Below are positions 1-64,000 of a stretch of DNA of 64,000 nucleotides, one piece after another. The notes under the pieces are model-generated. The model was not told the origin of the DNA and searched no databases. It worked only from the letters and a program-made list of their open reading frames with translations. Numbering within the stretch: position 1 is the stretch's first letter; each line of letters opens with the position of its first letter. The stretch is from Coleofasciculus sp. LEGE 07092 (GTDB lineage Bacteria; Cyanobacteriota; Cyanobacteriia; Cyanobacteriales; Coleofasciculaceae), in contig NZ_JADEWY010000014.1 in assembly GCF_015207375.1 (NCBI RefSeq), positions 1 through 64,000 on the forward strand, written 5' to 3'. A program made the translations under genes and the position numbers.

Positions 1-125
1 CTTGATGTACAACGACCGAAGACTATCACTTAGTTTGATTAACGATTCTGAAGACATACAGCAGATTGCACACTAATTACTCTCTCAGTATCCCTGGTTT
101 TGGATCATCTTTTTCTTGGAATACT

Positions 126-1229
126 CTAACGTGAAGTATCTAAAACTTCCAGACGCACGGGAGCCGTACCGGTTTGTATCATTCCCAACATTCTGGCGGC
201 TGCTGCTGAAAGGTCAATCACCCGACCTCCTATAAAGGGTCCTCGGTCGTTAATCCGTACAACCACAGAGCGACCGTTGTTTAAGTTTGTCACCCGTACA
301 TTGGTTCCAAACGGTAAGTTGCGGTGGGCAGCGGTTAGAGCATTTTGGTTGTATCGCTCACCACTAGCGCTAGGATTGCCGTGGAAGCCAGGACCGTACC
401 AAGAGGCGATGCCGTTAATCTGAAAGCGAACCGGACCGATGGCAACTTGTGTAACGGTACGCACTGGTGGTTTTGGTCTGCCTGCAATTTCGCGCAAGGG
501 GGGAGCGTTGCCCATCAGTCGGCGGAGGCGATTTGTCGCTTGCAGGGCGTCTTCTGCTGGATTTTTTGTGGTGTCTGGCAAGATCGTGTTTTCGTTGATT
601 TGCACTAACTCCTGATCCTGTACGTTGATGCTGTAGCAGTTGCAGTCTGCTTTCCAGCGAACGGCGATCCCTTCGGCATCTAAGTTATCCCGATGGAGTT
701 GATTGAGTTGAGCAGCAATGGCTGTAGCTCTCCAAACGGCATCATTTCCGCTCTCTCCATTCGCCGCATTAGATTGGCTAGACATCGGCAGATTATTGGC
801 TGCAATCGAGTTACCTGCTACCTTTTGTTGAGATTGAGGTAAGGGGGCTTCAGCCGTTTCTCCGACTTTAGTATCGTTAGCGGTTGTCGTTGGATAGCCT
901 AGGAACGTCAGGACGGGAATGCTGCGGACGTAGAGGGTGGCTGCCTGACGTCCATCTAGTTCGTAAGCATGAATTTTGGCAACGACGTCTTCTTCTTCAG
1001 TCGCCTGTGATTGAAATTCTCCCACTTTCACGACTTCCGTCGGCTCCACCTGTGCTTGTTCTGATGCCGGAGTGGGAGTTGCTGATAACTCCTGCATCTG
1101 TGTGGGAGAAGAGTTGCCCTCGGAATCTGGGTCAACTGCGATCGCTTGTTGGGCAGGATTCAATAGTGCTGTACCGAGGGCTGTTGTCACTAGAGTAACG
1201 GTAATGCCACTCCAAATTCGTTGGTTCAT
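126..1229 (-). CDS. RlpA-like secreted double-psi beta-barrel protein
   Basis: The last ~95 residues carry the RlpA double-psi beta-barrel signature: SWYGPGFHG, then [17 protein letters not shown], then the catalytic-type stretch RINDRGPF and VIDLS. RlpA proteins are septal or cell-wall lytic transglycosylases that cleave denuded glycan strands. The N-terminus is signal-peptide-like (hydrophobic to about residue 30, AQQAIAVD). The middle, about residues 40-260, is a low-complexity Pro/Thr/Gln-rich linker plus a region with a CNC cysteine pair ([11 protein letters not shown]) that I do not recognise. No SPOR domain is evident. The 367-residue length fits cyanobacterial RlpA proteins with long N-terminal extensions. 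It is transcribed away from purM across a 439-bp gap. The family call is firm; enzymatic activity is inferred. Confidence 0.9.
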
Positions 1230-1668
1230 AAGCCTGTTTTCAAAAGCATTTGGAATTCTAGGTGAGTTTAGTGTTTCCGGTTGTAGTGCATAGAGAACTC
1301 AAATGCGAAAATATAGAACGAACCCGAAACGAGTACGAGCTATTTTTCTGAACTGCCACAGACTAACATGAAGTTTCGGGGTTGGGGATCGGTGATCTTC
1401 GGTAGACCCACAAGATTTTATCAAAACTTTACGCTTGTTGATTGGCATCAATGTTTTGTCCAGCAAAGCTTGCAGCGTTTTTACTTCCTCCGAAAAACCA
1501 CTTAACTTTAACAAAAGTTTACAATACTTGTTTTGCTTCTACAATCTCTTATTAGGGGCTGACTGGTTGTTTTTTGGGAAATTTGCTGACACAGACTGCT
1601 ACTTTAGCGAGTAAGCAAGCGGTAAAATATATCGGAGCATCTCTAGCTCACAACCTTAATTTGTTTCA
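1230..1668. other. Divergent intergenic region, rlpA-like / purM
   Basis: This 439-bp gap lies between two divergently transcribed genes and must hold both promoters. Short open frames here (for example 1299-1514 on the minus strand) have no family-like composition. No convincing hairpin, repeat or known operator was seen. Confidence 0.5.
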
Positions 1669-2745
1669 ATGGATTATCGAGAAGCTGGTGTTGATGTCGA
1701 AGCAGGTCGAGCGTTTGTTGATCGCATTCGGAATCTGGTAAACAGCACCCATCGACCTGAAGTTCTAGGTGGAGTGGGTGGTTTCAGTGGTTGTTTCCAG
1801 TTACCGACGGGGTATCACGAACCGATTTTAGTATCGGGAACCGATGGCGTTGGCACAAAGCTCAAGCTAGCTCAAGAGTTCAACCGCCACGATACCGTTG
1901 GCATCGATTTGGTAGCGATGTGTGTCAACGATGTGTTGACGTCTGGAGCACAGCCACTATTTTTCTTAGATTATTTGGCAACGGGCAAGCTCAACTCCGA
2001 GCAACTGACTCAAGTTGTGTCTGGTATTGCTCAAGGGTGCCGCATGGCAGGTTGTGCTTTGCTAGGAGGGGAGACAGCAGAAATGCCCGGTTTCTATGAG
2101 TCAGGGCAGTATGACTTGGCGGGATTTTGCGTGGGTATTGTTGAAAAGAACCAGTTGCTCAACAGGATTCAGGTACAGATAGGAGACGTAGCCATTGGCT
2201 TGGCGAGTCAGGGGGTTCATAGTAATGGTTTTAGTCTGGTGCGGAAAATTGTTCAGGAGTTTTCAGTAAAAACCCTACCGAGTGGCAGTGCTTATGGAGA
2301 AGAGGCACGCCGCTCAAATTGGGACTTCTGTCCGGAACAACTGGCAGGCAAAAGCCTAGGTGACGTTTTGTTAGCACCCACTCAGATTTACGTTAAACCC
2401 GTTCTGGATGCTCTGCGTGCTGGAATTGATATTCACGGTATGGCGCACATCACAGGTGGAGGGTTGCCAGAAAATTTGCCACGCTGCCTCGGTAAGAATC
2501 AATCGGTTCGCATTGAAGCAAAGAGCTGGGTAGTGCCACCCATTTTTCAGTGGTTAGCTGAAGCAGGTCAGGTTAGTCCTGAGGCGATGTTTAATACCTT
2601 TAACATGGGTATTGGTTTTGTAGTACTCGTGCCGCCAGCACAGGCAGAGTCGGTTCGTAGTTGGTTTGAGTCCCAAGGTGTTGCGGCTTCTACTATCGGA
2701 AATGTGATTGAGGGAACGGGTGAGGTTGTGGGAATACCTCATTGA
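1669..2745 (+). CDS. purM: Phosphoribosylformylglycinamidine cyclo-ligase (AIR synthase)
   Basis: PurM catalyses the fifth step of purine synthesis, the ATP-dependent ring closure of FGAM to AIR in the cytoplasm. Visible hallmarks are the N-terminal [13 protein letters not shown], the nucleotide/metal loop [13 protein letters not shown] (about residues 56-68), DLVAMCVND, the glycine-rich [12 protein letters not shown] and the C-terminal [13 protein letters not shown]. The 358-residue length is slightly above the usual ~345, and both AIRS domains are complete. The ATG at 1669 begins the conserved N-terminus directly, so the start is well supported. It is followed by a mobile-element scar region rather than by another pur gene, so it appears monocistronic here. 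Confidence 0.97.
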
Positions 2746-2847
2746 GAGCGATCGCTAATGAAATATTCAGTCACGTTAACATCTGCCATGACCAAATCCT
2801 CATAGCTCACAGCCTGTTTTAACAGATTTATACTCTTCCCAGAGTGA

Positions 2848-3066
2848 CAAAAGAGCGATAAATACCTTCGTGCTGAACAAGAACGCCAGCGTGCTGAACA
2901 AGAACACCTTCGTGCTGAACAAGAACGCCAACGTGCCGAACAAGAACGCCAGCAGGCAGAAACAGCAAAGGCTCAATTAGACGAAGAACGACAGCGTAAT
3001 GAATTGTTGGTAGCCAGGTTGCGTTCTTTGGGTATTGATCCAGACGCGATCGCCGAGAGTGAGTGA
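2848..3066 (+). pseudogene. Remnant of a Uma2-family (DUF820) nuclease C-terminal tail
   Basis: A frame open from just after a TGA at 2845-2847 to the TGA at 3064 encodes repeated Arg-Ala-Glu-Gln-Glu units (RAEQERQ, RAEQEHL, RAEQERQ), then LLVARLRSLGIDPDAIAE. This is the typical coiled-coil tail and closing motif of cyanobacterial Uma2-family putative restriction endonucleases. The whole PD-(D/E)XK domain, about 180 residues, is missing and there is no start codon, so only the 3' end survives. The repeat-rich DNA may have aided the deletion. Confidence 0.75.
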
Positions 3067-3234
3067 AGTACATTGTTTCTGTGAATAATGGCTGGAGGTC
3101 AAATTGACACAGCCATTAACTATTGGCAGCAAGTCACCTCTACTTAGACAGAAGAGGGATATACACCTCCCTCCGGTGTATTTGGATGGGTTGGCGGAGG
3201 GGACGGCACCCGGTGTGTGAAGAATTCTCAATGC

Positions 3235-3361
3235 GAGAGTAAGTAGGTCGGCACTGGTTCCACTTAACGGGTAAAGGTCGTCATTTTTTATTAGTAAGGG
3301 TTTCAAGCATCTTTAAGTTTGGCAACATAGTTCGCTTTATTCGTGCCGACCTACTTATCTC
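3235..3361. mobile_element. MITE-like element with ~19-bp inverted ends
   Basis: The stretch is bounded by AAGTAGGTCGGCAC (3241-3254) and its exact reverse complement GTGCCGACCTACTT (3343-3356). The match extends outwards as GAGAGT against ATCTC with one indel. The 127-bp interior has no ORF. Inverted ends on a short non-coding body fit a non-autonomous transposable element or one of the cyanobacterial dispersed repeats. The autonomous parent is not in this window. Confidence 0.6.
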
Positions 3362-3479
3362 TTGTGACCAATGACTTGGCACTAGTCAAAGTTGCGATAC
3401 CAATAGGCAACCGACATCAGAGCAGCTCTCAAAAAACGCTATCCAGAAACTCACAGCTCAGTTTATTCAAAGCACAAAA

Positions 3480-3632
3480 GTTAGTAATTTCCGGTGCATC
3501 CACAACTAAAAGTTCAGAACTACAGGTGCTCATCTGCTACTTTCTGGTGTAATACATTAGGAAAATTAGTAATACTAAAGTATGTCATGTATTACACAGG
3601 AATAGCCGCTTTAGAAACCGGAAATTACCAAC
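3480..3632. mobile_element. MITE-like element with 16-bp inverted ends
   Basis: The left end GTTAGTAATTTCCGGT (3480-3495) and right end ACCGGAAATTACCAAC (3617-3632) are inverted repeats with one mismatch in 16. Inside lies a second perfect 11-bp inverted repeat, GTGTAATACAT (3547-3557) with ATGTATTACAC (3587-3597). There is no coding capacity. The flanks offer a possible AAA target duplication, but that is weak. Confidence 0.5.
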
Positions 3633-3954
3633 AAATCCAGGCTAACTCTCCTATCTTTTATAAAAATAGCAATAAAGTCAAGGGAATCAGAAAAAAATAT
3701 TTAAAACGACTTAGCCTCTTACCTGAACACACAACGCCTTGAGGTGCATTCAGGAATTTCAGAGCTATTACCAATAGGCTCTATCTTTACAAAAATTGTC
3801 GGATTCTTCACGAAATCTTGCTCAGAAGGGTTCGGATTATGGAATTTGCGGCTGAAAAGCAAAATAGAAGCGAAATCTATTATTTGATACCGAGAGCACA
3901 GGCATGAACTTCATTAACCGCTTAATTCAAGCTGCAAATGCTAAAGTCAATTCT

Positions 3955-4076
3955 CAGGACTTACGCAAACACCATTGCGAAAGCCCCCCAAACTCCCCAA
4001 CCTTGGGGGAAGTAAATCGGGTTCCCCCCTCCTTTCTAACCAAGGGAGAATTAGCGGGGCGAATGCATAAGTCCTG
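3955..4076. mobile_element. 122-bp MITE with 13-bp TIRs and TTCT target duplication
   Basis: The element starts CAGGACTTACGCA (3955-3967) and ends TGCATAAGTCCTG (4064-4076), giving 13-bp terminal inverted repeats with one mismatch. TTCT occurs immediately on both sides (3951-3954 and 4077-4080), as a 4-bp target-site duplication would. The core holds a C-rich/G-rich interrupted palindrome common in cyanobacterial intergenic repeats. A 116-codon open frame (3904-4254) runs through it and is probably spurious. A collapsed relative lies at 22194-22211. Confidence 0.75.
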
Positions 4077-4296
4077 TTCTTTGCTAGCAAACAATCCATC
4101 CAGAATTCTAGAGTGCCAAGTTTCTGAAGTTCAGCTCAAGCAGGATAGCCTCAAGGCACAGCCTGATCCTGATAACAGTGACTCATTAATCTCAACGTCA
4201 TCCAAGTCAATCGTTGATGCTCAACTAGAAGCGCTCTGTTATTTTTGCAGTTAGGGACTTCCCACCCACATTTCGCCCTCCAACTGTCATATAGCC

Positions 4297-4333
4297 AAAA
4301 AAGCTGCCGCTCTCCTGATAGGAATAACGGCAG
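4297..4333 (-). terminator. Rho-independent terminator of metK
   Basis: Read on the minus strand, CTGCCG (4333-4328) pairs with CGGCAG (4309-4304). An inner TCCT/AGGA stem stacks within, and C plus six T residues (4302-4297) follow. It lies about 120 bp beyond the metK stop in the right orientation. Confidence 0.7.
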
Positions 4334-4449
4334 AAACTCATCGATCTATTACATTTCTCTATAGGGTGAGGTACAAAGGCTCTGAATTTCAGGGAGTAGG
4401 TACGAAAACTAAATGTACTTCACTTAAATAGGAATTGCTATACCATTTT

Positions 4450-5712
4450 TCATCTCATTGAAACTGAAAGTGGTGGTTTTACAGCCTCTCGCAACTGTTC
4501 GGCTTTATCAGTCTGTTCCCACGGCAGATCTAAATTGGAACGTCCAAAATGACCGTAGACCGCAGTATCTTGATAGAAGCGACCGCCCCGTAACTTGGGT
4601 AGCTCGAGCAGATTAAAGCTTTGAATGATTCCAGCAGGACGAAGTTCAAAATGCTGCTGCACTAGTTCCAACAACTGATCCTCATCTACTTTCCCAGTAC
4701 CAAAGGTTTCTACCATGATGCTAACGGGTCGAGCGACACCAATCGCGTAACTGAGCTGAACTTCGCATTTTTCTGCCAGACCTGCTGCCACGATATTTTT
4801 AGCAACATAACGGCAGGCATAGGCAGCAGAACGGTCTACTTTCGTAGGGTCTTTGCCAGAAAAAGCACCACCGCCATGGCGCGAGTAGCCACCGTAGGTA
4901 TCGATAATAATCTTGCGACCTGTTAACCCTGCATCCCCTTGAGGACCACCAATCACAAATTTACCGGTAGGGTTGACGAGGAAGCGGGTGCGCTGGTCAG
5001 GCTTGATATGGATATCTCGAAAACTTGGCTCAACCACTGCTGCCCAAAGGTCTTCTTTGATTTTGGCTTGCACAGCCGATTCGTTGGTAATATCACCAAT
5101 GGTAGAAGTGTGTTGGGTAGAAAGTAAGATGGTATCGATTCCAACAGGTTTGCCATCTTCATAGATGACGGTGACTTGGGTTTTGCCGTCGGGACGTAGG
5201 TAAGGTAACTGCCCCGATTTGCGCACGGCTGCCAGATGCCGAGACAACCGATGAGACAGACTAATGGGCATGGGCATCAGTTCTGGGGTTTCGTTGCAGG
5301 CAAAACCAAACATCAAACCCTGATCCCCTGCGCCAATTGCGTCTAATTCATCGGAACTCATCTCCTCCCGGCTTTCTTGGGCTGTCGTGACACCTTGGGC
5401 AATATCAGGAGATTGTTCGTCCAAGGCAACTATAACGGCGCAGCTATTCGCTGAAAAGCCATTCTCGGCGTTGATGTAGCCAATTTCAGCTATTTTTTTG
5501 CGAGCTAAGTCAATGTAGTTAACATTGGCTTGGGTGGTGACTTCACCAGTAATAAGTACCAAACCAGTATTCACAACGACTTCTGCTGCAACACGGCTGC
5601 GGTCATCTTGAGTGAGCAGCGCATCTAAGATGGTATCGGAAATCTGATCGCAGATTTTGTCAGGATGACCTTCGGTAACGGATTCGGAAGTAAATAGGTA
5701 GCGACGAGACAA
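4450..5712 (-). CDS. metK: S-adenosylmethionine synthase
   Basis: MetK makes S-adenosylmethionine from methionine and ATP; it is cytoplasmic and supplies methyl groups to the whole cell. Conserved blocks in order are [13 protein letters not shown] near residue 15, [13 protein letters not shown] (about 126-138), [16 protein letters not shown] (about 253-268), then [16 protein letters not shown] and [14 protein letters not shown]. At 420 residues it matches cyanobacterial MetK. The start ATG at 5712 has a good Shine-Dalgarno AAGGAGAAT a few bases upstream (5722-5730 on the minus strand). It ends about 120 bp before a hairpin/T-run terminator. No S-box-like riboswitch was recognised upstream. 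Confidence 0.98.
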
Positions 5713-6106
5713 GGGTCGATTCTCCTTAAAATGGCAGATGGATCGATTGAGGTTTGGGAGCGGTTTTTAGGGACTGTAACTTGCAATCTTATCAATTTAC
5801 ACCTTCAACCAGAGTAGTCAACTGTCTGAGCAGGTGTTTACCTATAATGGTGTGTGGCATTTTACAGTTATTGATAATCTTTACAAACTCTTTACAATAA
5901 GTGGCTGGTGATATTGGGTAATAGTATAGGGTTTTCCTTTAGACTATTTTTAACTTGTCAGCTCGGCGTGAGGGTTCAGTTCCACCAAGTAAAGTGCCTT
6001 CTAAGAGGTTAGAGGAGAACAATTTACACCCAGTTCATTGGCATCCTCAGATGGAATGAGTCTTAATTAGTAAAGCATACTTGAGACTAGCAGGAGACAA
6101 TTATTC
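5713..6106. other. Divergent intergenic region metK / cysC
   Basis: A 394-bp promoter-bearing gap. A pair of TTTACA-type half-sites (TTTACAAACTCTTTACAAT, about 5880-5898) resembles the RpaB HLR1 direct repeat but with a 3-nt instead of 2-nt spacer, so it is not called. No riboswitch fold or repeat element was recognised. Confidence 0.45.
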
Positions 6107-6652
6107 ATGAAGCAGCGTGGTGTTACAGTGTGGTTCACAGGTTTGAGTGGTGCAGGGAAAACCACTATCAGTCGAGCCGTAGCGGAGGCTCTGCAATCGA
6201 AGGGACACAACCTGGAAATTTTGGACGGAGATATAGTTCGTGAGAATCTAACCAAAGGATTGGGTTTTAGTAAAGCTGATCGGGATGAAAACATCCGCCG
6301 CATTGGTTTCGTATCTCACCTGCTAACCAGGAACGGCGTGATTGTCTTAGTCTCTGCGATCTCTCCCTACCGGGAAATTCGGGAAGAGGTACGCCAGCGA
6401 ATTGGAGATTTTGTTGAAATTTATGTCAACGCTCCCCTCGCCACCTGTGAAGAGCGTGACGTTAAGGGGCTTTACAAGCGAGCTCGTGCTGGAGAAATTA
6501 AGAGCTTTACCGGAATTGATGATCCCTACGAATCGCCACTGAACCCAGAGGTTGAATGCCGCACTGACTTAGAAGAATTGTCCGAAAGTGTGGCAAAAGT
6601 CCTACAAAAACTAGAAGAGTTGGGTTATCTTCCTGAAAAGCTAGCAGTGTAA
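6107..6652 (+). CDS. cysC: Adenylyl-sulfate kinase (APS kinase)
   Basis: CysC phosphorylates adenylyl-sulfate with ATP to PAPS in sulfate assimilation. The sequence shows the Walker A GLSGAGKTT near residues 13-21, the mobile-lid/APS-binding LDGDIVRENL and DENIRRIGFVSHLL, SPYREIR, and the C-terminal FTGIDDPYE. The 181-residue length is that of single-domain bacterial CysC, with no fused ATP sulfurylase. AGGAGA precedes the ATG at 6107 at suitable spacing. No cysD/N/H neighbour is present, which is usual in cyanobacteria. Confidence 0.96.
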   Translation: MKQRGVTVWFTGLSGAGKTTISRAVAEALQSKGHNLEILDGDIVRENLTKGLGFSKADRDENIRRIGFVSHLLTRNGVIVLVSAISPYREIREEVRQRIGDFVEIYVNAPLATCEERDVKGLYKRARAGEIKSFTGIDDPYESPLNPEVECRTDLEELSESVAKVLQKLEELGYLPEKLAV

Positions 6653-6822
6653 GAAGTCTAGAGGCACTCGAACAAAGCCCTAGTTAGTTATGCTTCACTA
6701 CTTTCTTTTCTTATAGAACAGTAATCAGCGGTTAGCAGTTCGCTCAAGGCTGATTGCTGTTCGCTGACTTGAGTGCTCAGTTTATGACGGTGCAGAGTAT
6801 AAGTGCTATAAACCAGATCAAG

Positions 6823-7200
6823 ATGGCTCGGATATTTCTATTTATTGCTGCTCTTCTGGGCGGTTTTGCTGTTGCTGGGGGAGCCTTTGCTGCCCATGCT
6901 TTGAAAGCAAAGTTGAGCGAACGGGCGATAGACATTTTTGAAACGGGTACTCGTTACCAAATTTACCATTCCCTAGCTTTGTTAGTGGTGGCATTGTTAC
7001 TCAGTCGTGCTGAAGCTGCCCAGTCGATGCTGGTAACAGCAGGGTTGGCGTTTATCGTTGGTATTGCCCTATTTTCAGGTAGTTTGTATGCTATGAGTCT
7101 AACGGGTATGAAGTGGGCGGGAGCCATTGCCCCCTTTGGGGGAGTTGCCTTTATCTTGGGATGGGGGTGTTTAGCGATCGCAGCTTGGAATTTCAAGTAA
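6823..7200 (+). CDS. DUF423 family small membrane protein
   Basis: The protein reads MARIFLFIAALLGGFAVAGGAFAAHALK, then the conserved IFETGTRYQIYHSLALL, and closes with a glycine/tryptophan-rich membrane segment (GGVAFILGWGCLA). This is the DUF423/YgdD pattern: about 125 residues with four predicted membrane segments and a conserved AAHALK after the first. The start at 6823 is chosen over an in-frame TTG at 6754 because it begins the conserved N-terminus. The function of the family is unknown. It sits downstream of cysC by about 170 bp and may or may not be co-transcribed. Confidence 0.88.
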   Translation: MARIFLFIAALLGGFAVAGGAFAAHALKAKLSERAIDIFETGTRYQIYHSLALLVVALLLSRAEAAQSMLVTAGLAFIVGIALFSGSLYAMSLTGMKWAGAIAPFGGVAFILGWGCLAIAAWNFK

Positions 7201-7355
7201 CTGGCACGGCAGGTTATTCAGTTGTAGTCAGAATTGTATTTTAGCGGTTGGATGCGGGGAGTTGGGGAGCGGGGGAGAGATCAATTACTTCTTTGAATGC
7301 TAACTGGGTATCAACATGAAAAGCCCAGGAACAGAGTCTCTGGTCTTTTTAGTTA

Positions 7356-7868
7356 TTATCCATTCACACAGACCATTCTAGATGTTTGTTTTTGACACTG
7401 ATTGTTAGGAAGCTCTAACCGAATCGGGTTAGCTGCCCAGCTCTTAAAATCTGGTGCCAGCCGAATCAGCTTTTGCAAAATCTCATCATTAATCCACAGC
7501 ACTAAAGGAAACGGAAATTGTTTGCGAAACTCATCACGGACTAGGTTGGTGGCATTTAACACCCGATCAACTTCCACAACGGACTCTAAACCAAAAACGA
7601 CTAATGCTGGTGGTGGTGGCTCTTCCAGGGAAGTGAACACGGCGGTAAATAGGGTGTCTACAGAGGGATGTAGTCTCACACCTTGAACGGGTAATGAGGA
7701 GAGTTCTTGGAGCTGGTTTAACACTTGTAGCGGTTGAGGTGAGCACTGGCAGCACACTAAAATCAATGAAAATTGACCTTGAGACATACTGATAGCTCTA
7801 ATCAGCCTTTCCAGTGCTTTGTTATTTGCTGGGCAATCCCCATCGTTTAACTCAGTGTGTTTGGTCAT
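7356..7868 (-). pseudogene. Truncated N-terminal domain of a large cyanobacterial AAA/TPR-type protein
   Basis: The 170-residue frame has the hallmarks of the N-terminal domain of long cyanobacterial TPR proteins: an ISMSQGQFSLILVCC strand, a central ALVVFGLESV strand, and FPFPLVLWINDEILQKLIRLAPDFKSWAANPIRLE. In those proteins several hundred residues follow. Here the homology ends about 16 codons before the stop, in an unlike tail (NNQCQKQTSRMVCVNG). I infer a gene cut at its 3' end, although a stand-alone domain is possible. Confidence 0.55.
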
Positions 7869-8803
7869 AGGAAAATAGTAGAAGATTTGTACTAAATTAA
7901 TTTAATTTTTCTTTAAAATTTCTTAAATTTTTATCATTTTTTTTCAACACAGCTCGATTTACAATTTCTAATCTTTAATATCAGATTAGAGTATGGGTTT
8001 AGGTCGGCTGATATAGAAAAACAGTCCGATCGCCTTACAATCCTCTCGTTTGTCATAAAACTTAACATTAAGGGTTGATCCATCCAGATCCACTGTATTG
8101 GTGGAGAATCCTCAAAGTCAGCCAATGTCACCTAACTCCAGAGGGCAATTACGCTACATTAGGTTAGGGTTCGCCGCTTTTTTGTGGATGAGCAGTTCAG
8201 CAGCAACGCTGCTAACTTCAAGGGGACAGGCTTGGAGAAACAGATAGGGAGGAAATTGGAGGAACCGTTAGAGAGTGTTTGTAAAGAAAAAATTAAGACA
8301 GGAGGGCAGCCGAGGCACTGGGTTCTCCCTCTCAAAAAAACCGGGCTTTCAGCTTCATCCCTTACTTAACCACTATTTTACAAATCGCCTCTTCTTTAAA
8401 GCAGACGTACCTTTGCACAAAGGTACAGTTTGGTTTTCAAAGCTATCAAGAACCTGAATGACCCGATAATCTACAACTATCAATTACCCTCAAGAAGAAC
8501 TAACGTCCTTAGCCCTCAACCTAAGGAAAGTTCAGGTAACAGCTAGCTGGTAAGCTCTAACCCCAAAGCATACACTCCAAAAGTAAAAAATTCGAGTAAG
8601 GAGTGGGCAGTAGTAGCCTGTCAAGCTTAAATGGACGAGTAGAGAGGAGATTCTTGAAGACTAAGGAGAACCAGAAAAATGGTTGATTGCTATCGAAAAC
8701 GGACAACAGTCGCCAAGACAGCAACTTTTCTCCGACTATCCCAGTCATTCCCGATTGGTTGGAGGCGTTGGCGTCAATAGTGACCTATGTATATTCAATA
8801 ACG
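7869..8803. other. Long gene-poor intergenic region
   Basis: About 930 bp between a truncated gene and the SLH protein. AT-rich stretches lie at 7880-7970. Open frames at 7934-8131 (-), 8184-8369 (+) and 8557-8748 (-) have no recognisable composition. The only structure that stands out is the 20-bp palindrome at 8407-8426. The promoter for the SLH gene is presumably in the last 300 bp. Confidence 0.4.
8407..8426. promoter_or_regulatory. 20-bp palindrome, candidate protein-binding site
   Basis: GTACCTTTGCACAAAGGTAC consists of two 9-bp arms in perfect inversion around a central CA. The loop is too short for a stable RNA hairpin, so a dimeric DNA-binding protein site or a recombination site is likelier than a terminator. 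It lies about 380 bp upstream of the SLH gene. Confidence 0.35.
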
Positions 8804-10720
8804 ATGAAACGATTTCTAAAACGCTTGTTGACAGCTTGGGCAGATGGGCTGGTTTCTTTTAGCCGTACTTTTGGACATCAGGCTTGGCTAGTTTGCCTGT
8901 TTTTACTGGGTGCTTTCGCCGCAATCTGGCAACCAACGGCAGCTTACTCTCAAATAACATTTAACGATATCCAAGGGCATTGGGCAAAACCTTGCATCGA
9001 ACAGTTGGCATTGCAACAGATCGTCAGGGGATACCCAGATGGCAGCTTTAAGCCAAATGCACCCGTCACGAGGGCTGAGTTTGCGGCAATGCTAAGTCAA
9101 TCCTTCGCCGATGCATCTGAGTTACGCACGGGTGGAAAATTTGCGGATGTACCAGCCAGCCACTGGGCAAGTACTTCTATTCGCAAGGCGTATCAAACCG
9201 GATTTCTGGCGGGTTATCCCGGTGGTGTCTTTCAGCCCAATCAAAATATCCCCCGCGTACAAGCGCTGGTGTCCCTAGCAAGCGGATTGAAGTACGTTCC
9301 CACTCAACCTCACCAGGAGACATTACAAGCTGCGTTTACCGATGCGGCTCAAATCCCCGACTATTCCCAAGGTGCAATAGCAGCCGCTACAGAAAACCAG
9401 CTCGTCGTCAATTACCCCAACGTCCGGACATTTAACCCCAATCAAACGGCAAGTAGAGCTGAGATTGCGACGTTTTTGTGCCAAGCGACCCAAAAAACAG
9501 CATTAGTGCCATCCCAGTATATTGCCACTGCGAAGACCCCAACGAATAATTTAACAGAAGAGATTCGGGGGGTGTGGTTGACAAATATTGATAGTGATGT
9601 GCTCTTTTCCCCAGAAAAAACCACTAGTGCCCTGCAACGCCTCAAAGAACTAAATTTCAATACGGTATATCCTACCGTTTGGAATTGGGGATACACTCTC
9701 TATCCGAGTCAGGTTGCCAAACAGGTTATCGGACGCGAAGCGCAGATATCGACGCCCTTAGAGAAAGAGTCCTATGATCCAGAACGGGGATTGCAGGGGC
9801 GAGATGTTCTCAAAGAACTAGTTGAGGTGGGGCATCAAAACGGCATGAGAGTTATCCCTTGGTTTGAATTTGGCTTCAAGAGTCCCTCCTACTCTGAATT
9901 AGCCAAACGCCACCCAGATTGGCTCACCCAAAAGCGAGACGGCACTCAGACTCAGGTTCCCAACGGCTTAAAAGCTGAGGATAGAAAACTGCAAGAGATC
10001 GTCTGGCTCAATCCCTTTAAACCCGAAGTACAGCAATTCATTCAAGAGTTAGTCGTCGAGATTGTTCGGAACTATGATGTGGACGGCATCCAGCTCGATG
10101 ATCACTTTGGTTTGCCAGTAGAGTTTGGTTATGACGACTTCACGGTAGAGTTGTACAAAAAAGACCACCAAGGCAAAGCACCCCCAACCAACCCCAATGA
10201 TCCCGAATGGGTACGCTGGCGGGCTAATAAAATTACCGATTACCTGACGCGGCTGTTCCGGGCAATTAAAGACACCAAGCAAGACGTTATCCTCTCCGTT
10301 TCTCCCAATCCGCTGCCTTACTCCTACGAATTCGCCTTAGCAGACTGGCATCAGTGGGAACGGCGTGGCTTGGTAGAAGAATTAATCGTGCAGATTTATC
10401 GAGACGACTTCAACACCTTTACTTCAGAATTAGAGCAGCCGGAAATTACAGCAGCACGCCGTCACATCCCTACTGGAATCGGTATCTTGAGTGGGTTGAA
10501 CAAGAAACCCGTTTCCCTGTCGCAAATCAAGAAGCAAGTTGAGGCAGTCCGGCAGCGGGGATTTGCAGGTGTGTCGTTTTTCTTCTACGAAACCTTGTGG
10601 AATAACAGCACTGAAACACCACAGCAGCGTCAGACAGCCTTTGGATTGCTTTTTCCCATGCCAGCAGAACCCCCTGATGTGTCAGAGGATTGGCAGCCAT
10701 CCAACGCATCGGCAGATTAA
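8804..10720 (+). CDS. SLH-domain protein with glycosyl hydrolase-like 10 (GHL10/DUF187) domain
   Basis: A signal anchor (about residues 1-48, hydrophobic core LVCLFLLGAFAAIW) is followed by three S-layer-homology repeats (FNDIQGHWAKPCIEQL, FADVPASHWASTSIRKAY, FTDAAQIPDYSQGAIAAA), each ending in an F.PN...RAE-type motif. From about residue 246 runs a TIM-barrel-like GHL10 domain: EIRGVWLTNIDSDV, FNTVYPTVWNWGYTLYPS, MRVIPWFEFGF, VDGIQLDDHFGLP and GVSFFFYETLWN. SLH repeats attach proteins to the cell wall, so this is probably a cell-surface or periplasmic carbohydrate-active protein; its substrate is unknown. The start at 8804 is chosen over an upstream in-frame ATG (8687) because it begins a proper signal sequence. 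A perfect hairpin repeat follows the stop. Confidence 0.9.
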   Translation: MKRFLKRLLTAWADGLVSFSRTFGHQAWLVCLFLLGAFAAIWQPTAAYSQITFNDIQGHWAKPCIEQLALQQIVRGYPDGSFKPNAPVTRAEFAAMLSQSFADASELRTGGKFADVPASHWASTSIRKAYQTGFLAGYPGGVFQPNQNIPRVQALVSLASGLKYVPTQPHQETLQAAFTDAAQIPDYSQGAIAAATENQLVVNYPNVRTFNPNQTASRAEIATFLCQATQKTALVPSQYIATAKTPTNNLTEEIRGVWLTNIDSDVLFSPEKTTSALQRLKELNFNTVYPTVWNWGYTLYPSQVAKQVIGREAQISTPLEKESYDPERGLQGRDVLKELVEVGHQNGMRVIPWFEFGFKSPSYSELAKRHPDWLTQKRDGTQTQVPNGLKAEDRKLQEIVWLNPFKPEVQQFIQELVVEIVRNYDVDGIQLDDHFGLPVEFGYDDFTVELYKKDHQGKAPPTNPNDPEWVRWRANKITDYLTRLFRAIKDTKQDVILSVSPNPLPYSYEFALADWHQWERRGLVEELIVQIYRDDFNTFTSELEQPEITAARRHIPTGIGILSGLNKKPVSLSQIKKQVEAVRQRGFAGVSFFFYETLWNNSTETPQQRQTAFGLLFPMPAEPPDVSEDWQPSNASAD

Positions 10721-10750
10721 TGGGTGAGATTAAATTCAGCCGACATCTTG

Positions 10751-10776
10751 TAGAGACGTTGCATACAACGTCTCTA
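10751..10776. repeat. Palindromic intergenic repeat (hairpin)
   Basis: TAGAGACGTTG (10751-10761), loop CATA, then CAACGTCTCTA (10766-10776): an 11-bp perfect stem. This TAGAGACGTTG/CAACGTCTCTA hairpin is a widely dispersed cyanobacterial palindromic repeat. Lying 30 bp after the SLH gene and before a convergent gene, it could also act as a weak bidirectional terminator. Confidence 0.7.
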
Positions 10777-10816
10777 CTTTCAGAGTACAAAAGGGGATTT
10801 TCAAGGCAATTGGGTA

Positions 10817-12379
10817 TCAAACGATAACCGTCTCAAAATCTCTCAGTCTAGTGGCTTCCACCGTTTGAGCTACTCCGAAGACACGAGGAAGTTGACCCGT
10901 CTGTGTGAGAACTTGTCTCACCTCCAGGCTGGATACCTCTGATAGATTTCTGCCACTGAGAAGAGCAATCATCGCCGCGATGCCCAAGCCCTGCCCAACT
11001 GTTGCGTTAAATTCTACAATCCTACCCGCAGCAGAGGCAAACCCCCCAAATCCAGAAGCCGGACTAACGACGGCTAAGTTGGGAACCTCTTTAATTTGGG
11101 CGTGCCGAATGCCAACGTTGAAAACAGGCGCACTGAAACTAACACTCTTGAACCCTTGAGCATGAGCCTTGATACCAATACCAGGAATACCACCTCGTAC
11201 ATCAAAATGATAAGCAAAGGTTCCCAATGCTTCCCAAGCCGGGACGCCACCTGCAAGCATCATTGAGCCAGTCAGGGGTTCTACAACTCCTGTGACGTTG
11301 CCAGCGTGTCGTATGTAAAGTTCGGATGCAGGCTGGATAGAAGACGCGCCGATACTCTTCATCCAGGTTTGGACAAATGCCATCTCGTCTAGCATCGATT
11401 GAGTCGGCTTGGCACTTCCTCGGGCAAGTTCCTCGGCTTGGGTGCCGTTAACCGCAAACAACAGAGCATTCCACGACAGCCTGCCATCTGGCAGTATCGC
11501 AACATTGCCCTTGTCTAGCATGACACCACTTTCAGCCAGGGATAACTTTTTGCCCCGGAACGAGTGGTAGGCTACGGATAGAGCTGGAGAGCGGATGTCG
11601 ATGTAATCCTTGCCTACCCACATAGTTTTGAGATTGCCGTTGGCATCGACCATATCCTGCCGGAGTCGTTCAGCAAGTTGGGAATCCCCAGCAGTAGCGT
11701 GCCTCAGAAAGTCCTGAGCTTGGGTATCAGCCAGATTGGTAAAGCGTTTGAGATAGGCTTGCTCTATCTGTTTGAGCCGTGTAACGCTAAGTCCTTCCGT
11801 TTCAAAGACTAGAGTGACGGGAAGTTCCGATTCTGGCAAGCCAAAGGTTGCAAATCCCATGAGTTTATCGACTCCAGCCGCTTGTGCTAACTCGGCATTC
11901 ACCGTAGAATCGATAAATTGCTGACCCGAATAGGTTTCACCTCGGGTTAAATGGATGCCGACTATCCTCTGACCCTCTTTTAAGATAGACTCAATCTTCA
12001 CGTCCCGGATCAGAGCAACCCCAGCCTCTTGCATCATCCGCTGAAGAGCGGCAGCCGCCTTGCGGGGATCAAGGGCAATGGAGACAACACCGGCTCGCTG
12101 TAAGAATTCTTTGTAGAGTGTGGAGGGTGTCCCAAAGGTATCCAAGCCATGGGATTTTTGCAGCTCTTTTGAAACCTGGCATCGATCGAGATAGGCAAGT
12201 CCCCCTCTGACTAGATGACCGCCCACACCTTCATATTTGCTGCCTTTGGACATTAAAAGGACTCGTGGGTATTTCAATGTCCGGCGGCGATACTCTCTAG
12301 CCGCAGCAATAAGCGCTAGGACACCGGGAACTTCGTCACCAAATCCGATGACATCATAAAAACGTTCATCCCAAGTCAT
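10817..12379 (-). CDS. FAD-dependent oxidoreductase (FAD_oxidored family)
   Basis: The N-terminus holds a degenerate Rossmann-type dinucleotide motif (DVIGFGDEVPGVLAL, where a GxGxxG would be expected), followed by VLLMSKGSKYEGVGGHLVRGGLAYLDR as the FAD-contacting segment. The middle has the QQFIDSTVNAELAQAAGV stretch typical of PF12831-like proteins, and the C-terminal third a glycine-rich substrate/FAD closure (GGIPGIGIKAHAQGF, VVSPASGFGGFASAAGRIVEFNATVGQGLGIAA). The 520-residue length fits. No signal peptide is apparent and the substrate is unknown. The first glycines of the motif are altered (IGFGDEVPG), which may reflect family divergence. Confidence 0.82.
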   Translation of the reverse strand: MTWDERFYDVIGFGDEVPGVLALIAAAREYRRRTLKYPRVLLMSKGSKYEGVGGHLVRGGLAYLDRCQVSKELQKSHGLDTFGTPSTLYKEFLQRAGVVSIALDPRKAAAALQRMMQEAGVALIRDVKIESILKEGQRIVGIHLTRGETYSGQQFIDSTVNAELAQAAGVDKLMGFATFGLPESELPVTLVFETEGLSVTRLKQIEQAYLKRFTNLADTQAQDFLRHATAGDSQLAERLRQDMVDANGNLKTMWVGKDYIDIRSPALSVAYHSFRGKKLSLAESGVMLDKGNVAILPDGRLSWNALLFAVNGTQAEELARGSAKPTQSMLDEMAFVQTWMKSIGASSIQPASELYIRHAGNVTGVVEPLTGSMMLAGGVPAWEALGTFAYHFDVRGGIPGIGIKAHAQGFKSVSFSAPVFNVGIRHAQIKEVPNLAVVSPASGFGGFASAAGRIVEFNATVGQGLGIAAMIALLSGRNLSEVSSLEVRQVLTQTGQLPRVFGVAQTVEATRLRDFETVIV

Positions 12380-12601
12380 TTTTCAATTTCCTTTTCCCTG
12401 GAGAACTTTTCCTCTCAGACCGATGAGAGGAGTACTTTTGTGATCGCGAGAACTTCTATCTGTGCAAAACTCGCTTTCAGTACTCCATGTATTTTTTTAT
12501 ACCAAAGAGGATTATTTTATGTAGTATAGCCGGAGTAAGTTGGGAAATGGTAGTTTTTTAGGGGAAGTTTTTAAAGCCAGTATTGAGGCAACCTGGGTAG
12601 C

Positions 12602-13045
12602 TTATTCGCTGGGTGAAACGCTTTTGCCTTCTAGCTTGATTACCGAACCCGATACATCCGTCCGATAAGTCCAACGTCGTTGTCCGCTAGCTACAGCAAC
12701 CTGCCAGCCAGGGACTGGCATCTGAGTACAAGATACCTCAGAATACCCCAATCCCAAACAGTTATCGGGCCAAGTATGGGGTTGAGCATCCACCACACGA
12801 AGATTAGAAGGAGGCATCCGTGAATGCTGTGCCGTATGCTGCAACACGGCATGACCAACGGTTGCTGATAACTGAACCTCAGACTCAAGAAACGGATTGA
12901 TTGCCCCTCCTATATTGGGTGATGTATCACCCACGGTAAAGTACAAGATCGCTGTAAATGCTAATGCTTGAACGATCAGATGGGGCTGGAATGTTCTATC
13001 GTCAACGGTTGTTTTGTTAAAGTTTGTATTTTTAATGTCTTCCAT
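12602..13045 (-). CDS. Conserved cyanobacterial hypothetical protein, single membrane anchor
   Basis: Starting at the ATG at 13045 the protein has 147 residues: a short cytoplasmic head, a hydrophobic segment near residues 28-40 (LIVQALAFTAILYFTV) and a periplasmic-type domain. The domain carries a Cys pair (NCLGLGYSEVSCTQ) and the closing motif GWQVAVASGQRRWTYRTDVSG. I recognise this Cys-pair/W-YRTD pattern from cyanobacterial secreted hypotheticals of unknown function. A longer in-frame start at 13195 would add a non-conserved 50-residue leader and is rejected. Confidence 0.65.
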   Translation of the reverse strand: MEDIKNTNFNKTTVDDRTFQPHLIVQALAFTAILYFTVGDTSPNIGGAINPFLESEVQLSATVGHAVLQHTAQHSRMPPSNLRVVDAQPHTWPDNCLGLGYSEVSCTQMPVPGWQVAVASGQRRWTYRTDVSGSVIKLEGKSVSPSE

Positions 13046-13407
13046 CGCAAGTCTCGCAAATGGGGGCTGAAATTGGATAGCGTACCAATTAGTAGATAAG
13101 AACACCCCAATGCCGAGTGGCTCCGGAAACCTTGAACTTTTTCCCGGTTTGAGTATCAATACCCTTGCAAGTGATTGTGACTTGAAGTACGACACCAGTT
13201 CTTGATCAGACGCTACCCTATAGTAGGTGGCAAGAACTACCGCAAAGAATCTTACTCCCGATTTCCCTCAACGGTTCCCCTTCTGAGGCAACTAACTCGG
13301 CTGAGGAGATACTTTAGATACTGCCACACTCCAAAATAGTACTTGCTGCAAAGGTATAACGTTTAATACAGGGATAGACCCTTGCAATCGAGCTATGGGT
13401 TCTGCGA

Positions 13408-13626
13408 CTAATCTTCTTTTTGCAGAACCTGTCTGAGTCCTTCTCGTACAAGCGCTTCTTCCTTAGTATATAGTATTTTAATCAATAAAAGGCTGAATTG
13501 CCATCTTCCGTTATAAATAAATTGCCTCAGACGATGCCCAAAAAATTCTAGAGCCATCAAAAGAGCGATCGCCACAGTTACCCAATCCTTTTGGTAGCCG
13601 AGAAACTCTAGACTTGCAACAAGCAA
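13408..13626 (-). CDS. Possible small hypothetical membrane-associated protein
   Basis: A 72-codon frame with one hydrophobic segment (WVTVAIALLMALEFFG) and a charged C-terminus (KEEALVREGLRQVLQKED). The amphipathic composition and HIP1 site are compatible with a real small protein. No family is recognised and it could be chance. It stands alone between two genes on the same strand. Confidence 0.3.
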   Translation of the reverse strand: MLVASLEFLGYQKDWVTVAIALLMALEFFGHRLRQFIYNGRWQFSLLLIKILYTKEEALVREGLRQVLQKED

Positions 13627-13782
13627 CTCTGGCTATGTGAAAGCAACTTCCAACGTGTCCAAACAGAGATTCAACTCTTAACAGAGGTACGGAATCAGGA
13701 TGAGTTCACTAAGCGATCGCACTTTTTCAACCCAAAGGCAGTCTTACACTGAAAACTAGTCCATAATGCTTGAATGTTTGAA

Positions 13783-14718
13783 TCACGTCAGTCTTTGACT
13801 GGGGGACACCAGTAGCTGGCGTTCAGGCAGACTACTAACTTGTTTCGTCGGAACATTTTCAGCTTGTGCCTCCGCCACTGAATGAACTCTATCCATACCC
13901 GATGGCGGCATTTGCTGCATTTCCTGAACCTTGAGCAAAATCAGGTATTCGTAAAACGCTTGTAACGTACACCAAGCAACTCCAGCTTTCCCATCCAAGA
14001 AACCCCCAAGAAAGAAATACATATAAATCCAACGCACCAGGGGTCTAAACGGCAAGCGCAGAGATAAGTCCTTGAGTGCTCGTCGTCGTTCCACTTCGGA
14101 GTGACCGAAGAACAAATTCCGCCAATTGACAGTTCCCTGTTCTAACTGACGCACAGTTTCAGCCGCTTCGTCGGTAGAGTAGCGGTTGTGCTTTTCAATC
14201 CAGCGCGATAGTCCCTTGCTACAAGTGTAATGGGGATAAGTTTCTTTTAGAAAACCCGTTGAGCCATTACACACTTCCCGTTCGGTATGACCATAGTCTG
14301 TGAACCAGACTTTCCCTTTTTGGAACAAGCGCATTTGGTAGCGGGGATACTGAGTACTGTGGCGAATCCACTTACCCAGAAATATGACTTGTTCCGCCAC
14401 ATAGTAACCGATAGCCTCTTGGCGTTGGCTTGCCTCCAGACATTCCTGAAATAGGGCTGGGGTCATCCGCTCATCAGCTTCTAGGATGTAGACCCATTTG
14501 TGCTTGGTGGGAATAGACTCTAGCATCCAGGTACGCTGCTTACCGTGGCTCTCAAACTTATGTTGCACAATGCGGACGGGATAGCGCGAGGCAATTTCCA
14601 CTGTGCGATCTGTACTACAAGAATCTACAACAACCACATCATCCGATAGTAGTGCCGATTCAATGCAGGCAGCAATATCAATCTCTTCGTTGTGGGTCAG
14701 GATGTAAATGGAAAACAT
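13783..14718 (-). CDS. Family 2 glycosyltransferase (WaaE/KdtX-like)
   Basis: The GT-A fold is clear: MFSIYILTHNEEIDIAACIESAL at the start, DVVVVDSCSTDRTVEIA around residue 30, then YILEADERMTP supplying the DxD-like metal/nucleotide-sugar motif. The C-terminal part has basic RRRALKDLSLRLPFRPLVRWIYMYFFLGGFLDG followed by AWCTLQAFYEYLILLK, the conserved tail of the LPS core beta-glucosyltransferase-like subgroup. It probably adds a sugar to a lipid-linked or envelope glycan at the inner face of the membrane. No other glycan gene is adjacent, and donor and acceptor are unknown. Confidence 0.85.
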   Translation of the reverse strand: MFSIYILTHNEEIDIAACIESALLSDDVVVVDSCSTDRTVEIASRYPVRIVQHKFESHGKQRTWMLESIPTKHKWVYILEADERMTPALFQECLEASQRQEAIGYYVAEQVIFLGKWIRHSTQYPRYQMRLFQKGKVWFTDYGHTEREVCNGSTGFLKETYPHYTCSKGLSRWIEKHNRYSTDEAAETVRQLEQGTVNWRNLFFGHSEVERRRALKDLSLRLPFRPLVRWIYMYFFLGGFLDGKAGVAWCTLQAFYEYLILLKVQEMQQMPPSGMDRVHSVAEAQAENVPTKQVSSLPERQLLVSPSQRLT

Positions 14719-15320
14719 GAATAGCTTTAGTGAGAAGGTGACAGGAACAATAAATTCCTTAAAAAGTGGTTATAACGTCTTGTTGGCTAATGGAACTCTA
14801 TCTATCTTTCTTTAATTAGAGAAAGTTTAGCAACGAACGGTTGTAGTTTTAAATTTTTAACTCCCTCTTATTGATTTATATCCTGCCAAAATGCAAATAG
14901 CAACCCATAGTTTCTAAAATAAGCTCTAAACCTGCCTTAGACTATTAGACTATTGGTATACCTTATCTACTCTTGGTCTAGAGCGTTTTGCCATCCTTGC
15001 AAAAATTTATAGTTTCCCTTCAATATTAGCTTGCAGAACGGCATCACATCAAGGAAGATTTTATCCCCAAGGCTTTCGGGCTTTTTAAGGCTAAAAGGAT
15101 TAACAAAACTTTTTTTAATTCGGTGGCAGAACCTAAAAAAATCAGAGTGCCTGCAAATTGTCCAGAGAGAAGATGGCTCTTTACTGAAAATTTACAATTT
15201 CAGTGAGAGCTTGTACAAACGGACGGAGCTAAAATTAGAGAATTATTGAGTATAACTCTACAAACACGAGCCTGAATCACTGCACCCGCACCTAGGTAAG
15301 CCATTGACCAAAAATTAGAC
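14719..15320. other. Gene-poor AT-rich intergenic region
   Basis: About 600 bp upstream of the ABC exporter. A 72-codon frame at 15031-15249 (+) has no recognisable features. Nothing else beyond A/T-rich sequence was seen until the promoter-like block beginning at 15321. Confidence 0.4.
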
Positions 15321-15360
15321 TTGACAAAAAAGGTAATATGCGCATAAAGCTTAAATGCGC
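15321..15360 (+). promoter_or_regulatory. Candidate promoter and palindromic operator of the ABC exporter operon
   Basis: TTGACA at 15321-15326 matches a sigma-70 -35 box. About 16 bp on, CATAAA (15343-15348) could serve as the -10. Overlapping that -10 is a 21-bp near-palindrome, 15340-15360, with outer arms GCGCAT and ATGCGC around AAGCTT. A dimeric repressor bound there would block transcription of the exporter that starts at 15442. The regulator is not encoded next door. Confidence 0.45.
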
Positions 15361-15441
15361 TGGCTCGCGACGAACCCCTTAATATAAGAAAGTAAAGACT
15401 GTTGAGATTTGTGTAGCCAATTCAGGCATAGATAACTATAT

Positions 15442-16461
15442 ATGGCTCCTGCCGTTTTAATCGAGAACCTGCAAAAACGCTACGGTGATGTCGAAGCCGT
15501 CAAGGACATCTCCTTCAAAGTCGAACCCGGTGAAATTTTTGGGTTACTCGGTCCCAATGGTGCGGGTAAGACAACAACCATTCGCTGCCTGTGTACCCTA
15601 AGCAAACCCAATGCTGGCAAAATTGAGGTGTCTGGTATCTCAGTTATTGACAATCCCAGAGCAGCGCGGCGACGCCTCGGCTATGTCGCTCAGGAGGTTG
15701 CTCTAGATAAAGTACTCACAGGTCGAGAGTTATTGCAACTGCAAGCGTCGCTCTATCACCTCCCCAGCGTTTTTGCGAAAGAGCGAATCCCTAAAATAAT
15801 TGAGGTACTGGGATTGCAGGATTATGCTGATAAAAAGACTGGCACCTATTCTGGTGGTTTACGCAAGCGTCTGGACTTAGCCGCAGGATTGCTTCACCAA
15901 CCCGATGTTTTAGTGCTAGATGAACCAACGGTAGGGCTGGATATTGAAAGCCGAGTCGTAGTTTGGGATTTCCTGCGCCAATTGCAGAAAGCGGGAACTA
16001 CCGTGTTGATTACTAGCCATTATCTCGAAGAAATTGATGCATTGGCTGACCGGGTGGCAATTATTGATAAAGGCGTCGTGATTGCATTAGGGACGCCTTC
16101 CCAGTTAAAAGACGAGGTGGGAGGCGATCGCATCACGCTGCGCATCCGTGAGTTCTCACCCGTGGAGGAAGCCCAGAAAGCCAAGGATATGCTTCAAGCT
16201 TTACCCTTTGTGCAAGAAGTAATCGTCAATACAGCTCAAGGTAACTCTCTAAACTTAGTCGTGAAACCCCAAAGCGATGCCTTAACAGCCATTCAGCAAT
16301 CCCTGAATGATGCAGGTTTGCCGATCTTCGGAATTGCTCAATCACGACCCAGCTTAGATGATGTTTACCTTGCGGCTACAGGTCAGACTTTAACCGATGC
16401 CGAACTCGCTGCCGCTGGAACCCGCGATCTCAAGGCAGAGAAAAAGCAAAGTATGAAATAA
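15442..16461 (+). CDS. ABC transporter ATP-binding protein, DrrA-type
   Basis: The full nucleotide-binding domain is visible: Walker A LLGPNGAGKTTT (about residues 36-47), Q-loop in YVAQEVALDK, signature TYSGGLRKRLDLA (LSGG variant), Walker B VLVLDEPTVGLD and H-loop LITSHYLEE. A C-terminal extension of about 110 residues is typical of the daunorubicin-resistance (DrrA) class of ABC-2 exporters. It energises export of drugs, lipids or glycolipids with the permease that follows 46 bp later. The 339-residue length is normal. Confidence 0.94.
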   Translation: MAPAVLIENLQKRYGDVEAVKDISFKVEPGEIFGLLGPNGAGKTTTIRCLCTLSKPNAGKIEVSGISVIDNPRAARRRLGYVAQEVALDKVLTGRELLQLQASLYHLPSVFAKERIPKIIEVLGLQDYADKKTGTYSGGLRKRLDLAAGLLHQPDVLVLDEPTVGLDIESRVVVWDFLRQLQKAGTTVLITSHYLEEIDALADRVAIIDKGVVIALGTPSQLKDEVGGDRITLRIREFSPVEEAQKAKDMLQALPFVQEVIVNTAQGNSLNLVVKPQSDALTAIQQSLNDAGLPIFGIAQSRPSLDDVYLAATGQTLTDAELAAAGTRDLKAEKKQSMK

Positions 16462-16507
16462 GAGCAGTCAACTCTTACTGTTTACAGGACTTAATTTAAG
16501 AAGCACT

Positions 16508-17401
16508 ATGAGTGGAACAGTTACTCCTTCCAAATCCGAAATTAACTGGCAACCCGAGGTAGCGACTCAGATTTCAGTTAGCGATAAAGCTGGTTTGGGC
16601 GAGTTCGTCCAAGAAACCCTGGCTCTTACCAAACGCCTATTCATTCAACTCCAACGGCGTCCTTCCACCCTAATTGCTGGGATTATTCAACCGCTGATGT
16701 GGCTCGTATTATTCGGAGCTTTATTTCAAAATGCGCCAAAAGGACTCTTTGGTGAGAGCCTCTCCTACGGGCAATTTCTCAGTGCTGGCGTGATTGTCTT
16801 CACGGCTTTCGCAGGCGCGTTGAATGCTGGGTTGCCTGTCATGTTCGACCGAGAATTCGGTTTCCTTAACCGCTTACTGGTGGCTCCTTTAGCTTCGCGG
16901 TTTTCCATTGTTGCTGCTTCTGCCATCTACATTGTTGCCCTCAGCTTTATTCAAACGGTCGTAATTGTCGCCGCTAGTGCTTTTCTAGGAGCAGGATTAC
17001 CCAATCTAGTGGGAATGGCTACAATCGCGCTGATTGTCTTCCTGCTGGTTTTGGGGGTGACGGCGCTGAGTCTGGGGCTGGCGTTTGCCCTACCCGGTCA
17101 CATTGAACTGATTGCGGTTATTTTTGTGACTAACTTGCCCTTACTGTTTGCCAGTACTGCCCTTGCACCGCTTTCCTTCATGCCAGGATGGTTGCAGGTC
17201 GTGGCAAGCCTCAATCCTCTAAGTTATGCTATTGAACCGATTCGCTACCTTTACCTCAATAGTGAGTGGTCTTTAGGAAGTGTGGTGATGCAAGCTCCTT
17301 GGGCGTCAGTGAACTTGGGCGGGTCAATTTTGATACTCCTAGGCTTTACTGTCGTCGCATTGCTAGCAATTGGACCCCTACTTCGCCGTCGATTTGCTTA
17401 A
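16508..17401 (+). CDS. ABC-2 type transporter permease, DrrB-type
   Basis: An N-terminal soluble segment of about 40 residues leads into six hydrophobic segments, starting with TLIAGIIQPLMWLVLFGALF and ending with LGFTVVALLAIGPLL. The ABC-2 family motif is present near the end (VVASLNPLSYAIEPIRYLYL), as is the loop PVMFDREFGFLNRLLVAPLAS. The 297-residue length is standard. It pairs with the upstream ATPase in one operon to form a homodimeric or heterotetrameric exporter in the cytoplasmic membrane. The substrate cannot be told from sequence. Confidence 0.93.
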   Translation: MSGTVTPSKSEINWQPEVATQISVSDKAGLGEFVQETLALTKRLFIQLQRRPSTLIAGIIQPLMWLVLFGALFQNAPKGLFGESLSYGQFLSAGVIVFTAFAGALNAGLPVMFDREFGFLNRLLVAPLASRFSIVAASAIYIVALSFIQTVVIVAASAFLGAGLPNLVGMATIALIVFLLVLGVTALSLGLAFALPGHIELIAVIFVTNLPLLFASTALAPLSFMPGWLQVVASLNPLSYAIEPIRYLYLNSEWSLGSVVMQAPWASVNLGGSILILLGFTVVALLAIGPLLRRRFA

Positions 17402-17445
17402 ATAGAGACATTGAGTTCCCCTATCTCATTGCCCCATTAACTGCC

Positions 17446-17844
17446 ATGAAAATCAGTACTCCCCTTGTTTCTGCATTGACCTCAACTCTGCTAGCTCCCA
17501 TTGCTTTGGGTATTGCCGTTTCAACCGCAGCGATCGCTATTACCTCGGCAATAGTATCTCAACCTGCTGTAGCTCAATCTGCAGGAACTGTCGATCCTCT
17601 AGAAGATTTGAATCGGTCAAATGATGTAGATGCTTTGACGGGCCAGACTGATGGCAGTGGCTTAAGTCCACTGGACTGGATTCATCGCCTCCGACTGGGT
17701 ACAGGCGAATTGGATGAAGAAACCGTTCAAAAAAACTTAGACACTTCTATCGACGAGTATCGACGTCAGCAATTAGAGCGGTTGGGCAATTCACAACCTG
17801 CCATTCCGGGGACTCCATCTACAACTCCCGGAATAGCAAATTGA
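17446..17844 (+). CDS. Secreted hypothetical protein
   Basis: From the ATG at 17446 the 132-residue product opens with a long signal-peptide-like stretch (hydrophobic through about residue 43, ending SQPAVAQSA). A short mature part follows: DPLEDLNRSNDVDALTG, then RLRLGTGELDEETVQKNLDTSIDEYRRQQLERL, and a Pro/Thr-rich tail. It looks periplasmic with one amphipathic helix. It lies 44 bp after the permease and may be in the exporter operon. A longer frame reaching back into the permease (17266) is rejected. No function is known. Confidence 0.7.
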   Translation: MKISTPLVSALTSTLLAPIALGIAVSTAAIAITSAIVSQPAVAQSAGTVDPLEDLNRSNDVDALTGQTDGSGLSPLDWIHRLRLGTGELDEETVQKNLDTSIDEYRRQQLERLGNSQPAIPGTPSTTPGIAN

Positions 17845-17920
17845 GGTAGGGCTCAACCCTCTTCACTTTTATGGGAGGGGGTTAGCTTTTCCCGATTCGC
17901 CAACACTGTCGTATTAATGG

Positions 17921-17948
17921 GTAAGGGCACGGTAGATTGTGCCCCTAC
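17921..17948. repeat. Palindromic intergenic repeat between convergent genes
   Basis: GTAAGGGCAC (17921-17930) and GTGCCCCTAC (17939-17948) form a 10-bp stem with one mismatch around an 8-nt loop. This GTAGGGGCAC-type hairpin is a dispersed cyanobacterial repeat. It lies between two convergent genes and may help terminate both. Confidence 0.6.
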
Positions 17949-17969
17949 AGGTATTTCTGGCAAGATGCC

Positions 17970-18404
17970 TTAACTCATGGCGGCTAAGATATCTTGGGCG
18001 TGAGAATCAGTTTTAACCTTCTCGTCCACATGGGAGATCTTGCCATTGCCGTCAATGATATAAGTCACGCGCTTGGCGTAACCGCCGCCATCAACATCGT
18101 AAGCTTTGATAATGGTTCCATCTGGATCGGCGAGCAGTTGGAAAGGCAGCCCAAACTTCTCCTTAAATTTCTTATGGGATGCTTCATCATCCTTGCTGAC
18201 ACCGAGTACAACCATGTCTTTGCCTTGATAGTCTGCGTATTTGTCTCGGAAACTTTGAGCCTCTTTGGTGCAGCCAGGGGTGTCGTCTTTGGGATAAAAA
18301 TACAAAACAACGGTTTTTCCGGCAAAGTCTGACAGGGAAACAGTGTTGCCCTCAGAGTCTTTGGCAGTAAATGCCGGGGCATCTGTACCAACGTTTAGAG
18401 CCAT
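17970..18404 (-). CDS. bcp: Thioredoxin-dependent peroxiredoxin, Bcp/PrxQ type
   Basis: The 144-residue product begins MALNVGTDAPAFTAKDSEGN and has the thioredoxin fold with VVLYFYPKDDTPGCTKEAQSFRDKY, placing the peroxidatic Cys in TPGCT. Bcp/PrxQ enzymes reduce H2O2 and organic hydroperoxides using thioredoxin. The residue five after the peroxidatic Cys, Cys in E. coli Bcp, is Gln here, so the usual resolving Cys is absent and this looks like a 1-Cys variant. The start at 18404 is preferred over an upstream in-frame ATG (18461) because of the RBS-like AGGAAAG just upstream and the conserved N-terminus. Confidence 0.92.
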   Translation of the reverse strand: MALNVGTDAPAFTAKDSEGNTVSLSDFAGKTVVLYFYPKDDTPGCTKEAQSFRDKYADYQGKDMVVLGVSKDDEASHKKFKEKFGLPFQLLADPDGTIIKAYDVDGGGYAKRVTYIIDGNGKISHVDEKVKTDSHAQDILAAMS

Positions 18405-18651
18405 AAATTTGTCTTTCCTGTCTAGTATACGAATGCAAGCTTTAACTTTTAAATAGTACAATGAATTACGATTTAACTGGCTCTAAAATGTAGTGATTAA
18501 TACCGATGTGGCTTCTATGGATTAATAACTGCCAGGTATTCTGGCAAAACCAACCCTGAGAGGATAGGGAGGTTGCCTTCTTGGGTCGAGTCAGTAAGAT
18601 AGAAGCATACCATCGCGGATCAGCATGATTTTAATTTCCTTACCGCCCGTG

Positions 18652-19062
18652 ATGACTACAAATCAGTCCCAAAGCGCCCAGTCCATCCAATATCCCGTCC
18701 GCACTGTCAAACGTGCCGAGCAAGCCTTACGTTGTTTGCCGTTTCAGTTGCCTTTGTTTACGGCGATGGGTTCGAGGAGTGTTTCCCTACAGGCGATCGC
18801 GGGTCAAGAGGGTGTTAATCGCCATTACATCAAGCGTCCTCTGTCGGAATTGGCAGTGCAAGGCAACTTGATGTGGCTGATTCAAGTTGGAATTTTACGA
18901 CGAGAAGTAGACGGTCAGGGCATTACCGATAGTTTCCGCTTAACCCCTTTAGGACACCAACTTGTAGAAAAATGGGCAAACCAAGGCAATATCTTGCCTC
19001 CCCCATCTCTTTGGGATCGGTGCTATAACGCTTTAAACCGTCGGTTGCGATCGCCCCTTTGA
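18652..19062 (+). CDS. Conserved cyanobacterial protein (Npun_F0494-like, tentative)
   Basis: The 136-residue product has no signal or membrane segment. Its recognisable core is RTVKRAEQALRCLPFQLPLF, a helix-turn-helix-like middle (VSLQAIAGQEGVNRHYIKRPLSEL) and WLIQVGILRREVDGQGITDSFRLTPLG, which reads like a winged-helix closing strand pair. I associate this with a cyanobacteria-specific family of unknown function, from memory and without a search. The next gene, cobQ, starts 64 bp downstream in the same direction. An ATG at 18625 is an alternative start. Confidence 0.6.
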   Translation: MTTNQSQSAQSIQYPVRTVKRAEQALRCLPFQLPLFTAMGSRSVSLQAIAGQEGVNRHYIKRPLSELAVQGNLMWLIQVGILRREVDGQGITDSFRLTPLGHQLVEKWANQGNILPPPSLWDRCYNALNRRLRSPL

Positions 19063-19126
19063 TTGCATCATTTTAGGGTGGCTTCTATCTACACTTCCTA
19101 CCCCCTTCTAACTCGTAACCTGCACT

Positions 19127-20626
19127 ATGAAAGCCATTATGGTCGTGGGAACAACCTCCCACGCAGGAAAATCTCTGATTGTTACTGCTCTATGCCGTAT
19201 TCTCTCGAAGCGCGGCTGGCGGGTGTCACCCTTTAAAGGGCAGAACATGGCGTTGAATGCTTACGTCACCGCCAATGGAGGAGAAATCGGATACGCACAG
19301 GCAGTACAAGCTTGGGCGGCTGACGTAACGCCCTGCGTGGAAATGAACCCAATTTTACTCAAACCCCAAGGAGACATGACATCCCAGGTCATTCTTATGG
19401 GTCAAGCTGTGGGTAAAGTCAGTGCCTCAGATTATTACGAGCAGTACTTTGATCGGGGTTGGCAGGCGATTGTCGGATCACTGCACCGTCTCGGTAATGA
19501 ATTTGATCTGATTGTTTGTGAGGGGGCTGGCAGTCCGGCTGAAATTAACCTCAAGCACCGTGACTTGACTAATATGCGAGTGGCAAAGCATTTAAATGCC
19601 TCAACCCTACTCGTGGTGGATATTGATCGCGGTGGAGCATTTGCTCATGTAATCGGCACTCTGGAACTGTTGGAGCCAGAAGAACGAGCCTTAATTAAAG
19701 GAGTAGTGATTAATAAATTTAGGGGACAGCGATCGCTCCTGCAATCTGGCATTACCTGGCTCGAAGAACGCACAGGCATTCCCGTTGTCGGTGTGATTCC
19801 CTGGATGGAGGAGATATTTCCCGCTGAGGATTCCCTTGACCTGCTTGATCGTCTGGTTAGAAAAAAGCAGGAGACTGAAATTACTATTGCCGTCATTCGG
19901 CTACCCCGCATTTCTAACTTTACCGACTTTGATCCCCTAGAATCTGAATCTAGCGTCACCGTCAAATACCTCACCCCAAACCAATCCTTGGGATATCCAG
20001 ATGCGGTAATTATTCCAGGGACGAAGACCACGATTGCCGACTTAATGGTTCTCCAAAAAAGCGGCATGGCAAAAGAAATTCAAACCTACGCCGCTGCTGG
20101 CGGAACCGTCTTGGGAATTTGCGGCGGTTTCCAGATGCTGGGTCAAGTTCTCGCTGATCCAGAAGGGATTGAAGGTCACGCCGGACAATATAAAGGGTTA
20201 GAATTGTTGCCCTTAAAAACACTGCTTGTTGGTCATAAAGTCGCTCGTCAGCGATTGGTGACCTCCAACTACCCTCATGTTGGCTTGCCTGTGGCGGGTT
20301 ACGAAATCCATCAGGGACGCTCCCGACTCATGGACTTGGAAACGGCAGAAAAACGGTCAGCCTACAAACCGCTGTTTGATGACCCCGGTTTAGGTATTGT
20401 TGATGTGAGTCAATCGATTTGGGGTACTTATCTGCACGGATTGTTTGACAACGGACCTTGGCGGCGTGCTTGGTTGAATCAACTACGACACCAACGGGGC
20501 TTATCTTCTCTTCCCACTGGCATTCCCAACTACCGCGAACAGCGAGAAGCTCTCTTAGATTCCGTGGCGACTAAGGTAGAGGCTAATTTAGATTTAAGCC
20601 CAATTTTACCCTCTCAGAAAAACTGA
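19127..20626 (+). CDS. cobQ: Cobyric acid synthase
   Basis: CobQ amidates the b, d, e and g carboxyls of adenosyl-cobyrinate a,c-diamide with glutamine and ATP in cobalamin synthesis. The N-terminal dethiobiotin-synthetase-like domain shows MVVGTTSHAGKSLIVTALCRIL (P-loop) and SPFKGQNMALNAYVT. The C-terminal class I glutamine amidotransferase domain has the nucleophile in GGTVLGICGGFQMLG and the triad His in IWGTYLHGLFDN. At 499 residues the protein is full length. Confidence 0.97.
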   Translation: MKAIMVVGTTSHAGKSLIVTALCRILSKRGWRVSPFKGQNMALNAYVTANGGEIGYAQAVQAWAADVTPCVEMNPILLKPQGDMTSQVILMGQAVGKVSASDYYEQYFDRGWQAIVGSLHRLGNEFDLIVCEGAGSPAEINLKHRDLTNMRVAKHLNASTLLVVDIDRGGAFAHVIGTLELLEPEERALIKGVVINKFRGQRSLLQSGITWLEERTGIPVVGVIPWMEEIFPAEDSLDLLDRLVRKKQETEITIAVIRLPRISNFTDFDPLESESSVTVKYLTPNQSLGYPDAVIIPGTKTTIADLMVLQKSGMAKEIQTYAAAGGTVLGICGGFQMLGQVLADPEGIEGHAGQYKGLELLPLKTLLVGHKVARQRLVTSNYPHVGLPVAGYEIHQGRSRLMDLETAEKRSAYKPLFDDPGLGIVDVSQSIWGTYLHGLFDNGPWRRAWLNQLRHQRGLSSLPTGIPNYREQREALLDSVATKVEANLDLSPILPSQKN

Positions 20627-20676
20627 CGCGGGTATCTTTTCGATTGTGCGATCAGGATAGACACCCACAACCGCTC

Positions 20677-20916
20677 ATGACTGTTAGCATTCGATTTTTA
20701 CCTGATGATATTATCGTTAAGGCTGAAGTAGGAGAACCTATACTTCAAGTAGCCGAACGTGCTGGTGTTTTCATTCCCACAGGTTGCTTAATGGGTTCCT
20801 GCCATGCTTGTGAGGTAGAACTGGATAAGGGCGGCACCATTTGCGCCTGTATCAGTTCCGTACCTCCCGGTTCCGAGCAGCTAACCATTAATCTCTATAG
20901 TGATCCTACCTGGTAA
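20677..20916 (+). CDS. [2Fe-2S] ferredoxin-like protein
   Basis: This 79-residue protein has the plant-type ferredoxin fold: EPILQVAERAGVFIPTGCLMGSCHACEVEL gives the CX4CX2C cluster loop, and the fourth ligand comes from the later ICACIS. It is shorter than photosynthetic PetF, so it probably serves a specific partner. The ATG at 20677 is preferred over a frame start at 20644. The gene lies 50 bp after cobQ and 11 bp before the esterase, suggesting an operon. A cobalamin-related electron-transfer role is only an inference from position. Confidence 0.88.
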   Translation: MTVSIRFLPDDIIVKAEVGEPILQVAERAGVFIPTGCLMGSCHACEVELDKGGTICACISSVPPGSEQLTINLYSDPTW

Positions 20917-20927
20917 GCGAAAGGTCG

Positions 20928-22172
20928 ATGTCACTTGAACCAAATCCGGGCAAAACAAGACTAACCTTGTTGGGGGTGTTCCTGGCTTCGCCTTTCATCC
21001 CTTTGTTCCTGAGTGCGGTAGGATTATTTCTGAGCCTCTCGATTGTAGTCCCAGCTCCTACGCTTGCGATACTGCCTCTGGGAGTGGGTGCGCCAGAAGT
21101 GAGTCCTTGGCTGGTTTGTGTCAATGCGATCGCACTAATACTAGTTATCTTGAGACGGCATGAAGGCTGGCTGTACAATGTTGCCCTAGTCTGTAGCCTG
21201 CTCGGTTTGCTCCTGAGTGTGTTGCCGCTGATTCATTTCCCGGCGGCGAATGCACGGATTGCTGCCGAGATGCAGACTGTATTGGGAACCGACTACTTGA
21301 CAAAAGTCTCTCAATCTGAGTTGCTACCAATGCGTACCCAGCCCCTTGTTCTGGCAGATGCCTTTCGGGGAATTTCTATAGAGGAGGTTCGCATTGATCG
21401 GGGTATTCTGTTTGCCAAACCGGACGGGGTGAAACTCAAGCTGAATGTTTATCGACCGTTGCCCATTGGGAAATATCCGACAATTATCGTAATTTATGGT
21501 GGAGCTTGGCGAACTGGTACTCCCGATAACAACGAGACATTCAACCGCTACATGGCAGCACAAGGCTATTCAGTGGTGGCAATTGATTACCGCCATGCTC
21601 CCCAGTATCGCTTTCCAGCTCAACTGGAGGATGTACAGGCGGCTCTATCCTATATTCAAATCCATGCCAAAGAGTTAGAAGTTGATACTGAGCGAATGGC
21701 TCTGATGGGGCGCTCGGCAGGTGCTCATCTAGCCATGATAGCCGCGTACCGTCTAGATGCAGTTCCAGTTCGGGCAGTGGTGAACTACTACGGACCGGTT
21801 AACCTCACTGAGGGATATTATGACCCCCCCTTTCCAGACCCCATCGATACTCGTGCTGTACTGCGGACATTTCTGGGAGGAACCCCCGACGAACTCGCAG
21901 AGGTTTACCGACAAGCTTCTCCTATCAGTTACGTTCAACCAGAGCTTCCTCCTACTTTACTGGTGTATGCGGGTCGCGATCATCTAGTACAGGCAAAGTT
22001 TGGACGCCAGATCTACGAGCAATTGCAAGCAACGGGAAATCGTGCCGTTTTGCTAGAAATTCCTTGGGCTGAACATTCTTTTGATGCGGTTTTTAATGGA
22101 GTGAGTAATCAGTTGGCGTTGTACTATACAGAACGCTTTCTGGCTTGGGCGTTGAAGTCTTCCTATGACTAG
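20928..22172 (+). CDS. Membrane-anchored alpha/beta hydrolase (esterase/lipase, BD-FAE-like)
   Basis: The first ~110 residues contain three hydrophobic segments (LLGVFLASPFIPLFLSAVGLFL, a middle LVCVNAIALILVIL, and NVALVCSLLGLLLSVLPL). The catalytic domain has the oxyanion motif IVIYGGAWRTG, nucleophile elbow ALMGRSAGAHLA (Ser in GRSAG), acid in VYAGRDHLV and His in WAEHSFD. The fold is that of hormone-sensitive-lipase/feruloyl-esterase-like enzymes held at the membrane. The substrate is unknown. It ends at the edge of the accessory island. Confidence 0.88.
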   Translation: MSLEPNPGKTRLTLLGVFLASPFIPLFLSAVGLFLSLSIVVPAPTLAILPLGVGAPEVSPWLVCVNAIALILVILRRHEGWLYNVALVCSLLGLLLSVLPLIHFPAANARIAAEMQTVLGTDYLTKVSQSELLPMRTQPLVLADAFRGISIEEVRIDRGILFAKPDGVKLKLNVYRPLPIGKYPTIIVIYGGAWRTGTPDNNETFNRYMAAQGYSVVAIDYRHAPQYRFPAQLEDVQAALSYIQIHAKELEVDTERMALMGRSAGAHLAMIAAYRLDAVPVRAVVNYYGPVNLTEGYYDPPFPDPIDTRAVLRTFLGGTPDELAEVYRQASPISYVQPELPPTLLVYAGRDHLVQAKFGRQIYEQLQATGNRAVLLEIPWAEHSFDAVFNGVSNQLALYYTERFLAWALKSSYD

Positions 22173-22193
22173 CAGAGATATGTGTCAAAAGTT

Positions 22194-22211
22194 AGGACTT
22201 ACGCATAAGTC
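22194..22211. repeat. Collapsed MITE ends (relative of the 3955-4076 element)
   Basis: AGGACTTACGCATAAGTC reads as the left terminal repeat AGGACTTACGCA fused to the right terminal repeat GCATAAGTC of the 122-bp MITE, overlapping at GCA. The whole body is missing. It looks like the scar of an internal deletion just after the esterase. Confidence 0.55.
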
Positions 22212-22336
22212 AGGATTAGCGAAGGTTTTATGAATTTGGGTTGTATATATTTTAGGTTCTTGAGCTTGCATCCGCACAACCGTCTATGTTAAGCGGACTA
22301 AGATAGACAGGTTATTCGGCATGATGCCTAGATAAC

Positions 22337-22504
22337 GATAGCTTCAACGTTGGTAACGACTGCTTGAGCTATGATAAGGACAACTTCAGCATTAGTAACG
22401 ACAGCTTAAAGGTTCTTTATGATAGCTTGAGTGTTGGTAGCAACAGCTTCAACGTTGGTAACGACGGCTTGAATTGTGGTAATGACAGCTTTTCCATTCC
22501 TGGT
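22337..22504. repeat. Degenerate 21-bp tandem repeat, eight units
   Basis: Eight consecutive 21-nt units begin at 22337, each starting GAY/AAC-RGC-TTN. Read on the plus strand they encode a heptad near DSFNVGN (DSFNVGN, DCLSYDK, DNFSISN, DSLKVLY, DSLSVGS, NSFNVGN, DGLNCGN, DSFSIPG). The reverse strand reads as AVVTNVE-like heptads, broken by stops. The plus frame runs from after a TGA (22322-22324) to TGA at 22517-22519 with no ATG. It is either a non-coding 3x7-bp repeat or the eroded remnant of a repeat protein. Confidence 0.7.
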
Positions 22505-22584
22505 GAAGGGATAAAGTGATCGCTCATCGCCACCAACACTATTCAGGAAGTAACGCAAATCTGCTGAGACTGGCGTCTTTCTGA

Positions 22585-22761
22585 GCGTTATCCAACGTTA
22601 GAGTTTGTGCGTCGGCACTTGAAGAATTTGGAGAATGGGATAAAGTTTATGCGATCGCACATGAAACAATGCAGCAAGGGAACGCTGTCACATGGCAACG
22701 GGAAGTATACAAGCGCACTGGCTCATTAGAGAATGTGGTTGATTTTGTTGTCCATGGGTGA
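22585..22761 (+). pseudogene. Possible coding remnant, unknown family
   Basis: A 58-codon open stretch lacking a start codon ends in protein-like sequence: ALEEFGEWDKVYAIAHETMQ, then QGNAVTWQREVYKRTGSLENVV, then DFVVHG and a stop. The composition looks like a genuine protein C-terminus, and a second frame (PTLEFVRRHL) just upstream suggests a frameshift. I cannot name the family. Confidence 0.35.
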
Positions 22762-22849
22762 TTTCAACGTGGAGTAGTCAAACAAATCGTTAGCTTGCTA
22801 CAGTGTCAGACAGAACATGAACTCGGACACAAGAGCTTGATAGGCAAGA

Positions 22850-23407
22850 ATGAACGTTTATCAGAAAACTTTTAAATTAATTTTGGCAGGCAACATAAAT
22901 GTGCCTGCAATGATAAATGTTATCATCCGGGCAACTCTTCAAGCTCGAAGCGATACACAAAATAGCCAGCTAACTTTTCGCCAAGTACATATTTTTCATA
23001 CTGAGCAATCACTGCAAGCTCTCACAGCTAGTTCGGTATCCTGGCAAGAAGCACTAGGTCGCTACAGTATTTCTTCAACCAGTCTGGTGCATCATGTAAC
23101 TAAAATAGAGGATTCTAATGTTGATAGATTTAGAGATCTTGTAGAACAACTACGAACAATTGTTAATCCCATTGACAATGCACAAAACTATATTGATTTG
23201 ACAGGTGGTATTTCATCTCTTAAATCTATCCTTGCTGTTTTTGCTTACGTACTTGACATAGAAAATATATACTCACTGGAAATCGTTTTTTCTAGTGATC
23301 TGGCAACTAGGAACAAGCAAGCCAGCCTTTACTATCATGAGCTAGAGCAACAAGATGTAAGTATGTTGTTCATCCTTCTCCCGAAAATGGGCAAACAAAG
23401 GAAATAA
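22850..23407 (+). CDS. CARF-like nucleotide-sensor domain (N-terminal half of a split CARF-mCpol protein)
   Basis: The 185-residue frame has a Rossmann-like beginning (FKLILAGNINVPAMINVII), a second strand QVHIFHTEQS and the loop-strand NYIDLTGGISSLKSILAVFAYV. The DxTGG-and-helix pattern is seen in CARF and related CRISPR-accessory ligand-binding domains. True homology appears to stop near QQDV (about 23358): the last ~15 codons (SMLFILLPKMGKQRK) look out of frame. In the neighbouring frame the text continues sensibly as KYVVHPSPENGQTKEIT into the next ORF. One missing base near 23357-23362 would therefore make a single protein of about 368 residues. The CARF assignment rests on motif recognition only. 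Confidence 0.6.
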   Translation: MNVYQKTFKLILAGNINVPAMINVIIRATLQARSDTQNSQLTFRQVHIFHTEQSLQALTASSVSWQEALGRYSISSTSLVHHVTKIEDSNVDRFRDLVEQLRTIVNPIDNAQNYIDLTGGISSLKSILAVFAYVLDIENIYSLEIVFSSDLATRNKQASLYYHELEQQDVSMLFILLPKMGKQRK

Positions 23408-23436
23408 CAGCTATTCAGTCTCGTTTATCATCTCAG

Positions 23437-23955
23437 TTGGCATTTGCATTTCTGCAATTTACGACTAAAACGCTCAGTGCTTTTTTAGACCAAAATGGCA
23501 AGCTTGTAGATATTCAGGTTCTTGAGACTCCCGCTGAAACAGATGAAACCACTTTTTATTTTGGTTTTGATGGTGATTCCACTGGTGACTATTTAGACAT
23601 AGCGTTTGGTGAGTCAAATGAAGACGAAGTGCGGAAGCGAAGTCGAGTAGTATATGGGGCAATTAATACACTGAAAAAGTTGATCTATAAGGAAACCAAA
23701 GATCACAACAGTGTTCTCTTTGCTGAAGGGGATAATATTCTTTTCAAATCATGTTATAAAGTAAGCTTACTTAATGAGTTGCAGAGGGTTTATAAAGAGA
23801 CAACTGGATTGACTAGCAGCATAGGATACGGAAAAACATTACCAGAGGTTGCCTTGGCGATGCGTCTATCTAAAGCCAAAGGTGGAGGCAGTATTATGGG
23901 TATAGGTTTGCGGGATTCTAGTAAAATTAACAGTACAGACCGACCCACAAGTTAA
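23437..23955 (+). CDS. Minimal CRISPR polymerase (mCpol)-like palm-domain nucleotidyl cyclase
   Basis: The 172-residue frame shows the two metal-binding motifs of Cas10/GGDEF-type palm domains: FGFDGDSTGDYL (residues 43-54, first Asp pair) and SVLFAEGDNILF (92-103, the GGDD-equivalent as EGDN). TGLTSSIGYGKTLPEVALA and the Lys of SKAKGGG follow, as in mCpol and GGDEF cyclases. mCpol proteins make cyclic (oligo)nucleotide signals in defence systems without Cas10. The only start is a TTG at 23437; the frame is open back to 23341 and its upstream text continues the preceding CARF-like ORF, so the original start was probably at 22850. No transmembrane effector gene lies beside it. Downstream is a VapBC-type pair. 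Confidence 0.65.
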   Translation: MAFAFLQFTTKTLSAFLDQNGKLVDIQVLETPAETDETTFYFGFDGDSTGDYLDIAFGESNEDEVRKRSRVVYGAINTLKKLIYKETKDHNSVLFAEGDNILFKSCYKVSLLNELQRVYKETTGLTSSIGYGKTLPEVALAMRLSKAKGGGSIMGIGLRDSSKINSTDRPTS

Positions 23956-24086
23956 CACTTTGGTACAGCAGCAACTCTCTGCTACCACACAGCTAGATGG
24001 CTTATACAGCTTTGAGCTATTACAGCTTCTGTAACCAATTGCTTCGGTTACGATAGAGAAAATTTGCTTTTGCACAACCGTCAATT

Positions 24087-24332
24087 ATGCTGCGAGAAAA
24101 GCTCAAGCAAGAATTAGACAAGCTGAATGAAGACCAACTCAAGAAGATTGCTGAATTCATCGCCTTTATTGAGTTTCAAGCGAATCTTGCCCAATCATCT
24201 GCTCCTTTTTGGCAGAGGGCAACACCAGCAGAACGAGCTAGGGATTTCCGGGAGTGGGTTTCTCAGCTTCCTCAAACCCGTGTAAGCCTGCTAGATAAAG
24301 CCTTCAGCCGTGACAGTATTTATGAGGAATGA
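24087..24332 (+). CDS. Antitoxin of a PIN-domain toxin (VapB-like)
   Basis: An 81-residue protein with a helical N-terminus (MLREKLKQELDKLNEDQLKKIAEFIAFIEFQ) and a toxin-binding-like acidic/aromatic tail (DFREWVSQLPQTRVSLLDKAFSRDSIYEE). This arrangement is common for cyanobacterial antitoxins of PIN toxins (DUF2281-like head). Its stop overlaps the start of the toxin by ATGA (24329-24332), the typical translational coupling of VapBC pairs. It probably neutralises the following VapC and represses the operon. The family name is tentative. Confidence 0.75.
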   Translation: MLREKLKQELDKLNEDQLKKIAEFIAFIEFQANLAQSSAPFWQRATPAERARDFREWVSQLPQTRVSLLDKAFSRDSIYEE

Positions 24333-24778
24333 CGAGATACCTGCTGGATACGAATGTTGTTTTGCGTTTCTGTAATCCTTCTGACGTACAATTTAATCTT
24401 GCAACAGAAGCAATATCCCGTTTACTCTCTCAAGGAGACGAAGGTTTTCTGACAGCACAAGTGCTTGTTGAGCTTTGGGTTGTTGCTACGCGACCCGTTG
24501 AAGTAAATGGTTTAGGCTGGGCTGTAGAAGAGACGAGAAGTACCATAGACCAACTTCTCAATCGCTTTCCATTGTTAGAAGAATCATCGCAGATTTTTCC
24601 AAATTGGTTGGAATTAGTCACAGTCAATAGAGTTACGGGTAAGCGTACTCATGATGTTCGTATTGTTGCAGTCATGCTTGCACATGGAGTTACACATCTT
24701 CTGACCTTCAATCCGAGCGATTTTATAGCCTCAGCAGGCATTACAATCGTGCGTCCCCAGGAGCTACTAATCTCTTAA
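24329..24778 (+). CDS. VapC-like PIN-domain ribonuclease toxin
   Basis: The 149-residue PIN domain is complete, with acidic residues in YLLDTNVVLRF (first Asp, residue 7), the Glu of AQVLVELWVVATRPVE, the Asp of GKRTHDVRIVAVML and LTFNPSDF near the C-terminus. Such toxins are Mg-dependent RNases cleaving specific RNAs. It overlaps the antitoxin by 4 bp. It is the nearest possible effector to the CARF/mCpol module, but toxin-antitoxin pairs are common and a functional link is speculative. Confidence 0.88.
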   Translation: MTRYLLDTNVVLRFCNPSDVQFNLATEAISRLLSQGDEGFLTAQVLVELWVVATRPVEVNGLGWAVEETRSTIDQLLNRFPLLEESSQIFPNWLELVTVNRVTGKRTHDVRIVAVMLAHGVTHLLTFNPSDFIASAGITIVRPQELLIS

Positions 24779-24787
24779 AGTAAAAAT

Positions 24788-24805
24788 AGACCTCTTGCAA
24801 AAGTC
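24788..24805. repeat. Possible IS terminal inverted repeat remnant
   Basis: AGACCTCTTGCAAAAGTC resembles the end sequence of cyanobacterial DDE insertion sequences (the AGACCTCTTGCAAAAGTC motif), recalled from memory. No matching second end or transposase lies nearby, so at most it is a solo end left by deletion. Confidence 0.3.
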
Positions 24806-24937
24806 GATAGACACCCAGAGACTAATGGCAATAGATTTCCCTTTTATACTTGGACAGATGAATTTCTTCGCAGAGTTTGATATGTGTTTTTACCGTACTG
24901 ATTGGGTTTTCGAGGTTTCTCCGAGAATAAAACAATC

Positions 24938-25915
24938 ATGAAAAACCTAGAGGGCAAAATCACATTAGTCACAGGTGCAACACGAGGACTTGGCAAAGGA
25001 ATTGCGATTGGACTCGGTGAAGCAGGTGCAACGGTATATATCACCGGTCGCACACTTGAGAGTGCTAATTCCGAAAATGGCATATCAGGGAGCCTCCAGG
25101 ATACCCAATTAGCCGTTGAGGAAGCGGGTGGTGTCTGCATTCCCATTCAAGTCGATCACAGTGACGATGAGCAAGTGCGTTTACTCTTTGAGCGCATCCA
25201 AGACGAACAGGGACAGCTCGACTTACTGGTTAATAATGTTTACTCAGGGGTAAAAGCATTAAGTGACGCTCATGGCAAGCCCTTCTGGGAGTGTGAACCT
25301 AGCTTTTGGGATGCTTGCAATAATGTGGGGCTTCGCAGCCACTATGTAGCCAGTGTTTTTGCGGCTCGAATGATGAGTGAGCATCAGCAAGGACTCATTT
25401 GCACCATCTCCTCTTGGGGGGGTTTGTCTTACATTTTTGGGGTTCCCTACGGTGCGGGTAAATCAGCCTGCGATCGCTTGGCGGCGGATATGGCAATTGA
25501 ACTCAAGCAGCATAACATCGCTTCGCTCTCCATTTGGCCCGGTATTGTAGGAACTGAGCATATTTCCCAGTTAGTGGCAGAAATGGATGAAACCGATACT
25601 GCTAATCAACAAACCTCAGCAATCAAAGAGGGTTATAACTGGGAAACTCCCTTGCTAACAGGACGAGCGATCGCCGCGCTAGCAGCAGACTCAACGGTAA
25701 TGCGGCGAACAGGTCGGGTACAGATTGTGGCTGAACTGGCTCAACACTATGGGCTGGTAGACAAAGATGGCAATCACCCTGCATCCCTACGCTCTCTGCG
25801 TTTCTTGCTCCCCTTTGCTTTACCCGCCCTCAGAAAATACTCATGGCTCGTACCGAATATTAAAGTGCCTTGGTCACTGTTACTCTTGCAGGCACTCAGT
25901 TCACCTAAAATTTGA
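24938..25915 (+). CDS. Short-chain dehydrogenase/reductase (DHRS1-like)
   Basis: This is a 325-residue SDR. The NAD(P)-binding TGATRGLGKGIA lies near residue 12, LVNNVYSG replaces the usual NNAG, ICTISSWGG gives the catalytic Ser and YGAGKSACDRLAADMA gives YxxxK. A C-terminal extension of about 80 residues resembles that of animal DHRS1-type reductases. The substrate is unknown. It begins a three-gene set with another SDR and a flavin monooxygenase, suggesting stepwise oxidation and reduction of a hydrophobic substrate. The ATG at 24938 is chosen over 24902 because it directly precedes the conserved first strand. Confidence 0.9.
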   Translation: MKNLEGKITLVTGATRGLGKGIAIGLGEAGATVYITGRTLESANSENGISGSLQDTQLAVEEAGGVCIPIQVDHSDDEQVRLLFERIQDEQGQLDLLVNNVYSGVKALSDAHGKPFWECEPSFWDACNNVGLRSHYVASVFAARMMSEHQQGLICTISSWGGLSYIFGVPYGAGKSACDRLAADMAIELKQHNIASLSIWPGIVGTEHISQLVAEMDETDTANQQTSAIKEGYNWETPLLTGRAIAALAADSTVMRRTGRVQIVAELAQHYGLVDKDGNHPASLRSLRFLLPFALPALRKYSWLVPNIKVPWSLLLLQALSSPKI

Positions 25916-26075
25916 TCTAAGTAGTCGAGCATACACTGCTTACACCAAAGCCCATAAAAATTCTTATTCTTTCTGCCTTCTATTGCACCTTCAGCTTGCT
26001 TTGGAAAAATTTCTACAAAGCTTGACGCTATTAAGTTTTACAATTTTGAATGCGTGAATGTTGCGTGAATTTTGT

Positions 26076-26900
26076 ATGACTCAGCTACGCGAGGCAGTGG
26101 TGCTGATTACCGGTGCAGCCGGTGGCTTTGGGCAGGAACTCACCCGACAGTTATTGATGGCGGGTAGCCGATTAATCCTAACCGATCTCGATAAAGCAGT
26201 TTTACACCAATTAGCAGAGGTCATTCAGCGCCAAATCGCAACAGGTGAGATAGTCAGTTGCCTAGCTGCCGATCTTGCTTCTCGTGAGGGCTGTGAAGCG
26301 CTTTATCACCAGGTAAAAGCACTAAGCGTTCCCGTTGACGTTTTGATTAACAATGCTGGAATCGCGGTAATTGGTCGCATGGATGAAGTGCCGCCCGAAA
26401 AATGGGAACGGCTGATGCAAGTAAATTTAATGGCACCGATGCGGTTAAGCGCACTATTTACGGCTGATATGATTAAGCGTAAAAAAGGGCATATTGTCAA
26501 TATTTCGTCGGTAGCTGGCTGGGTAGCTCCGGCTGGGTTGACTCATTATGCAACCAGCAAGTTTGGGTTACGGGGGTTTAGCGAAGGACTTTTCAATGAA
26601 GTCAAGGACTATAACGTCAAGGTGACAGCCGTTTATCCGTTTTTCAGCCGCACCCCGATTCTGCAATCAGAACGATATGGGACACTCGCTGAGGGGAGCC
26701 AGACTTTACCAGAACATTGGGTAACTGATCCAGCGAACGTCATGCGCGAAACGATTCAAGGCATTGCTCGCAATCAACTACACGTTTTTCCCGATGCGAT
26801 CGCTAAAAATGTCCATCTTCTCAAACGATATTCTCCCCAGTTCTTAGACTGGATTAATAATGCATTAACCAGGAGTAAAAAAAGTGGTGCAGGTCAGTAA
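26076..26900 (+). CDS. Short-chain dehydrogenase/reductase
   Basis: A classical SDR of about 274 residues: VVLITGAAGGFGQELTRQLL (cofactor loop), VDVLINNAGIAV (NNAG), HIVNISSVAGW (catalytic Ser) and THYATSKFGLRGFSE (YxxxK). The C-terminal YPFFSRTPILQSERYG and the conserved HVFPDAIAKNVHLLKRYSPQFLDW resemble SDRs found next to flavin monooxygenases in other bacteria. It overlaps the monooxygenase frame by 17 bp if that gene starts at GTG 26884, indicating translational coupling. Confidence 0.9.
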   Translation: MTQLREAVVLITGAAGGFGQELTRQLLMAGSRLILTDLDKAVLHQLAEVIQRQIATGEIVSCLAADLASREGCEALYHQVKALSVPVDVLINNAGIAVIGRMDEVPPEKWERLMQVNLMAPMRLSALFTADMIKRKKGHIVNISSVAGWVAPAGLTHYATSKFGLRGFSEGLFNEVKDYNVKVTAVYPFFSRTPILQSERYGTLAEGSQTLPEHWVTDPANVMRETIQGIARNQLHVFPDAIAKNVHLLKRYSPQFLDWINNALTRSKKSGAGQ

Positions 26901-28221
26901 CTCTCTTCAAACTCCACAGATGGTTGATACCACTGATAAACATTTAATTCTGGGGGCAGGTTTTGTGGGATTGGGCATGGCTCAAGCCCTTAAAGCGGCA
27001 GGTATTCTCTACGATCAAGTTGATGCGAGTGATGATATCGGTGGCAATTGGTATCACGGTGTCTACGAAACCGCCCATATCATTTCATCCCGCAAGATTA
27101 CCCAGTTTACTCATTTTCCCATGCCGGAGGATTATCCTGACTTCCCCAGCGCTCAGAATATGCGGGATTATCTGAATACTTTTGCTGATCATTTTGATTT
27201 ACGTCAGCATATTGAACTCAATCGTACTGTCAATTATGTGCGACCCATCGAAAACAACCTCTGGGAAATTACCTTCGCGAATGGAGAACAACGAATCTAC
27301 AAAGGGGTGTTAGTGTGCAACGGACATCACTGGTGCAAACGTTTTCCCAAATTTGAGGGAGAATTTAGCGGAGAGATTATCCATTCCAAAGATTACAAAC
27401 GACCTGATCAACTTCGTGGTAAACGAGTTCTGGTGATTGGTGGTGGTAATTCAGCCTGTGACATTGCTGCAGAAGCCGCGCGGGTAGGAGCTAAGTGCGT
27501 TTTGAGTATGCGCGAATCGGTATGGTTCATTCCTAAAACATTTATCGGAGTTCCAACTGCTGATCTGATCAAATGGTGGATGCCAGAATGGTTTCAGCGA
27601 CTGATGGCTTACGGGATAATGCGCCTGACGTTTGGCAAGCACGAAGACTATGGTTTACCCAAACCGCACCATAGAGTGTTCGATAAACACCCTACTATCA
27701 ACAATGAGGTGCCTTACTATATCAAACATGGTCGTATTATTCCCAAGCCTGCTGTACGCCAGCTTAAAGGTGGCAAAGTTGAGTTTGTTGATGGCAGTTG
27801 TGAAGAATTTGACTTAATTGTTTGTGCAACTGGCTATTATGTGTCCTATCCATTTCTACCTCAGGAACTTCAACGTGTCAAAGGAGCGGTCGTTAAATGT
27901 TATGGTGGCTCGTTTCTCGATGACTACAAGGGACTTTATTACATTGGTTGGGGACAAGCTCGAGGCGGTGTGGGGTCGCTCATTGCTGCTTCTAATTCAT
28001 TCTTTATTCGTTGTCTCAAACTTCAGGATGAAATCAATGTGCCGATTGGTTTAGTTTTCAAAGAAATAGGGCAAAAACTACCGACAACTCATCTGTCTGA
28101 TCCGCAGAATATTTTTAGGCAACTAAAGCTTGCTAACTTCTTTTTTAACCGGATTGCCCAAAAAGCCCATCAGATTGATGCTCAATATCCTAACTTTAGT
28201 AACTGCCCACTCTTCCCTTGA
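26884..28221 (+). CDS. Flavin-containing monooxygenase (FMO/BVMO class B)
   Basis: FAD-binding GAGFVGLGMAQ lies in LILGAGFVGLG near residue 22, with DIGGNWYHGVY as its continuation. The FMO fingerprint FSGEIIHSKDY follows (F-x-G-x3-H-x3-[FY]), then the NADPH-binding VLVIGGGNSACDIAAEAA and the ATGY motif (VCATGYYVSYPF). At about 445 residues it is a full class B monooxygenase that would insert one oxygen into a soft nucleophile or ketone using NADPH. GTG 26884 overlaps the preceding SDR; ATG 26920 is an alternative start. The three-gene set looks like one pathway, with the substrate unknown. Confidence 0.9.
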   Translation: MVQVSNSLQTPQMVDTTDKHLILGAGFVGLGMAQALKAAGILYDQVDASDDIGGNWYHGVYETAHIISSRKITQFTHFPMPEDYPDFPSAQNMRDYLNTFADHFDLRQHIELNRTVNYVRPIENNLWEITFANGEQRIYKGVLVCNGHHWCKRFPKFEGEFSGEIIHSKDYKRPDQLRGKRVLVIGGGNSACDIAAEAARVGAKCVLSMRESVWFIPKTFIGVPTADLIKWWMPEWFQRLMAYGIMRLTFGKHEDYGLPKPHHRVFDKHPTINNEVPYYIKHGRIIPKPAVRQLKGGKVEFVDGSCEEFDLIVCATGYYVSYPFLPQELQRVKGAVVKCYGGSFLDDYKGLYYIGWGQARGGVGSLIAASNSFFIRCLKLQDEINVPIGLVFKEIGQKLPTTHLSDPQNIFRQLKLANFFFNRIAQKAHQIDAQYPNFSNCPLFP

Positions 28222-28257
28222 CATTTCAAAAACCTAATTTGTAAGGTACAGAAAGTC

Positions 28258-29763
28258 TTACATATCATACCCAAATAAATTCGGATTAACGTCTCCCAAC
28301 TCCAAATCATCCAAGCCATACTCTGCCCAACGTCTATCAACCATCCCGGCTACATCCGAGTCAGATTCTAACGGCTCACCCCATTCATGTTCAGTTTCGG
28401 GGGGAATTTTAGTGGTTGCATCAATCCCCATGCGTCCCCCTAATCCAATCTTCTCACTAGCAAAATCCAAACTATCAAAGGGTGTATTCGGCAGAATAAA
28501 TACATCTCGCACTGGGTCAACTTTGGAACTAATTGCCCACACCACCTGACGCGGATCACGGATATTAATGTCTTTATCCACGACAATCACAAACTTGGTA
28601 TAAGTAAATTGGGGCAACGCACTCCAAAACGCCAAAGCTGCCCGACGCGCTTGACCGGGATAGGCTTTATCAATAGAGATAATAGCCGCTTTGTAACTGA
28701 GGGCTTCCATCGGCAGGAAGAAATCCACAATTTCTGATACCTGTTGCCGCAAAATTGGGGTATAAATGCGATTAAGCGCGATCGCCATCATGGCTTCTTC
28801 CTTCGGTGGACGCCCGCTAAATGTGGTTAAATAAATGGGGTCTTTCCGATGGGTCATGCAGTGGAAGCGAATTAAAGGCGAATCTTCTACCCCACCGTAA
28901 TATCCCATGTGGTCGCCAAAGGGACCATCGGGCATCATTTCCCCTGGTGTAATTGTGCCTTCTAGGACGAATTCTGAGTCGGCTGGCACTTCTAAATCCA
29001 GGGTTTTGCACTTGGCAAGTGACACTCCTGAACCGCCGTAAAGTCCGGCAAACAGCCATTCGGAGAGGTCTACAGGAATTGGGGTAGCGGCTGCCATGAT
29101 AATTAACGGATCGACACCGAGAGCGATCGCAATTTCTAATTTTTGCCCCTTCTGAGCTGCTTTCCGCAAATGCCGCGCCCCACCCCGCACCGATAGCCAA
29201 TGCACCGTCATGGTATTGTGCGATTGTAGTTGCAGGCGGTAAACCCCGACATTCGGCGTACCCGTCTCGCAATCCTTTGTAATCACTAGCCCCAACGTGA
29301 TAATCTTCCCAGCATCACCGGGATAGGGGCGAATCAGGGATAGCTTATTCAAATCTAGGGCATCGCCTTCAACCACTACTTGCTGACAAGCGGGGAAAAA
29401 ATCCCGCCCTGGTTTCGCTTTAACTACATCAAATAGAATTTTGCCAAACTCTACCGCCTGAGAAATTTTCTTGGGAGGTTTTGGCTGTTGCAGCATTCCC
29501 AGCTTCTTGCCAAGAGTTTCCAACTCCTGCGGATGTTCCATATTCATCGCCCAACACACCCGTTCCTCGGTTCCCATCAGGTTTATGGCGACGGGAAAGG
29601 ATGACCCTTTGACATTCTCAAATAGTAGCCCAGGTCCTCCCGCTTGCAGCATTCGGTTGGATATCTCGGCAATTTCTAAATCAGGATCAACTAGCGCTGT
29701 AATTCGGCGTAATTGTCCCCGTTCCTCTAGAAGCTTGATGAATGTCCGCAAATCTCTCGCCAT
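28258..29763 (-). CDS. UbiD family (prenylated-FMN dependent) decarboxylase
   Basis: The 501-residue protein is UbiD-like throughout: MARDLRTFIKLLEERGQLRRI start, PNVGVYRLQLQSHNTMTVHW, GVDPLIIMAAATPIPVDLSEWLFAG, then the active-site block EGTITPGEMMPDGPFGDHMGYYGG and FSGRPPKEEAMMA. These enzymes decarboxylate aromatic or unsaturated acids using prFMN made by UbiX. In cyanobacteria the homologue is a candidate for 4-hydroxybenzoate decarboxylation in plastoquinone synthesis, which is inferred. Its upstream region carries one copy of a 49-bp repeat. Confidence 0.92.
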   Translation of the reverse strand: MARDLRTFIKLLEERGQLRRITALVDPDLEIAEISNRMLQAGGPGLLFENVKGSSFPVAINLMGTEERVCWAMNMEHPQELETLGKKLGMLQQPKPPKKISQAVEFGKILFDVVKAKPGRDFFPACQQVVVEGDALDLNKLSLIRPYPGDAGKIITLGLVITKDCETGTPNVGVYRLQLQSHNTMTVHWLSVRGGARHLRKAAQKGQKLEIAIALGVDPLIIMAAATPIPVDLSEWLFAGLYGGSGVSLAKCKTLDLEVPADSEFVLEGTITPGEMMPDGPFGDHMGYYGGVEDSPLIRFHCMTHRKDPIYLTTFSGRPPKEEAMMAIALNRIYTPILRQQVSEIVDFFLPMEALSYKAAIISIDKAYPGQARRAALAFWSALPQFTYTKFVIVVDKDINIRDPRQVVWAISSKVDPVRDVFILPNTPFDSLDFASEKIGLGGRMGIDATTKIPPETEHEWGEPLESDSDVAGMVDRRWAEYGLDDLELGDVNPNLFGYDM

Positions 29764-29774
29764 GGTTAAGATGT

Positions 29775-29823
29775 GTAAAGCTTTGTCTTCCTTTTATTAT
29801 GGACTGATAAGTGGGTGCGATCG
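29775..29823. repeat. 49-bp direct repeat, copy 1
   Basis: Begins GTAAAGCTTTGTCTTCCT and ends GGGTGCGATCG, 12 bp upstream of the ubiD-family start. Copy 2 lies at 30262-30310 in the same orientation. The two differ at 3 of 49 positions and flank the decayed toxin-antitoxin pair. Confidence 0.85.
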
Positions 29824-30017
29824 CCTGTGATGCTCTGAGAGAACAATACAATGATAGAAGTAAAGGCTCGATCAGTGTGGGCAAAGTGCGAGAGCTACTA
29901 AAGATGCCTACCCGCCTCGAAGTTGATGCATTCCTAAAAGCCAAAGGCATTGAGCTACACTACAATGAAGCTGACTTTGAAGCCGATCGCCAAACTCATG
30001 AGCAACTACACTCTTGA
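29811..30017 (+). pseudogene. 5'-truncated UPF0175 antitoxin
   Basis: The frame encodes LREQYNDRSKGSISVGKVRELLKM, then EVDAFLKAKGIELHYNEADFEAD, the C-terminal two thirds of a UPF0175 protein, the antitoxin partner of DUF3368 PIN toxins. The usual N-terminal ~25 residues are missing; upstream the frame runs into the 49-bp repeat with only a GTG (29811) to start. It may be inactive. It is followed after 18 bp by the truncated DUF3368 frame. Confidence 0.65.
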
Positions 30018-30035
30018 TGAAAAACTGAACACGCG

Positions 30036-30254
30036 ATGATTGTCGTGTCAGATACGTCGCCCATTTGTTATCTCTTGCTTATTGGTGAAATTGAGCTATT
30101 GCCTCAACTCTACGGGCAGGTGCTTATTCCCAGAATTGTTCAACAAGAATTGTCTAATGCACGCTCGCCTGTTTCTGTCCAAAACTGGAGCAATTGTCTA
30201 CCCGAATGGTTAGTCGTTCAAACCCTTGAGATTCCCTCTAATAACGAGATATAA
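30036..30254 (+). pseudogene. 3'-truncated DUF3368 PIN-like toxin
   Basis: The 72-codon frame begins in full family style: MIVVSDTSPICYLLLIGEIELLP, LYGQVLIPRIVQQEL, EWLVVQTLE. A DUF3368 toxin normally has about 150-165 residues, with two more acidic motifs after this point. Here it stops at SNNEI just before the second 49-bp repeat, so the catalytic half is lost. With the truncated antitoxin it is a dead TA locus. Confidence 0.75.
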
Positions 30255-30261
30255 CCTTAAA

Positions 30262-30310
30262 GTAAAGCTTTGTCTTCCTCTTATTATGGACTCATAAGCG
30301 GGTGCGATCG
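30262..30310. repeat. 49-bp direct repeat, copy 2
   Basis: Matches 29775-29823 at 46 of 49 positions (differences C/T, C/G and C/T) and ends with the same GGGTGCGATCG. It lies 8 bp after the stop of the truncated DUF3368 frame. Confidence 0.85.
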
Positions 30311-30451
30311 TGAGTGGTTGTCGAGGGAACACTTTACAAGAGATGGCAACACAGCAGATGTTATTCAAAAACTCCTCGCGTTCGGTACATCCCCACGTCA
30401 CATTAGTAGATGTGACGGCACCTGTGATAAACCCCCTGTGTGGGTCGTGAT

Positions 30452-32194
30452 ATGTCAGATAATTCAAGCTTACCGTTGGCTAACCATTCTACCGCTATCG
30501 ACCAAATTAGCCTTTGGGTCTACCAAACCATCCTGGATATTCAGCAGCAGCAACCGGAACTTCTGCATGAAAAATACAGGAACATCCAGTGGTGTAATTC
30601 CCGTTATCAATCAGCTATCTCAACCAAGCTGAAAGCAGAACTGGATAAGGTTGAAGACTGGGATGCCAAACTTCTTAAGGTACGACGATTCCTGCAAATT
30701 TTCCTCGTCCCAAACTATTTCCAAACTCCGGGGTTTGGGGAATTGGTGGCAAAAATTCATGCCTCGATACCCCACCCAAGTCAATCGACATCAAACGGAT
30801 TAGTCGATGCCCAACTAATTCAACCTACCGCATCCCCGTCTCCTGTAGCCAGCCCTCCCCCCAGAATTGCTATCCTGCTGCTGGATGCAGAAAACTTACA
30901 ACTGGATATCGAAACCGAAAAGTTCCTAGCAGGAATTTGCACTTATCCCATTCAAATAAAGGTAGCATTTGCCAATTGGCGCAGCCTAGGAAAGAAAGAT
31001 TCCGAATTCCACAGTCGCGGGTACGAACTCATTCACGTTCCCCCAGGTAAGGATAGTGCTGATGTCAAAATGGCGACGGTTGGGTCTTCGATTTTCGTTC
31101 ATTATCCCACAGCACGAGAAGTGTTAGTCTGTTCGTCAGATGGGGTTATGACCCATCTTTACAACACCCTTCAGACTCATGGATTAACGGTGTACCTTGT
31201 CCGGAAACAGAGGGATACCATAACGGTTTTAAACAGCAAAACCAACCAAACCAAAACCCATTCCTTAACTCCGTTGCCTACAATTCCATCTCTGGAGGAA
31301 TTTATCACTCAGCTCAAAGATATTATCAAAGCAGAACAAACTCAAACAGTGAATCCTTGGATCAAACTCTCTACAATTTCCACTCGATTTCGGACTCAGC
31401 ACAATATAACCATCAGTCAAGTTGTATCGACTCACTTCCCTGGAAAAAAAGCTAGAGATATTTTTATCGATTATCCCAATGAGTTTGTTATTCATCAACT
31501 GTCTGATGACTCAGAATTATATGTTACGATTTTTCAAGTTGAAAACCCTAATACGACCCTTGAAGATAATTCTGCCGCCTCTATAGAATCTCAAGCTCCA
31601 GAGCCACCTTTACCGCATCTTAAATCAAAAGTAGAGCTAGAACAGGCATTAATCCAAATTGTGAAGACATTAACGGTAAACTCTAGCCAGAACTACGTGC
31701 CTATCTCCAATGTGGGTACTGAGTTTCACAAGCAGTATAAACAAGCAATCACAAAAGTAATGAAAAGCTTAAACTTGGGGAGTAAATTTCTAAGTTTTTT
31801 GCAATCCTGTAGTGTTTTGAGTCTACAGAAGTCTGGAAAAGACTATCAAGTGACAGTTTGTACTCCAGCGAAAAAGAAAACAGTTAAATCACAAAAAACT
31901 ACAGGTAAAGAAGTTGACTCAGCTCAAAGTAAGATTGATTTAGAGGAGGAATTAGAGAAGATTCTTATAAAAATACTCGCAAAACTAACTAAAGCGTCTG
32001 GGACAGATGCTATAGTGGTCAACGACCTGAAGAAAGAATTTTTATCTAAATACCAGATAACAGCAGATGCAAGTGTGAAGAATTTTCACGCCGATTCTAG
32101 CTTGATTAAATTCTTACGCTCTCGCCCAACCGTGTTTAGCTTAACCTTAGTCGATAAGGACTATCGAGTAGCGATCGCCCCTGGTGTCAACTGA
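30452..32194 (+). CDS. NYN-domain putative RNase with three C-terminal OST-HTH/LOTUS-like domains
   Basis: The ~580-residue protein has a helical head, then a NYN (PIN-like) domain at about 145-275 with aspartates in AILLLDAENLQLD, PGKDSADVKMAT and LVCSSDGVMTHL. Three similar winged-helix units follow: NPWIKLSTISTRFRTQHNIT...FVIHQL, NYVPISNVGTEFHKQYK...LSLQK and DAIVVNDLKKEFLSKYQIT...FSLTLV. They have the OST-HTH spacing, separated by linkers. NYN plus OST-HTH proteins are thought to bind and process RNA. The ATG at 30452 is preferred over an in-frame GTG at 30440. It is a monocistron and contains long runs of lower-GC sequence. Confidence 0.8.
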   Translation: MSDNSSLPLANHSTAIDQISLWVYQTILDIQQQQPELLHEKYRNIQWCNSRYQSAISTKLKAELDKVEDWDAKLLKVRRFLQIFLVPNYFQTPGFGELVAKIHASIPHPSQSTSNGLVDAQLIQPTASPSPVASPPPRIAILLLDAENLQLDIETEKFLAGICTYPIQIKVAFANWRSLGKKDSEFHSRGYELIHVPPGKDSADVKMATVGSSIFVHYPTAREVLVCSSDGVMTHLYNTLQTHGLTVYLVRKQRDTITVLNSKTNQTKTHSLTPLPTIPSLEEFITQLKDIIKAEQTQTVNPWIKLSTISTRFRTQHNITISQVVSTHFPGKKARDIFIDYPNEFVIHQLSDDSELYVTIFQVENPNTTLEDNSAASIESQAPEPPLPHLKSKVELEQALIQIVKTLTVNSSQNYVPISNVGTEFHKQYKQAITKVMKSLNLGSKFLSFLQSCSVLSLQKSGKDYQVTVCTPAKKKTVKSQKTTGKEVDSAQSKIDLEEELEKILIKILAKLTKASGTDAIVVNDLKKEFLSKYQITADASVKNFHADSSLIKFLRSRPTVFSLTLVDKDYRVAIAPGVN

Positions 32195-32368
32195 AGATGA
32201 ATCACGTTTATAGGCTTATTCTAGAGGTTATGCTGGAATTATCTGATTGATACACTGCCTGTTTTCCAGGGGCTGTTTGCGAAGTTCAGCTATTTGGCTC
32301 CCCTGTATCTGATAAATCGATGTCGGAAAAATTGCTCAAATCCTTGCAGGATAAGGCGGCGAGGTTCG

Positions 32369-32454
32369 GAACAGAACAATAAGCTCCTCAGCCATTTTAC
32401 CAGATTTTCGCTGAGTGCTCATACTCCTGATAACCCTGAGAACAGAACAATAAG
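32369..32454. repeat. 15-bp direct repeat pair
   Basis: GAACAGAACAATAAG occurs at 32369-32383 and again at 32440-32454, 71 bp apart, in the 303-bp leader of the subtilase gene. It could be a binding-site pair or a duplication. A 20-codon frame (MSEKLLKSLQDKAARFGTEQ) ends in the first copy. Confidence 0.5.
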
Positions 32455-32497
32455 TTATCGTAGTGATCAAACTGGCGCACTATGCGGATGAGTTGCC

Positions 32498-34261
32498 ATG
32501 CGAAAGCTTTTTTTACTGTGTTTGTTTGTATTGACCCTGGGCTTTGCCCTATTTAACTTTAAGGGTTTAGCCAGTCAAGGACAATATGAATCCATTGTGC
32601 TGGACTTTCGGGAAGATATCCCAGCGTCTCAGATTACCCAACAGGTGAGTGCGATCGCTCAAAACTACGGCGTCACTCCCCGACTCAATAGCGAATTTTC
32701 CACTACTGACAATATTTACATTCTGGAGGGCGATAAGCAATTACTACGCAATCTGAAAAAATCAGAACTATCAGCAGAAACCGAATATATTGAACCCAAC
32801 TACATCTACAACGCCTTTTTCGTCCCTAATGACCCCGACTATAGCCAGCAGTGGAACCTGCGCAGCATTAATGCAGAGTCGGCGTGGGATGAAACCAAGG
32901 GAAGTGGTATAACGGTTGCCGTAATCGACACCGGTATTAGTCCCGTTCCCGATTTAAAGGATACCCAGTTTGTCAAAGGCTACGACTTTGTAAACGACCG
33001 AGTCGAAGCCAATGACGACCAAGGTCACGGCACCCACGTTGCTGGTACAGTTGCCCAATCCACTAATAACGGTTACGGCGTAGCGGGTGTAGCCTACGAA
33101 GCCACCCTCATGCCCTTAAAAGTCTTGGGTGCCAGTGGTGGCGGTACAGTTTCCGATATTGCCGAAGCCATTAAGTTTGCCGCTGATAACGGTGCTGATG
33201 TCATCAACATGAGTTTGGGCGGTGGCGGTGAAAGCCAATTGATGAAAGAAGCGATTAACTACGCCCACTCCAAAGGAGTTGTTATCGTCGCCGCAGCCGG
33301 AAACGCTAACCAAAATGCTGCCGCTTATCCTGCCCGTTATCCCCACGTTATCGGCGTTTCAGCACTAGATTCAGCCGGGAGTAAAGCCCCCTACTCTAAC
33401 TTTGGTGCTGGAGTAGATATCTCTGCCCCCGGTGGCAGCGAAGCTGGTAAGATTGTGCAGAATACCATCGATCCAAAAACCAATACAGCCGTCTTTTTGG
33501 GGTTCAAAGGCACTAGTATGGCAGCTCCCCACGTTGCTGGTGTGGCAGCTTTAGTGAAAGCCAGTGGTATCACTGAACCGGATGAAGTGTTTCAAGTTCT
33601 CCAGCAATCTAGCCGCCGCATTGAAAATGACTCCCTGAATCACTTTGGTTCTGGGCACCTCGATGCCGCCGCCGCAGTGAAGCTGGCGCTACGGGGACAA
33701 ATTACCTTCCGCGATTTCTTCCGTTGGTTGCAGGATAACGGCTATCTGAATCTGCGGTTCTGGATTGACGGCGGTGCTGTTGCCCTACTGCCCAAGGTTC
33801 TGATGGTTCTGGGTTCTTACCTACTTGCTTGGTTCTTGCGGAATTTCCTGTCCTTTGGCTGGAGTTTAAGCGCTGGCTTAGTTGCCGGAAGTTCGGGACT
33901 GTTCTTCCTGCGCGGTTTCTATATCTTTGACTTACCTCAGTGGCCCCTCCGGGTGATGGGCAGTTCAATTCCTGAACTGGGTACGGCGGTTCAAGGTAGC
34001 GCTGTGTTAAACCCACTTTTTGCTAGCGTGCTGATTCCATTTATTCTGGTGGCACTATTCCTGGGACACCCGCAATGGAAATGGGTAGCAATTGGTTCGG
34101 CGCTAGGTGTTGCCAGTTGTTTGGCAGTAAGTGCGGTGATGTCTCCTAGCGTTCTGTGGCTGGGGAGTGGCATTATGGCGCGTGTGTTCTTAATGACGAA
34201 TGCCGTCCTGTGCTTTGGACTTGCTTACTTAGCTAGCAAAAGAGAGGGGAAATTCGCATGA
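32498..34261 (+). CDS. Subtilisin-like S8 serine protease with C-terminal membrane domain
   Basis: A signal peptide (about 1-25) precedes an inhibitor-I9-like propeptide region to about residue 107, then the S8 domain: catalytic Asp144 (AVIDTGIS), His177 (GHGTHVAGT), oxyanion Asn269 (AAGN) and Ser340 (GTSMAAPHVAG). After residue ~400 come 4-5 hydrophobic segments (LLPKVLMVLGSYLLAWFL, LSAGLVAGSSGLFFL, ASVLIPFILVALFL and two more), which ordinary secreted subtilases lack. It is thus a membrane-tethered periplasmic protease. The following small gene overlaps by ATGA, so both are translated together. Confidence 0.93.
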   Translation: MRKLFLLCLFVLTLGFALFNFKGLASQGQYESIVLDFREDIPASQITQQVSAIAQNYGVTPRLNSEFSTTDNIYILEGDKQLLRNLKKSELSAETEYIEPNYIYNAFFVPNDPDYSQQWNLRSINAESAWDETKGSGITVAVIDTGISPVPDLKDTQFVKGYDFVNDRVEANDDQGHGTHVAGTVAQSTNNGYGVAGVAYEATLMPLKVLGASGGGTVSDIAEAIKFAADNGADVINMSLGGGGESQLMKEAINYAHSKGVVIVAAAGNANQNAAAYPARYPHVIGVSALDSAGSKAPYSNFGAGVDISAPGGSEAGKIVQNTIDPKTNTAVFLGFKGTSMAAPHVAGVAALVKASGITEPDEVFQVLQQSSRRIENDSLNHFGSGHLDAAAAVKLALRGQITFRDFFRWLQDNGYLNLRFWIDGGAVALLPKVLMVLGSYLLAWFLRNFLSFGWSLSAGLVAGSSGLFFLRGFYIFDLPQWPLRVMGSSIPELGTAVQGSAVLNPLFASVLIPFILVALFLGHPQWKWVAIGSALGVASCLAVSAVMSPSVLWLGSGIMARVFLMTNAVLCFGLAYLASKREGKFA

Positions 34262-34482
34262 GCGTTAATATCACTGGCGTCATCGAACACAAAGATGTGG
34301 GGATGGGTGCTTGGGCATTAGTTGCAGATTCGGGGGAAACCTACGAATTGAAAGATGCTCCATCTGAGTTACAGCAACCTAACTTGAAAGTAACAGTAAA
34401 AGGAAAAGTACGAGAGGATATTATGACTGTTGCCATGATTGGTCCGGTGCTGGAAATAAAGTCCTTTGAGGTACTGGATTAG
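34258..34482 (+). CDS. Small OB-like hypothetical protein coupled to the subtilase
   Basis: The 74-residue product (ITGVIEHKDVGMGAWALVADSGETYEL...VTVKGKVREDIMTVAMIGPVLEIKSFEVLD) alternates strands in a pattern like an OB-fold beta-barrel and has no signal peptide. It overlaps the subtilase stop by 4 bp. A role tied to the protease is inferred from coupling only. A strong terminator follows. Confidence 0.7.
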   Translation: MSVNITGVIEHKDVGMGAWALVADSGETYELKDAPSELQQPNLKVTVKGKVREDIMTVAMIGPVLEIKSFEVLD

Positions 34483-34511
34483 ACCTTTTAGACTAACAGT
34501 CTTTATAGCTG

Positions 34512-34560
34512 GGGATTGGACGGTAAACTCTTTGGGTATCCGTCCAATCCCTGATTTTTT
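34512..34560 (+). terminator. Strong Rho-independent terminator
   Basis: GGGATTGGACGG (34512-34523) and CCGTCCAATCCC (34540-34551) form a perfect 12-bp stem with a 16-nt loop, followed by TGATTTTTT (to 34560). It ends the subtilase operon and faces the convergent hcp. Confidence 0.9.
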
Positions 34561-34571
34561 GCTCATTGGCA

Positions 34572-35954
34572 CTAACCCAAACAAGCTGCTAAATCTTCAT
34601 CGGGTGTAGTAATCGCCTGGAGGTTGTACTTCTGTGACAGTAACTTAAATACATTTGGCGAGATAAAAGCTGGCAGTGTGGGACCTAAGCGGATATCTTT
34701 AATTCCCAAATACAGCAGGGTTAGCAAAATGGCTACCGCTTTCTGTTCGTACCACGAAAGAATCATGGATAACGGCAATTGATTTACATCAACCTTAAAG
34801 GCATTCGCTAAGGCTAAAGCAATTTGAATAGCAGAGTACGCATCATTGCACTGACCCACATCCATTAACCGAGGAATACCACCGATATCTCCCAAGTCTT
34901 TATCAAAGAAGCGGAACTTACCGCAAGCAAGCGTCAAAACTACACAATCGTTCGGTACTTTTTCGACAAATTCGCTGTAGTAGTTGCGGACTGGTTTAGC
35001 ACCATCACAACCACCGACTAAGAAGAAGTGGCGAATCGTTCCCTTCTTAACTGCGTCAATCACGTCACTTGCAACACTAAGTACCGCATTCCGCGCAAAT
35101 CCGGTCATCACTTGGCGCGGTTCCCCATCGTCTGTAAAACCGGGTAACATTTCGCCGTGAGTATAAATAGAAATACCCGTGTCTACGGTTTGTTTGAGAA
35201 GTTCTTCAAGTTCTTTGAGGTCGTGACCTGATACTAAAATAGCTTTGCCTTTTTTGGCATTGAGAGGAACAGGGGTGGGAATGGGATGACCGTAAGTTTC
35301 AGTATTACCTGCATCGAGAAGTTCCATTGCCCGCAGATTAATTTCACCGACTTGCAGGGCAATGCTTACCCAGTCATCAAGGCTGAGATCTTGGCGTCCG
35401 AGATTGGCTAATGTTTCGTGGAAGAAGGCATACACTCGGTCATCCTCTTGACCCAGTTCTTGGGCATGGTAGACGTAGGCAGCGATTCCTTTGATTCCGT
35501 AAATGATAGTCAGTTTCAGGGAGAAAATATCAACGTTTTTCGCGGCTTTGCTGATAAAGTCAAATTCAATATCTCTACCTTGTTGGACTAAGCCGTCTAG
35601 GGTAGTCGGTGGTTCAAAGGATGCCAAATCAGAATAGTCTACAGGGGGGGCGATTAACTGGATTTGAGTTTTTAAATCTTCACGCAGTGCGATCGCTTGA
35701 TGGATGTAGTTGACAAAGCTCTCTGGGTTGAAGTTTACATTAGTCAGGGTAGAAAAGAGCGTTTCGCAGGTAAAGACATCGGCGTTGCGCGTTGAGATAC
35801 CCAAGTGACGGGCGCGGATTGCCACTTCACCCAATCCTCGCAGGCAGTGAGTCAGCAAGTCTTGCAGGGCATCGACTTCTGGGCTTTTCCCGCAGGAACC
35901 CCACTGATAGCATCCTTGTCCTCCGGCGGTTTGTTCGCACTGGCTGCAAAACAT
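34572..35954 (-). CDS. hcp: Hydroxylamine reductase (hybrid-cluster protein) with internal deletion
   Basis: Hcp carries a cubane cluster and a hybrid Fe-S-O cluster and acts on hydroxylamine or NO in nitrosative stress. The N-terminal Cys set (MFCSQCEQ, GQGCYQWGSCGK) and most hybrid-cluster ligands are present: His in SGHDLKELEE, Glu in THGEMLP, Cys in VGGCDGAK, TLACGKFRF and GQCNDAYS, Glu in WYEQKA. The protein has 460 residues where ~550 are usual. THGEMLP jumps straight to GFTDDGEPRQVMTGFARN, so about 90 residues are missing, including the block holding the TTNC cysteine ligand. The reading frame stays open. It may be inactive. A CRP/FNR-type palindrome lies upstream. Confidence 0.9.
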   Translation of the reverse strand: MFCSQCEQTAGGQGCYQWGSCGKSPEVDALQDLLTHCLRGLGEVAIRARHLGISTRNADVFTCETLFSTLTNVNFNPESFVNYIHQAIALREDLKTQIQLIAPPVDYSDLASFEPPTTLDGLVQQGRDIEFDFISKAAKNVDIFSLKLTIIYGIKGIAAYVYHAQELGQEDDRVYAFFHETLANLGRQDLSLDDWVSIALQVGEINLRAMELLDAGNTETYGHPIPTPVPLNAKKGKAILVSGHDLKELEELLKQTVDTGISIYTHGEMLPGFTDDGEPRQVMTGFARNAVLSVASDVIDAVKKGTIRHFFLVGGCDGAKPVRNYYSEFVEKVPNDCVVLTLACGKFRFFDKDLGDIGGIPRLMDVGQCNDAYSAIQIALALANAFKVDVNQLPLSMILSWYEQKAVAILLTLLYLGIKDIRLGPTLPAFISPNVFKLLSQKYNLQAITTPDEDLAACLG

Positions 35955-36012
35955 AGGTCAGGTTTCCTTTTTCCTCATCTATGCTCACTGTAGGATGGGT
36001 AAAGAGAAAGCG

Positions 36013-36030
36013 CCTTGACTTAAGTCAAGG
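36013..36030. promoter_or_regulatory. Perfect palindrome upstream of hcp, CRP/FNR-type operator candidate
   Basis: CCTTGACTTAAGTCAAGG is a perfect 18-bp palindrome whose core TTGAC-N4-GTCAA matches the general shape of FNR/Dnr-type sites. Its centre is 67 bp upstream of the hcp ATG, a position suiting activation of a promoter just downstream. hcp genes are often controlled by CRP/FNR-family nitrosative-stress regulators. Confidence 0.5.
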
Positions 36031-36095
36031 GAGGTGTGGGGGTGAGGGCACTAGACTTTTGTCGGTGAGTAATTTTAAATGGTGCAAAATGTGAG

Positions 36096-37241
36096 TTAAG
36101 GAATAAATTCCGTTACCACTCTATCTCCACTAGCACCACTGCTAACGACAATACTTTGATCCTGAAGTTTACCCACTGCCGTCGCACCCGTTACGTTAAA
36201 GGGTGGATCAATTTGTTTGTAAATTACGTTCCCCGAAGCTTGGATATTCTGAGTTGGAATCTCCCACCTCATTTGATTGGCGTAGAGTTCAGCTTGGTTG
36301 CGACTGCCAACACCTTGAACACCACCTGTCAAATTAGCCACGTTTTTCTCCAAATCAACCTGACCCTGATTGGCGGTAAGTACGACGTTCTCTTTCTGAT
36401 GAAAAATTTTGACCGGTTGGTCTGAAAGTACCGTTTCAGTATTCAAGTTCCAGATAGCTGAATTGGTAGATATCAAAACGGGTGGGTCTACGGATGTGAA
36501 TTGAGCGTTCTGCTTGAGGATTGCAACCTTGGTTTTCAGATTATACTCAGACTGATCTGCCTCTACCCGTTCTATCACAGTCTTGTCTTTGTATCGTTCC
36601 ATCCGGGATCGCTGGTCTCCAATCAATTTCTGCTCTTTGATTTGCCAGACCAGATGTTCTGTTTTCATCTGCAAGTTCGGGTTTTTAGAAAGTGCTGTAA
36701 CCGACCCTTTCAAGTCCACTTGCTGCTTGCGAGTGATATAGCGTCCTTCTTTTGCCGAAGCCTCAATTTGTTCAGGATGGATGCCTTTCAAGTTGTTGCG
36801 CACCACTAACAAATCGTCCTGAGGATACCATTCCAGCTCATCACCCTTGAATACAGTGCCGTTGCGGGTGTCAGTGGCAGTAATCTTCCCTTTCAGCAGG
36901 ATTGTTTTCCCATCCTCTTGAACTTCACCGCTATCGGCTGACACTTGCACAACCAATTTGCCATCTTGGAACAAGTCCCCCGTTGGCTTTTCAATCAGAG
37001 CGGTTTTTTTATCGTTAATGTAGGTGGCTTTTTCTGCTTTGACTCGCCATAGAGGATGCCCTTTTTCATCAAACTGATCTAAGGTGACATTGTTAAAGAC
37101 GAGACTTCCTTCAATTTCCGTTGCTGACGTATCTTTATCTAGCTTCTTAGCGGTGCGGCGGTCAGACTGACAGGCGGATAGGGAAGTCAGTGCCAACAGA
37201 CATAAACTGAAAGCAAAAAAATTTTTGAAACTCAAAATCAT
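36096..37241 (-). CDS. lptC: LPS export protein LptC, cyanobacterial long form
   Basis: A lipoprotein signal (hydrophobic to LLALTSLSACQ, lipobox with Cys) leads into repeated beta-strand units of the LptA/LptC type: GSLVFNNVTLDQFDEKGHPLWRVKAEKATY and further GDELEWYP, VADQSEYN-like and LYANQMRW repeats. At about 380 residues it is roughly twice the E. coli LptC, as is normal in cyanobacteria. It bridges the inner membrane LptBFG and periplasmic LptA. ATG 37241 is used; GTG 37271 is possible. The LabA-like gene is 86 bp upstream on the same strand. Confidence 0.82.
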   Translation of the reverse strand: MILSFKNFFAFSLCLLALTSLSACQSDRRTAKKLDKDTSATEIEGSLVFNNVTLDQFDEKGHPLWRVKAEKATYINDKKTALIEKPTGDLFQDGKLVVQVSADSGEVQEDGKTILLKGKITATDTRNGTVFKGDELEWYPQDDLLVVRNNLKGIHPEQIEASAKEGRYITRKQQVDLKGSVTALSKNPNLQMKTEHLVWQIKEQKLIGDQRSRMERYKDKTVIERVEADQSEYNLKTKVAILKQNAQFTSVDPPVLISTNSAIWNLNTETVLSDQPVKIFHQKENVVLTANQGQVDLEKNVANLTGGVQGVGSRNQAELYANQMRWEIPTQNIQASGNVIYKQIDPPFNVTGATAVGKLQDQSIVVSSGASGDRVVTEFIP

Positions 37242-37298
37242 TGAGGACAAATTTGTATTGAATCCAGACACCAGCCATTAGTCATCAACTTTTGAAGG

Positions 37299-37333
37299 AC
37301 TAATGACTAATGATTAATGACTAGTTACTAATG
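37299..37333. repeat. Heptanucleotide tandem repeat (STRR), ACTAATG type
   Basis: Five 7-bp units: ACTAATG, ACTAATG, ATTAATG, ACTAGTT, ACTAATG. Short tandem heptamers are typical of filamentous cyanobacterial genomes. It overlaps the last codons of the LabA-like gene. Confidence 0.7.
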
Positions 37334-37945
37334 ACCCATTGATTGTTCTTCTGGTTCGTCCATCATGCCGATACCGGACAATGGACGGTAGGTGTAGTTT
37401 TGTCGGGGTGTCTTGCGGATAGTGTCTTGGATTTGATCTAGATCGATGTAGCGATCTGCAACGTTAATGAGACTATCGCTAGTCATTGAACGCAAACTCA
37501 CTACCTCAACCCGAACCCCCCGATAGCTGACAGCATCTACGGCATATGCCAAATCACCATCGCCACTGACAAGAACGGCGGTGTCGTAGGAACCCACCAG
37601 TGCCATCATGTCTACGGCAATTTCTACGTCTAAATTGGCTTTTTTCGAGCCATCGGGTAGCTGTACCAAATCCTTGGCAATAACTCGATAACCGTTACGG
37701 CGCATCCACAGCAAAAAGCCCTGTTGCTTTTCGTTAGTGCGATCGACGCCCGTGTAAAAGAAAGAACGCAGCAATCTTGAACCTGCGGTTAAACGAACCA
37801 ACAACTTAGTATAGTCAATTTCAATTCCCAGTTGCAAGGCAGCATAAAACAAGTTTGAACCGTCAATGAAAATAGCTACCCGACCGCGATTTTCTAAAAC
37901 TTGTTCAGGTGTAAAAATTGGATCAGTATTAAAGTTATTCAACAT
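37328..37945 (-). CDS. LabA/DUF88-like NYN domain protein
   Basis: The 205-residue protein has the NYN core: RVAIFIDGSNLFYAALQLG (first Asp), LDVEIAVDMMAL (second acidic pair) and TAVLVSGDGDLAYAVDAVSYRGVRVEVVS. LabA-like proteins are linked in cyanobacteria to circadian feedback and to RNA metabolism. The ATG at 37945 is chosen over a start at 38002 because the extension is not NYN-like. A Pro/Glu-rich tail ends MDEPEEQSMGH. Its location between lptC and a metG relic is notable. Confidence 0.88.
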   Translation of the reverse strand: MLNNFNTDPIFTPEQVLENRGRVAIFIDGSNLFYAALQLGIEIDYTKLLVRLTAGSRLLRSFFYTGVDRTNEKQQGFLLWMRRNGYRVIAKDLVQLPDGSKKANLDVEIAVDMMALVGSYDTAVLVSGDGDLAYAVDAVSYRGVRVEVVSLRSMTSDSLINVADRYIDLDQIQDTIRKTPRQNYTYRPLSGIGMMDEPEEQSMGH

Positions 37946-38022
37946 TATTGTTATGCCTCGGTTTTTTATGTTAAAAACGGTAGATGCCTCCTTTTTCCAC
38001 AATTTCCACCTTGGGTAACCCG

Positions 38023-38883
38023 TCAGTTAATCTCGTGTGGAAGGCGACGGAACAAGCTTAAGCTTGACTCCAATCGCGAAAAAACAGGTTTTGGCGTATC
38101 CAAGCTCTGCTTAGAGGGAAAAATCCCCCATAGAGCGTGAGTCGGATAGGTTGCTGAATTTTTAATGAGAGCTTTTTCGTAAATGTCAATTGGATAGCCT
38201 AGCTTTTGGTAAATAGCGGTGCTGATATTGGCAATAATCGGTGAGAGTAGATAAGCTGCTAGTCTAACTGATTCCCAGATTGTGTACAATACCTGATCGA
38301 CGGATTGCTGTTTCCCTTGCTTATAGGAGTTCCAGAGTACTTGGTCGTCCAAAAACTTGTTACAAGCTTCTGTCCGGATCAATATCTGGCAGCAACCTTT
38401 ACTAAAAGTTGGGGCTTTGTCAGCTTTCGCAATCCACTCCCTCAATTTTAGACGGATGGCATTGGGAGAGTGCTCCCCTAAAATTGCTTGAGTTGGGATA
38501 GCCGACACTGAAGCCCTACAGTATTTGTTCGCTTTATCCAATATTCCCTTGAGCCAGTTTCCGCGATCGCCTACAAGATCAGTATTCACACTATTATTAA
38601 AACGAATTTCGCGAAAGCCCCCATCTTGGCTCAACTTTGTCCCATTGAGGAAGTCGTAGCAAATCGCCTCAGTACCATAACCCTCGATCAACTCCTCTAG
38701 ATTGAGGGTTTTATCGAGAATTTTTCTCATTTTCTGACTATATTCCGTTAGGAAGCCATGACCGCATACTTGTGCGACAATTGTAAGCTCTTCTGAACCT
38801 AGCATGACAGACCCGCAAACAGTATGAAATTGCAGAATATCTTTATTAATGAGAACACCCTCCCGCCAATTCGCTTTTAAATT
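38023..38883 (-). pseudogene. metG: Relic of methionyl-tRNA synthetase (C-terminal part)
   Basis: The frame, open back to 38883 without a start at its true 5' end, matches MetRS in order: LINKDILQFHTVCGSVML, VCGHGFLTEYSQKMRKILDKTLNL, GTEAICYDFL, GGFREIRFNNSVNTDLVGDRGN, then the anticodon-binding domain WESVRLAAYLLSPIIANI and THALWGIFPSKQSL. The KMSKS signature is replaced by KMRKI, the DxxRYYFLRE and DLxNxLGN blocks are eroded, and the Rossmann half with HIGH is gone. An ATG at 38805 would give 260 residues. Decay in place after replacement by another MetRS is the simplest reading. A working metG must lie outside the window. Confidence 0.8.
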
Positions 38884-39230
38884 CTAGTGTACGGCTACGA
38901 GTACCAACTCTCGTCGATAAATCTACTCGGCTTTACTTAGCATTTTTAGCAGAAAACGTATCAATTACTACAAAGAATTCCATAACCTTACTCAAGGTTG
39001 TTTAAAAAAATTGAAATAACTCTAAAAAAGATATTAATTCTCAATATTGGGGATCGCGGCTGCTTTATCTGAGATGCATTGAGAGCCGTCAGTCCCTGAA
39101 GCAGTTTGTCAAACCCGTAAATAGCTAAGTATCGTAAAGAAAGATTAACTAGGGCGAGGATCGTTGCAACCTAGGATTTGGTGCGCAAACAATCTCGTTT
39201 GATACTTCGCGATTGAATGGAACGATAATA
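38884..39230. other. Intergenic region upstream of the metG relic and hydrolase
   Basis: About 345 AT-rich bp. No continuation of MetRS-like sequence was recognised in the minus frames beyond 38883, so the 5' half has been deleted or has diverged. The promoter of the 39231 hydrolase is presumably near its 3' end. Confidence 0.4.
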
Positions 39231-40067
39231 ATGGTACGAATAACGAGTCATCCTTGTCTTCTGACACCGGGAGAACTAAAACCCGAGTCTCCCTTGTTCG
39301 TATTTTTACCGGGGATGGATGGAACGGGTCAGTTGTTGCGATCGCAGACCCAAGGCTTAACCCAAGCATTTGATGTTCGATGCTTGGCAATTCCTCCCGA
39401 CGATCTCAACCACTGGGATGACCTCACCGACGAGGTGATACACCTCATTGAAGCAGAATTGACCGAGCGCCCTTCTCGTTCAGTGTATCTGTGTGGGGAG
39501 TCCTTTGGGGGCTGTTTGGCGCTAAAGGTCGCACTGAGAGCTTCTCATCTGTTTGACCGAATTATTCTGAGCAATCCAGCAACCTCCTTCAGTCAGCAAC
39601 CTTGGTTCCTGTGGGGATCACCGTTGATTAGCTGGCTACCAGGCAATTTTTACAGCCTATCCGCTTTAGGATTTTTACCCTTTTTAGCCTCACTAGACAA
39701 GCTAGCCCCGAGCGATCGCCGCGCCCTTTTAGATGCCATGCGCTCTGTGCCTGCAAAAACCGCGAATTGGCGCTTGTCGATGTTGAAGGAGTTTAATGTT
39801 GACGAAGGGCAACTCGAACGCTTGACTCAACCCATCTTGGTTATAGCCAGTGCTGCTGATCGGTTATGGTCTTCATTACCAGAAGCCAAGTACCTGGTTG
39901 AATGCCTACCCAACGCCAAGATGTTGGTATTACCTCACTCAGGTCATGCCTGCTTGCTAGAAGCAGCCGTAAACCTCTTTGAGATTCTCAACGACCATGA
40001 TTTCTTAGATTCTTCTGTTTTTGCACGAGCAACAGCAACCAGTTCAACGGAAATTATTGGGGTCTAA
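39231..40067 (+). CDS. Alpha/beta hydrolase
   Basis: A 278-residue soluble hydrolase: PLFVFLPGMDGTGQLL (oxyanion loop), VYLCGESFGGCLALKVA (nucleophile elbow GESFGG), VIASAADRLWSS (acid) and LPHSGHACLLEA (His). The pattern resembles the esterase half of plant and cyanobacterial phytyl-ester/diacylglycerol acyltransferase-like proteins, but no acyltransferase domain follows. The start at 39231 directly precedes the conserved region; an ATG at 39213 is an alternative. The 3' end overlaps the convergent COP23 gene by 24 bp. Confidence 0.85.
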   Translation: MVRITSHPCLLTPGELKPESPLFVFLPGMDGTGQLLRSQTQGLTQAFDVRCLAIPPDDLNHWDDLTDEVIHLIEAELTERPSRSVYLCGESFGGCLALKVALRASHLFDRIILSNPATSFSQQPWFLWGSPLISWLPGNFYSLSALGFLPFLASLDKLAPSDRRALLDAMRSVPAKTANWRLSMLKEFNVDEGQLERLTQPILVIASAADRLWSSLPEAKYLVECLPNAKMLVLPHSGHACLLEAAVNLFEILNDHDFLDSSVFARATATSSTEIIGV

Positions 40068-40829
40068 GCGACGATTAGAACGCACCCGGCTTCCCCCACG
40101 CAACTGGGTACCTGTGCCACCGTCGGCTGGGTCTAAAAACGGTCGTAGGTTAATGCTATCGGCGGAACGCCCAATCGGGGTTTTGCCCATTCCCAAAGCA
40201 GATAGCCCCTCATTTAACACTTGATTCACTAACTCGGAACTCCTACCCCCTTCTACAAACGTTGCTACCGCATCGGTTTGCTCACCGCTATCGGCAACGG
40301 TTAAGTTTTCAAACACAAGGTCGCGGGTTTGCTGGGGATCTTGACCGGGAGGCACGGTCAGCACAATTTGACAGGCAGAATTTTTCTGGGTGGTGACACA
40401 GATGATATCGTAATTGTTTTCGACACCCGTTTGCATTTCTAGCAAGCCATCCGAGCGGTAAAATTCTAGACGCCTGCTGATCTCGTTACAGCGCCGTTCT
40501 GCTGACCAGCCACCGCCCATAGCACTGGGAGTTGCCCAAGGATAAGTTTGACCGGGTTGGCTTTCAGGATGGTACATCACACTATACTCCCCATCCACGA
40601 ATTGGCAGGTAAACCGAGGAGCATCGGAGTCATTGGCTTCAGATTGAGTATCTTGAGCTAATGTAGTTTTAGGGGATAGCTGGGATTGGACATCAGTGGA
40701 TGTTTGGGAGCCGTTTGCGGCAAAGGCGCTATTGCCTGTTAAGAAAATTGCAGTACTGGCTGACAAACCAAGGGTTTTAATTAATAAAGACATTCGCTCT
40801 GATTTGGGAGTATACTGCGAGAATCTCAT
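40044..40829 (-). CDS. COP23-domain secreted protein
   Basis: A signal peptide (SLLIKTLGLSASTAIFLTGNSAFA) precedes a linker and the COP23 domain: PRFTCQFVDGEYSVMYHPES, then YPWATPSAMGGGWSAERRCNEISRRLEFYRSDGL, with the CVTTQ...ACQIVLTVPPGQDP end and a Cys pattern suggesting disulfides. COP23 was described as a circadian oscillating membrane protein of cyanobacteria; its role is unknown. The ATG at 40829 is chosen because GAAGGA sits 8 bp before it; 40838 and 40793 are alternatives. A basic, Asn-rich tail extends past the domain. Confidence 0.82.
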   Translation of the reverse strand: MRFSQYTPKSERMSLLIKTLGLSASTAIFLTGNSAFAANGSQTSTDVQSQLSPKTTLAQDTQSEANDSDAPRFTCQFVDGEYSVMYHPESQPGQTYPWATPSAMGGGWSAERRCNEISRRLEFYRSDGLLEMQTGVENNYDIICVTTQKNSACQIVLTVPPGQDPQQTRDLVFENLTVADSGEQTDAVATFVEGGRSSELVNQVLNEGLSALGMGKTPIGRSADSINLRPFLDPADGGTGTQLRGGSRVRSNRRLDPNNFR

Positions 40830-41137
40830 AGAATCCATCCTTCAGTATTTAATTGGGATTGCGGCTACCAGGGTTTAGCTCGATAAAGCAGAGTGATCGC
40901 CGTTGGGGGTTGGCAGACGGTCGGGGGTAATTTAACCCGTAGACGGAAGCATTGGGATAGTGGTTCCCCATTTACCCTGATTCTATTACCACAAAAAGCT
41001 GACTTTAAAAAGATTGCCTGTTGATATTAATCAGTTTGCTGATGTTTGATTAAATGGGTTAATGTCAACAAATCTTTATCATGTCGTTAAGAAGCTTTAT
41101 ACTACCAAAGGATACTAGATAAGGAGCAAAGACAACG
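40830..41137. other. Divergent intergenic region COP23 / crtR
   Basis: A 308-bp gap with both promoters. An AT-rich tract lies at 40985-41060 before crtR. No repeat or recognised operator was seen. Confidence 0.4.
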
Positions 41138-42040
41138 ATGTCGGAGGCCACAAAGCCGCTGACAGTACCCAGAGAGTTTCTGGGTCCTCCCGATGACTTT
41201 AATCTAACTTTACTAATGTTCATAGTAGCGATCGCCTTGATCGTTTTCTCAACCTGTGGATATTGGTTGTGGGATTGGTACGAGCCGTTCTGCTTTGGCA
41301 TTAACGTCTTGGCATTGCACATGGCAGGAACGGTTATTCACGATGCTTCTCACAATGTCGCTCACAAAAATCGCATAGCAAATGCGCTGATGGGTCATGG
41401 GAGTGCGCTGATGTTGGGCTTTGCCTTCCCAGTATTCACGCGAGTCCACATGCAGCACCATGCCAATGTTAACGACCCCGAAAACGACCCGGATCACTTT
41501 GTTTCAACGGGGGGTCCTCTATGGCTAATTGCCGCTCGTTTTTTTTATCACGAGATTTTTTTCTTTAAGCGTCGGTTGTGGCGCAAGTACGAGCTGTTGG
41601 AATGGTTCTTAAGTCGCTTATTTGTGGCAAGCATCATCTATCTGGCTTGTCAGTACGACTTTTTGGGCTACATCATGAATTTTTGGTTTGTACCAGCATT
41701 AGTGGTGGGTCTAGCCTTGGGCTTGTTTTTTGACTATCTGCCCCATCGCCCATTTAAAGAACGCGATCGCTGGAAAAATGCCAGAGTTTATCCGAGTCCC
41801 ATTCTCAATATTATGATTATGGGGCAAAACTACCACCTGATTCACCATCTGTGGCCCTCCATTCCCTGGTACAAATATCAGCCAGCCTATCGCGCAACCA
41901 AGCCTCTTTTAGAAGAAAAAGGCTGTCACCAATCTCTGGGACTGCTAAAGGGCAAAGATTTCCTGAGTTTTGTTTATGACATCTTTCTGGGAATCCGCTT
42001 TCATCACAAACCGTCGAAAAAGGAAGTAAAAGAGGTTTAA
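41138..42040 (+). CDS. crtR: Beta-carotene hydroxylase
   Basis: CrtR is a membrane di-iron hydroxylase that adds 3-hydroxyl groups to beta-ionone rings, giving zeaxanthin. The His boxes are present: HDASHN, FTRVHMQHHANVNDP, and NYHLIHHLWPSIPWY; three to four hydrophobic segments surround them. At 300 residues it has the standard length. It appears to be a single-gene unit; no other carotenoid gene is near. Confidence 0.96.
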   Translation: MSEATKPLTVPREFLGPPDDFNLTLLMFIVAIALIVFSTCGYWLWDWYEPFCFGINVLALHMAGTVIHDASHNVAHKNRIANALMGHGSALMLGFAFPVFTRVHMQHHANVNDPENDPDHFVSTGGPLWLIAARFFYHEIFFFKRRLWRKYELLEWFLSRLFVASIIYLACQYDFLGYIMNFWFVPALVVGLALGLFFDYLPHRPFKERDRWKNARVYPSPILNIMIMGQNYHLIHHLWPSIPWYKYQPAYRATKPLLEEKGCHQSLGLLKGKDFLSFVYDIFLGIRFHHKPSKKEVKEV

Positions 42041-42137
42041 TTCGGTTGTGGATAATCCCCTAAGGACATCTACTATGTAAGGAGGAATAGAGCGATCGCG
42101 TTACCCGCACACCGCACACTAGTCGGAGGAGTTGACC

Positions 42138-42983
42138 TTGGAGCTAAAGGAACGCTTACACGAACACCTGACTCAAGTGGTGCGCGATCGCGATCCTTAT
42201 CTGGCAACGGCTGGGCATTTTTACGTCCAGCAATACATCCGCCAACAGCTAGAACAGTGGGGCACAGTAGAAACCTACGAGTTCCAAGTGCGGGGAAAAA
42301 CTCATTTCAATCTAATCCTTAATTTACCTCCCTTCAATGGGAATAAGGCAGAATTACCGCCGATTTTGATAGGTGCTCATTACGACGCCGTACCTGGAAC
42401 CCCTGGTGCTGATGATAATGCCACGGGCGTTGCTGTACTGCTGGAATTGGCAAAAGCCTTTGCTACCCAACCGCTCAGACATCCCATTCGACTGGTTGCC
42501 TTTGATATGGAAGAATACGGGATGCTGGGAAGTTCGGAATATGCTGCCTACTTACAGCAACAACAGCAACCCCTGCGCTTGATGCTTTCTTTAGAAATGC
42601 TGGGCTATTGCGATTCAACCCCCAATTCACAACGCTATCCACCGGGACTGAAATACATTTACCCCAATCGCGGCAATTTTATCGGTTTGATTGGTAATTT
42701 ATCCACAATCCCCGACATGATACGCCTTAATCGCAGTATTCGGAACGTGGGAATTCCTAGTGAGTGGTTGCCTGTACCGAATCGAGGGGTAATGATTCGC
42801 GCTACCCGCCTGAGTGATCATTCTCCCTTCTGGGATCGGGGTTATCGGGCAATGATGGTAACGGACACGGCGTTTATGCGGAATCCTCACTACCATCAGC
42901 CGAGCGATCGCATTAATACCCTTGACTTAGATTTTCTCACGGGTGTCTGTCGTGGCTTAATAACTGGTATTCAAAATTTCTGA
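42138..42983 (+). CDS. M28-family zinc aminopeptidase-like protein
   Basis: The 281-residue domain carries the M28 di-zinc ligands: IGAHYDAVPGTPGADDNATG (His and bridging Asp), VAFDMEEYGMLGSSEYA (catalytic Glu and ligand), and a late HYHQPSDR His, with DHSPFWDRGYRAMMVTDTAF between them. No signal peptide is visible, so it may be cytoplasmic. The start is set at TTG 42138: GGAGGA at 42125-42130 is 7 bp away, whereas the in-frame TTG at 42132 would be only 1 bp from it. No ATG is available. Confidence 0.9.
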   Translation: MELKERLHEHLTQVVRDRDPYLATAGHFYVQQYIRQQLEQWGTVETYEFQVRGKTHFNLILNLPPFNGNKAELPPILIGAHYDAVPGTPGADDNATGVAVLLELAKAFATQPLRHPIRLVAFDMEEYGMLGSSEYAAYLQQQQQPLRLMLSLEMLGYCDSTPNSQRYPPGLKYIYPNRGNFIGLIGNLSTIPDMIRLNRSIRNVGIPSEWLPVPNRGVMIRATRLSDHSPFWDRGYRAMMVTDTAFMRNPHYHQPSDRINTLDLDFLTGVCRGLITGIQNF

Positions 42984-43044
42984 TGTCAAGAGATTTTACC
43001 AAATCCCCCTGCTAATCCAAAGGGAGGAGTATCCCGTGCAGTTT

Positions 43045-43152
43045 GTTTCAATCCCTGATAGGGATTAAGTGGAGTTTAAACATTGGTGAGTGGTTCTTTG
43101 CGCTGCCTTTAAAAAGTTTCAATCCCTGATAGGGATTAAGTGGAGTTTAAAC
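43045..43152. CRISPR. Orphan CRISPR mini-array: two identical 37-nt repeats, one 34-nt spacer
   Basis: Two exact 37-nt copies (43045-43081 and 43116-43152) begin GTTTCAATCCCTGATAGGG and end GGAGTTTAAAC. Each contains the perfect dyad AATCCCTGATAGGGATT. Between them is a 34-nt spacer (43082-43115). The repeat resembles the GTTTCAATCCCT-type repeats of cyanobacterial class 1 arrays. No cas gene or clear leader is adjacent. Confidence 0.85.
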
Positions 43153-43469
43153 CGCAGGCATCCAGAACCCTTGCTGTATTCAGTTTTCAAGGTGCATTGG
43201 TGACAGACTCCCCCTATAATAGCATTCCAGAGCCAAAGCTTGACAAGAGTAAATTTAAAAATAGCCTGAAATCTATTCATAGCAAAGCTTTCAGAAGCCG
43301 TGACACCCTCCTTTAAAAGGCAAAAGCTGCAAACCCTTGTGGAATAAGGAATGCAGCCCCAAAAATCAATCCCCTTCAGAAAACACCTACCGATTGTCAC
43401 CTTAAGCCCCAAAATCAGAATTGGCTGAGTTACGGCAAGACTGGGATGCTTGATTAGCTCAACTACTAC
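43153..43469. other. Gap between CRISPR and dnaJ
   Basis: About 315 bp with no further CRISPR repeat, no convincing ORF (a 97-codon minus frame at 43119-43412 overlaps the array and is spurious) and no recognised repeat. Confidence 0.4.
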
Positions 43470-44465
43470 CTAAACTGGCAAACTCCGTCTCGGATTAAAA
43501 TTCTCAACCTCTCGTAGCTTTTCGTAGAGTTCTCTCGCTTGCGGATTTGGATCTTTGGGAACCACAATTTGAAGTTCCACTAACTGATCACCTCGTACCC
43601 CATCAATCGGGTAGCCTTTACCAGCAAGGCGCAGTCGCTGACCTGACCGGACTCCTGAGGGAACATTCATTTTTACCCTACCATCGAGAGTCGGCACTTC
43701 TATCCGTCCTCCCAATACAGCTTCCGCTGGCGTCACGGGTAGCTGACAAACAATATCAGACCTGTCTACCTGAAAGAAGGGATGGGGTGCCACGGTAATA
43801 ATTAAAAAGAGATTACCGCCTGCAATGCCCTGACCTTTGAGCCGAACTCGCTGTCCCGTCACCATACCCGGAGGCAACTCTACTTCTATCGATCGCCCAT
43901 CTTCCAAGCGAATCCGCTCGAACCCCCCTTCATAGGCTTTTTCTAACGGCAGCGTCAGCCGCGCTTCCACGTCTTTGGGAGTGGGACGGGCGTTAACGGT
44001 GTAAGCAGTTTTGCTCGTTCCCGGTCGGAAGGAATCCGATGAGCTAACCCGAACGCCCGTGCGTTCAGTAGTGGTGGCTGTACGAGGTGGACGGCGTCCA
44101 AGAAGTTGCTCAACAAAGTTGTTAAAATCGCCAAACTGACTGTAATCAACTTCCTCGGTATAGGTGCGACTTGTGCCGTTACGACTGAATGCAGTTCTGG
44201 CTGTGCTTGCTTTGGGGGCTTTACGATTAAATCCTTTCTTCTTCCAAAACTGACTAAACTGATCATACTGCGATCGCCGGGTGGGGTCAGAAAGTACCTC
44301 GTTCGCCTCGTTGATATCCTTAAATTTTTCCTCAGCGGTTTTATCTTCGGGATTCACATCCGGGTGATACTTCCGCGCTAGCCGCCGAAACGCCTTCTTA
44401 ATTTCCTCACCGGTTGCATCTGCGGGGATTCCTAAAATCTCGTAATAATTCCGAAAGTTTTGCAT
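43470..44465 (-). CDS. dnaJ: DnaJ-class co-chaperone (type II, CbpA-like)
   Basis: The J domain is complete (NYYEILGIPADATGEEIKKAFRRLARKYHPDVNPE, with HPD). A Gly/Phe-Thr-rich linker follows, then two beta-barrel substrate-binding domains (ARLTLPLEKAYEGGFERI..., VTPAEAVLGGRIEVPTLDG, VPSGVRSGQRLRLAGKGYP). There is no cysteine-rich zinc domain, so it is a type II Hsp40. With 331 residues it is full length. It lies 260 bp downstream of dnaK on the same strand and probably stimulates that DnaK. Confidence 0.94.
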   Translation of the reverse strand: MQNFRNYYEILGIPADATGEEIKKAFRRLARKYHPDVNPEDKTAEEKFKDINEANEVLSDPTRRSQYDQFSQFWKKKGFNRKAPKASTARTAFSRNGTSRTYTEEVDYSQFGDFNNFVEQLLGRRPPRTATTTERTGVRVSSSDSFRPGTSKTAYTVNARPTPKDVEARLTLPLEKAYEGGFERIRLEDGRSIEVELPPGMVTGQRVRLKGQGIAGGNLFLIITVAPHPFFQVDRSDIVCQLPVTPAEAVLGGRIEVPTLDGRVKMNVPSGVRSGQRLRLAGKGYPIDGVRGDQLVELQIVVPKDPNPQARELYEKLREVENFNPRRSLPV

Positions 44466-44473
44466 TGTCGTTC

Positions 44474-44513
44474 GTCATGGGTCATGGGTCATGGGTCATG
44501 GGTCATGGGTCAT
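44474..44513. repeat. Heptanucleotide tandem repeat (STRR), GTCATGG type
   Basis: Five perfect 7-bp units of GTCATGG followed by GTCAT, between dnaK and dnaJ, 8 bp upstream of the dnaJ start. It may affect dnaJ promoter or leader spacing and is a likely site of copy-number variation. Confidence 0.85.
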
Positions 44514-44725
44514 TAGTCATCATGAGCTGTCACTCACAACGAAGTCATGAAAACTACTCTCCCCTGAACCTTTTGTGTATTTCCTCTTCCTATTCTCAAA
44601 ACAGTCTCTCATGGGCGATTGCTCATAACGAAGGATCAAAATCCTAATGCCCTGTTCCCCACTCCCTATTTCAAAACCGATGTTAGTGAAAGACAAATGA
44701 CTCATGACGCACGACTACTGACTCC

Positions 44726-46780
44726 TTAGAACCAGTCATCATCCTCTTCATCCCAATCATTCTCTAAAGGAGCAGGACGCGATCGCTTGCGAGTGTATCC
44801 ACCCGTCCCAACACCGTAGTCGTAGGGTTGATAGGGATCGCGGCGGGTATCCCGCTCCCGCTCCGGCTCTCGATACTGATACTGATACCGATCCCGCTCT
44901 CGTTCATCCTCTCCAGAGAAGGCGCGGCGAATGGAACCAAAAAAGTCATCATCTTCTTCGTCAGAGTAGGCTAGTTGCACCTCGCGCTTGAGTTCGTAGA
45001 GAACATCTTGAAGGTCGGATTGGGCGCGGTCGATGGCACGGTCATCGTTGCGGGCGATCGCTTGACGGAGTTCCTGTACCAAGGCTTCAATTTTCCGTCG
45101 ATAACCGCTTGCAAACTGGCTACCAAAATCCAGCGTCACCTCTTTAAGTTGCCGTTCCGCGTCATTAGCGATAGTGTCAGCTCGATTGCGCTTTTCTACC
45201 CGTTCCCGCTGTTGTCGGTCTTCCTGGGCAAATTCTTCGGCTTCCCGAATCATCTGCTGAACTTGGGATTCACTCAAGGTAGACGCCCCTTGAATCATCA
45301 CACTTTGTTCCCGACCGGTAGTTTTATCAAGCGCCGTCACCTGCAAAATACCGTTGGCATCAATATCAAATGCCACCTGCACTTGAGGAACTCCTCGCGG
45401 CGCTGGGGGAATACCCGTTAGTTTAAACCGCCCTAGAGACTTATTATCCGCAGCCATTTCCCGTTCCCCTTGCAGGACGTGAACTTCTACCAGCGTCTGA
45501 TTGTTTTCAGCGGTAGAGAAGATATCCGATCGCCTGACTGGGATGGTAGTGTTGCGGGGAATCAGCTTTTTCATCACCCCACCAATGGTTTCCAGTCCCA
45601 AGGACAGGGGTGTTACATCTAAAAGCAGGACATCCTTCACTTCATTACTGAGGATTCCCGCCTGAATTGCCGCCCCCACTGCCACAACTTCATCGGGATT
45701 CACGTTTTGATTCGGCTCTTTATCAATAAAGCTGCGTACTAGTTGCTGCACCAGGGGAATGCGGGTAGAACCTCCCACTAATACCACTTCATCGATTTGC
45801 ACGGGTGTTAAGCCTGCATCTTTGAGGGCGCGTTTGAGGGGACGGCGCAAGCGACTGACCAATTCTCCGCACAGTCCCTCGAACTGGGGGCGGGTGAGTC
45901 GGCTTTCTAGATGCTTGGGTCCATCCTCGGTTGCGGTGATAAAGGGTAAGTTAATATCGGTGACTCCTACCCCTGAAAGCTCAATTTTGGCTTTTTCTGA
46001 CGCTTCCATCAGTCGCTGTAGTGCCTGACGATCGCGTCGCAAATCCACGCCCTCAGATTCTAAAAACTGTTCGGCTAGCCAGTCAACGATTTTGCGATCG
46101 AAATCATTGCCTCCGAGTTGGGTATCACCGCTGGTAGATTTAACTTCAAATACGCCCTCCCCGACTTCCAGGATCGAGACATCAAAGGTGCCGCCTCCCA
46201 AGTCAAAAACGAGAATTGTTTGGCTCTCTTGGCGATCTAAGCCATAGGCTAAGGCTGCGGCTGTGGGTTCGTTGAGAATGCGCAGAACCTCTAACCCCGC
46301 AATTCGTCCTGCATCTCGCGTCGCTTGTCGTTGTGAATCATTAAAGTAAGCGGGGACGGTAATCACTGCCCCCGTCACATCTTCCCCCAAGTAGCGAGTG
46401 GCTTCATCGGCTAACTTCCGCAAAACCATCGCCGAAACTTCTTCGGGGGCAAATTCCTTCTTCAGGCGGGGACAGCGAATTTTAATGTTGCCCGCCTCAT
46501 CGCGGCGAACGGTGTAAGCAACTCGCTTGGATTCTGGATTGAGTTCGGTGTACTTGCGCCCAATGAATCGTTTGACCCCATAAAAGGTATTTTGGGGATT
46601 GAGTACCCCTTGGCGGCGTGCCATTTGTCCGACGAGACGTTCCCCATCCTTGCTGAAACCAACCACGGAAGGGGTTGTCCGCATACCTTCTGAATTGGCA
46701 ATTACCACCGGCTTGCCGCCCTCCATGACCGCTACCACGGAGTTTGTTGTCCCTAGGTCAATGCCGACTACCTTGCCCAT
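44726..46780 (-). CDS. dnaK: Molecular chaperone DnaK (Hsp70)
   Basis: The ATPase domain begins [24 protein letters not shown] and shows [38 protein letters not shown] and [18 protein letters not shown]. The substrate-binding domain ([28 protein letters not shown]-like [17 protein letters not shown]) and helical lid follow. Instead of a short EEVD-type tail, the last ~65 residues are charged, with Arg/Glu/Tyr runs ending DEEDDDWF. The 684-residue length is close to the DnaK1 type of cyanobacteria, which carry several DnaKs. No CIRCE element was found upstream. Confidence 0.96.
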
Positions 46781-47064
46781 CCGTGTTTTTATCTCCTCTC
46801 GCTGTTGGTGCCAACTTACTCAACGATTTCATTTATCCCATGTACTGCTGACAATAGGGTTCCTGATTGGTCGCGATTTTTCTAAAGTTTAATCGCAAAT
46901 GACGCCTCTATTGTCAGTTGCTCTAATAAGCTGTACGTTTCTGTGTTGCTGACCCTATTGTATCGTTACAGTCCTCTGCCCTACAGGTGGGGAGGCAGAG
47001 GGGCTGGGGAGAAGAGTAAAGCTCAAAAATCTTCGTTTCTCCGCGTCAGTCTCAACCCGTCAAC

Positions 47065-47250
47065 TTAAGGTTGACAGCCCACTAGGTTGCGGTAAACTTC
47101 TCCAATATTGTTGAGCATCCTATCTTCTCCTGCCTTGTCACCAATTTCAGTGGCAATGGTTAGGGCTTGTTGATAATTTTCCAACGCTTGTAGGTACTGT
47201 CCCAGGTTGCCGTAAGCTAAAGCAATACTGATGAGAACAACTGCTTCCAC
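47065..47250 (-). pseudogene. TPR-protein fragment
   Basis: A 61-codon frame encodes one and a half tetratricopeptide repeats (ALAYGNLGQYLQALENYQQALTIATEIGDKAGE, MLNNIGEVYRNLV). Such repeats belong to cyanobacterial TPR-CHAT-type proteins many times longer. Neither end resembles a true gene terminus. It adjoins an IS remnant, so it is probably a broken piece. Confidence 0.65.
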
Positions 47251-47291
47251 TTACATACCAGTATCAAAAAGTCATGTCATACTTAAACTAA

Positions 47292-47477
47292 AAGAAAAAA
47301 TGGATAAATAAGCATGACTTGACCGGAGTAGCAAGCGGCTATACGACCGATAGAGATGTAGCAGCCGCACAAGTAGTCTGCATTCGTGGACTTGCAGCCG
47401 TGGGACACACGGTAAAAATGCTTTCTGAGGGTAAATTCACCGAAATCCCCGCGAAGAAAGAATCCTCACCCCTTTAG
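47292..47477 (+). pseudogene. TnpB C-terminal remnant of an IS200/IS605-family element
   Basis: The open frame encodes TDRDVAAAQVVCIRGLAAVG, then HTVKMLSEGKFTEIP and a short tail, the end of TnpB-type proteins (RD.AAQ motif after the zinc ribbon). The zinc-finger and RuvC parts are missing. A right-end hairpin directly overlaps its stop. Confidence 0.7.
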
Positions 47478-47485
47478 GCGTGAGG
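47464..47485 (+). mobile_element. IS200/IS605-type right-end hairpin
   Basis: CCTCACCCCTTTAGGCGTGAGG folds as CCTCAC/GTGAGG plus an inner CCT/AGG stem with one mismatch. It sits at the end of the TnpB remnant, as the RE hairpins of this IS family do. The left end is absent. Confidence 0.6.
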
Positions 47486-47544
47486 AGTGCCAATTTTCAT
47501 TGCGCTACCAGCTTTCGTGCAATGTGGCAATTTGCCATTTCCTT

Positions 47545-48291
47545 CTACTGGGCAGCGGAGGAGTTTACCTCGGTGGCTAATTCCTCATTCGTGGGTAATT
47601 CCAGGCAGTATCCTGCACCGTACACCGTTTTGATGTATCTGGGATGGCGGGGATCAGGTTCTAGCTTAGTTCTTAGGTGGCGGATATGTACGCGGATGGT
47701 TTCGATATCATCATCAGGATCGTAACCCCAAACTTCTTTGAGAATTTCACTGGGAGAAACTGTTTGACCGTGGCGCTGAAGCAAGCAGTGCAGGAGTTCA
47801 AACTCCAGATGAGTGAGTTTAACCGTCTTCTCGAACCAAATGGTTTCAAACCGTTCGGGAATTAGTGTCAAAGGACCATAGTTGAGAATTTCCGAATGCT
47901 TGGCTGCTTGAGGAATGCGGTCAGTGCGGCGCAGTAAGGCTCGCACCCGTGCCAGCATTTCTTCCAATTCAAAGGGTTTGGTCAGGTAATCATCAGCACC
48001 GGCATTAAAGCCTTCTACTTTATCTTGAGTTTGCCCCAAGGCTGTCAACATCAGTACCGGAATTTCAGCAGTACGCTGATCCCGCCGCAGCCGTTGGCAT
48101 ACGGTGAAGCCATCAACTTTGGGCAGCATCAAGTCAAGCATAATCAGGTCTGGCTGGATTTGCAGCGCTAGTGCCTGACCCTTGATACCATCGGATGCTT
48201 GACTAACATCATAACCAGCCATCTCCAGATTGATGGAGACTAATTCTGAAATTGCAGGATCGTCGTCGATTACGAGAATGCGAGGCATCAC
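47545..48291 (-). CDS. rpaA: OmpR-family response regulator RpaA
   Basis: The receiver domain begins [33 protein letters not shown] and has phospho-Asp in LIMLDLMLP and Lys in DYLTKPFE. The winged-helix DNA-binding domain has [34 protein letters not shown] and [32 protein letters not shown]. These segments are characteristic of cyanobacterial RpaA rather than RpaB. RpaA receives phosphate from SasA and transmits circadian output and light/energy signals. Either of the two first Met codons can start it. An HLR1-like RpaB site lies upstream. Confidence 0.9.
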
Positions 48292-48467
48292 TAAGGAGTT
48301 TTCGCTGATGGTGTTTGTTACTGTTCTATAAGAACTGTTAGCAGAGGATAAGAATCCTGTACTGATTATAAGGGGTGAATATAAACTTCTTCTGAAGAAA
48401 ATCGGGATTTGCTGACTTTTGAACGGTAATCAGGTATTATTTAGAGGCATCTTGGTACGTTTACTCT

Positions 48468-48485
48468 AATGTAACCGAATGTAAC
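48468..48485. promoter_or_regulatory. HLR1-like RpaB-binding site upstream of rpaA
   Basis: AATGTAACCGAATGTAAC on the plus strand reads on the minus strand as GTTACATT-CG-GTTACATT, an exact fit to the HLR1 consensus of two (G/T)TTACA(T/A)(T/A) half-sites with a 2-nt spacer. It is 177 bp upstream of the rpaA start, in the only intergenic gap ahead of the gene. Confidence 0.6.
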
Positions 48486-48588
48486 CGAAGTTACCATTCT
48501 TTGACCAAAAAAAATACAGGGGTTCAGGAGTTCAGAATTCTTGTAAACTTTTAGCTGACTGCCTTAAAGCAGCTTATAGGGGCAGTTA

Positions 48589-50730
48589 TCACCAATCTTG
48601 GTCTTTTGGTGGCTTTTCAGCCTTTTCCGATTCTTCAGGCTTTTTGGCAGATTTTTCCTCTTCTGCCCGCTTGCGTTCGGCATCTAGCAGGCTCTGTGCC
48701 TGGTTTTTTGCCTCCTTCGCTTCTCGGTAATCTGGCTTGTAGCGCAAGGCTTTGTCATAGGAGTCGATGGCTTGGGGGTATTGGTTGAGGTTGAACAGAG
48801 CATTGCCGCGACTGTACAACGCTTCGTAGTGACTGGGTTTGATGCTAATGGCTCGATTGTAAGACGCGATCGCATCTTGGTATCGTTTTAAGATATAGAG
48901 GATGTTGCCTCGGTTGTACCAAGCTGGGTCAGAATTAGACTTTAACTGAGTTGCTTTATCGTAAGAGTTCAGCGCTTCGTCGTAACGCTGCAACTGGTGC
49001 AGCGCCCAACCACGACCGTACCAGGCTTCGTAATCGTTCGGCTGGTATTTAATGGCTTGGTCAAAAGAGGCTATAGCATCTTGATATTGTTTTAAGTTAT
49101 TTAAAGCACTACCCCGACTGTACCAAGCCCGGAAAAAGTTAGGCTGGAACTGAACGGCTTGGTCGTAAGAGTCCACCGCTTCTTTGTACTTTTGTAAATT
49201 GATAAAGGCGTTGCCGCGCTGATACCAGGCTGGGGAATAGTCGGGTTTGTATTCTAGGGTTTTATCGTAGGATTTGACAGCATCTTCGTACTGGCGCAGA
49301 TTGTGCAAAGCCCAGCCACGCTGATACCAAGCTGGGGAATAGTCGGGTTGGATGTCTAAGGCTTGGTCAAAGGACGCGATCGCGGCAGAATATCTCTGTA
49401 ACTTAATCTGTACATTGCCCCGACTTTCCCAAGCGTCCAAATCGTCGGGTTCAGTTTTCAAGGCAGTATCAAAGGCATTGATAGCTTCTTCGTACCGTTG
49501 CAACAAATCAAATGCCTTGCCTCGACCTTTCCAAGCTGCTACATAATCTGGCTGGATTTGAATGGCTTTGTCATAAGCATCAAGGGCATCTTCATAACGC
49601 TTTAACGCCAAAAAGGTATCCCCTTGACCCTGCCAAGCTTCAGTATAGTCCGGTCGGATTTCCACAGCTCGATTGTAAGCCTGAAGCGCATCATCATACC
49701 GCTTTAACTGAATCAGCGTTTCACCTCGGTTGTACAAATCGGTAGCGTTGGCAGAGTTAATCCAATTGACGGTAAAAACGGTTGCCGTCCCGACTAAACC
49801 CACCGCACCGATGGCAATTAAAACCTTGTAAAGAACAGGTTTGATGGGTTTGGGTCGAGTAACGGCAGGTTTTGGAGGTAAGGCAACGGTGGCGTTGGTT
49901 GTTTGGGTTAAATCCTTGAGGGCTTGTAAAGCGGCATCGGCTGAGGGGTAACGCTCGCGGAAGTCGTAGCGTATCATTTTGTCTAAGACTTTAGCGAATT
50001 GGGGGCTAACTGATGCCCGATCCCGCCAGGTAATTTCACCCATATCCGGGTCAGTTGGCAGTTCATTAGGCTCTAAACCCGTCAGGGCAGTAATTCCCAC
50101 CATGCCTACCGCATAGATATCACTACTCAATCGGGGATTGCCGTTGGCTTGTTCGCTGGGACGATAGCCAGGAGTGCCAATTGCGACGGTAAAATTTGTC
50201 TGTTTTCCCTGCTGCACTTGGGTACTCACTTGTTTGACGGCACCAAAATCAATCAAAATCAACTTGCCGTCTGACTTGCGCCTGATGATATTGCGGGGAT
50301 TAATATCGCGGTGGATGACGTTATGTTGGTGAACGTAGTCGAGAATTTCCAAGATGTCCTGCAATAAGGAGATTACTTGGTCTTCGCTGAGGCGTTTTCC
50401 GGGTGTTAGTTCGTGACTGAGGTCATCCCCTTCAATGAATTCTTGTACTAAATAAAATTCCTGATTTTCCTCAAAATACGCAAAAAGCTGGGGAATTTGT
50501 TCGTGGTGTCCCAACTGAAGCAACATTTTCGCTTCTGTCTCAAATAGACGCCGCGCTGTTTGCAAGGTGAAGGGGTCGGTGGCTTGCGGTTTTAGTTGCT
50601 TGACGACACAATAATGGTCGCCCGGTAAATGCTGGTCTTGGGCAACAAAGGTCGTCCCAAACCCGCCTTGTCCGAGTTGACGGATGATTTTGTAGCGTCC
50701 ACCGATTATTTGTCCGAGACCCGAGTTCAT
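48589..50730 (-). CDS. Serine/threonine protein kinase with ten TPRs
   Basis: The kinase domain (about residues 10-275) starts GGRYKIIRQLGQGGFGTTFVAQD (Gly loop), has CVVKQLKP (Lys), VIHRDINPRNIIRR (catalytic loop) and LIDFGAVKQV (DFG). A Pro/Lys linker follows, then one membrane segment (VLIAIGAVGLVGTATVFTV, about 306-325) and ten tandem 34-residue TPRs from about 330 to 670. The tail is Lys/Glu-rich. It is probably an inner-membrane eukaryotic-type kinase with the TPRs on the periplasmic side. Its stop is 297 bp before rpaA, same strand; co-regulation is not evident. Confidence 0.93.
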   Translation of the reverse strand: MNSGLGQIIGGRYKIIRQLGQGGFGTTFVAQDQHLPGDHYCVVKQLKPQATDPFTLQTARRLFETEAKMLLQLGHHEQIPQLFAYFEENQEFYLVQEFIEGDDLSHELTPGKRLSEDQVISLLQDILEILDYVHQHNVIHRDINPRNIIRRKSDGKLILIDFGAVKQVSTQVQQGKQTNFTVAIGTPGYRPSEQANGNPRLSSDIYAVGMVGITALTGLEPNELPTDPDMGEITWRDRASVSPQFAKVLDKMIRYDFRERYPSADAALQALKDLTQTTNATVALPPKPAVTRPKPIKPVLYKVLIAIGAVGLVGTATVFTVNWINSANATDLYNRGETLIQLKRYDDALQAYNRAVEIRPDYTEAWQGQGDTFLALKRYEDALDAYDKAIQIQPDYVAAWKGRGKAFDLLQRYEEAINAFDTALKTEPDDLDAWESRGNVQIKLQRYSAAIASFDQALDIQPDYSPAWYQRGWALHNLRQYEDAVKSYDKTLEYKPDYSPAWYQRGNAFINLQKYKEAVDSYDQAVQFQPNFFRAWYSRGSALNNLKQYQDAIASFDQAIKYQPNDYEAWYGRGWALHQLQRYDEALNSYDKATQLKSNSDPAWYNRGNILYILKRYQDAIASYNRAISIKPSHYEALYSRGNALFNLNQYPQAIDSYDKALRYKPDYREAKEAKNQAQSLLDAERKRAEEEKSAKKPEESEKAEKPPKDQDW

Positions 50731-50864
50731 GGGGGTTTACCGAAAGAATGCAGGCATTGCCATGATGACATACTCGATTTTTGCACAGAACTTTAGAAGA
50801 TTCCGGATAGTGACGGGGGAGATAAGCCCAGACTAGAATTGGGTTAAGGCTTAAACCCTATGAC

Positions 50865-51428
50865 ATGAATCCACAAAAATATAGAGGTATTCTGACAAAA
50901 TGGAAGGATGAGAGAGGTTTCGGTTTCATAAAACCCGATACTGGAACGCGAGAGGTTTTCCTTCATATCACTGTGCTTAAGGGAGCAGGTCGCCGTCCGA
51001 GAGTTGGAGATGCTATTTATTATGAGCTAACAACTGAAGCCAATGGAAAAGTTCGTGCCTCTAATGCTTCAATTGAAGGAGTTGCATCTAGCTCTGTGCC
51101 GAAAAAGCTAAAAAAGAAGAGCTTTGGGTTAATTCCAACGGTTATCACGGTTTCTGTCCTGGCTATTATTGCTCTTTTCGAGAAATTTACTGGTAGCAAT
51201 TCTCCCTCTCTAGTTACATCTGTCAATTCTCCTCCTCTAATTACATCCGTTCCAAGACCAGGATGTAACATCAAAGGCAATATCTCTATTGAAACGGGAA
51301 ACAAAATTTATCACGTTCCAGGAGCAGAGGATTACGAATCCACAATCATTGATCCGATCAAGGGAGAGAGATGGTTTTGTACAGAATCAGAAGCGATAGA
51401 CAATGGATGGCGTAAAGCACCTAGGTGA
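50865..51428 (+). CDS. Membrane-anchored cold-shock-domain protein
   Basis: The N-terminal 70 residues form a cold shock domain (RGILTKWKDERGFGFIKPDTGTREVFLHI, with RNP1-like GFGFIKP and RNP2-like VFLHI). A basic linker follows, then a membrane segment (LIPTVITVSVLAIIALFEKF) and a Cys-pair domain ending CNIKGNISIETGNKIYHVPGAEDY...GERWFCTESEAIDNGWRKAP. That end domain resembles the small extracytoplasmic module found after nucleases and CSD proteins. The layout suggests RNA or DNA binding in the cytoplasm with a periplasmic sensor. Its function is unknown. Confidence 0.8.
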   Translation: MNPQKYRGILTKWKDERGFGFIKPDTGTREVFLHITVLKGAGRRPRVGDAIYYELTTEANGKVRASNASIEGVASSSVPKKLKKKSFGLIPTVITVSVLAIIALFEKFTGSNSPSLVTSVNSPPLITSVPRPGCNIKGNISIETGNKIYHVPGAEDYESTIIDPIKGERWFCTESEAIDNGWRKAPR

Positions 51429-51645
51429 AGCCAGCCTCTAACACTACACCAGGCAACTAGTTCAGGTTTCAGGTGAAATCACTAACCCGCTCAATATCGC
51501 CCCTACTCTCCTGCCTGAAAAGAGGTGGTTACTTTCCTTTTGCTATGCTGCACTGGAAGTCTGCCTCAGAAAAGTAGGCATCTTTCCCACTTCATCTCGT
51601 ATCCTGGAAGAGGGTAGTTGCGTAGTTCTCGGAGCATCCGTTGTC

Positions 51646-52017
51646 ATGGCTGGTTTTGGAAATCTTGTTCAAAAAGCGTTTTACCTCGGCGTCGGTTTAG
51701 CATCCTATGCTAATGAAAAAGCTGGGGGAGCATTGACAGAACTACGGGTTCAAGCGCAAAAGCTAGCCGATGAACTTGTAGAACGGGGCGAGATCACAAC
51801 CGAGGAAGCTCGCAAAATGGTTGATGATATGGTGAAACAGGCTCAAACGCAAACCGTTCAACCCTCTCAGGAAAACTCTACACCTAGAGAACCGCGCCCT
51901 ATCGAAATTATCTCGGACGATGAAGAGCCGACTTCGACGAAAGAGGAGAATGTCGAGGCTATGCGTCAACAAGTGCAAGCGATGCAAGATGAACTGCGTC
52001 GGCTCAAGCGTGAGTAA
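51646..52017 (+). CDS. Phasin-like coiled-coil protein
   Basis: The 123-residue protein opens FGNLVQKAFYLGVGLASYANEKAGGALTELRVQAQKLADELVERGEITTEEARKMVDDMV, the pattern of the phasin/PhaF-like family: a helix that may lie on a polymer or membrane surface, then a turn and a second helix. A disordered acidic stretch precedes a final coiled coil (EAMRQQVQAMQDELRRLKRE). It may bind PHA granules or act as a scaffold. Confidence 0.72.
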   Translation: MAGFGNLVQKAFYLGVGLASYANEKAGGALTELRVQAQKLADELVERGEITTEEARKMVDDMVKQAQTQTVQPSQENSTPREPRPIEIISDDEEPTSTKEENVEAMRQQVQAMQDELRRLKRE

Positions 52018-52187
52018 GTCATTGGGTTTAAGATTGAAACTCAACGTAAGCAGACTGGTGAAGGGCTGCTATCTTGGACTAGACTAGTGAATTACCGCGA
52101 TCGCTCCAGCTAGCATGGCTGTTGGGTTGGTTCATCTCCCCAGAGCGATCGCTCGATAATCATCAGTTGTTTATTAAAGTTCCAATT

Positions 52188-52562
52188 ATGGAAGAGTGGT
52201 CGAAAACTCTATTTGAAACCCTCGACTCATTCGCTGATAGAGTTGATGAGTTTTTCATGGAGATCAATGAAGTCGTTGAAGACTGGACTGAGGAATGGCA
52301 TCATACGGTTGGCGTAGAAATCGATAAGTGCTTAGAGGATGTATTTGAGCCTATTATTGAAATTTATTTTGAGTTTGAAGATATCACAGGCGAAACCGAC
52401 CAGCTATTTACTTATCCGGTAGAACCAACCCCAGAGCAAAATACAGCTTGTATAGGGTGTCACCATTACCACGGTCAAGTCTACGGCGGTAATTTGTTAG
52501 TCTGCGGTATGCATCCCTACGGTTGGGATGGTGAAAATTGTCCGGACTGGGAATCTAATTAG
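52188..52562 (+). CDS. Small Cys/His-rich conserved cyanobacterial protein
   Basis: From the ATG at 52188 the product has 124 residues: an acidic helical first half (WSKTLFETLDSFADRVDEFF, EDWTEEWHHTVG) and a C-terminal CIGCHHYHGQVYGGNLLVCGMHPYGWDGENCPDW. The spacing CxxC-H-H...C...H...C could bind a metal or an Fe-S cluster. I recognise it as a cyanobacterial family without known function. It lies 12 bp before queF and is probably co-transcribed. A longer frame from 52122 is rejected. Confidence 0.65.
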   Translation: MEEWSKTLFETLDSFADRVDEFFMEINEVVEDWTEEWHHTVGVEIDKCLEDVFEPIIEIYFEFEDITGETDQLFTYPVEPTPEQNTACIGCHHYHGQVYGGNLLVCGMHPYGWDGENCPDWESN

Positions 52563-52574
52563 ATCAAGCTATTT

Positions 52575-53000
52575 ATGAGTCACCCTTCTATTGAGCAATC
52601 CCCATCCTCAGAAAGTCAAAAACCTCAGATGAAATACGGCGAACGGGAAATCGCTGAGGGCAAATTAATCACGTTTCCCAATCCCCGTGTTGGGCGTCGC
52701 TACGATATCAACATCACCTTGCCAGAATTTACTTGCAAGTGTCCGTTCTCCGGTTATCCGGATTTTGCCACGATTTACGTGACCTATGTTCCTAACGAGA
52801 AAGTCGTGGAACTCAAGGCGCTGAAACTTTATATCAACAGCTACCGCGATCGCTATATTTCTCACGAAGAATCTGTCAATCAAATTTTAGACGACTTTGT
52901 GGATGCCTGCGACCCCTTAGAGGTAACGATTAAAGGCGACTTTACCCCACGGGGTAATGTTCACACGGTTATAGAAGTGCGGCATCAAAAAGACGTTTAA
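52575..53000 (+). CDS. queF: NADPH-dependent 7-cyano-7-deazaguanine reductase
   Basis: QueF reduces preQ0 to preQ1 in queuosine synthesis. The unimodular form is clear: ITFPNPRVGRRYDINITLPEFTCKCPFSGYPDFA with the active-site Cys in CPFSG, then VELKALKLYINSYRD (substrate-binding Glu) and YISHEESVNQI. Residues 1-18 are a variable head. At 141 residues it is normal size. Confidence 0.95.
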   Translation: MSHPSIEQSPSSESQKPQMKYGEREIAEGKLITFPNPRVGRRYDINITLPEFTCKCPFSGYPDFATIYVTYVPNEKVVELKALKLYINSYRDRYISHEESVNQILDDFVDACDPLEVTIKGDFTPRGNVHTVIEVRHQKDV

Positions 53001-53011
53001 CTTGTACCAGT

Positions 53012-53036
53012 TAGGACAGGCAAGATGCCTATCCTA
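53012..53036. repeat. Palindromic intergenic repeat after queF
   Basis: TAGGACAGGCA (53012-53022) and TGCCTATCCTA (53026-53036) pair with one mismatch around AGA. It is a dispersed-repeat-type hairpin between convergent genes and may act as a weak terminator (GGGGGTTTT follows). Confidence 0.6.
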
Positions 53037-53098
53037 CGGGGGTTTTAAGAATAACCTGGACTTAGGCATTCGCCTCTCCAAATTCTGGGGAACTCAAT

Positions 53099-54694
53099 TT
53101 ACTCCCCCCCAATCAAAGTAAAGCCTCCAGCCGTACCTAAGGCTACGCGATCGCTCAGTTGTAATGTTGTCAAAGTCGAGTCATCCAGAAGCAAGTAAGC
53201 CGGAGTTGAACTCAACTCTTGCAATGTTTGGGTGTCTTGGGGGATGATTTGGCGATCGCTATAAAAGTCTAAACTGGGACGCCTGTAGGCAAACGAGGTA
53301 TAAATAGCGGTTCCAGGTGCTGTCTGCGATCGAATTAAAGCCGCGACTGGTTTCACTGGGAAGGCTTCATTTAACTCCCAAACCCACGATTGAGATAGCA
53401 TCAACAATGTCAGCGCCACGTACATTCCCCCCAGCAAAATCGGGATAAACATTCGATTGTGCTGATAGACGTGCCATGCTGCCCAACCCATTGTCAACGC
53501 CACAACTATACCCATGACGATTAAAACGGCTTGCGGATCGGCTAAGACAAAGTAAACGCATCCTCCCAATGCTGCAACTGCAATAAATCCCAAAATTCCG
53601 ACTAGAATTCGCGGATAATTCTTGTTATTTTTCCAAAAATATGCTAGGTTAGCGCCGACGGCGAGAGCAAAAAAGGGATACAAGGGCATGATGTACCAAG
53701 GTAGTTTGGTACTCATGACTGAAATGGCTCCCAGATACCCAACCGTACCAATCAGCACCAGTTTTCCCCAGGTTTTCTGGCGGTTCTGCCAAGCTAAAAG
53801 CAATCCTCCAAACCAGAACAGCAACCACGGAAACGTATATTTGAGTAATTCTAATAAATAGTACCAGGGAGAGCCGCTATTCCCTTCAACGGATTTTGAA
53901 ATGCGGTTCAACCCTTGAGATTGAAAATGCACTTGCCAAAAGGTTACCCCGTAATAGTGCCACTGGGCAAGATACCAGGCAAGGATAGGTACACCACCCA
54001 AAAGAATACCGAGCCAAAAAAATGATGAATGATGAATGGGTAAAAGATTCTTATTGTCTGAGAATCCCAGTTGTCTGTCTGCTAGGAGAAATAAAAGAGC
54101 GATCGCACTCAGCAATATCACTAAGATTCCTTTTGTGAAACCAATCAATCCCAAGCTAATGCCGATACCCACCGCCCAGCGCCGATCCTGACGGGCATTG
54201 AGCAAACACAACAGCAGCAGCAGAAAAAACGTTACCACCGTACCATCTAGCATTGCTAGACGCCCGTGACGTACTACTGGCAGCAGGGTTAAGTAAACCC
54301 CAGCGCTAAAAATAGCAGGTAGGCGTTGGTTAAATAGTTTTCGCCCTACCCCATAAAGCAGGGGAACGCCACAAGCGGAGAAGAAGGCTACTGGCAAGCG
54401 AGTTGTAAATTCTCCAACACCGCCTAATTTGTAACTCAGGGCAATCAACCAATCCATTAAGGGGGGTTTGAGGAGATAGGGTTCTCCTTGAAGAGTAGGA
54501 TAAAGCCAATTACCTGTGCGGTAAATTTCTCTCGCAATAAGGGCGCGAGTACCTTCATCCCAGTCGCGTAGGGGTACGTTTCCGAGAGAAATGCCCCATA
54601 GGAAAAGAGCGGCGAGGAAAAAGGCGAAGAACCATTGCGTTTCTCTACGCGAGCGATCGCTAGCGGCAGAATTGGGTGATAGTAGCTTAAGCAC
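53099..54694 (-). CDS. Family 39-type membrane glycosyltransferase (ArnT-like)
   Basis: The 531-residue protein has about 10-12 hydrophobic segments and the GT39/GT83 signature loop NVPLRDWDEGTRALIAREIYRTGNWLYPTLQGEPYLLKPPL (DE metal/polyprenyl-phosphate motif and KPP). The C-terminal ~100 residues form a soluble, probably periplasmic domain. Such enzymes transfer a sugar from a polyprenyl-phosphate carrier to an envelope acceptor. The acceptor is not known. Confidence 0.88.
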   Translation of the reverse strand: MLKLLSPNSAASDRSRRETQWFFAFFLAALFLWGISLGNVPLRDWDEGTRALIAREIYRTGNWLYPTLQGEPYLLKPPLMDWLIALSYKLGGVGEFTTRLPVAFFSACGVPLLYGVGRKLFNQRLPAIFSAGVYLTLLPVVRHGRLAMLDGTVVTFFLLLLLCLLNARQDRRWAVGIGISLGLIGFTKGILVILLSAIALLFLLADRQLGFSDNKNLLPIHHSSFFWLGILLGGVPILAWYLAQWHYYGVTFWQVHFQSQGLNRISKSVEGNSGSPWYYLLELLKYTFPWLLFWFGGLLLAWQNRQKTWGKLVLIGTVGYLGAISVMSTKLPWYIMPLYPFFALAVGANLAYFWKNNKNYPRILVGILGFIAVAALGGCVYFVLADPQAVLIVMGIVVALTMGWAAWHVYQHNRMFIPILLGGMYVALTLLMLSQSWVWELNEAFPVKPVAALIRSQTAPGTAIYTSFAYRRPSLDFYSDRQIIPQDTQTLQELSSTPAYLLLDDSTLTTLQLSDRVALGTAGGFTLIGGE

Positions 54695-54791
54695 TAACTG
54701 ACTGCATAGAACAACTCAGCTTTAAAACCTTAGCAAAAAAGGTTTTGGGTAGACAGCTTATTTTGTAAAAATTTTTCAGGCGGTTTTCTAG

Positions 54792-54812
54792 TATTCCCTA
54801 TTCCCTATTCCC
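54792..54812. repeat. Heptanucleotide tandem repeat, TATTCCC x3
   Basis: Three perfect TATTCCC units. The reverse complement, GGGAATA, is the unit of the repeats around 61070-61127, so the same STRR family appears twice in the window. Confidence 0.7.
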
Positions 54813-54958
54813 GACAATCCGTAGTATGACACTGGAGGATGCAAAAGGTGGGTAAAAGGCAATTCCATTAAAATACCCCCAGTCTAGGAGCTAGGGGTTT
54901 TAATTGAATCTTAAACATTTATGAAGAGAAAAAATTATCTTCTCTTAGGTAGATGAAT

Positions 54959-55210
54959 TTAGCGTTTTCTGGTATCTGAAAGACTCACGAATTGCAAAGC
55001 TGTTTTGCGGAAGGGATAAAACCGCTCACTAGCGAGAATGAGCAGAAAAATCAATAGTTGAATGGGCCACGGTGCTGTAGCAAAACCGAAAATTAAGCAA
55101 AAAATAGCGCTGCCTACGGCAAGAACGCGGGAAACCTCGTGAGACACTCGCAGAGACAACCAGATGCTACCAATTGCGCTTACCAAAAGAATGAGGAACG
55201 TGGGAAGCAT
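54959..55210 (-). CDS. Small hypothetical membrane protein
   Basis: An 83-residue protein with two or three hydrophobic stretches (MLPTFLILLVSAIGSIWLSL, VLAVGSAIFCLIFGF, IQLLIFLLILASERFYPF) and a basic end. It looks real by composition. No family is recognised and its neighbours give no clue. Confidence 0.6.
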   Translation of the reverse strand: MLPTFLILLVSAIGSIWLSLRVSHEVSRVLAVGSAIFCLIFGFATAPWPIQLLIFLLILASERFYPFRKTALQFVSLSDTRKR

Positions 55211-55371
55211 AGGGATTACCTCTTAAAAGTTCATCGAGGGCTTCCGCTAGTTTAAATAACTGAGAAAGCCCCCGTACTACTAGGCTAACACTGACCTATA
55301 AGGAAAACTTGTAATATAGATAACTATTTTCGATTTATTCAGAAATCTTTGCATAACTTTGCATTGTACGG

Positions 55372-57054
55372 TTACAAGGGACTATGCTCTTGCAAAAAAC
55401 TAAATAACCAGTCTTTGAGGTGGTAGGTAGCGCGGCAATCATCTTCGTTGTAGCGTTGGATGGCATCCAGGAAAGAGCGATCGCCCGTTTTCAACCACTG
55501 ATTGTATAAGCAGACGCATTGAGAACCCGTAATCCCAGCGTCACGCCACTCAAAGCCTAGCCACCGAGCTAAATTTTTAAGGGAATAGCTTTCTACCGGC
55601 AACATAACCGTATTCACAACTCGCTGGTGCATATCGACAAAACGAGAAAGCAGGGGTTCGAGAAGTTCGAGGGGTGTGTTGTAAAGTTTGGCTAAACGCT
55701 TGACTGTTTCCACTTCGTAGTCAGAAAAATGGAAGATGGGCGCATCGGGGTACAGCCCAACTAAATCTAAAAATTGCTGCCAGATGGAGGCTTCCTCCTG
55801 GGGGTGTTTTGCCAGGAAAGGATAAAACATTTCAGTATTCGCAGAGCGATCAATCACCAAGATACCCAGCAAATAGTCTAGTTTTAGGTCAGGTTCTGCC
55901 TCAATATCAAAGAAAAGCTCGACAGAAGCGGTGGGGATGGTGTCAGTATAGTCAAACAATGGGGATAGCTGATCATTAGTAGGCTCCTGAGTTGAACTCA
56001 CTGAACAGCCGTTCTCTGAAATAGCTGAGAGGGGTTCGAGGGGAGGTGTTTTTACAGGAACATTACGCCTTTGCCGTAGAATGGCTCGATTCTGTAGAGT
56101 TGCTTGCGCTTGCTGCACCAAATCGTCGGCGATTTGATCACCAAAGAGGAATTCTAGAGTCCTAATTGGGGTTTCGGCAAGGGCTTCTAGGGTTTTGATG
56201 CCCAGTGACTGTAAATCTCGGTAGCGGTTGGGGGTAACGCCCGGTAACAAAGAAAGGTGCTGCTGAGATTGAGCGATCGCATAACAGCTACTATACCAAT
56301 GACAGAGACTGCATTTCTGACGGGAGATAAATACCTCTGGCTCTTGGTGTTGCTGCAAGATTTCGATACAGTTCCCTAATTCCTCCTGCATCAGGGGCAG
56401 CCATTTTTCTAACTTAACCGCATAACTCTCTTGACGGCGCAAAATTAACCAGGCAATCGTCGGTAGAACCCTCTGGTTAATTGCCAAGAGTTGGGCATCA
56501 AGGGCGGCGATGAGTTGGTATTCTGCCTTGGGACGCTTGCCAAACTTAATACGCAGGGGAACGTACATCCAATCCCCAAACTCAGACTCTCCTGGCTCTT
56601 TGATTAACAAGTCAGGACAGCTTACTAAGGTTATGTCCTTAGCTTCGTGTACTAGTAGCACGCCTTGATAAATGCAGTCCGTTCCCTGCTGCATCAATTC
56701 TACGGTGGCTCTAGCTCCTGCTCCCCAATCATTTCTGGGGTAATTGGGTGAGCGGAGATTTTCAAGATTAATGCCTGGAGGTAATACTGACTGTAACGAA
56801 TGGCTTACTTCTTGGCGATGGGTCGGTTGAGGTTCTGCCATCCCCAACTGTAACGAATGGCTTACTTCTTGGCAATGGGTTGGTTGAGGTTCTGCCATCC
56901 CCAACACCGTTTGCTTATGGGCAAAGCTATCCTGCCGCAGTTTCAGCAGAAAGTCTTGCGGAGCATCTTGTTGAGTGGGATCGCCGTAACGATCCAGAAA
57001 CGCCCGACGCCGACAGCGTTTGTAATACAGCAGCAGTTCATCTGTCAGCAGCAT
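55372..57054 (-). CDS. TM0106-type RecB-like nuclease
   Basis: The ~560-residue protein opens LLTDELLLYYKRCRRRAFLD, has the RecB-family/Fe-S-like KCSLCHWYSSCYAIAQ cysteine cluster and LPGVTPNRYRDLQSLGIKTLEALAE helix-hairpin-helix-like text. The C-terminal half is RNase H-like/exonuclease: VELFFDIEAEPDLKLDYLLGILV, FSDYEVETVKRL, SYSLKNLARWLGFEWRD and YNEDDCRATYHLKDWL. This matches the TM0106 family of putative RecB nucleases. Near residues 60-95 a 19-residue segment (MAEPQPTH.QEVSHSLQ) is duplicated in tandem. Start 57054 (MLLTDELL) is preferred over 57078. Confidence 0.85.
   Translation of the reverse strand: MLLTDELLLYYKRCRRRAFLDRYGDPTQQDAPQDFLLKLRQDSFAHKQTVLGMAEPQPTHCQEVSHSLQLGMAEPQPTHRQEVSHSLQSVLPPGINLENLRSPNYPRNDWGAGARATVELMQQGTDCIYQGVLLVHEAKDITLVSCPDLLIKEPGESEFGDWMYVPLRIKFGKRPKAEYQLIAALDAQLLAINQRVLPTIAWLILRRQESYAVKLEKWLPLMQEELGNCIEILQQHQEPEVFISRQKCSLCHWYSSCYAIAQSQQHLSLLPGVTPNRYRDLQSLGIKTLEALAETPIRTLEFLFGDQIADDLVQQAQATLQNRAILRQRRNVPVKTPPLEPLSAISENGCSVSSTQEPTNDQLSPLFDYTDTIPTASVELFFDIEAEPDLKLDYLLGILVIDRSANTEMFYPFLAKHPQEEASIWQQFLDLVGLYPDAPIFHFSDYEVETVKRLAKLYNTPLELLEPLLSRFVDMHQRVVNTVMLPVESYSLKNLARWLGFEWRDAGITGSQCVCLYNQWLKTGDRSFLDAIQRYNEDDCRATYHLKDWLFSFLQEHSPL
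56791..56904. repeat. 57-bp tandem duplication inside the RecB-like nuclease gene
   Basis: Two adjacent 57-bp copies (56791-56847 and 56848-56904), each starting CTGTAACGAATGGC and ending GCCATCCCCAA, differ at two positions. In-frame, they add 19 residues to a linker. Confidence 0.9.
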
Positions 57055-57576
57055 GGTTTCAATCCAGGAGTCATCCAACTATTTAAAGACGGATACCCAC
57101 AAAGGTTTGCAATAACCTGCTGGCGGGAATGATGGAGCTTTCTCATCAACCATTATCTGTTCGAGACGACTAAATGCGGCTTGGGACGCTACTGTTCAAA
57201 ACGACTTAGCCCCTACAGATAAGTTAACTAAATTTTCAACAAATCGTTCAATTCGCTCTTGGCTGTCTCACTCAAGCCACTTTGCAGAGCGTCTACTGGC
57301 GCTGGTGCTAAAACCCTTTTGATGGGACGGGTAGAAAACGTGTTCAAATTCCCTGACAGCAAAGATTAACAGCGCTAATGCCATCAGGAGATGAGTGTCC
57401 CGATTTTCGATGAAAAAGCGATCGCTTTCAAACTGACACACCCATGACTTGCTCACGCTCCGTGGCATCTACAGTCGAGTCGTAGGCAGATTGAGCAACC
57501 CCTTCACCCAACCCTTTCCGATAATCGGTTTTATCTGAAGGTTTGTCGTAGTGTGTTATTCTAGGAAGCTTTTACC
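57055..57576. other. Intergenic region with a possible transposase-like tail
   Basis: About 520 bp. A minus frame at 57268-57468 reads RFFIENRDTHLLMALALLIFAVREFEHV, which has the look of a DDE-transposase C-terminus but cannot be assigned. Otherwise nothing was recognised except the presumed promoter before 57577. Confidence 0.3.
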
Positions 57577-57963
57577 ATGAACGTGAACGGAAAAACCGAA
57601 CCCTTCCTTATTCAAACGGCTGATAGCCACCCCGCTCCGGAAACTTTGCCAGAAACCAATGCACAACTCCTAACCGAGCAGTTGCTAGAGGAACTACACA
57701 AGGCAAGCCATTGGCAAAGGCAAACCCTTGCCGAAGCTGCCAAAGAACTTCAGGAACTTCTGAAGCGACTTGAGGAAACTAACCCAACCGCAACCGAGGC
57801 ACAGCAAAAAGCATTTGTGACGGAGGCGATTACTCCCCCTTGTAAAGAACGATTCCTAAATGCTTTACAAGCCGGTTGGCGGGAAGCGATCGCAGAATTT
57901 TTGGATAATTCCTATCTGAAAGTGGGAATTGCCACCCTTGAGGCGTGGAAGCACGCTGATTAA
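57577..57963 (+). CDS. Conserved cyanobacterial hypothetical protein
   Basis: The 128-residue protein has an N-terminal variable part, a helix rich in Leu/Glu (QLLTEQLLEELHKASHWQRQTLAEAAKELQELLKRLEE) and a conserved-looking end QQKAFVTEAITPPCKERFLNALQAGWREAIAEFLDNSYLKVGIATLEAW. I have seen this last block in cyanobacterial pentapeptide/trypsin-neighbour proteins, without known function. It is soluble. Confidence 0.6.
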   Translation: MNVNGKTEPFLIQTADSHPAPETLPETNAQLLTEQLLEELHKASHWQRQTLAEAAKELQELLKRLEETNPTATEAQQKAFVTEAITPPCKERFLNALQAGWREAIAEFLDNSYLKVGIATLEAWKHAD

Positions 57964-58028
57964 GATCTAGAGCAAGCGCGATCGCCTCCGCGTGCGATGA
58001 TAGACAGCGAGATTAAATCTCTAGTGCT

Positions 58029-58817
58029 ATGCCAACCGATACCCCCACGATTCTGTCCCTCGACTTTGACGGTGTGCTCTGTGACGGACTCCTTGAATAC
58101 TTTCAAACCTCCTGGCGCACCTACTGTCAAATCTGGCAACCCGACAACCAAACCCCACCCCCTCACCTAGAACTCAGCTTCTGTCGCCTGCGACCGGTTA
58201 TCGAAAGCGGTTGGGAAATGCCCGTCTTACTTCGAGCCTTGATTCTGGGAGTGTCAGACACTAATATTTTGCAAAATTGGTCAGCCGTTGTTCAAGAACT
58301 TTCAGAATCAGAACACTTGCAATCCGCCGAACTCGGCAAGCGCGTAGACACTGTTCGAGATGAGTGGATTGCTACTGATTTAGAGGGTTGGCTGAAACTA
58401 CACCGCTTCTATCCCGGTGTAATTGAACGAGTGCAGAAAACATTAGAAACGTCCACACAGCTATTCATCGTCACAACTAAAGAAGGGCGCTTCGTCCAGC
58501 AACTTTTACAACAACAAGGCGTTCAACTATCTCAAGATAGAATTATTGGCAAAGAAATCAAGCGTCCCAAACCTCAAACTTTGCGACAACTTCTAGAAGA
58601 ATCTGCCCGTGAATCTATAACTCTTTGGTTTGTTGAAGATCGACTCCAAACCCTCCTCTCTGTAGAACAGCAAACTGACCTCAAAGATGTGAGACTTTAC
58701 TTGGCAGATTGGGGCTACAATACCCAAGCACACCGCGAATTTGCTACAAATCATTCCAGAATTCAGCTATTGTCCCTTTCTCAATTTTCCCGAGATTTTG
58801 CCGATTGGTCGGTATAG
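58029..58817 (+). CDS. HAD-superfamily hydrolase
   Basis: Motif I is TILSLDFDGVLCDGLLEYFQTSW (DxDG nucleophile), motif II TTKEGR after LFIVTT, motif III Lys in IIGKEIKRPKPQTL, and motif IV WFVEDRLQTLL. A large helical cap is inserted. At 262 residues it is a soluble phosphatase-like protein conserved in cyanobacteria. It lies 65 bp after the preceding gene. The substrate is unknown. Confidence 0.88.
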   Translation: MPTDTPTILSLDFDGVLCDGLLEYFQTSWRTYCQIWQPDNQTPPPHLELSFCRLRPVIESGWEMPVLLRALILGVSDTNILQNWSAVVQELSESEHLQSAELGKRVDTVRDEWIATDLEGWLKLHRFYPGVIERVQKTLETSTQLFIVTTKEGRFVQQLLQQQGVQLSQDRIIGKEIKRPKPQTLRQLLEESARESITLWFVEDRLQTLLSVEQQTDLKDVRLYLADWGYNTQAHREFATNHSRIQLLSLSQFSRDFADWSV

Positions 58818-58842
58818 TAAAAAGAGGTTGTAGGCAACATCT

Positions 58843-59625
58843 CTACTGCGTCTTAATCCGGCGATATTGCGCCTGAACAAACATATGAATTCCGTAGGCA
58901 ATTAAACCAATCGCCATAATTCCTAGCAGCCAGGGACCGTAAGGCTGACTTGCCAGGGTTTGCAGAACTCCATCGATTCCTCGCACTTCGCTAGCATCGT
59001 ACTGGCGTGCAGCTTGAATCACGAAAAAACCAGTGATTATAAAAACAATACCCCGTGCTGTCAAGCCAATTCTACCCGCATAGGTTGCCACGGTTTCTTC
59101 CTTATCACTCATCTCGTGCAACTTTAGCTTCTTCCGGAATTTGGCTTTATAGGCTTTATAGAATTCGTAGAAACCGTAACCGATAATCAAGGCTCCCACC
59201 GCGCCAAGCAACCACTGACCAAACGGTTGAGCGAGTAGGCGTGCTACCCACGTTTGTTTAGAAGTGCCACCGCCAGTATTTGCACCAATGATGATCTGAA
59301 TGGCAGTAAAGGCTAGACTCGCATAAATCAAACCGCTAATCGCGTAACCAATACGTTTTACAATATCGTCAGCATCATGACCTTTATGTTCAGGGTCTTG
59401 AATGGCTTGTACAAAACGCCAAACCACATACCCAATCAAACCAAAGGCTAGCAATCCTAACAACAATTGTCCAAAGGGCTGCTGGGCAATCGTTGTCAAA
59501 ACGCCTTTGCTATCCGTGGTTTTGCCTCCGCTCCCGAATGCCGCTTGCACCGCCAGCCAACCAATAATCGCATAGACGATCCCCTTAGCGGTATATCCAA
59601 ACCTAGCTAATCTTTCTATCCACAT
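58843..59625 (-). CDS. DUF1206 integral membrane protein
   Basis: Three internal repeats, each a pair of membrane segments, are visible: RFGYTAKGIVYAIIGWLAVQ...GQLLLGLLAFGLIGYVVWRF, RIGYAISGLIYASLAFTAIQ...GQWLLGAVGALIIGYGFYEF and RIGLTARGIVFIITGFFVIQ...GPWLLGIMAIGLIAYGIHMF. The threefold DUF1206 architecture gives six helices in 260 residues. Its function is unknown. Confidence 0.9.
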   Translation of the reverse strand: MWIERLARFGYTAKGIVYAIIGWLAVQAAFGSGGKTTDSKGVLTTIAQQPFGQLLLGLLAFGLIGYVVWRFVQAIQDPEHKGHDADDIVKRIGYAISGLIYASLAFTAIQIIIGANTGGGTSKQTWVARLLAQPFGQWLLGAVGALIIGYGFYEFYKAYKAKFRKKLKLHEMSDKEETVATYAGRIGLTARGIVFIITGFFVIQAARQYDASEVRGIDGVLQTLASQPYGPWLLGIMAIGLIAYGIHMFVQAQYRRIKTQ

Positions 59626-59875
59626 AATTTTCCCTTTGGAGGCATATCAGCAACCAATCCCGTCACTCCCTTTCTGGGAAAGGTGACTGCATTGGGTGGT
59701 TCTCTGTTTTACCTCATTTCTAAAAATTTATGAAATTAATGTTAGCGTTATTGATTGATTTATATATCTATCTGAGTACTTAATTTTAATAATGAGTTTT
59801 TTCCTTTGATTGGTTTATGCTGAGTTGAAGATTTGTTCCTCAAGGACTGCCCCACCCAACTTACCTGCGCATCAA

Positions 59876-61069
59876 ATGCTGGATTTAACGAAACTGGCAA
59901 AACAAATTCCCGGCATCAGCCAGCACCTGAGAGGGGAAGCGGCTGCGAGTCGCCAACGCTTGGAACTAGCAAACAGACTGCTATTTCAAACCCAGGCACG
60001 CTGCGAAGAACTAGTCGCATTTCAACAGCAATGGCGCGATCGCATGATTTTTACCGCCGCCACCCCCGTTGAACCCCTAGACACCCGCCTAGATTTGAAT
60101 TCTCCCCCAGACAGCCACACCGTTTTCGCCACCGATGGGTCACAAATTTCCCCATCTCACCACGAAATTGCCTACTGTTACCTGATTAATGTGGGTCGGG
60201 TAATGCTGCACTACGGGCAAAGTTTGCACCCCCTACTCGATAACCTACCTGAAGTGTTTTACCGACCGGAAGACTTGTATGTTTCGCGGCAGTGGGGGAT
60301 TCGCACCGAGGAATGGATGGGGTATCGCCGCACGGCGTCTGAAGTGTCTATGTTGGCAGAAATGGCGTGTCGTTGGGTCAATCCCCCCGGTGCTCACTTT
60401 GGCATCCCTAATCTGGCAATGGTAGATGGTTCGCTGATTTACTGGTTTCTCGAATCCTTACCCACCGAGGCACGCGATCGCATTCTACCCCCGATTCTAG
60501 AGGCTTGGGAGCAGCTACGCGCCGTTAACGTACCCCTGATGGGCTATCTGAGTGCCTCCCGCAGTGGCGAAGCCTTAAACTTTCTGCGGTTGCAAGCTTG
60601 CCCTCACGAAGTCCCCGACTGCACGACCTATTGCGCTCACCTCACCGATAAGCTACCCTGTCAGGTAATTGACCCCTTGCGCGATGCACTGGTATGGGCA
60701 AGCTTGCTGCAACCCGGACAGCGTGGTCCTTTATTTCGCAGTTCCGCCCGCATTCTAGACTTGTACAGCGAACACCGCATCTATTTCTGCTACGTTCATG
60801 TGGGAACCGAAATTGCCCGTGTGGAAGTCCCCGAATGGGTAGCGCAAAATTCCACCTTGTTCGACCAAGCCTTGAGTTTAATGCTAGCCCAGGTTTATAA
60901 AGGGTATGGCTATCCAGTGGCACTGGCAGAGGCGCACAATCAAGCTGTCGTGCGCGGTGGCGATCGCATCCGCTTTTTTGCCCTCTTGGAACAGCAGATG
61001 ATTCGTGCGGGTTTAAGAAATGTGGGAACATCCTACAAAGAAGCCCGCAAGCGCGGCAGTATCTCTTAA
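59876..61069 (+). CDS. nurA: NurA-like DNA repair nuclease
   Basis: The NurA domain shows VFATDGSQISP (metal Asp near residue 93) and LAMVDGSLIYW (second Asp), with Tyr/Arg-rich segments between. Late, KRGSIS closes the protein. NurA is a 5'-3' nuclease working with HerA in end resection; no herA is in the window. The 397-residue length fits. ATG 59876 is used; a frame from 59810 adds non-conserved residues. Confidence 0.85.
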   Translation: MLDLTKLAKQIPGISQHLRGEAAASRQRLELANRLLFQTQARCEELVAFQQQWRDRMIFTAATPVEPLDTRLDLNSPPDSHTVFATDGSQISPSHHEIAYCYLINVGRVMLHYGQSLHPLLDNLPEVFYRPEDLYVSRQWGIRTEEWMGYRRTASEVSMLAEMACRWVNPPGAHFGIPNLAMVDGSLIYWFLESLPTEARDRILPPILEAWEQLRAVNVPLMGYLSASRSGEALNFLRLQACPHEVPDCTTYCAHLTDKLPCQVIDPLRDALVWASLLQPGQRGPLFRSSARILDLYSEHRIYFCYVHVGTEIARVEVPEWVAQNSTLFDQALSLMLAQVYKGYGYPVALAEAHNQAVVRGGDRIRFFALLEQQMIRAGLRNVGTSYKEARKRGSIS

Positions 61070-61127
61070 TAGGGAATAGGGAATAGGCTTCGCCGTGAGC
61101 GTCAGCCGAACGGGAATAGGGAATAGG
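61069..61127. repeat. Heptanucleotide repeats, GGGAATA type
   Basis: Two short runs of GGGAATA (61072-61087 and 61112-61127) flank an unrelated 24-bp segment directly after nurA. Same unit as the TATTCCC run at 54792. Confidence 0.6.
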
Positions 61128-61237
61128 TAAGACAATTTAATGGACTTCACTAGTTGGGAAAGGCTATATAAAATTTCTAACTTCTCACTTCTTCTTCTTC
61201 ATTAAAATGTGTTGAATTTTTAGGAGAACTATCTACT

Positions 61238-61849
61238 ATGTTCAGTTTAGTCCGAATGCTCATTATACAAGATACTGTTCTCAAACGAGAACCGATTCAA
61301 TCCAGTTTGCTGCCTAGCTATCAGCTTCAAGAGGTACCCGCAGGCACGTTGTTTGTCCTTCAGTCCTACACTCCTCCCGATAGCACCAACCACATCCGTC
61401 TGAGTTTGGAAGATATTGCCATTAAAGGTTCAAACATGAACTGGTATGCTTTTGCCAAGCACGTTCAAATCACGAGAGAACCCCTCAGACCTGTAGAAAG
61501 TGTTACTCAAATGCTATCCCAAAAAATTGAAAAAGATGTCGTAAAAATGACAGTCTATAGACAAACACTTCCACTTAAAAGTGGTTTGATAAAATTAGTT
61601 TTTAATGTAGACACGGTTATCAAGCGAGCACCCACTCAATCGGCATATCTTGCTCCAGATTCCATGCAAGAGATACCCGCCGGGACTGAACTGATGTTGT
61701 TAACTGATAAGCCAGATGCTTACAACACCGTTAAATTGCCGATTAGAGACTCTCACATCAGATTTACCCTAAAAGATTTAGAACTCAAAGGTTTTCAACA
61801 AGACTGGTACGCCTTTAACCAACACGTTGGACTTCAACTTGTTGGTTAA
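61238..61849 (+). CDS. Hypothetical protein with an internally duplicated ~80-residue domain
   Basis: Residues 5-80 (IIQDTVLKREPIQSSLLPSY...VPAGTLFVLQSY...NHIRLSLEDIAIKG...WYAFAKHVQI) and 120-203 (VFNVDTVIKRAPTQSAYLAP...IPAGTELMLLTDK...SHIRFTLKDLELKG...WYAFNQHVGL) are two copies of one unit. The DTVLK...IPAGT...WYAF.KHV pattern occurs beside peptidoglycan-acting domains in cyanobacterial proteins, which suggests a ligand- or wall-binding module. There is no signal peptide. Confidence 0.75.
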   Translation: MFSLVRMLIIQDTVLKREPIQSSLLPSYQLQEVPAGTLFVLQSYTPPDSTNHIRLSLEDIAIKGSNMNWYAFAKHVQITREPLRPVESVTQMLSQKIEKDVVKMTVYRQTLPLKSGLIKLVFNVDTVIKRAPTQSAYLAPDSMQEIPAGTELMLLTDKPDAYNTVKLPIRDSHIRFTLKDLELKGFQQDWYAFNQHVGLQLVG

Positions 61850-62055
61850 ACCAAATCTCGTGGAGCAGGCGAGACACCTGCCCTACGAAAATGTTTGGGT
61901 ATTTTTTTAGGGCGATCGCACCTTCTCTAATGAAAATTATGAAACTCGGTTTAGCCATAATTCTTGTAATTCTGGCATTTTATTAAAGACTCCTAAATTC
62001 TTTAAACTAAGCTAAGACCTTATCTTGTAGCGTAGGCATCTAACCTGCGACATCA

Positions 62056-62307
62056 TTAAAAGTCAGACTCATCCTTTAATGTCTCAATCAACACATCCAT
62101 CTGCTGCTGTCGCTGTGCTAGAAAAGCTTCGCATTGGCGCAGGTACTCTACAGCAGTAGAAAATTGTTCAAATACGTCTGCCAATTCTAGTTCGCCAGCT
62201 TCTATTTGTTCGATAATGGTTTCAACCTGCTTGACTGTATCCTCATAGTTCCAGGATGAAGGAAGGGAAACGTCAGCTTGATTAGTACGAGGTATGGGTT
62301 CGATCAT
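62056..62307 (-). CDS. xseB: Exodeoxyribonuclease VII small subunit
   Basis: The 83-residue product shows NYEDTVKQVETIIEQIEAGELELADVFEQFSTAVEYLRQCEAFL, the two-helix signature of XseB. It joins XseA to form the ssDNA exonuclease VII. No xseA is adjacent; the region upstream (62380-62420) is a repeat-type insertion, so the usual xseA-xseB order may have been broken here. The ATG at 62307 is preferred to 62379. Confidence 0.88.
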   Translation of the reverse strand: MIEPIPRTNQADVSLPSSWNYEDTVKQVETIIEQIEAGELELADVFEQFSTAVEYLRQCEAFLAQRQQQMDVLIETLKDESDF

Positions 62308-62384
62308 TAGCTGTTTAAAAATGAGATATAGGAGTATTAGATCGACAATACAGCGGTTTACAACGAGCGTGAAGTACATTTTGA

Positions 62385-62413
62385 CCCCCCTAACCCCCCG
62401 AACCCAAGGGGGG
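62385..62413. repeat. C/G-rich interrupted palindrome
   Basis: CCCCCC (62385-62390) and GGGGGG (62408-62413) with a C-rich loop, resembling the core of the MITE at 3955-4076 and other cyanobacterial intergenic repeats. Confidence 0.45.
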
Positions 62414-62482
62414 AACTATATCACACCGACTCGGAAAGTGCTGTAGCGCATAAGCAATCAAATTAAAGTAGGCAGAAGGCAG

Positions 62483-62845
62483 ATGGACTCAACCTGCGGT
62501 AAATCAGTTAGAAACAGTAACGACCATACCAATGCCATTGAGATGTACGAGCGGTTTTTAGAGGACTATCCCCAGCATCAACTGGCATCAGCGGTAGAGT
62601 TAACGTTGGCACAGTCCATGGTTGCTGAGGCGAAGGCGCAAGGGGCTGGTAAAATTGAACGACCGGGACGCAGTGGTTTGACGGTTTCTGGTACGACAGT
62701 GGTAGAAATTCGCAATGATTCACCGGAGGATATGCGGATTGTGTTTAGCGGTTCTGAACCTCGGTTTGAGGAGTTAGCACGCTGTGCCGATTGTCAAAAG
62801 TATGTGGGGCAACCCCCGGAATCCTGCCCCAATAACGGAGTATAA
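62483..62845 (+). pseudogene. Internal fragment of a secreted TPR-containing protein
   Basis: The 120-codon frame encodes a TPR-like piece (NAIEMYERFLEDYPQHQLAS) and then VVEIRNDSPEDMRIVFSGSEPRFEELARCADCQKYVGQPPESCPN. In full-length cyanobacterial homologues the last motif is followed by a conserved domain of about 60 residues. Here it stops at NNGV. The N-terminus is also improper, so both ends are missing. Confidence 0.6.
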
Positions 62846-62906
62846 TAGCTGCTTTTTTATTGTGCAGCAAGCGGGTTCAGATGTAGAGGAGTGAATTTTG
62901 TCTAAG

Positions 62907-62943
62907 CAAGATCCCCGACTTCTTGAAGAAGTCGGGGATCTTG
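62907..62943. repeat. 37-nt perfect palindromic repeat
   Basis: CAAGATCCCCGACTTCTT (62907-62924), a single G, then its exact reverse complement (62926-62943). It is a well-known dispersed cyanobacterial hairpin and sits 24 bp upstream of the antitoxin ATG. Confidence 0.85.
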
Positions 62944-62966
62944 AGTACCTCACTCTAGTTGAGATT

Positions 62967-63221
62967 ATGGCAAACGTTAAAATGGCTATCTCACTGCCAG
63001 AATCTTTGTTTGAGCAAACAGAGATTCTGGCGAGTGAAATGAAGCTTTCTCGGAGTGGCTTAGTGGCACTGGCACTAGAAGAATTTATCCGTCGCCATGC
63101 TAACCGACAACTGCTAGAGCAAATTAATGAGGCGTATTCAGATTTTCCAGATTCGGAAGAACAAGCAATCCTTGGTCGGATGCGGCATTATCATCAGCAG
63201 ATTACGGAAGGGGAATGGTAA
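62967..63221 (+). CDS. Ribbon-helix-helix antitoxin (MazE/PemI-like)
   Basis: The 84-residue protein begins MANVKMAISLPESLFEQTEILASEMKLSRSGLVALALEEFI, an RHH DNA-binding motif, and has an acidic C-terminal tail (YSDFPDSEEQAILGRMRHYH). Such antitoxins repress their own operon and wrap around the toxin. It overlaps the toxin start by 7 bp. The start at 62967 is preferred to 62898, which would translate the palindromic repeat. Confidence 0.85.
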   Translation: MANVKMAISLPESLFEQTEILASEMKLSRSGLVALALEEFIRRHANRQLLEQINEAYSDFPDSEEQAILGRMRHYHQQITEGEW

Positions 63222-63454
63222 TCAATCAGGGGGATATCTTTTGGGTAGATTTGGGTGAACCTTCAGATTCAGAACCGGGGTATTATCATCCTCATGTGGT
63301 AATTCAAAATAATGCGTTCAATCGTAGTCGCATCAGTACGGTTGTGGTTTGTACATTAACTTCAAATTTGAGACGAGCGAAAGCACCAGGGAATGTTTTG
63401 TTAGAACTAGGGGAGGCTAATTTGCCAGAGCAAAGCCAGTCAGCCAGTGGTTAA
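63215..63454 (+). pseudogene. MazF/PemK-type endoribonuclease toxin, 3' end lost
   Basis: The 79-codon frame matches PemK/MazF: INQGDIFWVDLGEPSDSEPGYYHPHVVIQN, RISTVVVCTLTSNLRRAKAPGNVLLE, EANLPEQS. A full toxin continues VVNVSQ... for about 30 more residues, completing the fold. Here sequence from 63437 belongs to a hairpin repeat cluster (SQSASG, stop). The toxin is probably inactive or altered. Confidence 0.75.
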
Positions 63455-63554
63455 AACCACTGTCTTATAGCTAAAGTCGTCTAAAGACGACTGGATGAAA
63501 ATTTCAGTCCACTTCAGTGGACTTAAGCTATTAGCCCGGAGTTTTAACTCTGGG
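63445..63554. repeat. Four-hairpin REP-like cluster disrupting the PemK gene
   Basis: Four consecutive perfect or near-perfect palindromes: CAGTGGTTAAAACCACTG (63445-63462), AGTCGTCTAAAGACGACT (63475-63492), AGTCCACTTCAGTGGACT (63506-63523) and CCCGGAGTTTTAACTCTGGG (63535-63554). The third and fourth are known-looking cyanobacterial REP units, of the type associated with TnpA-REP transposases. Confidence 0.8.
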
Positions 63555-63702
63555 CGGGTTGTGTAGCTTGCTGAGAATGGTGCAAGACTCCTTGTCACCC
63601 CATTGTTTAAAAAAATTGAGTACAAAACTGCATAAGGGGATAGAGGGTGAGAGATATAGTGTCAGTGAATGATACAGTGCAATCCCTATCCCCGGTTGAG
63701 CC

Positions 63703-64000
63703 ATGCGTTTCTCAAGGTTTGGTCTTGTTAGCCTCGCTACTGTTCCTATTGCAATTATTCTGAATGTTGATGTGGGGTTTCCCAGTCGGTTGCTGGGTAG
63801 TGGTTTCGATTGGCAGTTAATTCAGCCGTCTCAGGTGTTGGCGCAGACACCGGAGGAGCGGAAAGCGGAAGCGGATCGATTGTTTAATCAGGGAATTGAA
63901 CAGTTTCAGACTAGTCAATTTGAAGCAGCATTACAGTCTTGGCAACAGGCACTGATAATAGTCCGAGCAATTAATGATCGTCTTGGTGAGGGAGCAGCGC
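63703..64000 (+). CDS. Start of a secreted TPR protein (cut by window end)
   Basis: From ATG 63703 the frame is open to the edge. It has a signal peptide-like start (MRFSRFGLVSLATVPIAIIL) and then EERKAEADRLFNQGIEQFQTSQFEAALQSWQQALIIVRAIND, the first TPR of the TPR/CHAT-type proteins common in cyanobacteria. The ORF is incomplete. Confidence 0.75.
   Translation, partial: MRFSRFGLVSLATVPIAIILNVDVGFPSRLLGSGFDWQLIQPSQVLAQTPEERKAEADRLFNQGIEQFQTSQFEAALQSWQQALIIVRAINDRLGEGAA

Follow-up and report, generated by a model that had tools for sequence, protein, structure and literature searches.

A native metG half-gene beside a LabA-like gene in Coleofasciculus sp. LEGE 07092, probably displaced by a foreign methionyl-tRNA synthetase

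The DNA analysed here, a window of 64,000 nucleotides from Coleofasciculus sp. LEGE 07092, contains next to a LabA-like gene an open frame that resembles only the C-terminal half of a methionyl-tRNA synthetase (MetRS). This raises the question of whether the frame is what is left of the ancestral metG after another MetRS took over, or a protein kept for a function other than catalysis. The window genome (G000) comprises 6.7 Mb and is 99.9% complete, in a draft of 296 contigs with a reported contamination of 2.2%.

A metG half-gene in its ancestral place

The frame is read on the minus strand from 38883 to 38026, with its stop codon at 38023-38025. The features of the locus to which the text refers are the following:

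38023..38883, minus strand: open frame of the metG relic, stop to stop, 286 codons (ORF listing and alignment to intact MetRS)
38062..38853, minus strand: part homologous to native MetRS, relic residues 11-274 corresponding to native codons about 269-528
38719..38733, minus strand: ruined KMSKS loop (KMRKI), from alignment to relatives
38026..38061, minus strand: run-on of 12 codons past the lost native stop codon
38803..38805, minus strand: first ATG of the frame, 26 codons in
38854..39046, minus strand: surviving native metG promoter/5' leader, fused to the C-terminal half (local alignment to the DNA upstream of metG copies)
38853..38854, no strand assigned: deletion junction, the leader being joined to native codon ~269 (LIGKDIL), with start codon and HIGH half lost
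37328..37945, minus strand: LabA-like NYN-domain gene, constant downstream neighbour of metG (Pfam NYN, E=1.1e-34)
36096..37271, minus strand: LptC-like gene, next in the conserved order (Pfam LptC, E=1.6e-29)
39213..40067, plus strand: alpha/beta hydrolase gene, upstream neighbour, also beside metG in G017, G018 and G021

The homologous part spans the end of the catalytic domain, the KMSKS loop and the anticodon-binding domain, and its 264 codons, which contain neither a stop nor a frameshift, are 45-51% identical to intact MetRS genes of the same family, against a mean of 76% among the intact genes themselves in the same columns. The NCBIfam models PRK12267 (E=1.2e-36) and metG (E=4.7e-32) match the relic with their C-terminal half only, the Pfam model tRNA-synt_1g matches with positions 287-388 of 391, and the whole-protein scores remain below the curated cut-offs (126 vs 598 bits for PRK12267, 111 vs 336 for metG). 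The nearest solved structures are those of Aquifex (2csx) and Mycobacterium (2x1l), the Staphylococcus enzyme also being among the nearest. At the catalytic loop the relic reads KMRKI where relatives have KMGKS or KMGKT (KISKT in one genome). A glycine stands where an arginine lines up with Aquifex R357, which we take to be an anticodon contact, and a tryptophan is retained at what is presumably a later anticodon contact. With the native stop codon gone, 12 extra codons have been added at the 3' end, and neither the HIGH motif nor any other part of the N-terminal Rossmann half of native MetRS was found in the DNA upstream of the frame. The relic therefore lacks each of the marks of a functional metG, namely a HIGH half, a KMSKS-type loop and a curated score. 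The observation of a metG half-gene is confirmed: the initial annotation had described a C-terminal MetRS half in one open frame, with KMSKS ruined and the HIGH half missing, and all three points hold. Its further statement that homology begins 26 codons upstream of the first ATG needs amendment, as the last 16 of these codons are MetRS sequence and the first 10 belong to the metG leader.

These ten codons (NLKANWREGV) can be assigned to the old leader, read in frame and including GGGAGGG at 38858-38864, since the upstream DNA matches metG leaders and not the N-terminal coding half. Local alignment to the DNA upstream of intact metG copies gave scores of 113 for G020 (best of 100 shuffles, 31), 46 for G001 (28) and 41 for G019 (26), and the broken metG of G021 scored 81 (30). 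The native sequence resumes at codon 11 of the frame, the equivalent of native codon about 269; a single deletion took the start codon together with about 268 codons and fused the leader to the C-terminal half. Other interpretations of the junction were rejected. An N-half deletion common to the window genome and its sister G007 was considered from the presence of GGGAGGGTGTT in both; this stretch is metG leader and is followed in G007 by a native-like start, so the two deletions arose independently. The alignment of NLKANWR to the zinc-knuckle region is a chance match of leader sequence, and the N before KDIL shared with G021 reflects a simple change of the native codons CTC ATT GGT to CTC ATT AAT, not a common junction.

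Gene order identifies the relic as the native metG in its ancestral place, because the LabA-like (NYN) gene directly follows metG in all 18 relatives of the same family that carry an intact copy; lptC comes next wherever their flank extends that far. The native gene of these relatives sits exactly at the position of the relic, in agreement with the initial annotation, which had pointed to gene order as a check. Near the LabA-like gene, at 40047-40838, the window also encodes a COP23-like protein (circadian oscillating protein).

The foreign enzyme and the stages of replacement

The initial annotation had also proposed that a functional MetRS be sought elsewhere. The window genome encodes a sole full-length MetRS, a protein of 560 aa on contig C10 that shares 24% identity with the relic, and no second type 1 metG was found in this genome. 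The C10 protein exceeds the cut-off of a different family, PRK00133 (595 vs 587 bits), its nearest solved structures are Pyrococcus 1rqg (3e-135) and human cytosolic 5gl7 (3e-133), and these matches mark it as a foreign, archaeal/eukaryotic-like (type 2) enzyme, which would presumably do all the methionine tRNA charging of the cell. By the nomenclature of PMC8165550, a type 2 enzyme has apparently taken the place of one of type 1.

The foreign type occurs in nine of the 391 genomes of the order, and a scan of named genomes found it in Calothrix, Brasilonema, Iningainema and other cyanobacteria, with more distant matches in Streptomyces, Alphaproteobacteria and a Bacillota MAG. The MetRS of two Streptomyces genomes (L102, L103) is 61% identical to the foreign type. 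A 20-row tree places the cyanobacterial copies together, with the Bacillota MAG, Streptomyces and Alphaproteobacteria outside. The expectation that the other MetRS would have a foreign phylogeny is thus borne out as far as a different, patchily distributed type is concerned, while the donor lineage is not placed by this tree. The copy of G019, a genome from the window's own family, groups with those of Nostocales (100/99) and not with those of G000 and G007, which suggests that the gene probably moved between cyanobacteria or was sorted by loss. In G000 and G007 the foreign MetRS adjoins the same ABC-transporter gene (77% identity), and four-fold site identity between the two genomes is 0.43 both in the NYN gene and in the foreign MetRS, which makes them relatives of long standing; on these grounds the foreign enzyme was probably present before the two lineages split, the native copies probably breaking independently afterwards.

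Several stages of the exchange can be read among the relatives. Nearly all genomes are native only (383 of 391 genomes match the relic as query, although in a few the match is no stronger than one to the foreign type). Both enzymes are found in five of the nine genomes with the foreign type: G019 has a native frame of 536 aa and a foreign frame of 566 aa, and G062, G225, G354 and G382 were scored as carrying both from matches in both searches, the native match being intact-looking. Foreign enzyme and native relic occur together in the window genome and in G007, whose native copy keeps its leader, start and a recognisable 3' part, with many stops and frameshifts. The foreign type without a native copy is found in G025 and G188; in the latter (L113:1351-3050, G188:C79) the only MetRS found consists of two overlapping frames, which points to a genuine frameshift or else to a mistake in the assembly. 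Finally, G001 combines an intact native metG with a stub of about 52 codons from the tail of a foreign MetRS (E about 1e-10), which is suggestive of one case with the opposite outcome, the foreign copy being the one lost; no trace of such a stub was found in G002, the sister of G001. The stub lies at L107:7325-7480 (G001:C1) between two ABC-transporter permease genes, which do not stand beside foreign MetRS genes elsewhere. In G021 (L111:3586-4464, G021:C230) the native metG carries two in-frame internal deletions and one frame-breaking deletion, and no other MetRS, foreign included, was seen in this 90% complete assembly.

Lateral transfer is known to replace aminoacyl-tRNA synthetases (aaRSs) by way of a stage with two enzymes, as in the case of LysRS1 and LysRS2, the truncated LysRS2 of Treponema pallidum representing an advanced phase of that stage, and strains of Streptococcus pneumoniae with two MetRS genes have been cited in the same context (PMC1475646). 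As in the LysRS system, a foreign type has been gained, both enzymes coexist, one is then lost and a truncated copy may be left; in contrast to it, the present case concerns MetRS in cyanobacteria, both enzymes are of class I, the relic still has its conserved neighbours, and one bacterial order displays several stages, among them what may be a loss of the foreign copy. MetRS1/MetRS2 pairs, in which MetRS2 is insensitive to an inhibitor (PMC8165550), likewise show a type 2 enzyme beside or in place of type 1 with a patchy distribution. Here, however, the type 1 copy is lost and not kept, and no sign of an inhibitor or of resistance was seen. A literature search with most subscription journals outside its scope found no publication on this case. 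The locus is a clear and unusually well staged further case of a known process, this time for MetRS in cyanobacteria. As a rule, only trees bear witness to the exchange of an essential translation enzyme for a foreign one. In the present case the steps can be followed across related genomes, from native only through both enzymes and a foreign enzyme with a native relic to the foreign enzyme alone, with a possible loss of the foreign copy besides, which offers a system for asking for how long the two types of MetRS live side by side and which of them wins.

Displacement, retention and the codon models

The explanation we favour, at a probability of a little under nine in ten, is that the frame is the native, type 1-like metG in its ancestral place, a dead or dying half-gene displaced by a foreign type 2 MetRS. 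It starts from what is directly seen, i.e., position, truncation, a foreign full-length enzyme, relaxed constraint and the other stages of the swap in relatives, and adds an order of events to them. The lineage would have gained a second, archaeal/eukaryotic-like type 2 MetRS at another locus, and a long period with both enzymes would have followed, a state in which several relatives remain today. Constraint on the native metG would then have been lost, its start codon and HIGH half would have gone in one deletion, and erosion would have reached the KMSKS loop, the native stop codon and one anticodon contact. This is the decay after gain of another MetRS that the initial annotation had preferred, and the foreign gene on C10, the gene order of 18 relatives and the relaxed constraint all agree with it. 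An intact native metG elsewhere together with strong purifying selection on the frame, which that annotation had named as speaking against displacement, is not the situation in this genome: there is no second type 1 metG among its contigs, and constraint is strongly relaxed.

The degree of relaxation was estimated with codon models run with custom scripts and not with a published package. In a branch model, omega is 0.33 on the relic branch and 0.14 elsewhere, differing both from the background (LRT 16.4) and from 1 (LRT 27.6). With three site classes, the log-likelihood is -6497.8 if the relic is under the same constraint as the native genes, -6469.4 with omega 1 throughout, -6457.3 for a functional phase followed by neutral change with stops allowed, -6453.2 for the same without stops, and -6453.6 for a relaxed coding gene (exponent 0.32). 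Native-level constraint on the relic branch is rejected by 44 log units (-6497.8 vs -6453.2), and omega of 1 throughout the branch is rejected as well. Constraint is largely gone at catalytic sites, and neither full constraint nor neutrality throughout describes the branch. That omega is 0.33 and not 1 means either that most of the branch was functional time or that some constraint remains.

The main rival is that the half-gene is still translated and that its KMSKS and anticodon-binding part, expressed from the surviving metG promoter and ribosome-binding site, was kept without catalysis to bind tRNA or to serve in regulation once catalysis had passed to the foreign enzyme. New functions are known for truncated aaRS paralogues (PMC4787780, PMC2922099), duplicated aaRSs being common (PMC4787780). 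The uninterrupted 264 codons, the retained ribosome-binding-like GGGAGGG and the last ~85 codons, which look nearly native, would fit such a protein, and so would the advantage of 3.6-4.1 log units that the coding-but-relaxed model holds over decay with stops allowed. Under pure decay about four stops are expected and none is seen, with a probability of 1.4% at the best-fitting neutral time and of 4-5% at the shortest neutral times that the fit allows (1-5% overall), at a cost to pure decay of about 4 log units; as the case was picked for its open frame, this absence is only modest evidence against pure decay. Against retention, the most conserved catalytic sites have changed as they would in neutral decay, glycine has replaced the arginine aligned with R357, about 18 codons separate the ribosome-binding-like site from the first ATG downstream of it, and sister G007 has destroyed its own copy. 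The relic shares with known truncated paralogues the survival of an aaRS part without aminoacylation, but those are conserved as proteins, whereas the present one is broken in the sister genome, and its catalytic sites have changed in a neutral-like way. Taken together, a retained protein seems unlikely. That the frame was kept open to avoid transcriptional polarity was considered and seems improbable: G007 has stops at the same place, and to our knowledge cyanobacteria have no Rho.

An assembly artefact or contamination as the source of the truncation or of the foreign MetRS might be entertained for a draft in 296 contigs, but it is very improbable, as the relic diverges from all relatives over its whole length, no intact type 1 copy accompanies it, and in the G007 assembly, which is independent, the foreign MetRS again adjoins that ABC-transporter gene.

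The slow 3' end of the relic

Decay has not proceeded evenly along the half-gene, and one segment stands apart:

38062..38316, minus strand: slow-decaying 3' segment, relic residues 190-274, candidate control element of the downstream genes

In these ~85 codons the neutral component is 0.06, vs 0.22 upstream (scan LRT 15.3), i.e., decay is about three times less than in the rest. As an addition to displacement, and not an alternative to it, the gene may be dead as a protein while its 3' end is sheltered because it contains an element, e.g., a promoter, that controls the LabA-like and lptC genes, a possibility to which we give somewhat less than even odds. Slowness at all sites describes the segment better than slowness of the protein only, but the gain of 2.2 log units does not settle the matter, and the three-class site model may miss some rate variation. 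The independently broken copy of G021 also has a slow 3' end (0.034 vs 0.106, LRT 8.4), its total rate being 0.13 in the 3' part and 0.36-0.45 in two upstream pieces, and in G007 the same region is the only coding part that scores clearly above shuffles. Among intact native genes, synonymous identity is in excess in codons 485-530 (P=0.0015, uncorrected for the seven segments), but not in codons 441-484. Scans of the 3' region for sigma-70 promoters and terminators gave nothing above shuffles and no good sigma-70 match, and an Rfam search of it gave no match. The pattern is a hint that a control element of the two downstream genes may lie inside the end of metG, and suggests that a dying gene may be able to shelter a control element of its neighbours. 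Elsewhere in the window, positions 63438-63557 belong to a repeat of about 120 bases that is dispersed in many copies over this genome and those of its relatives.
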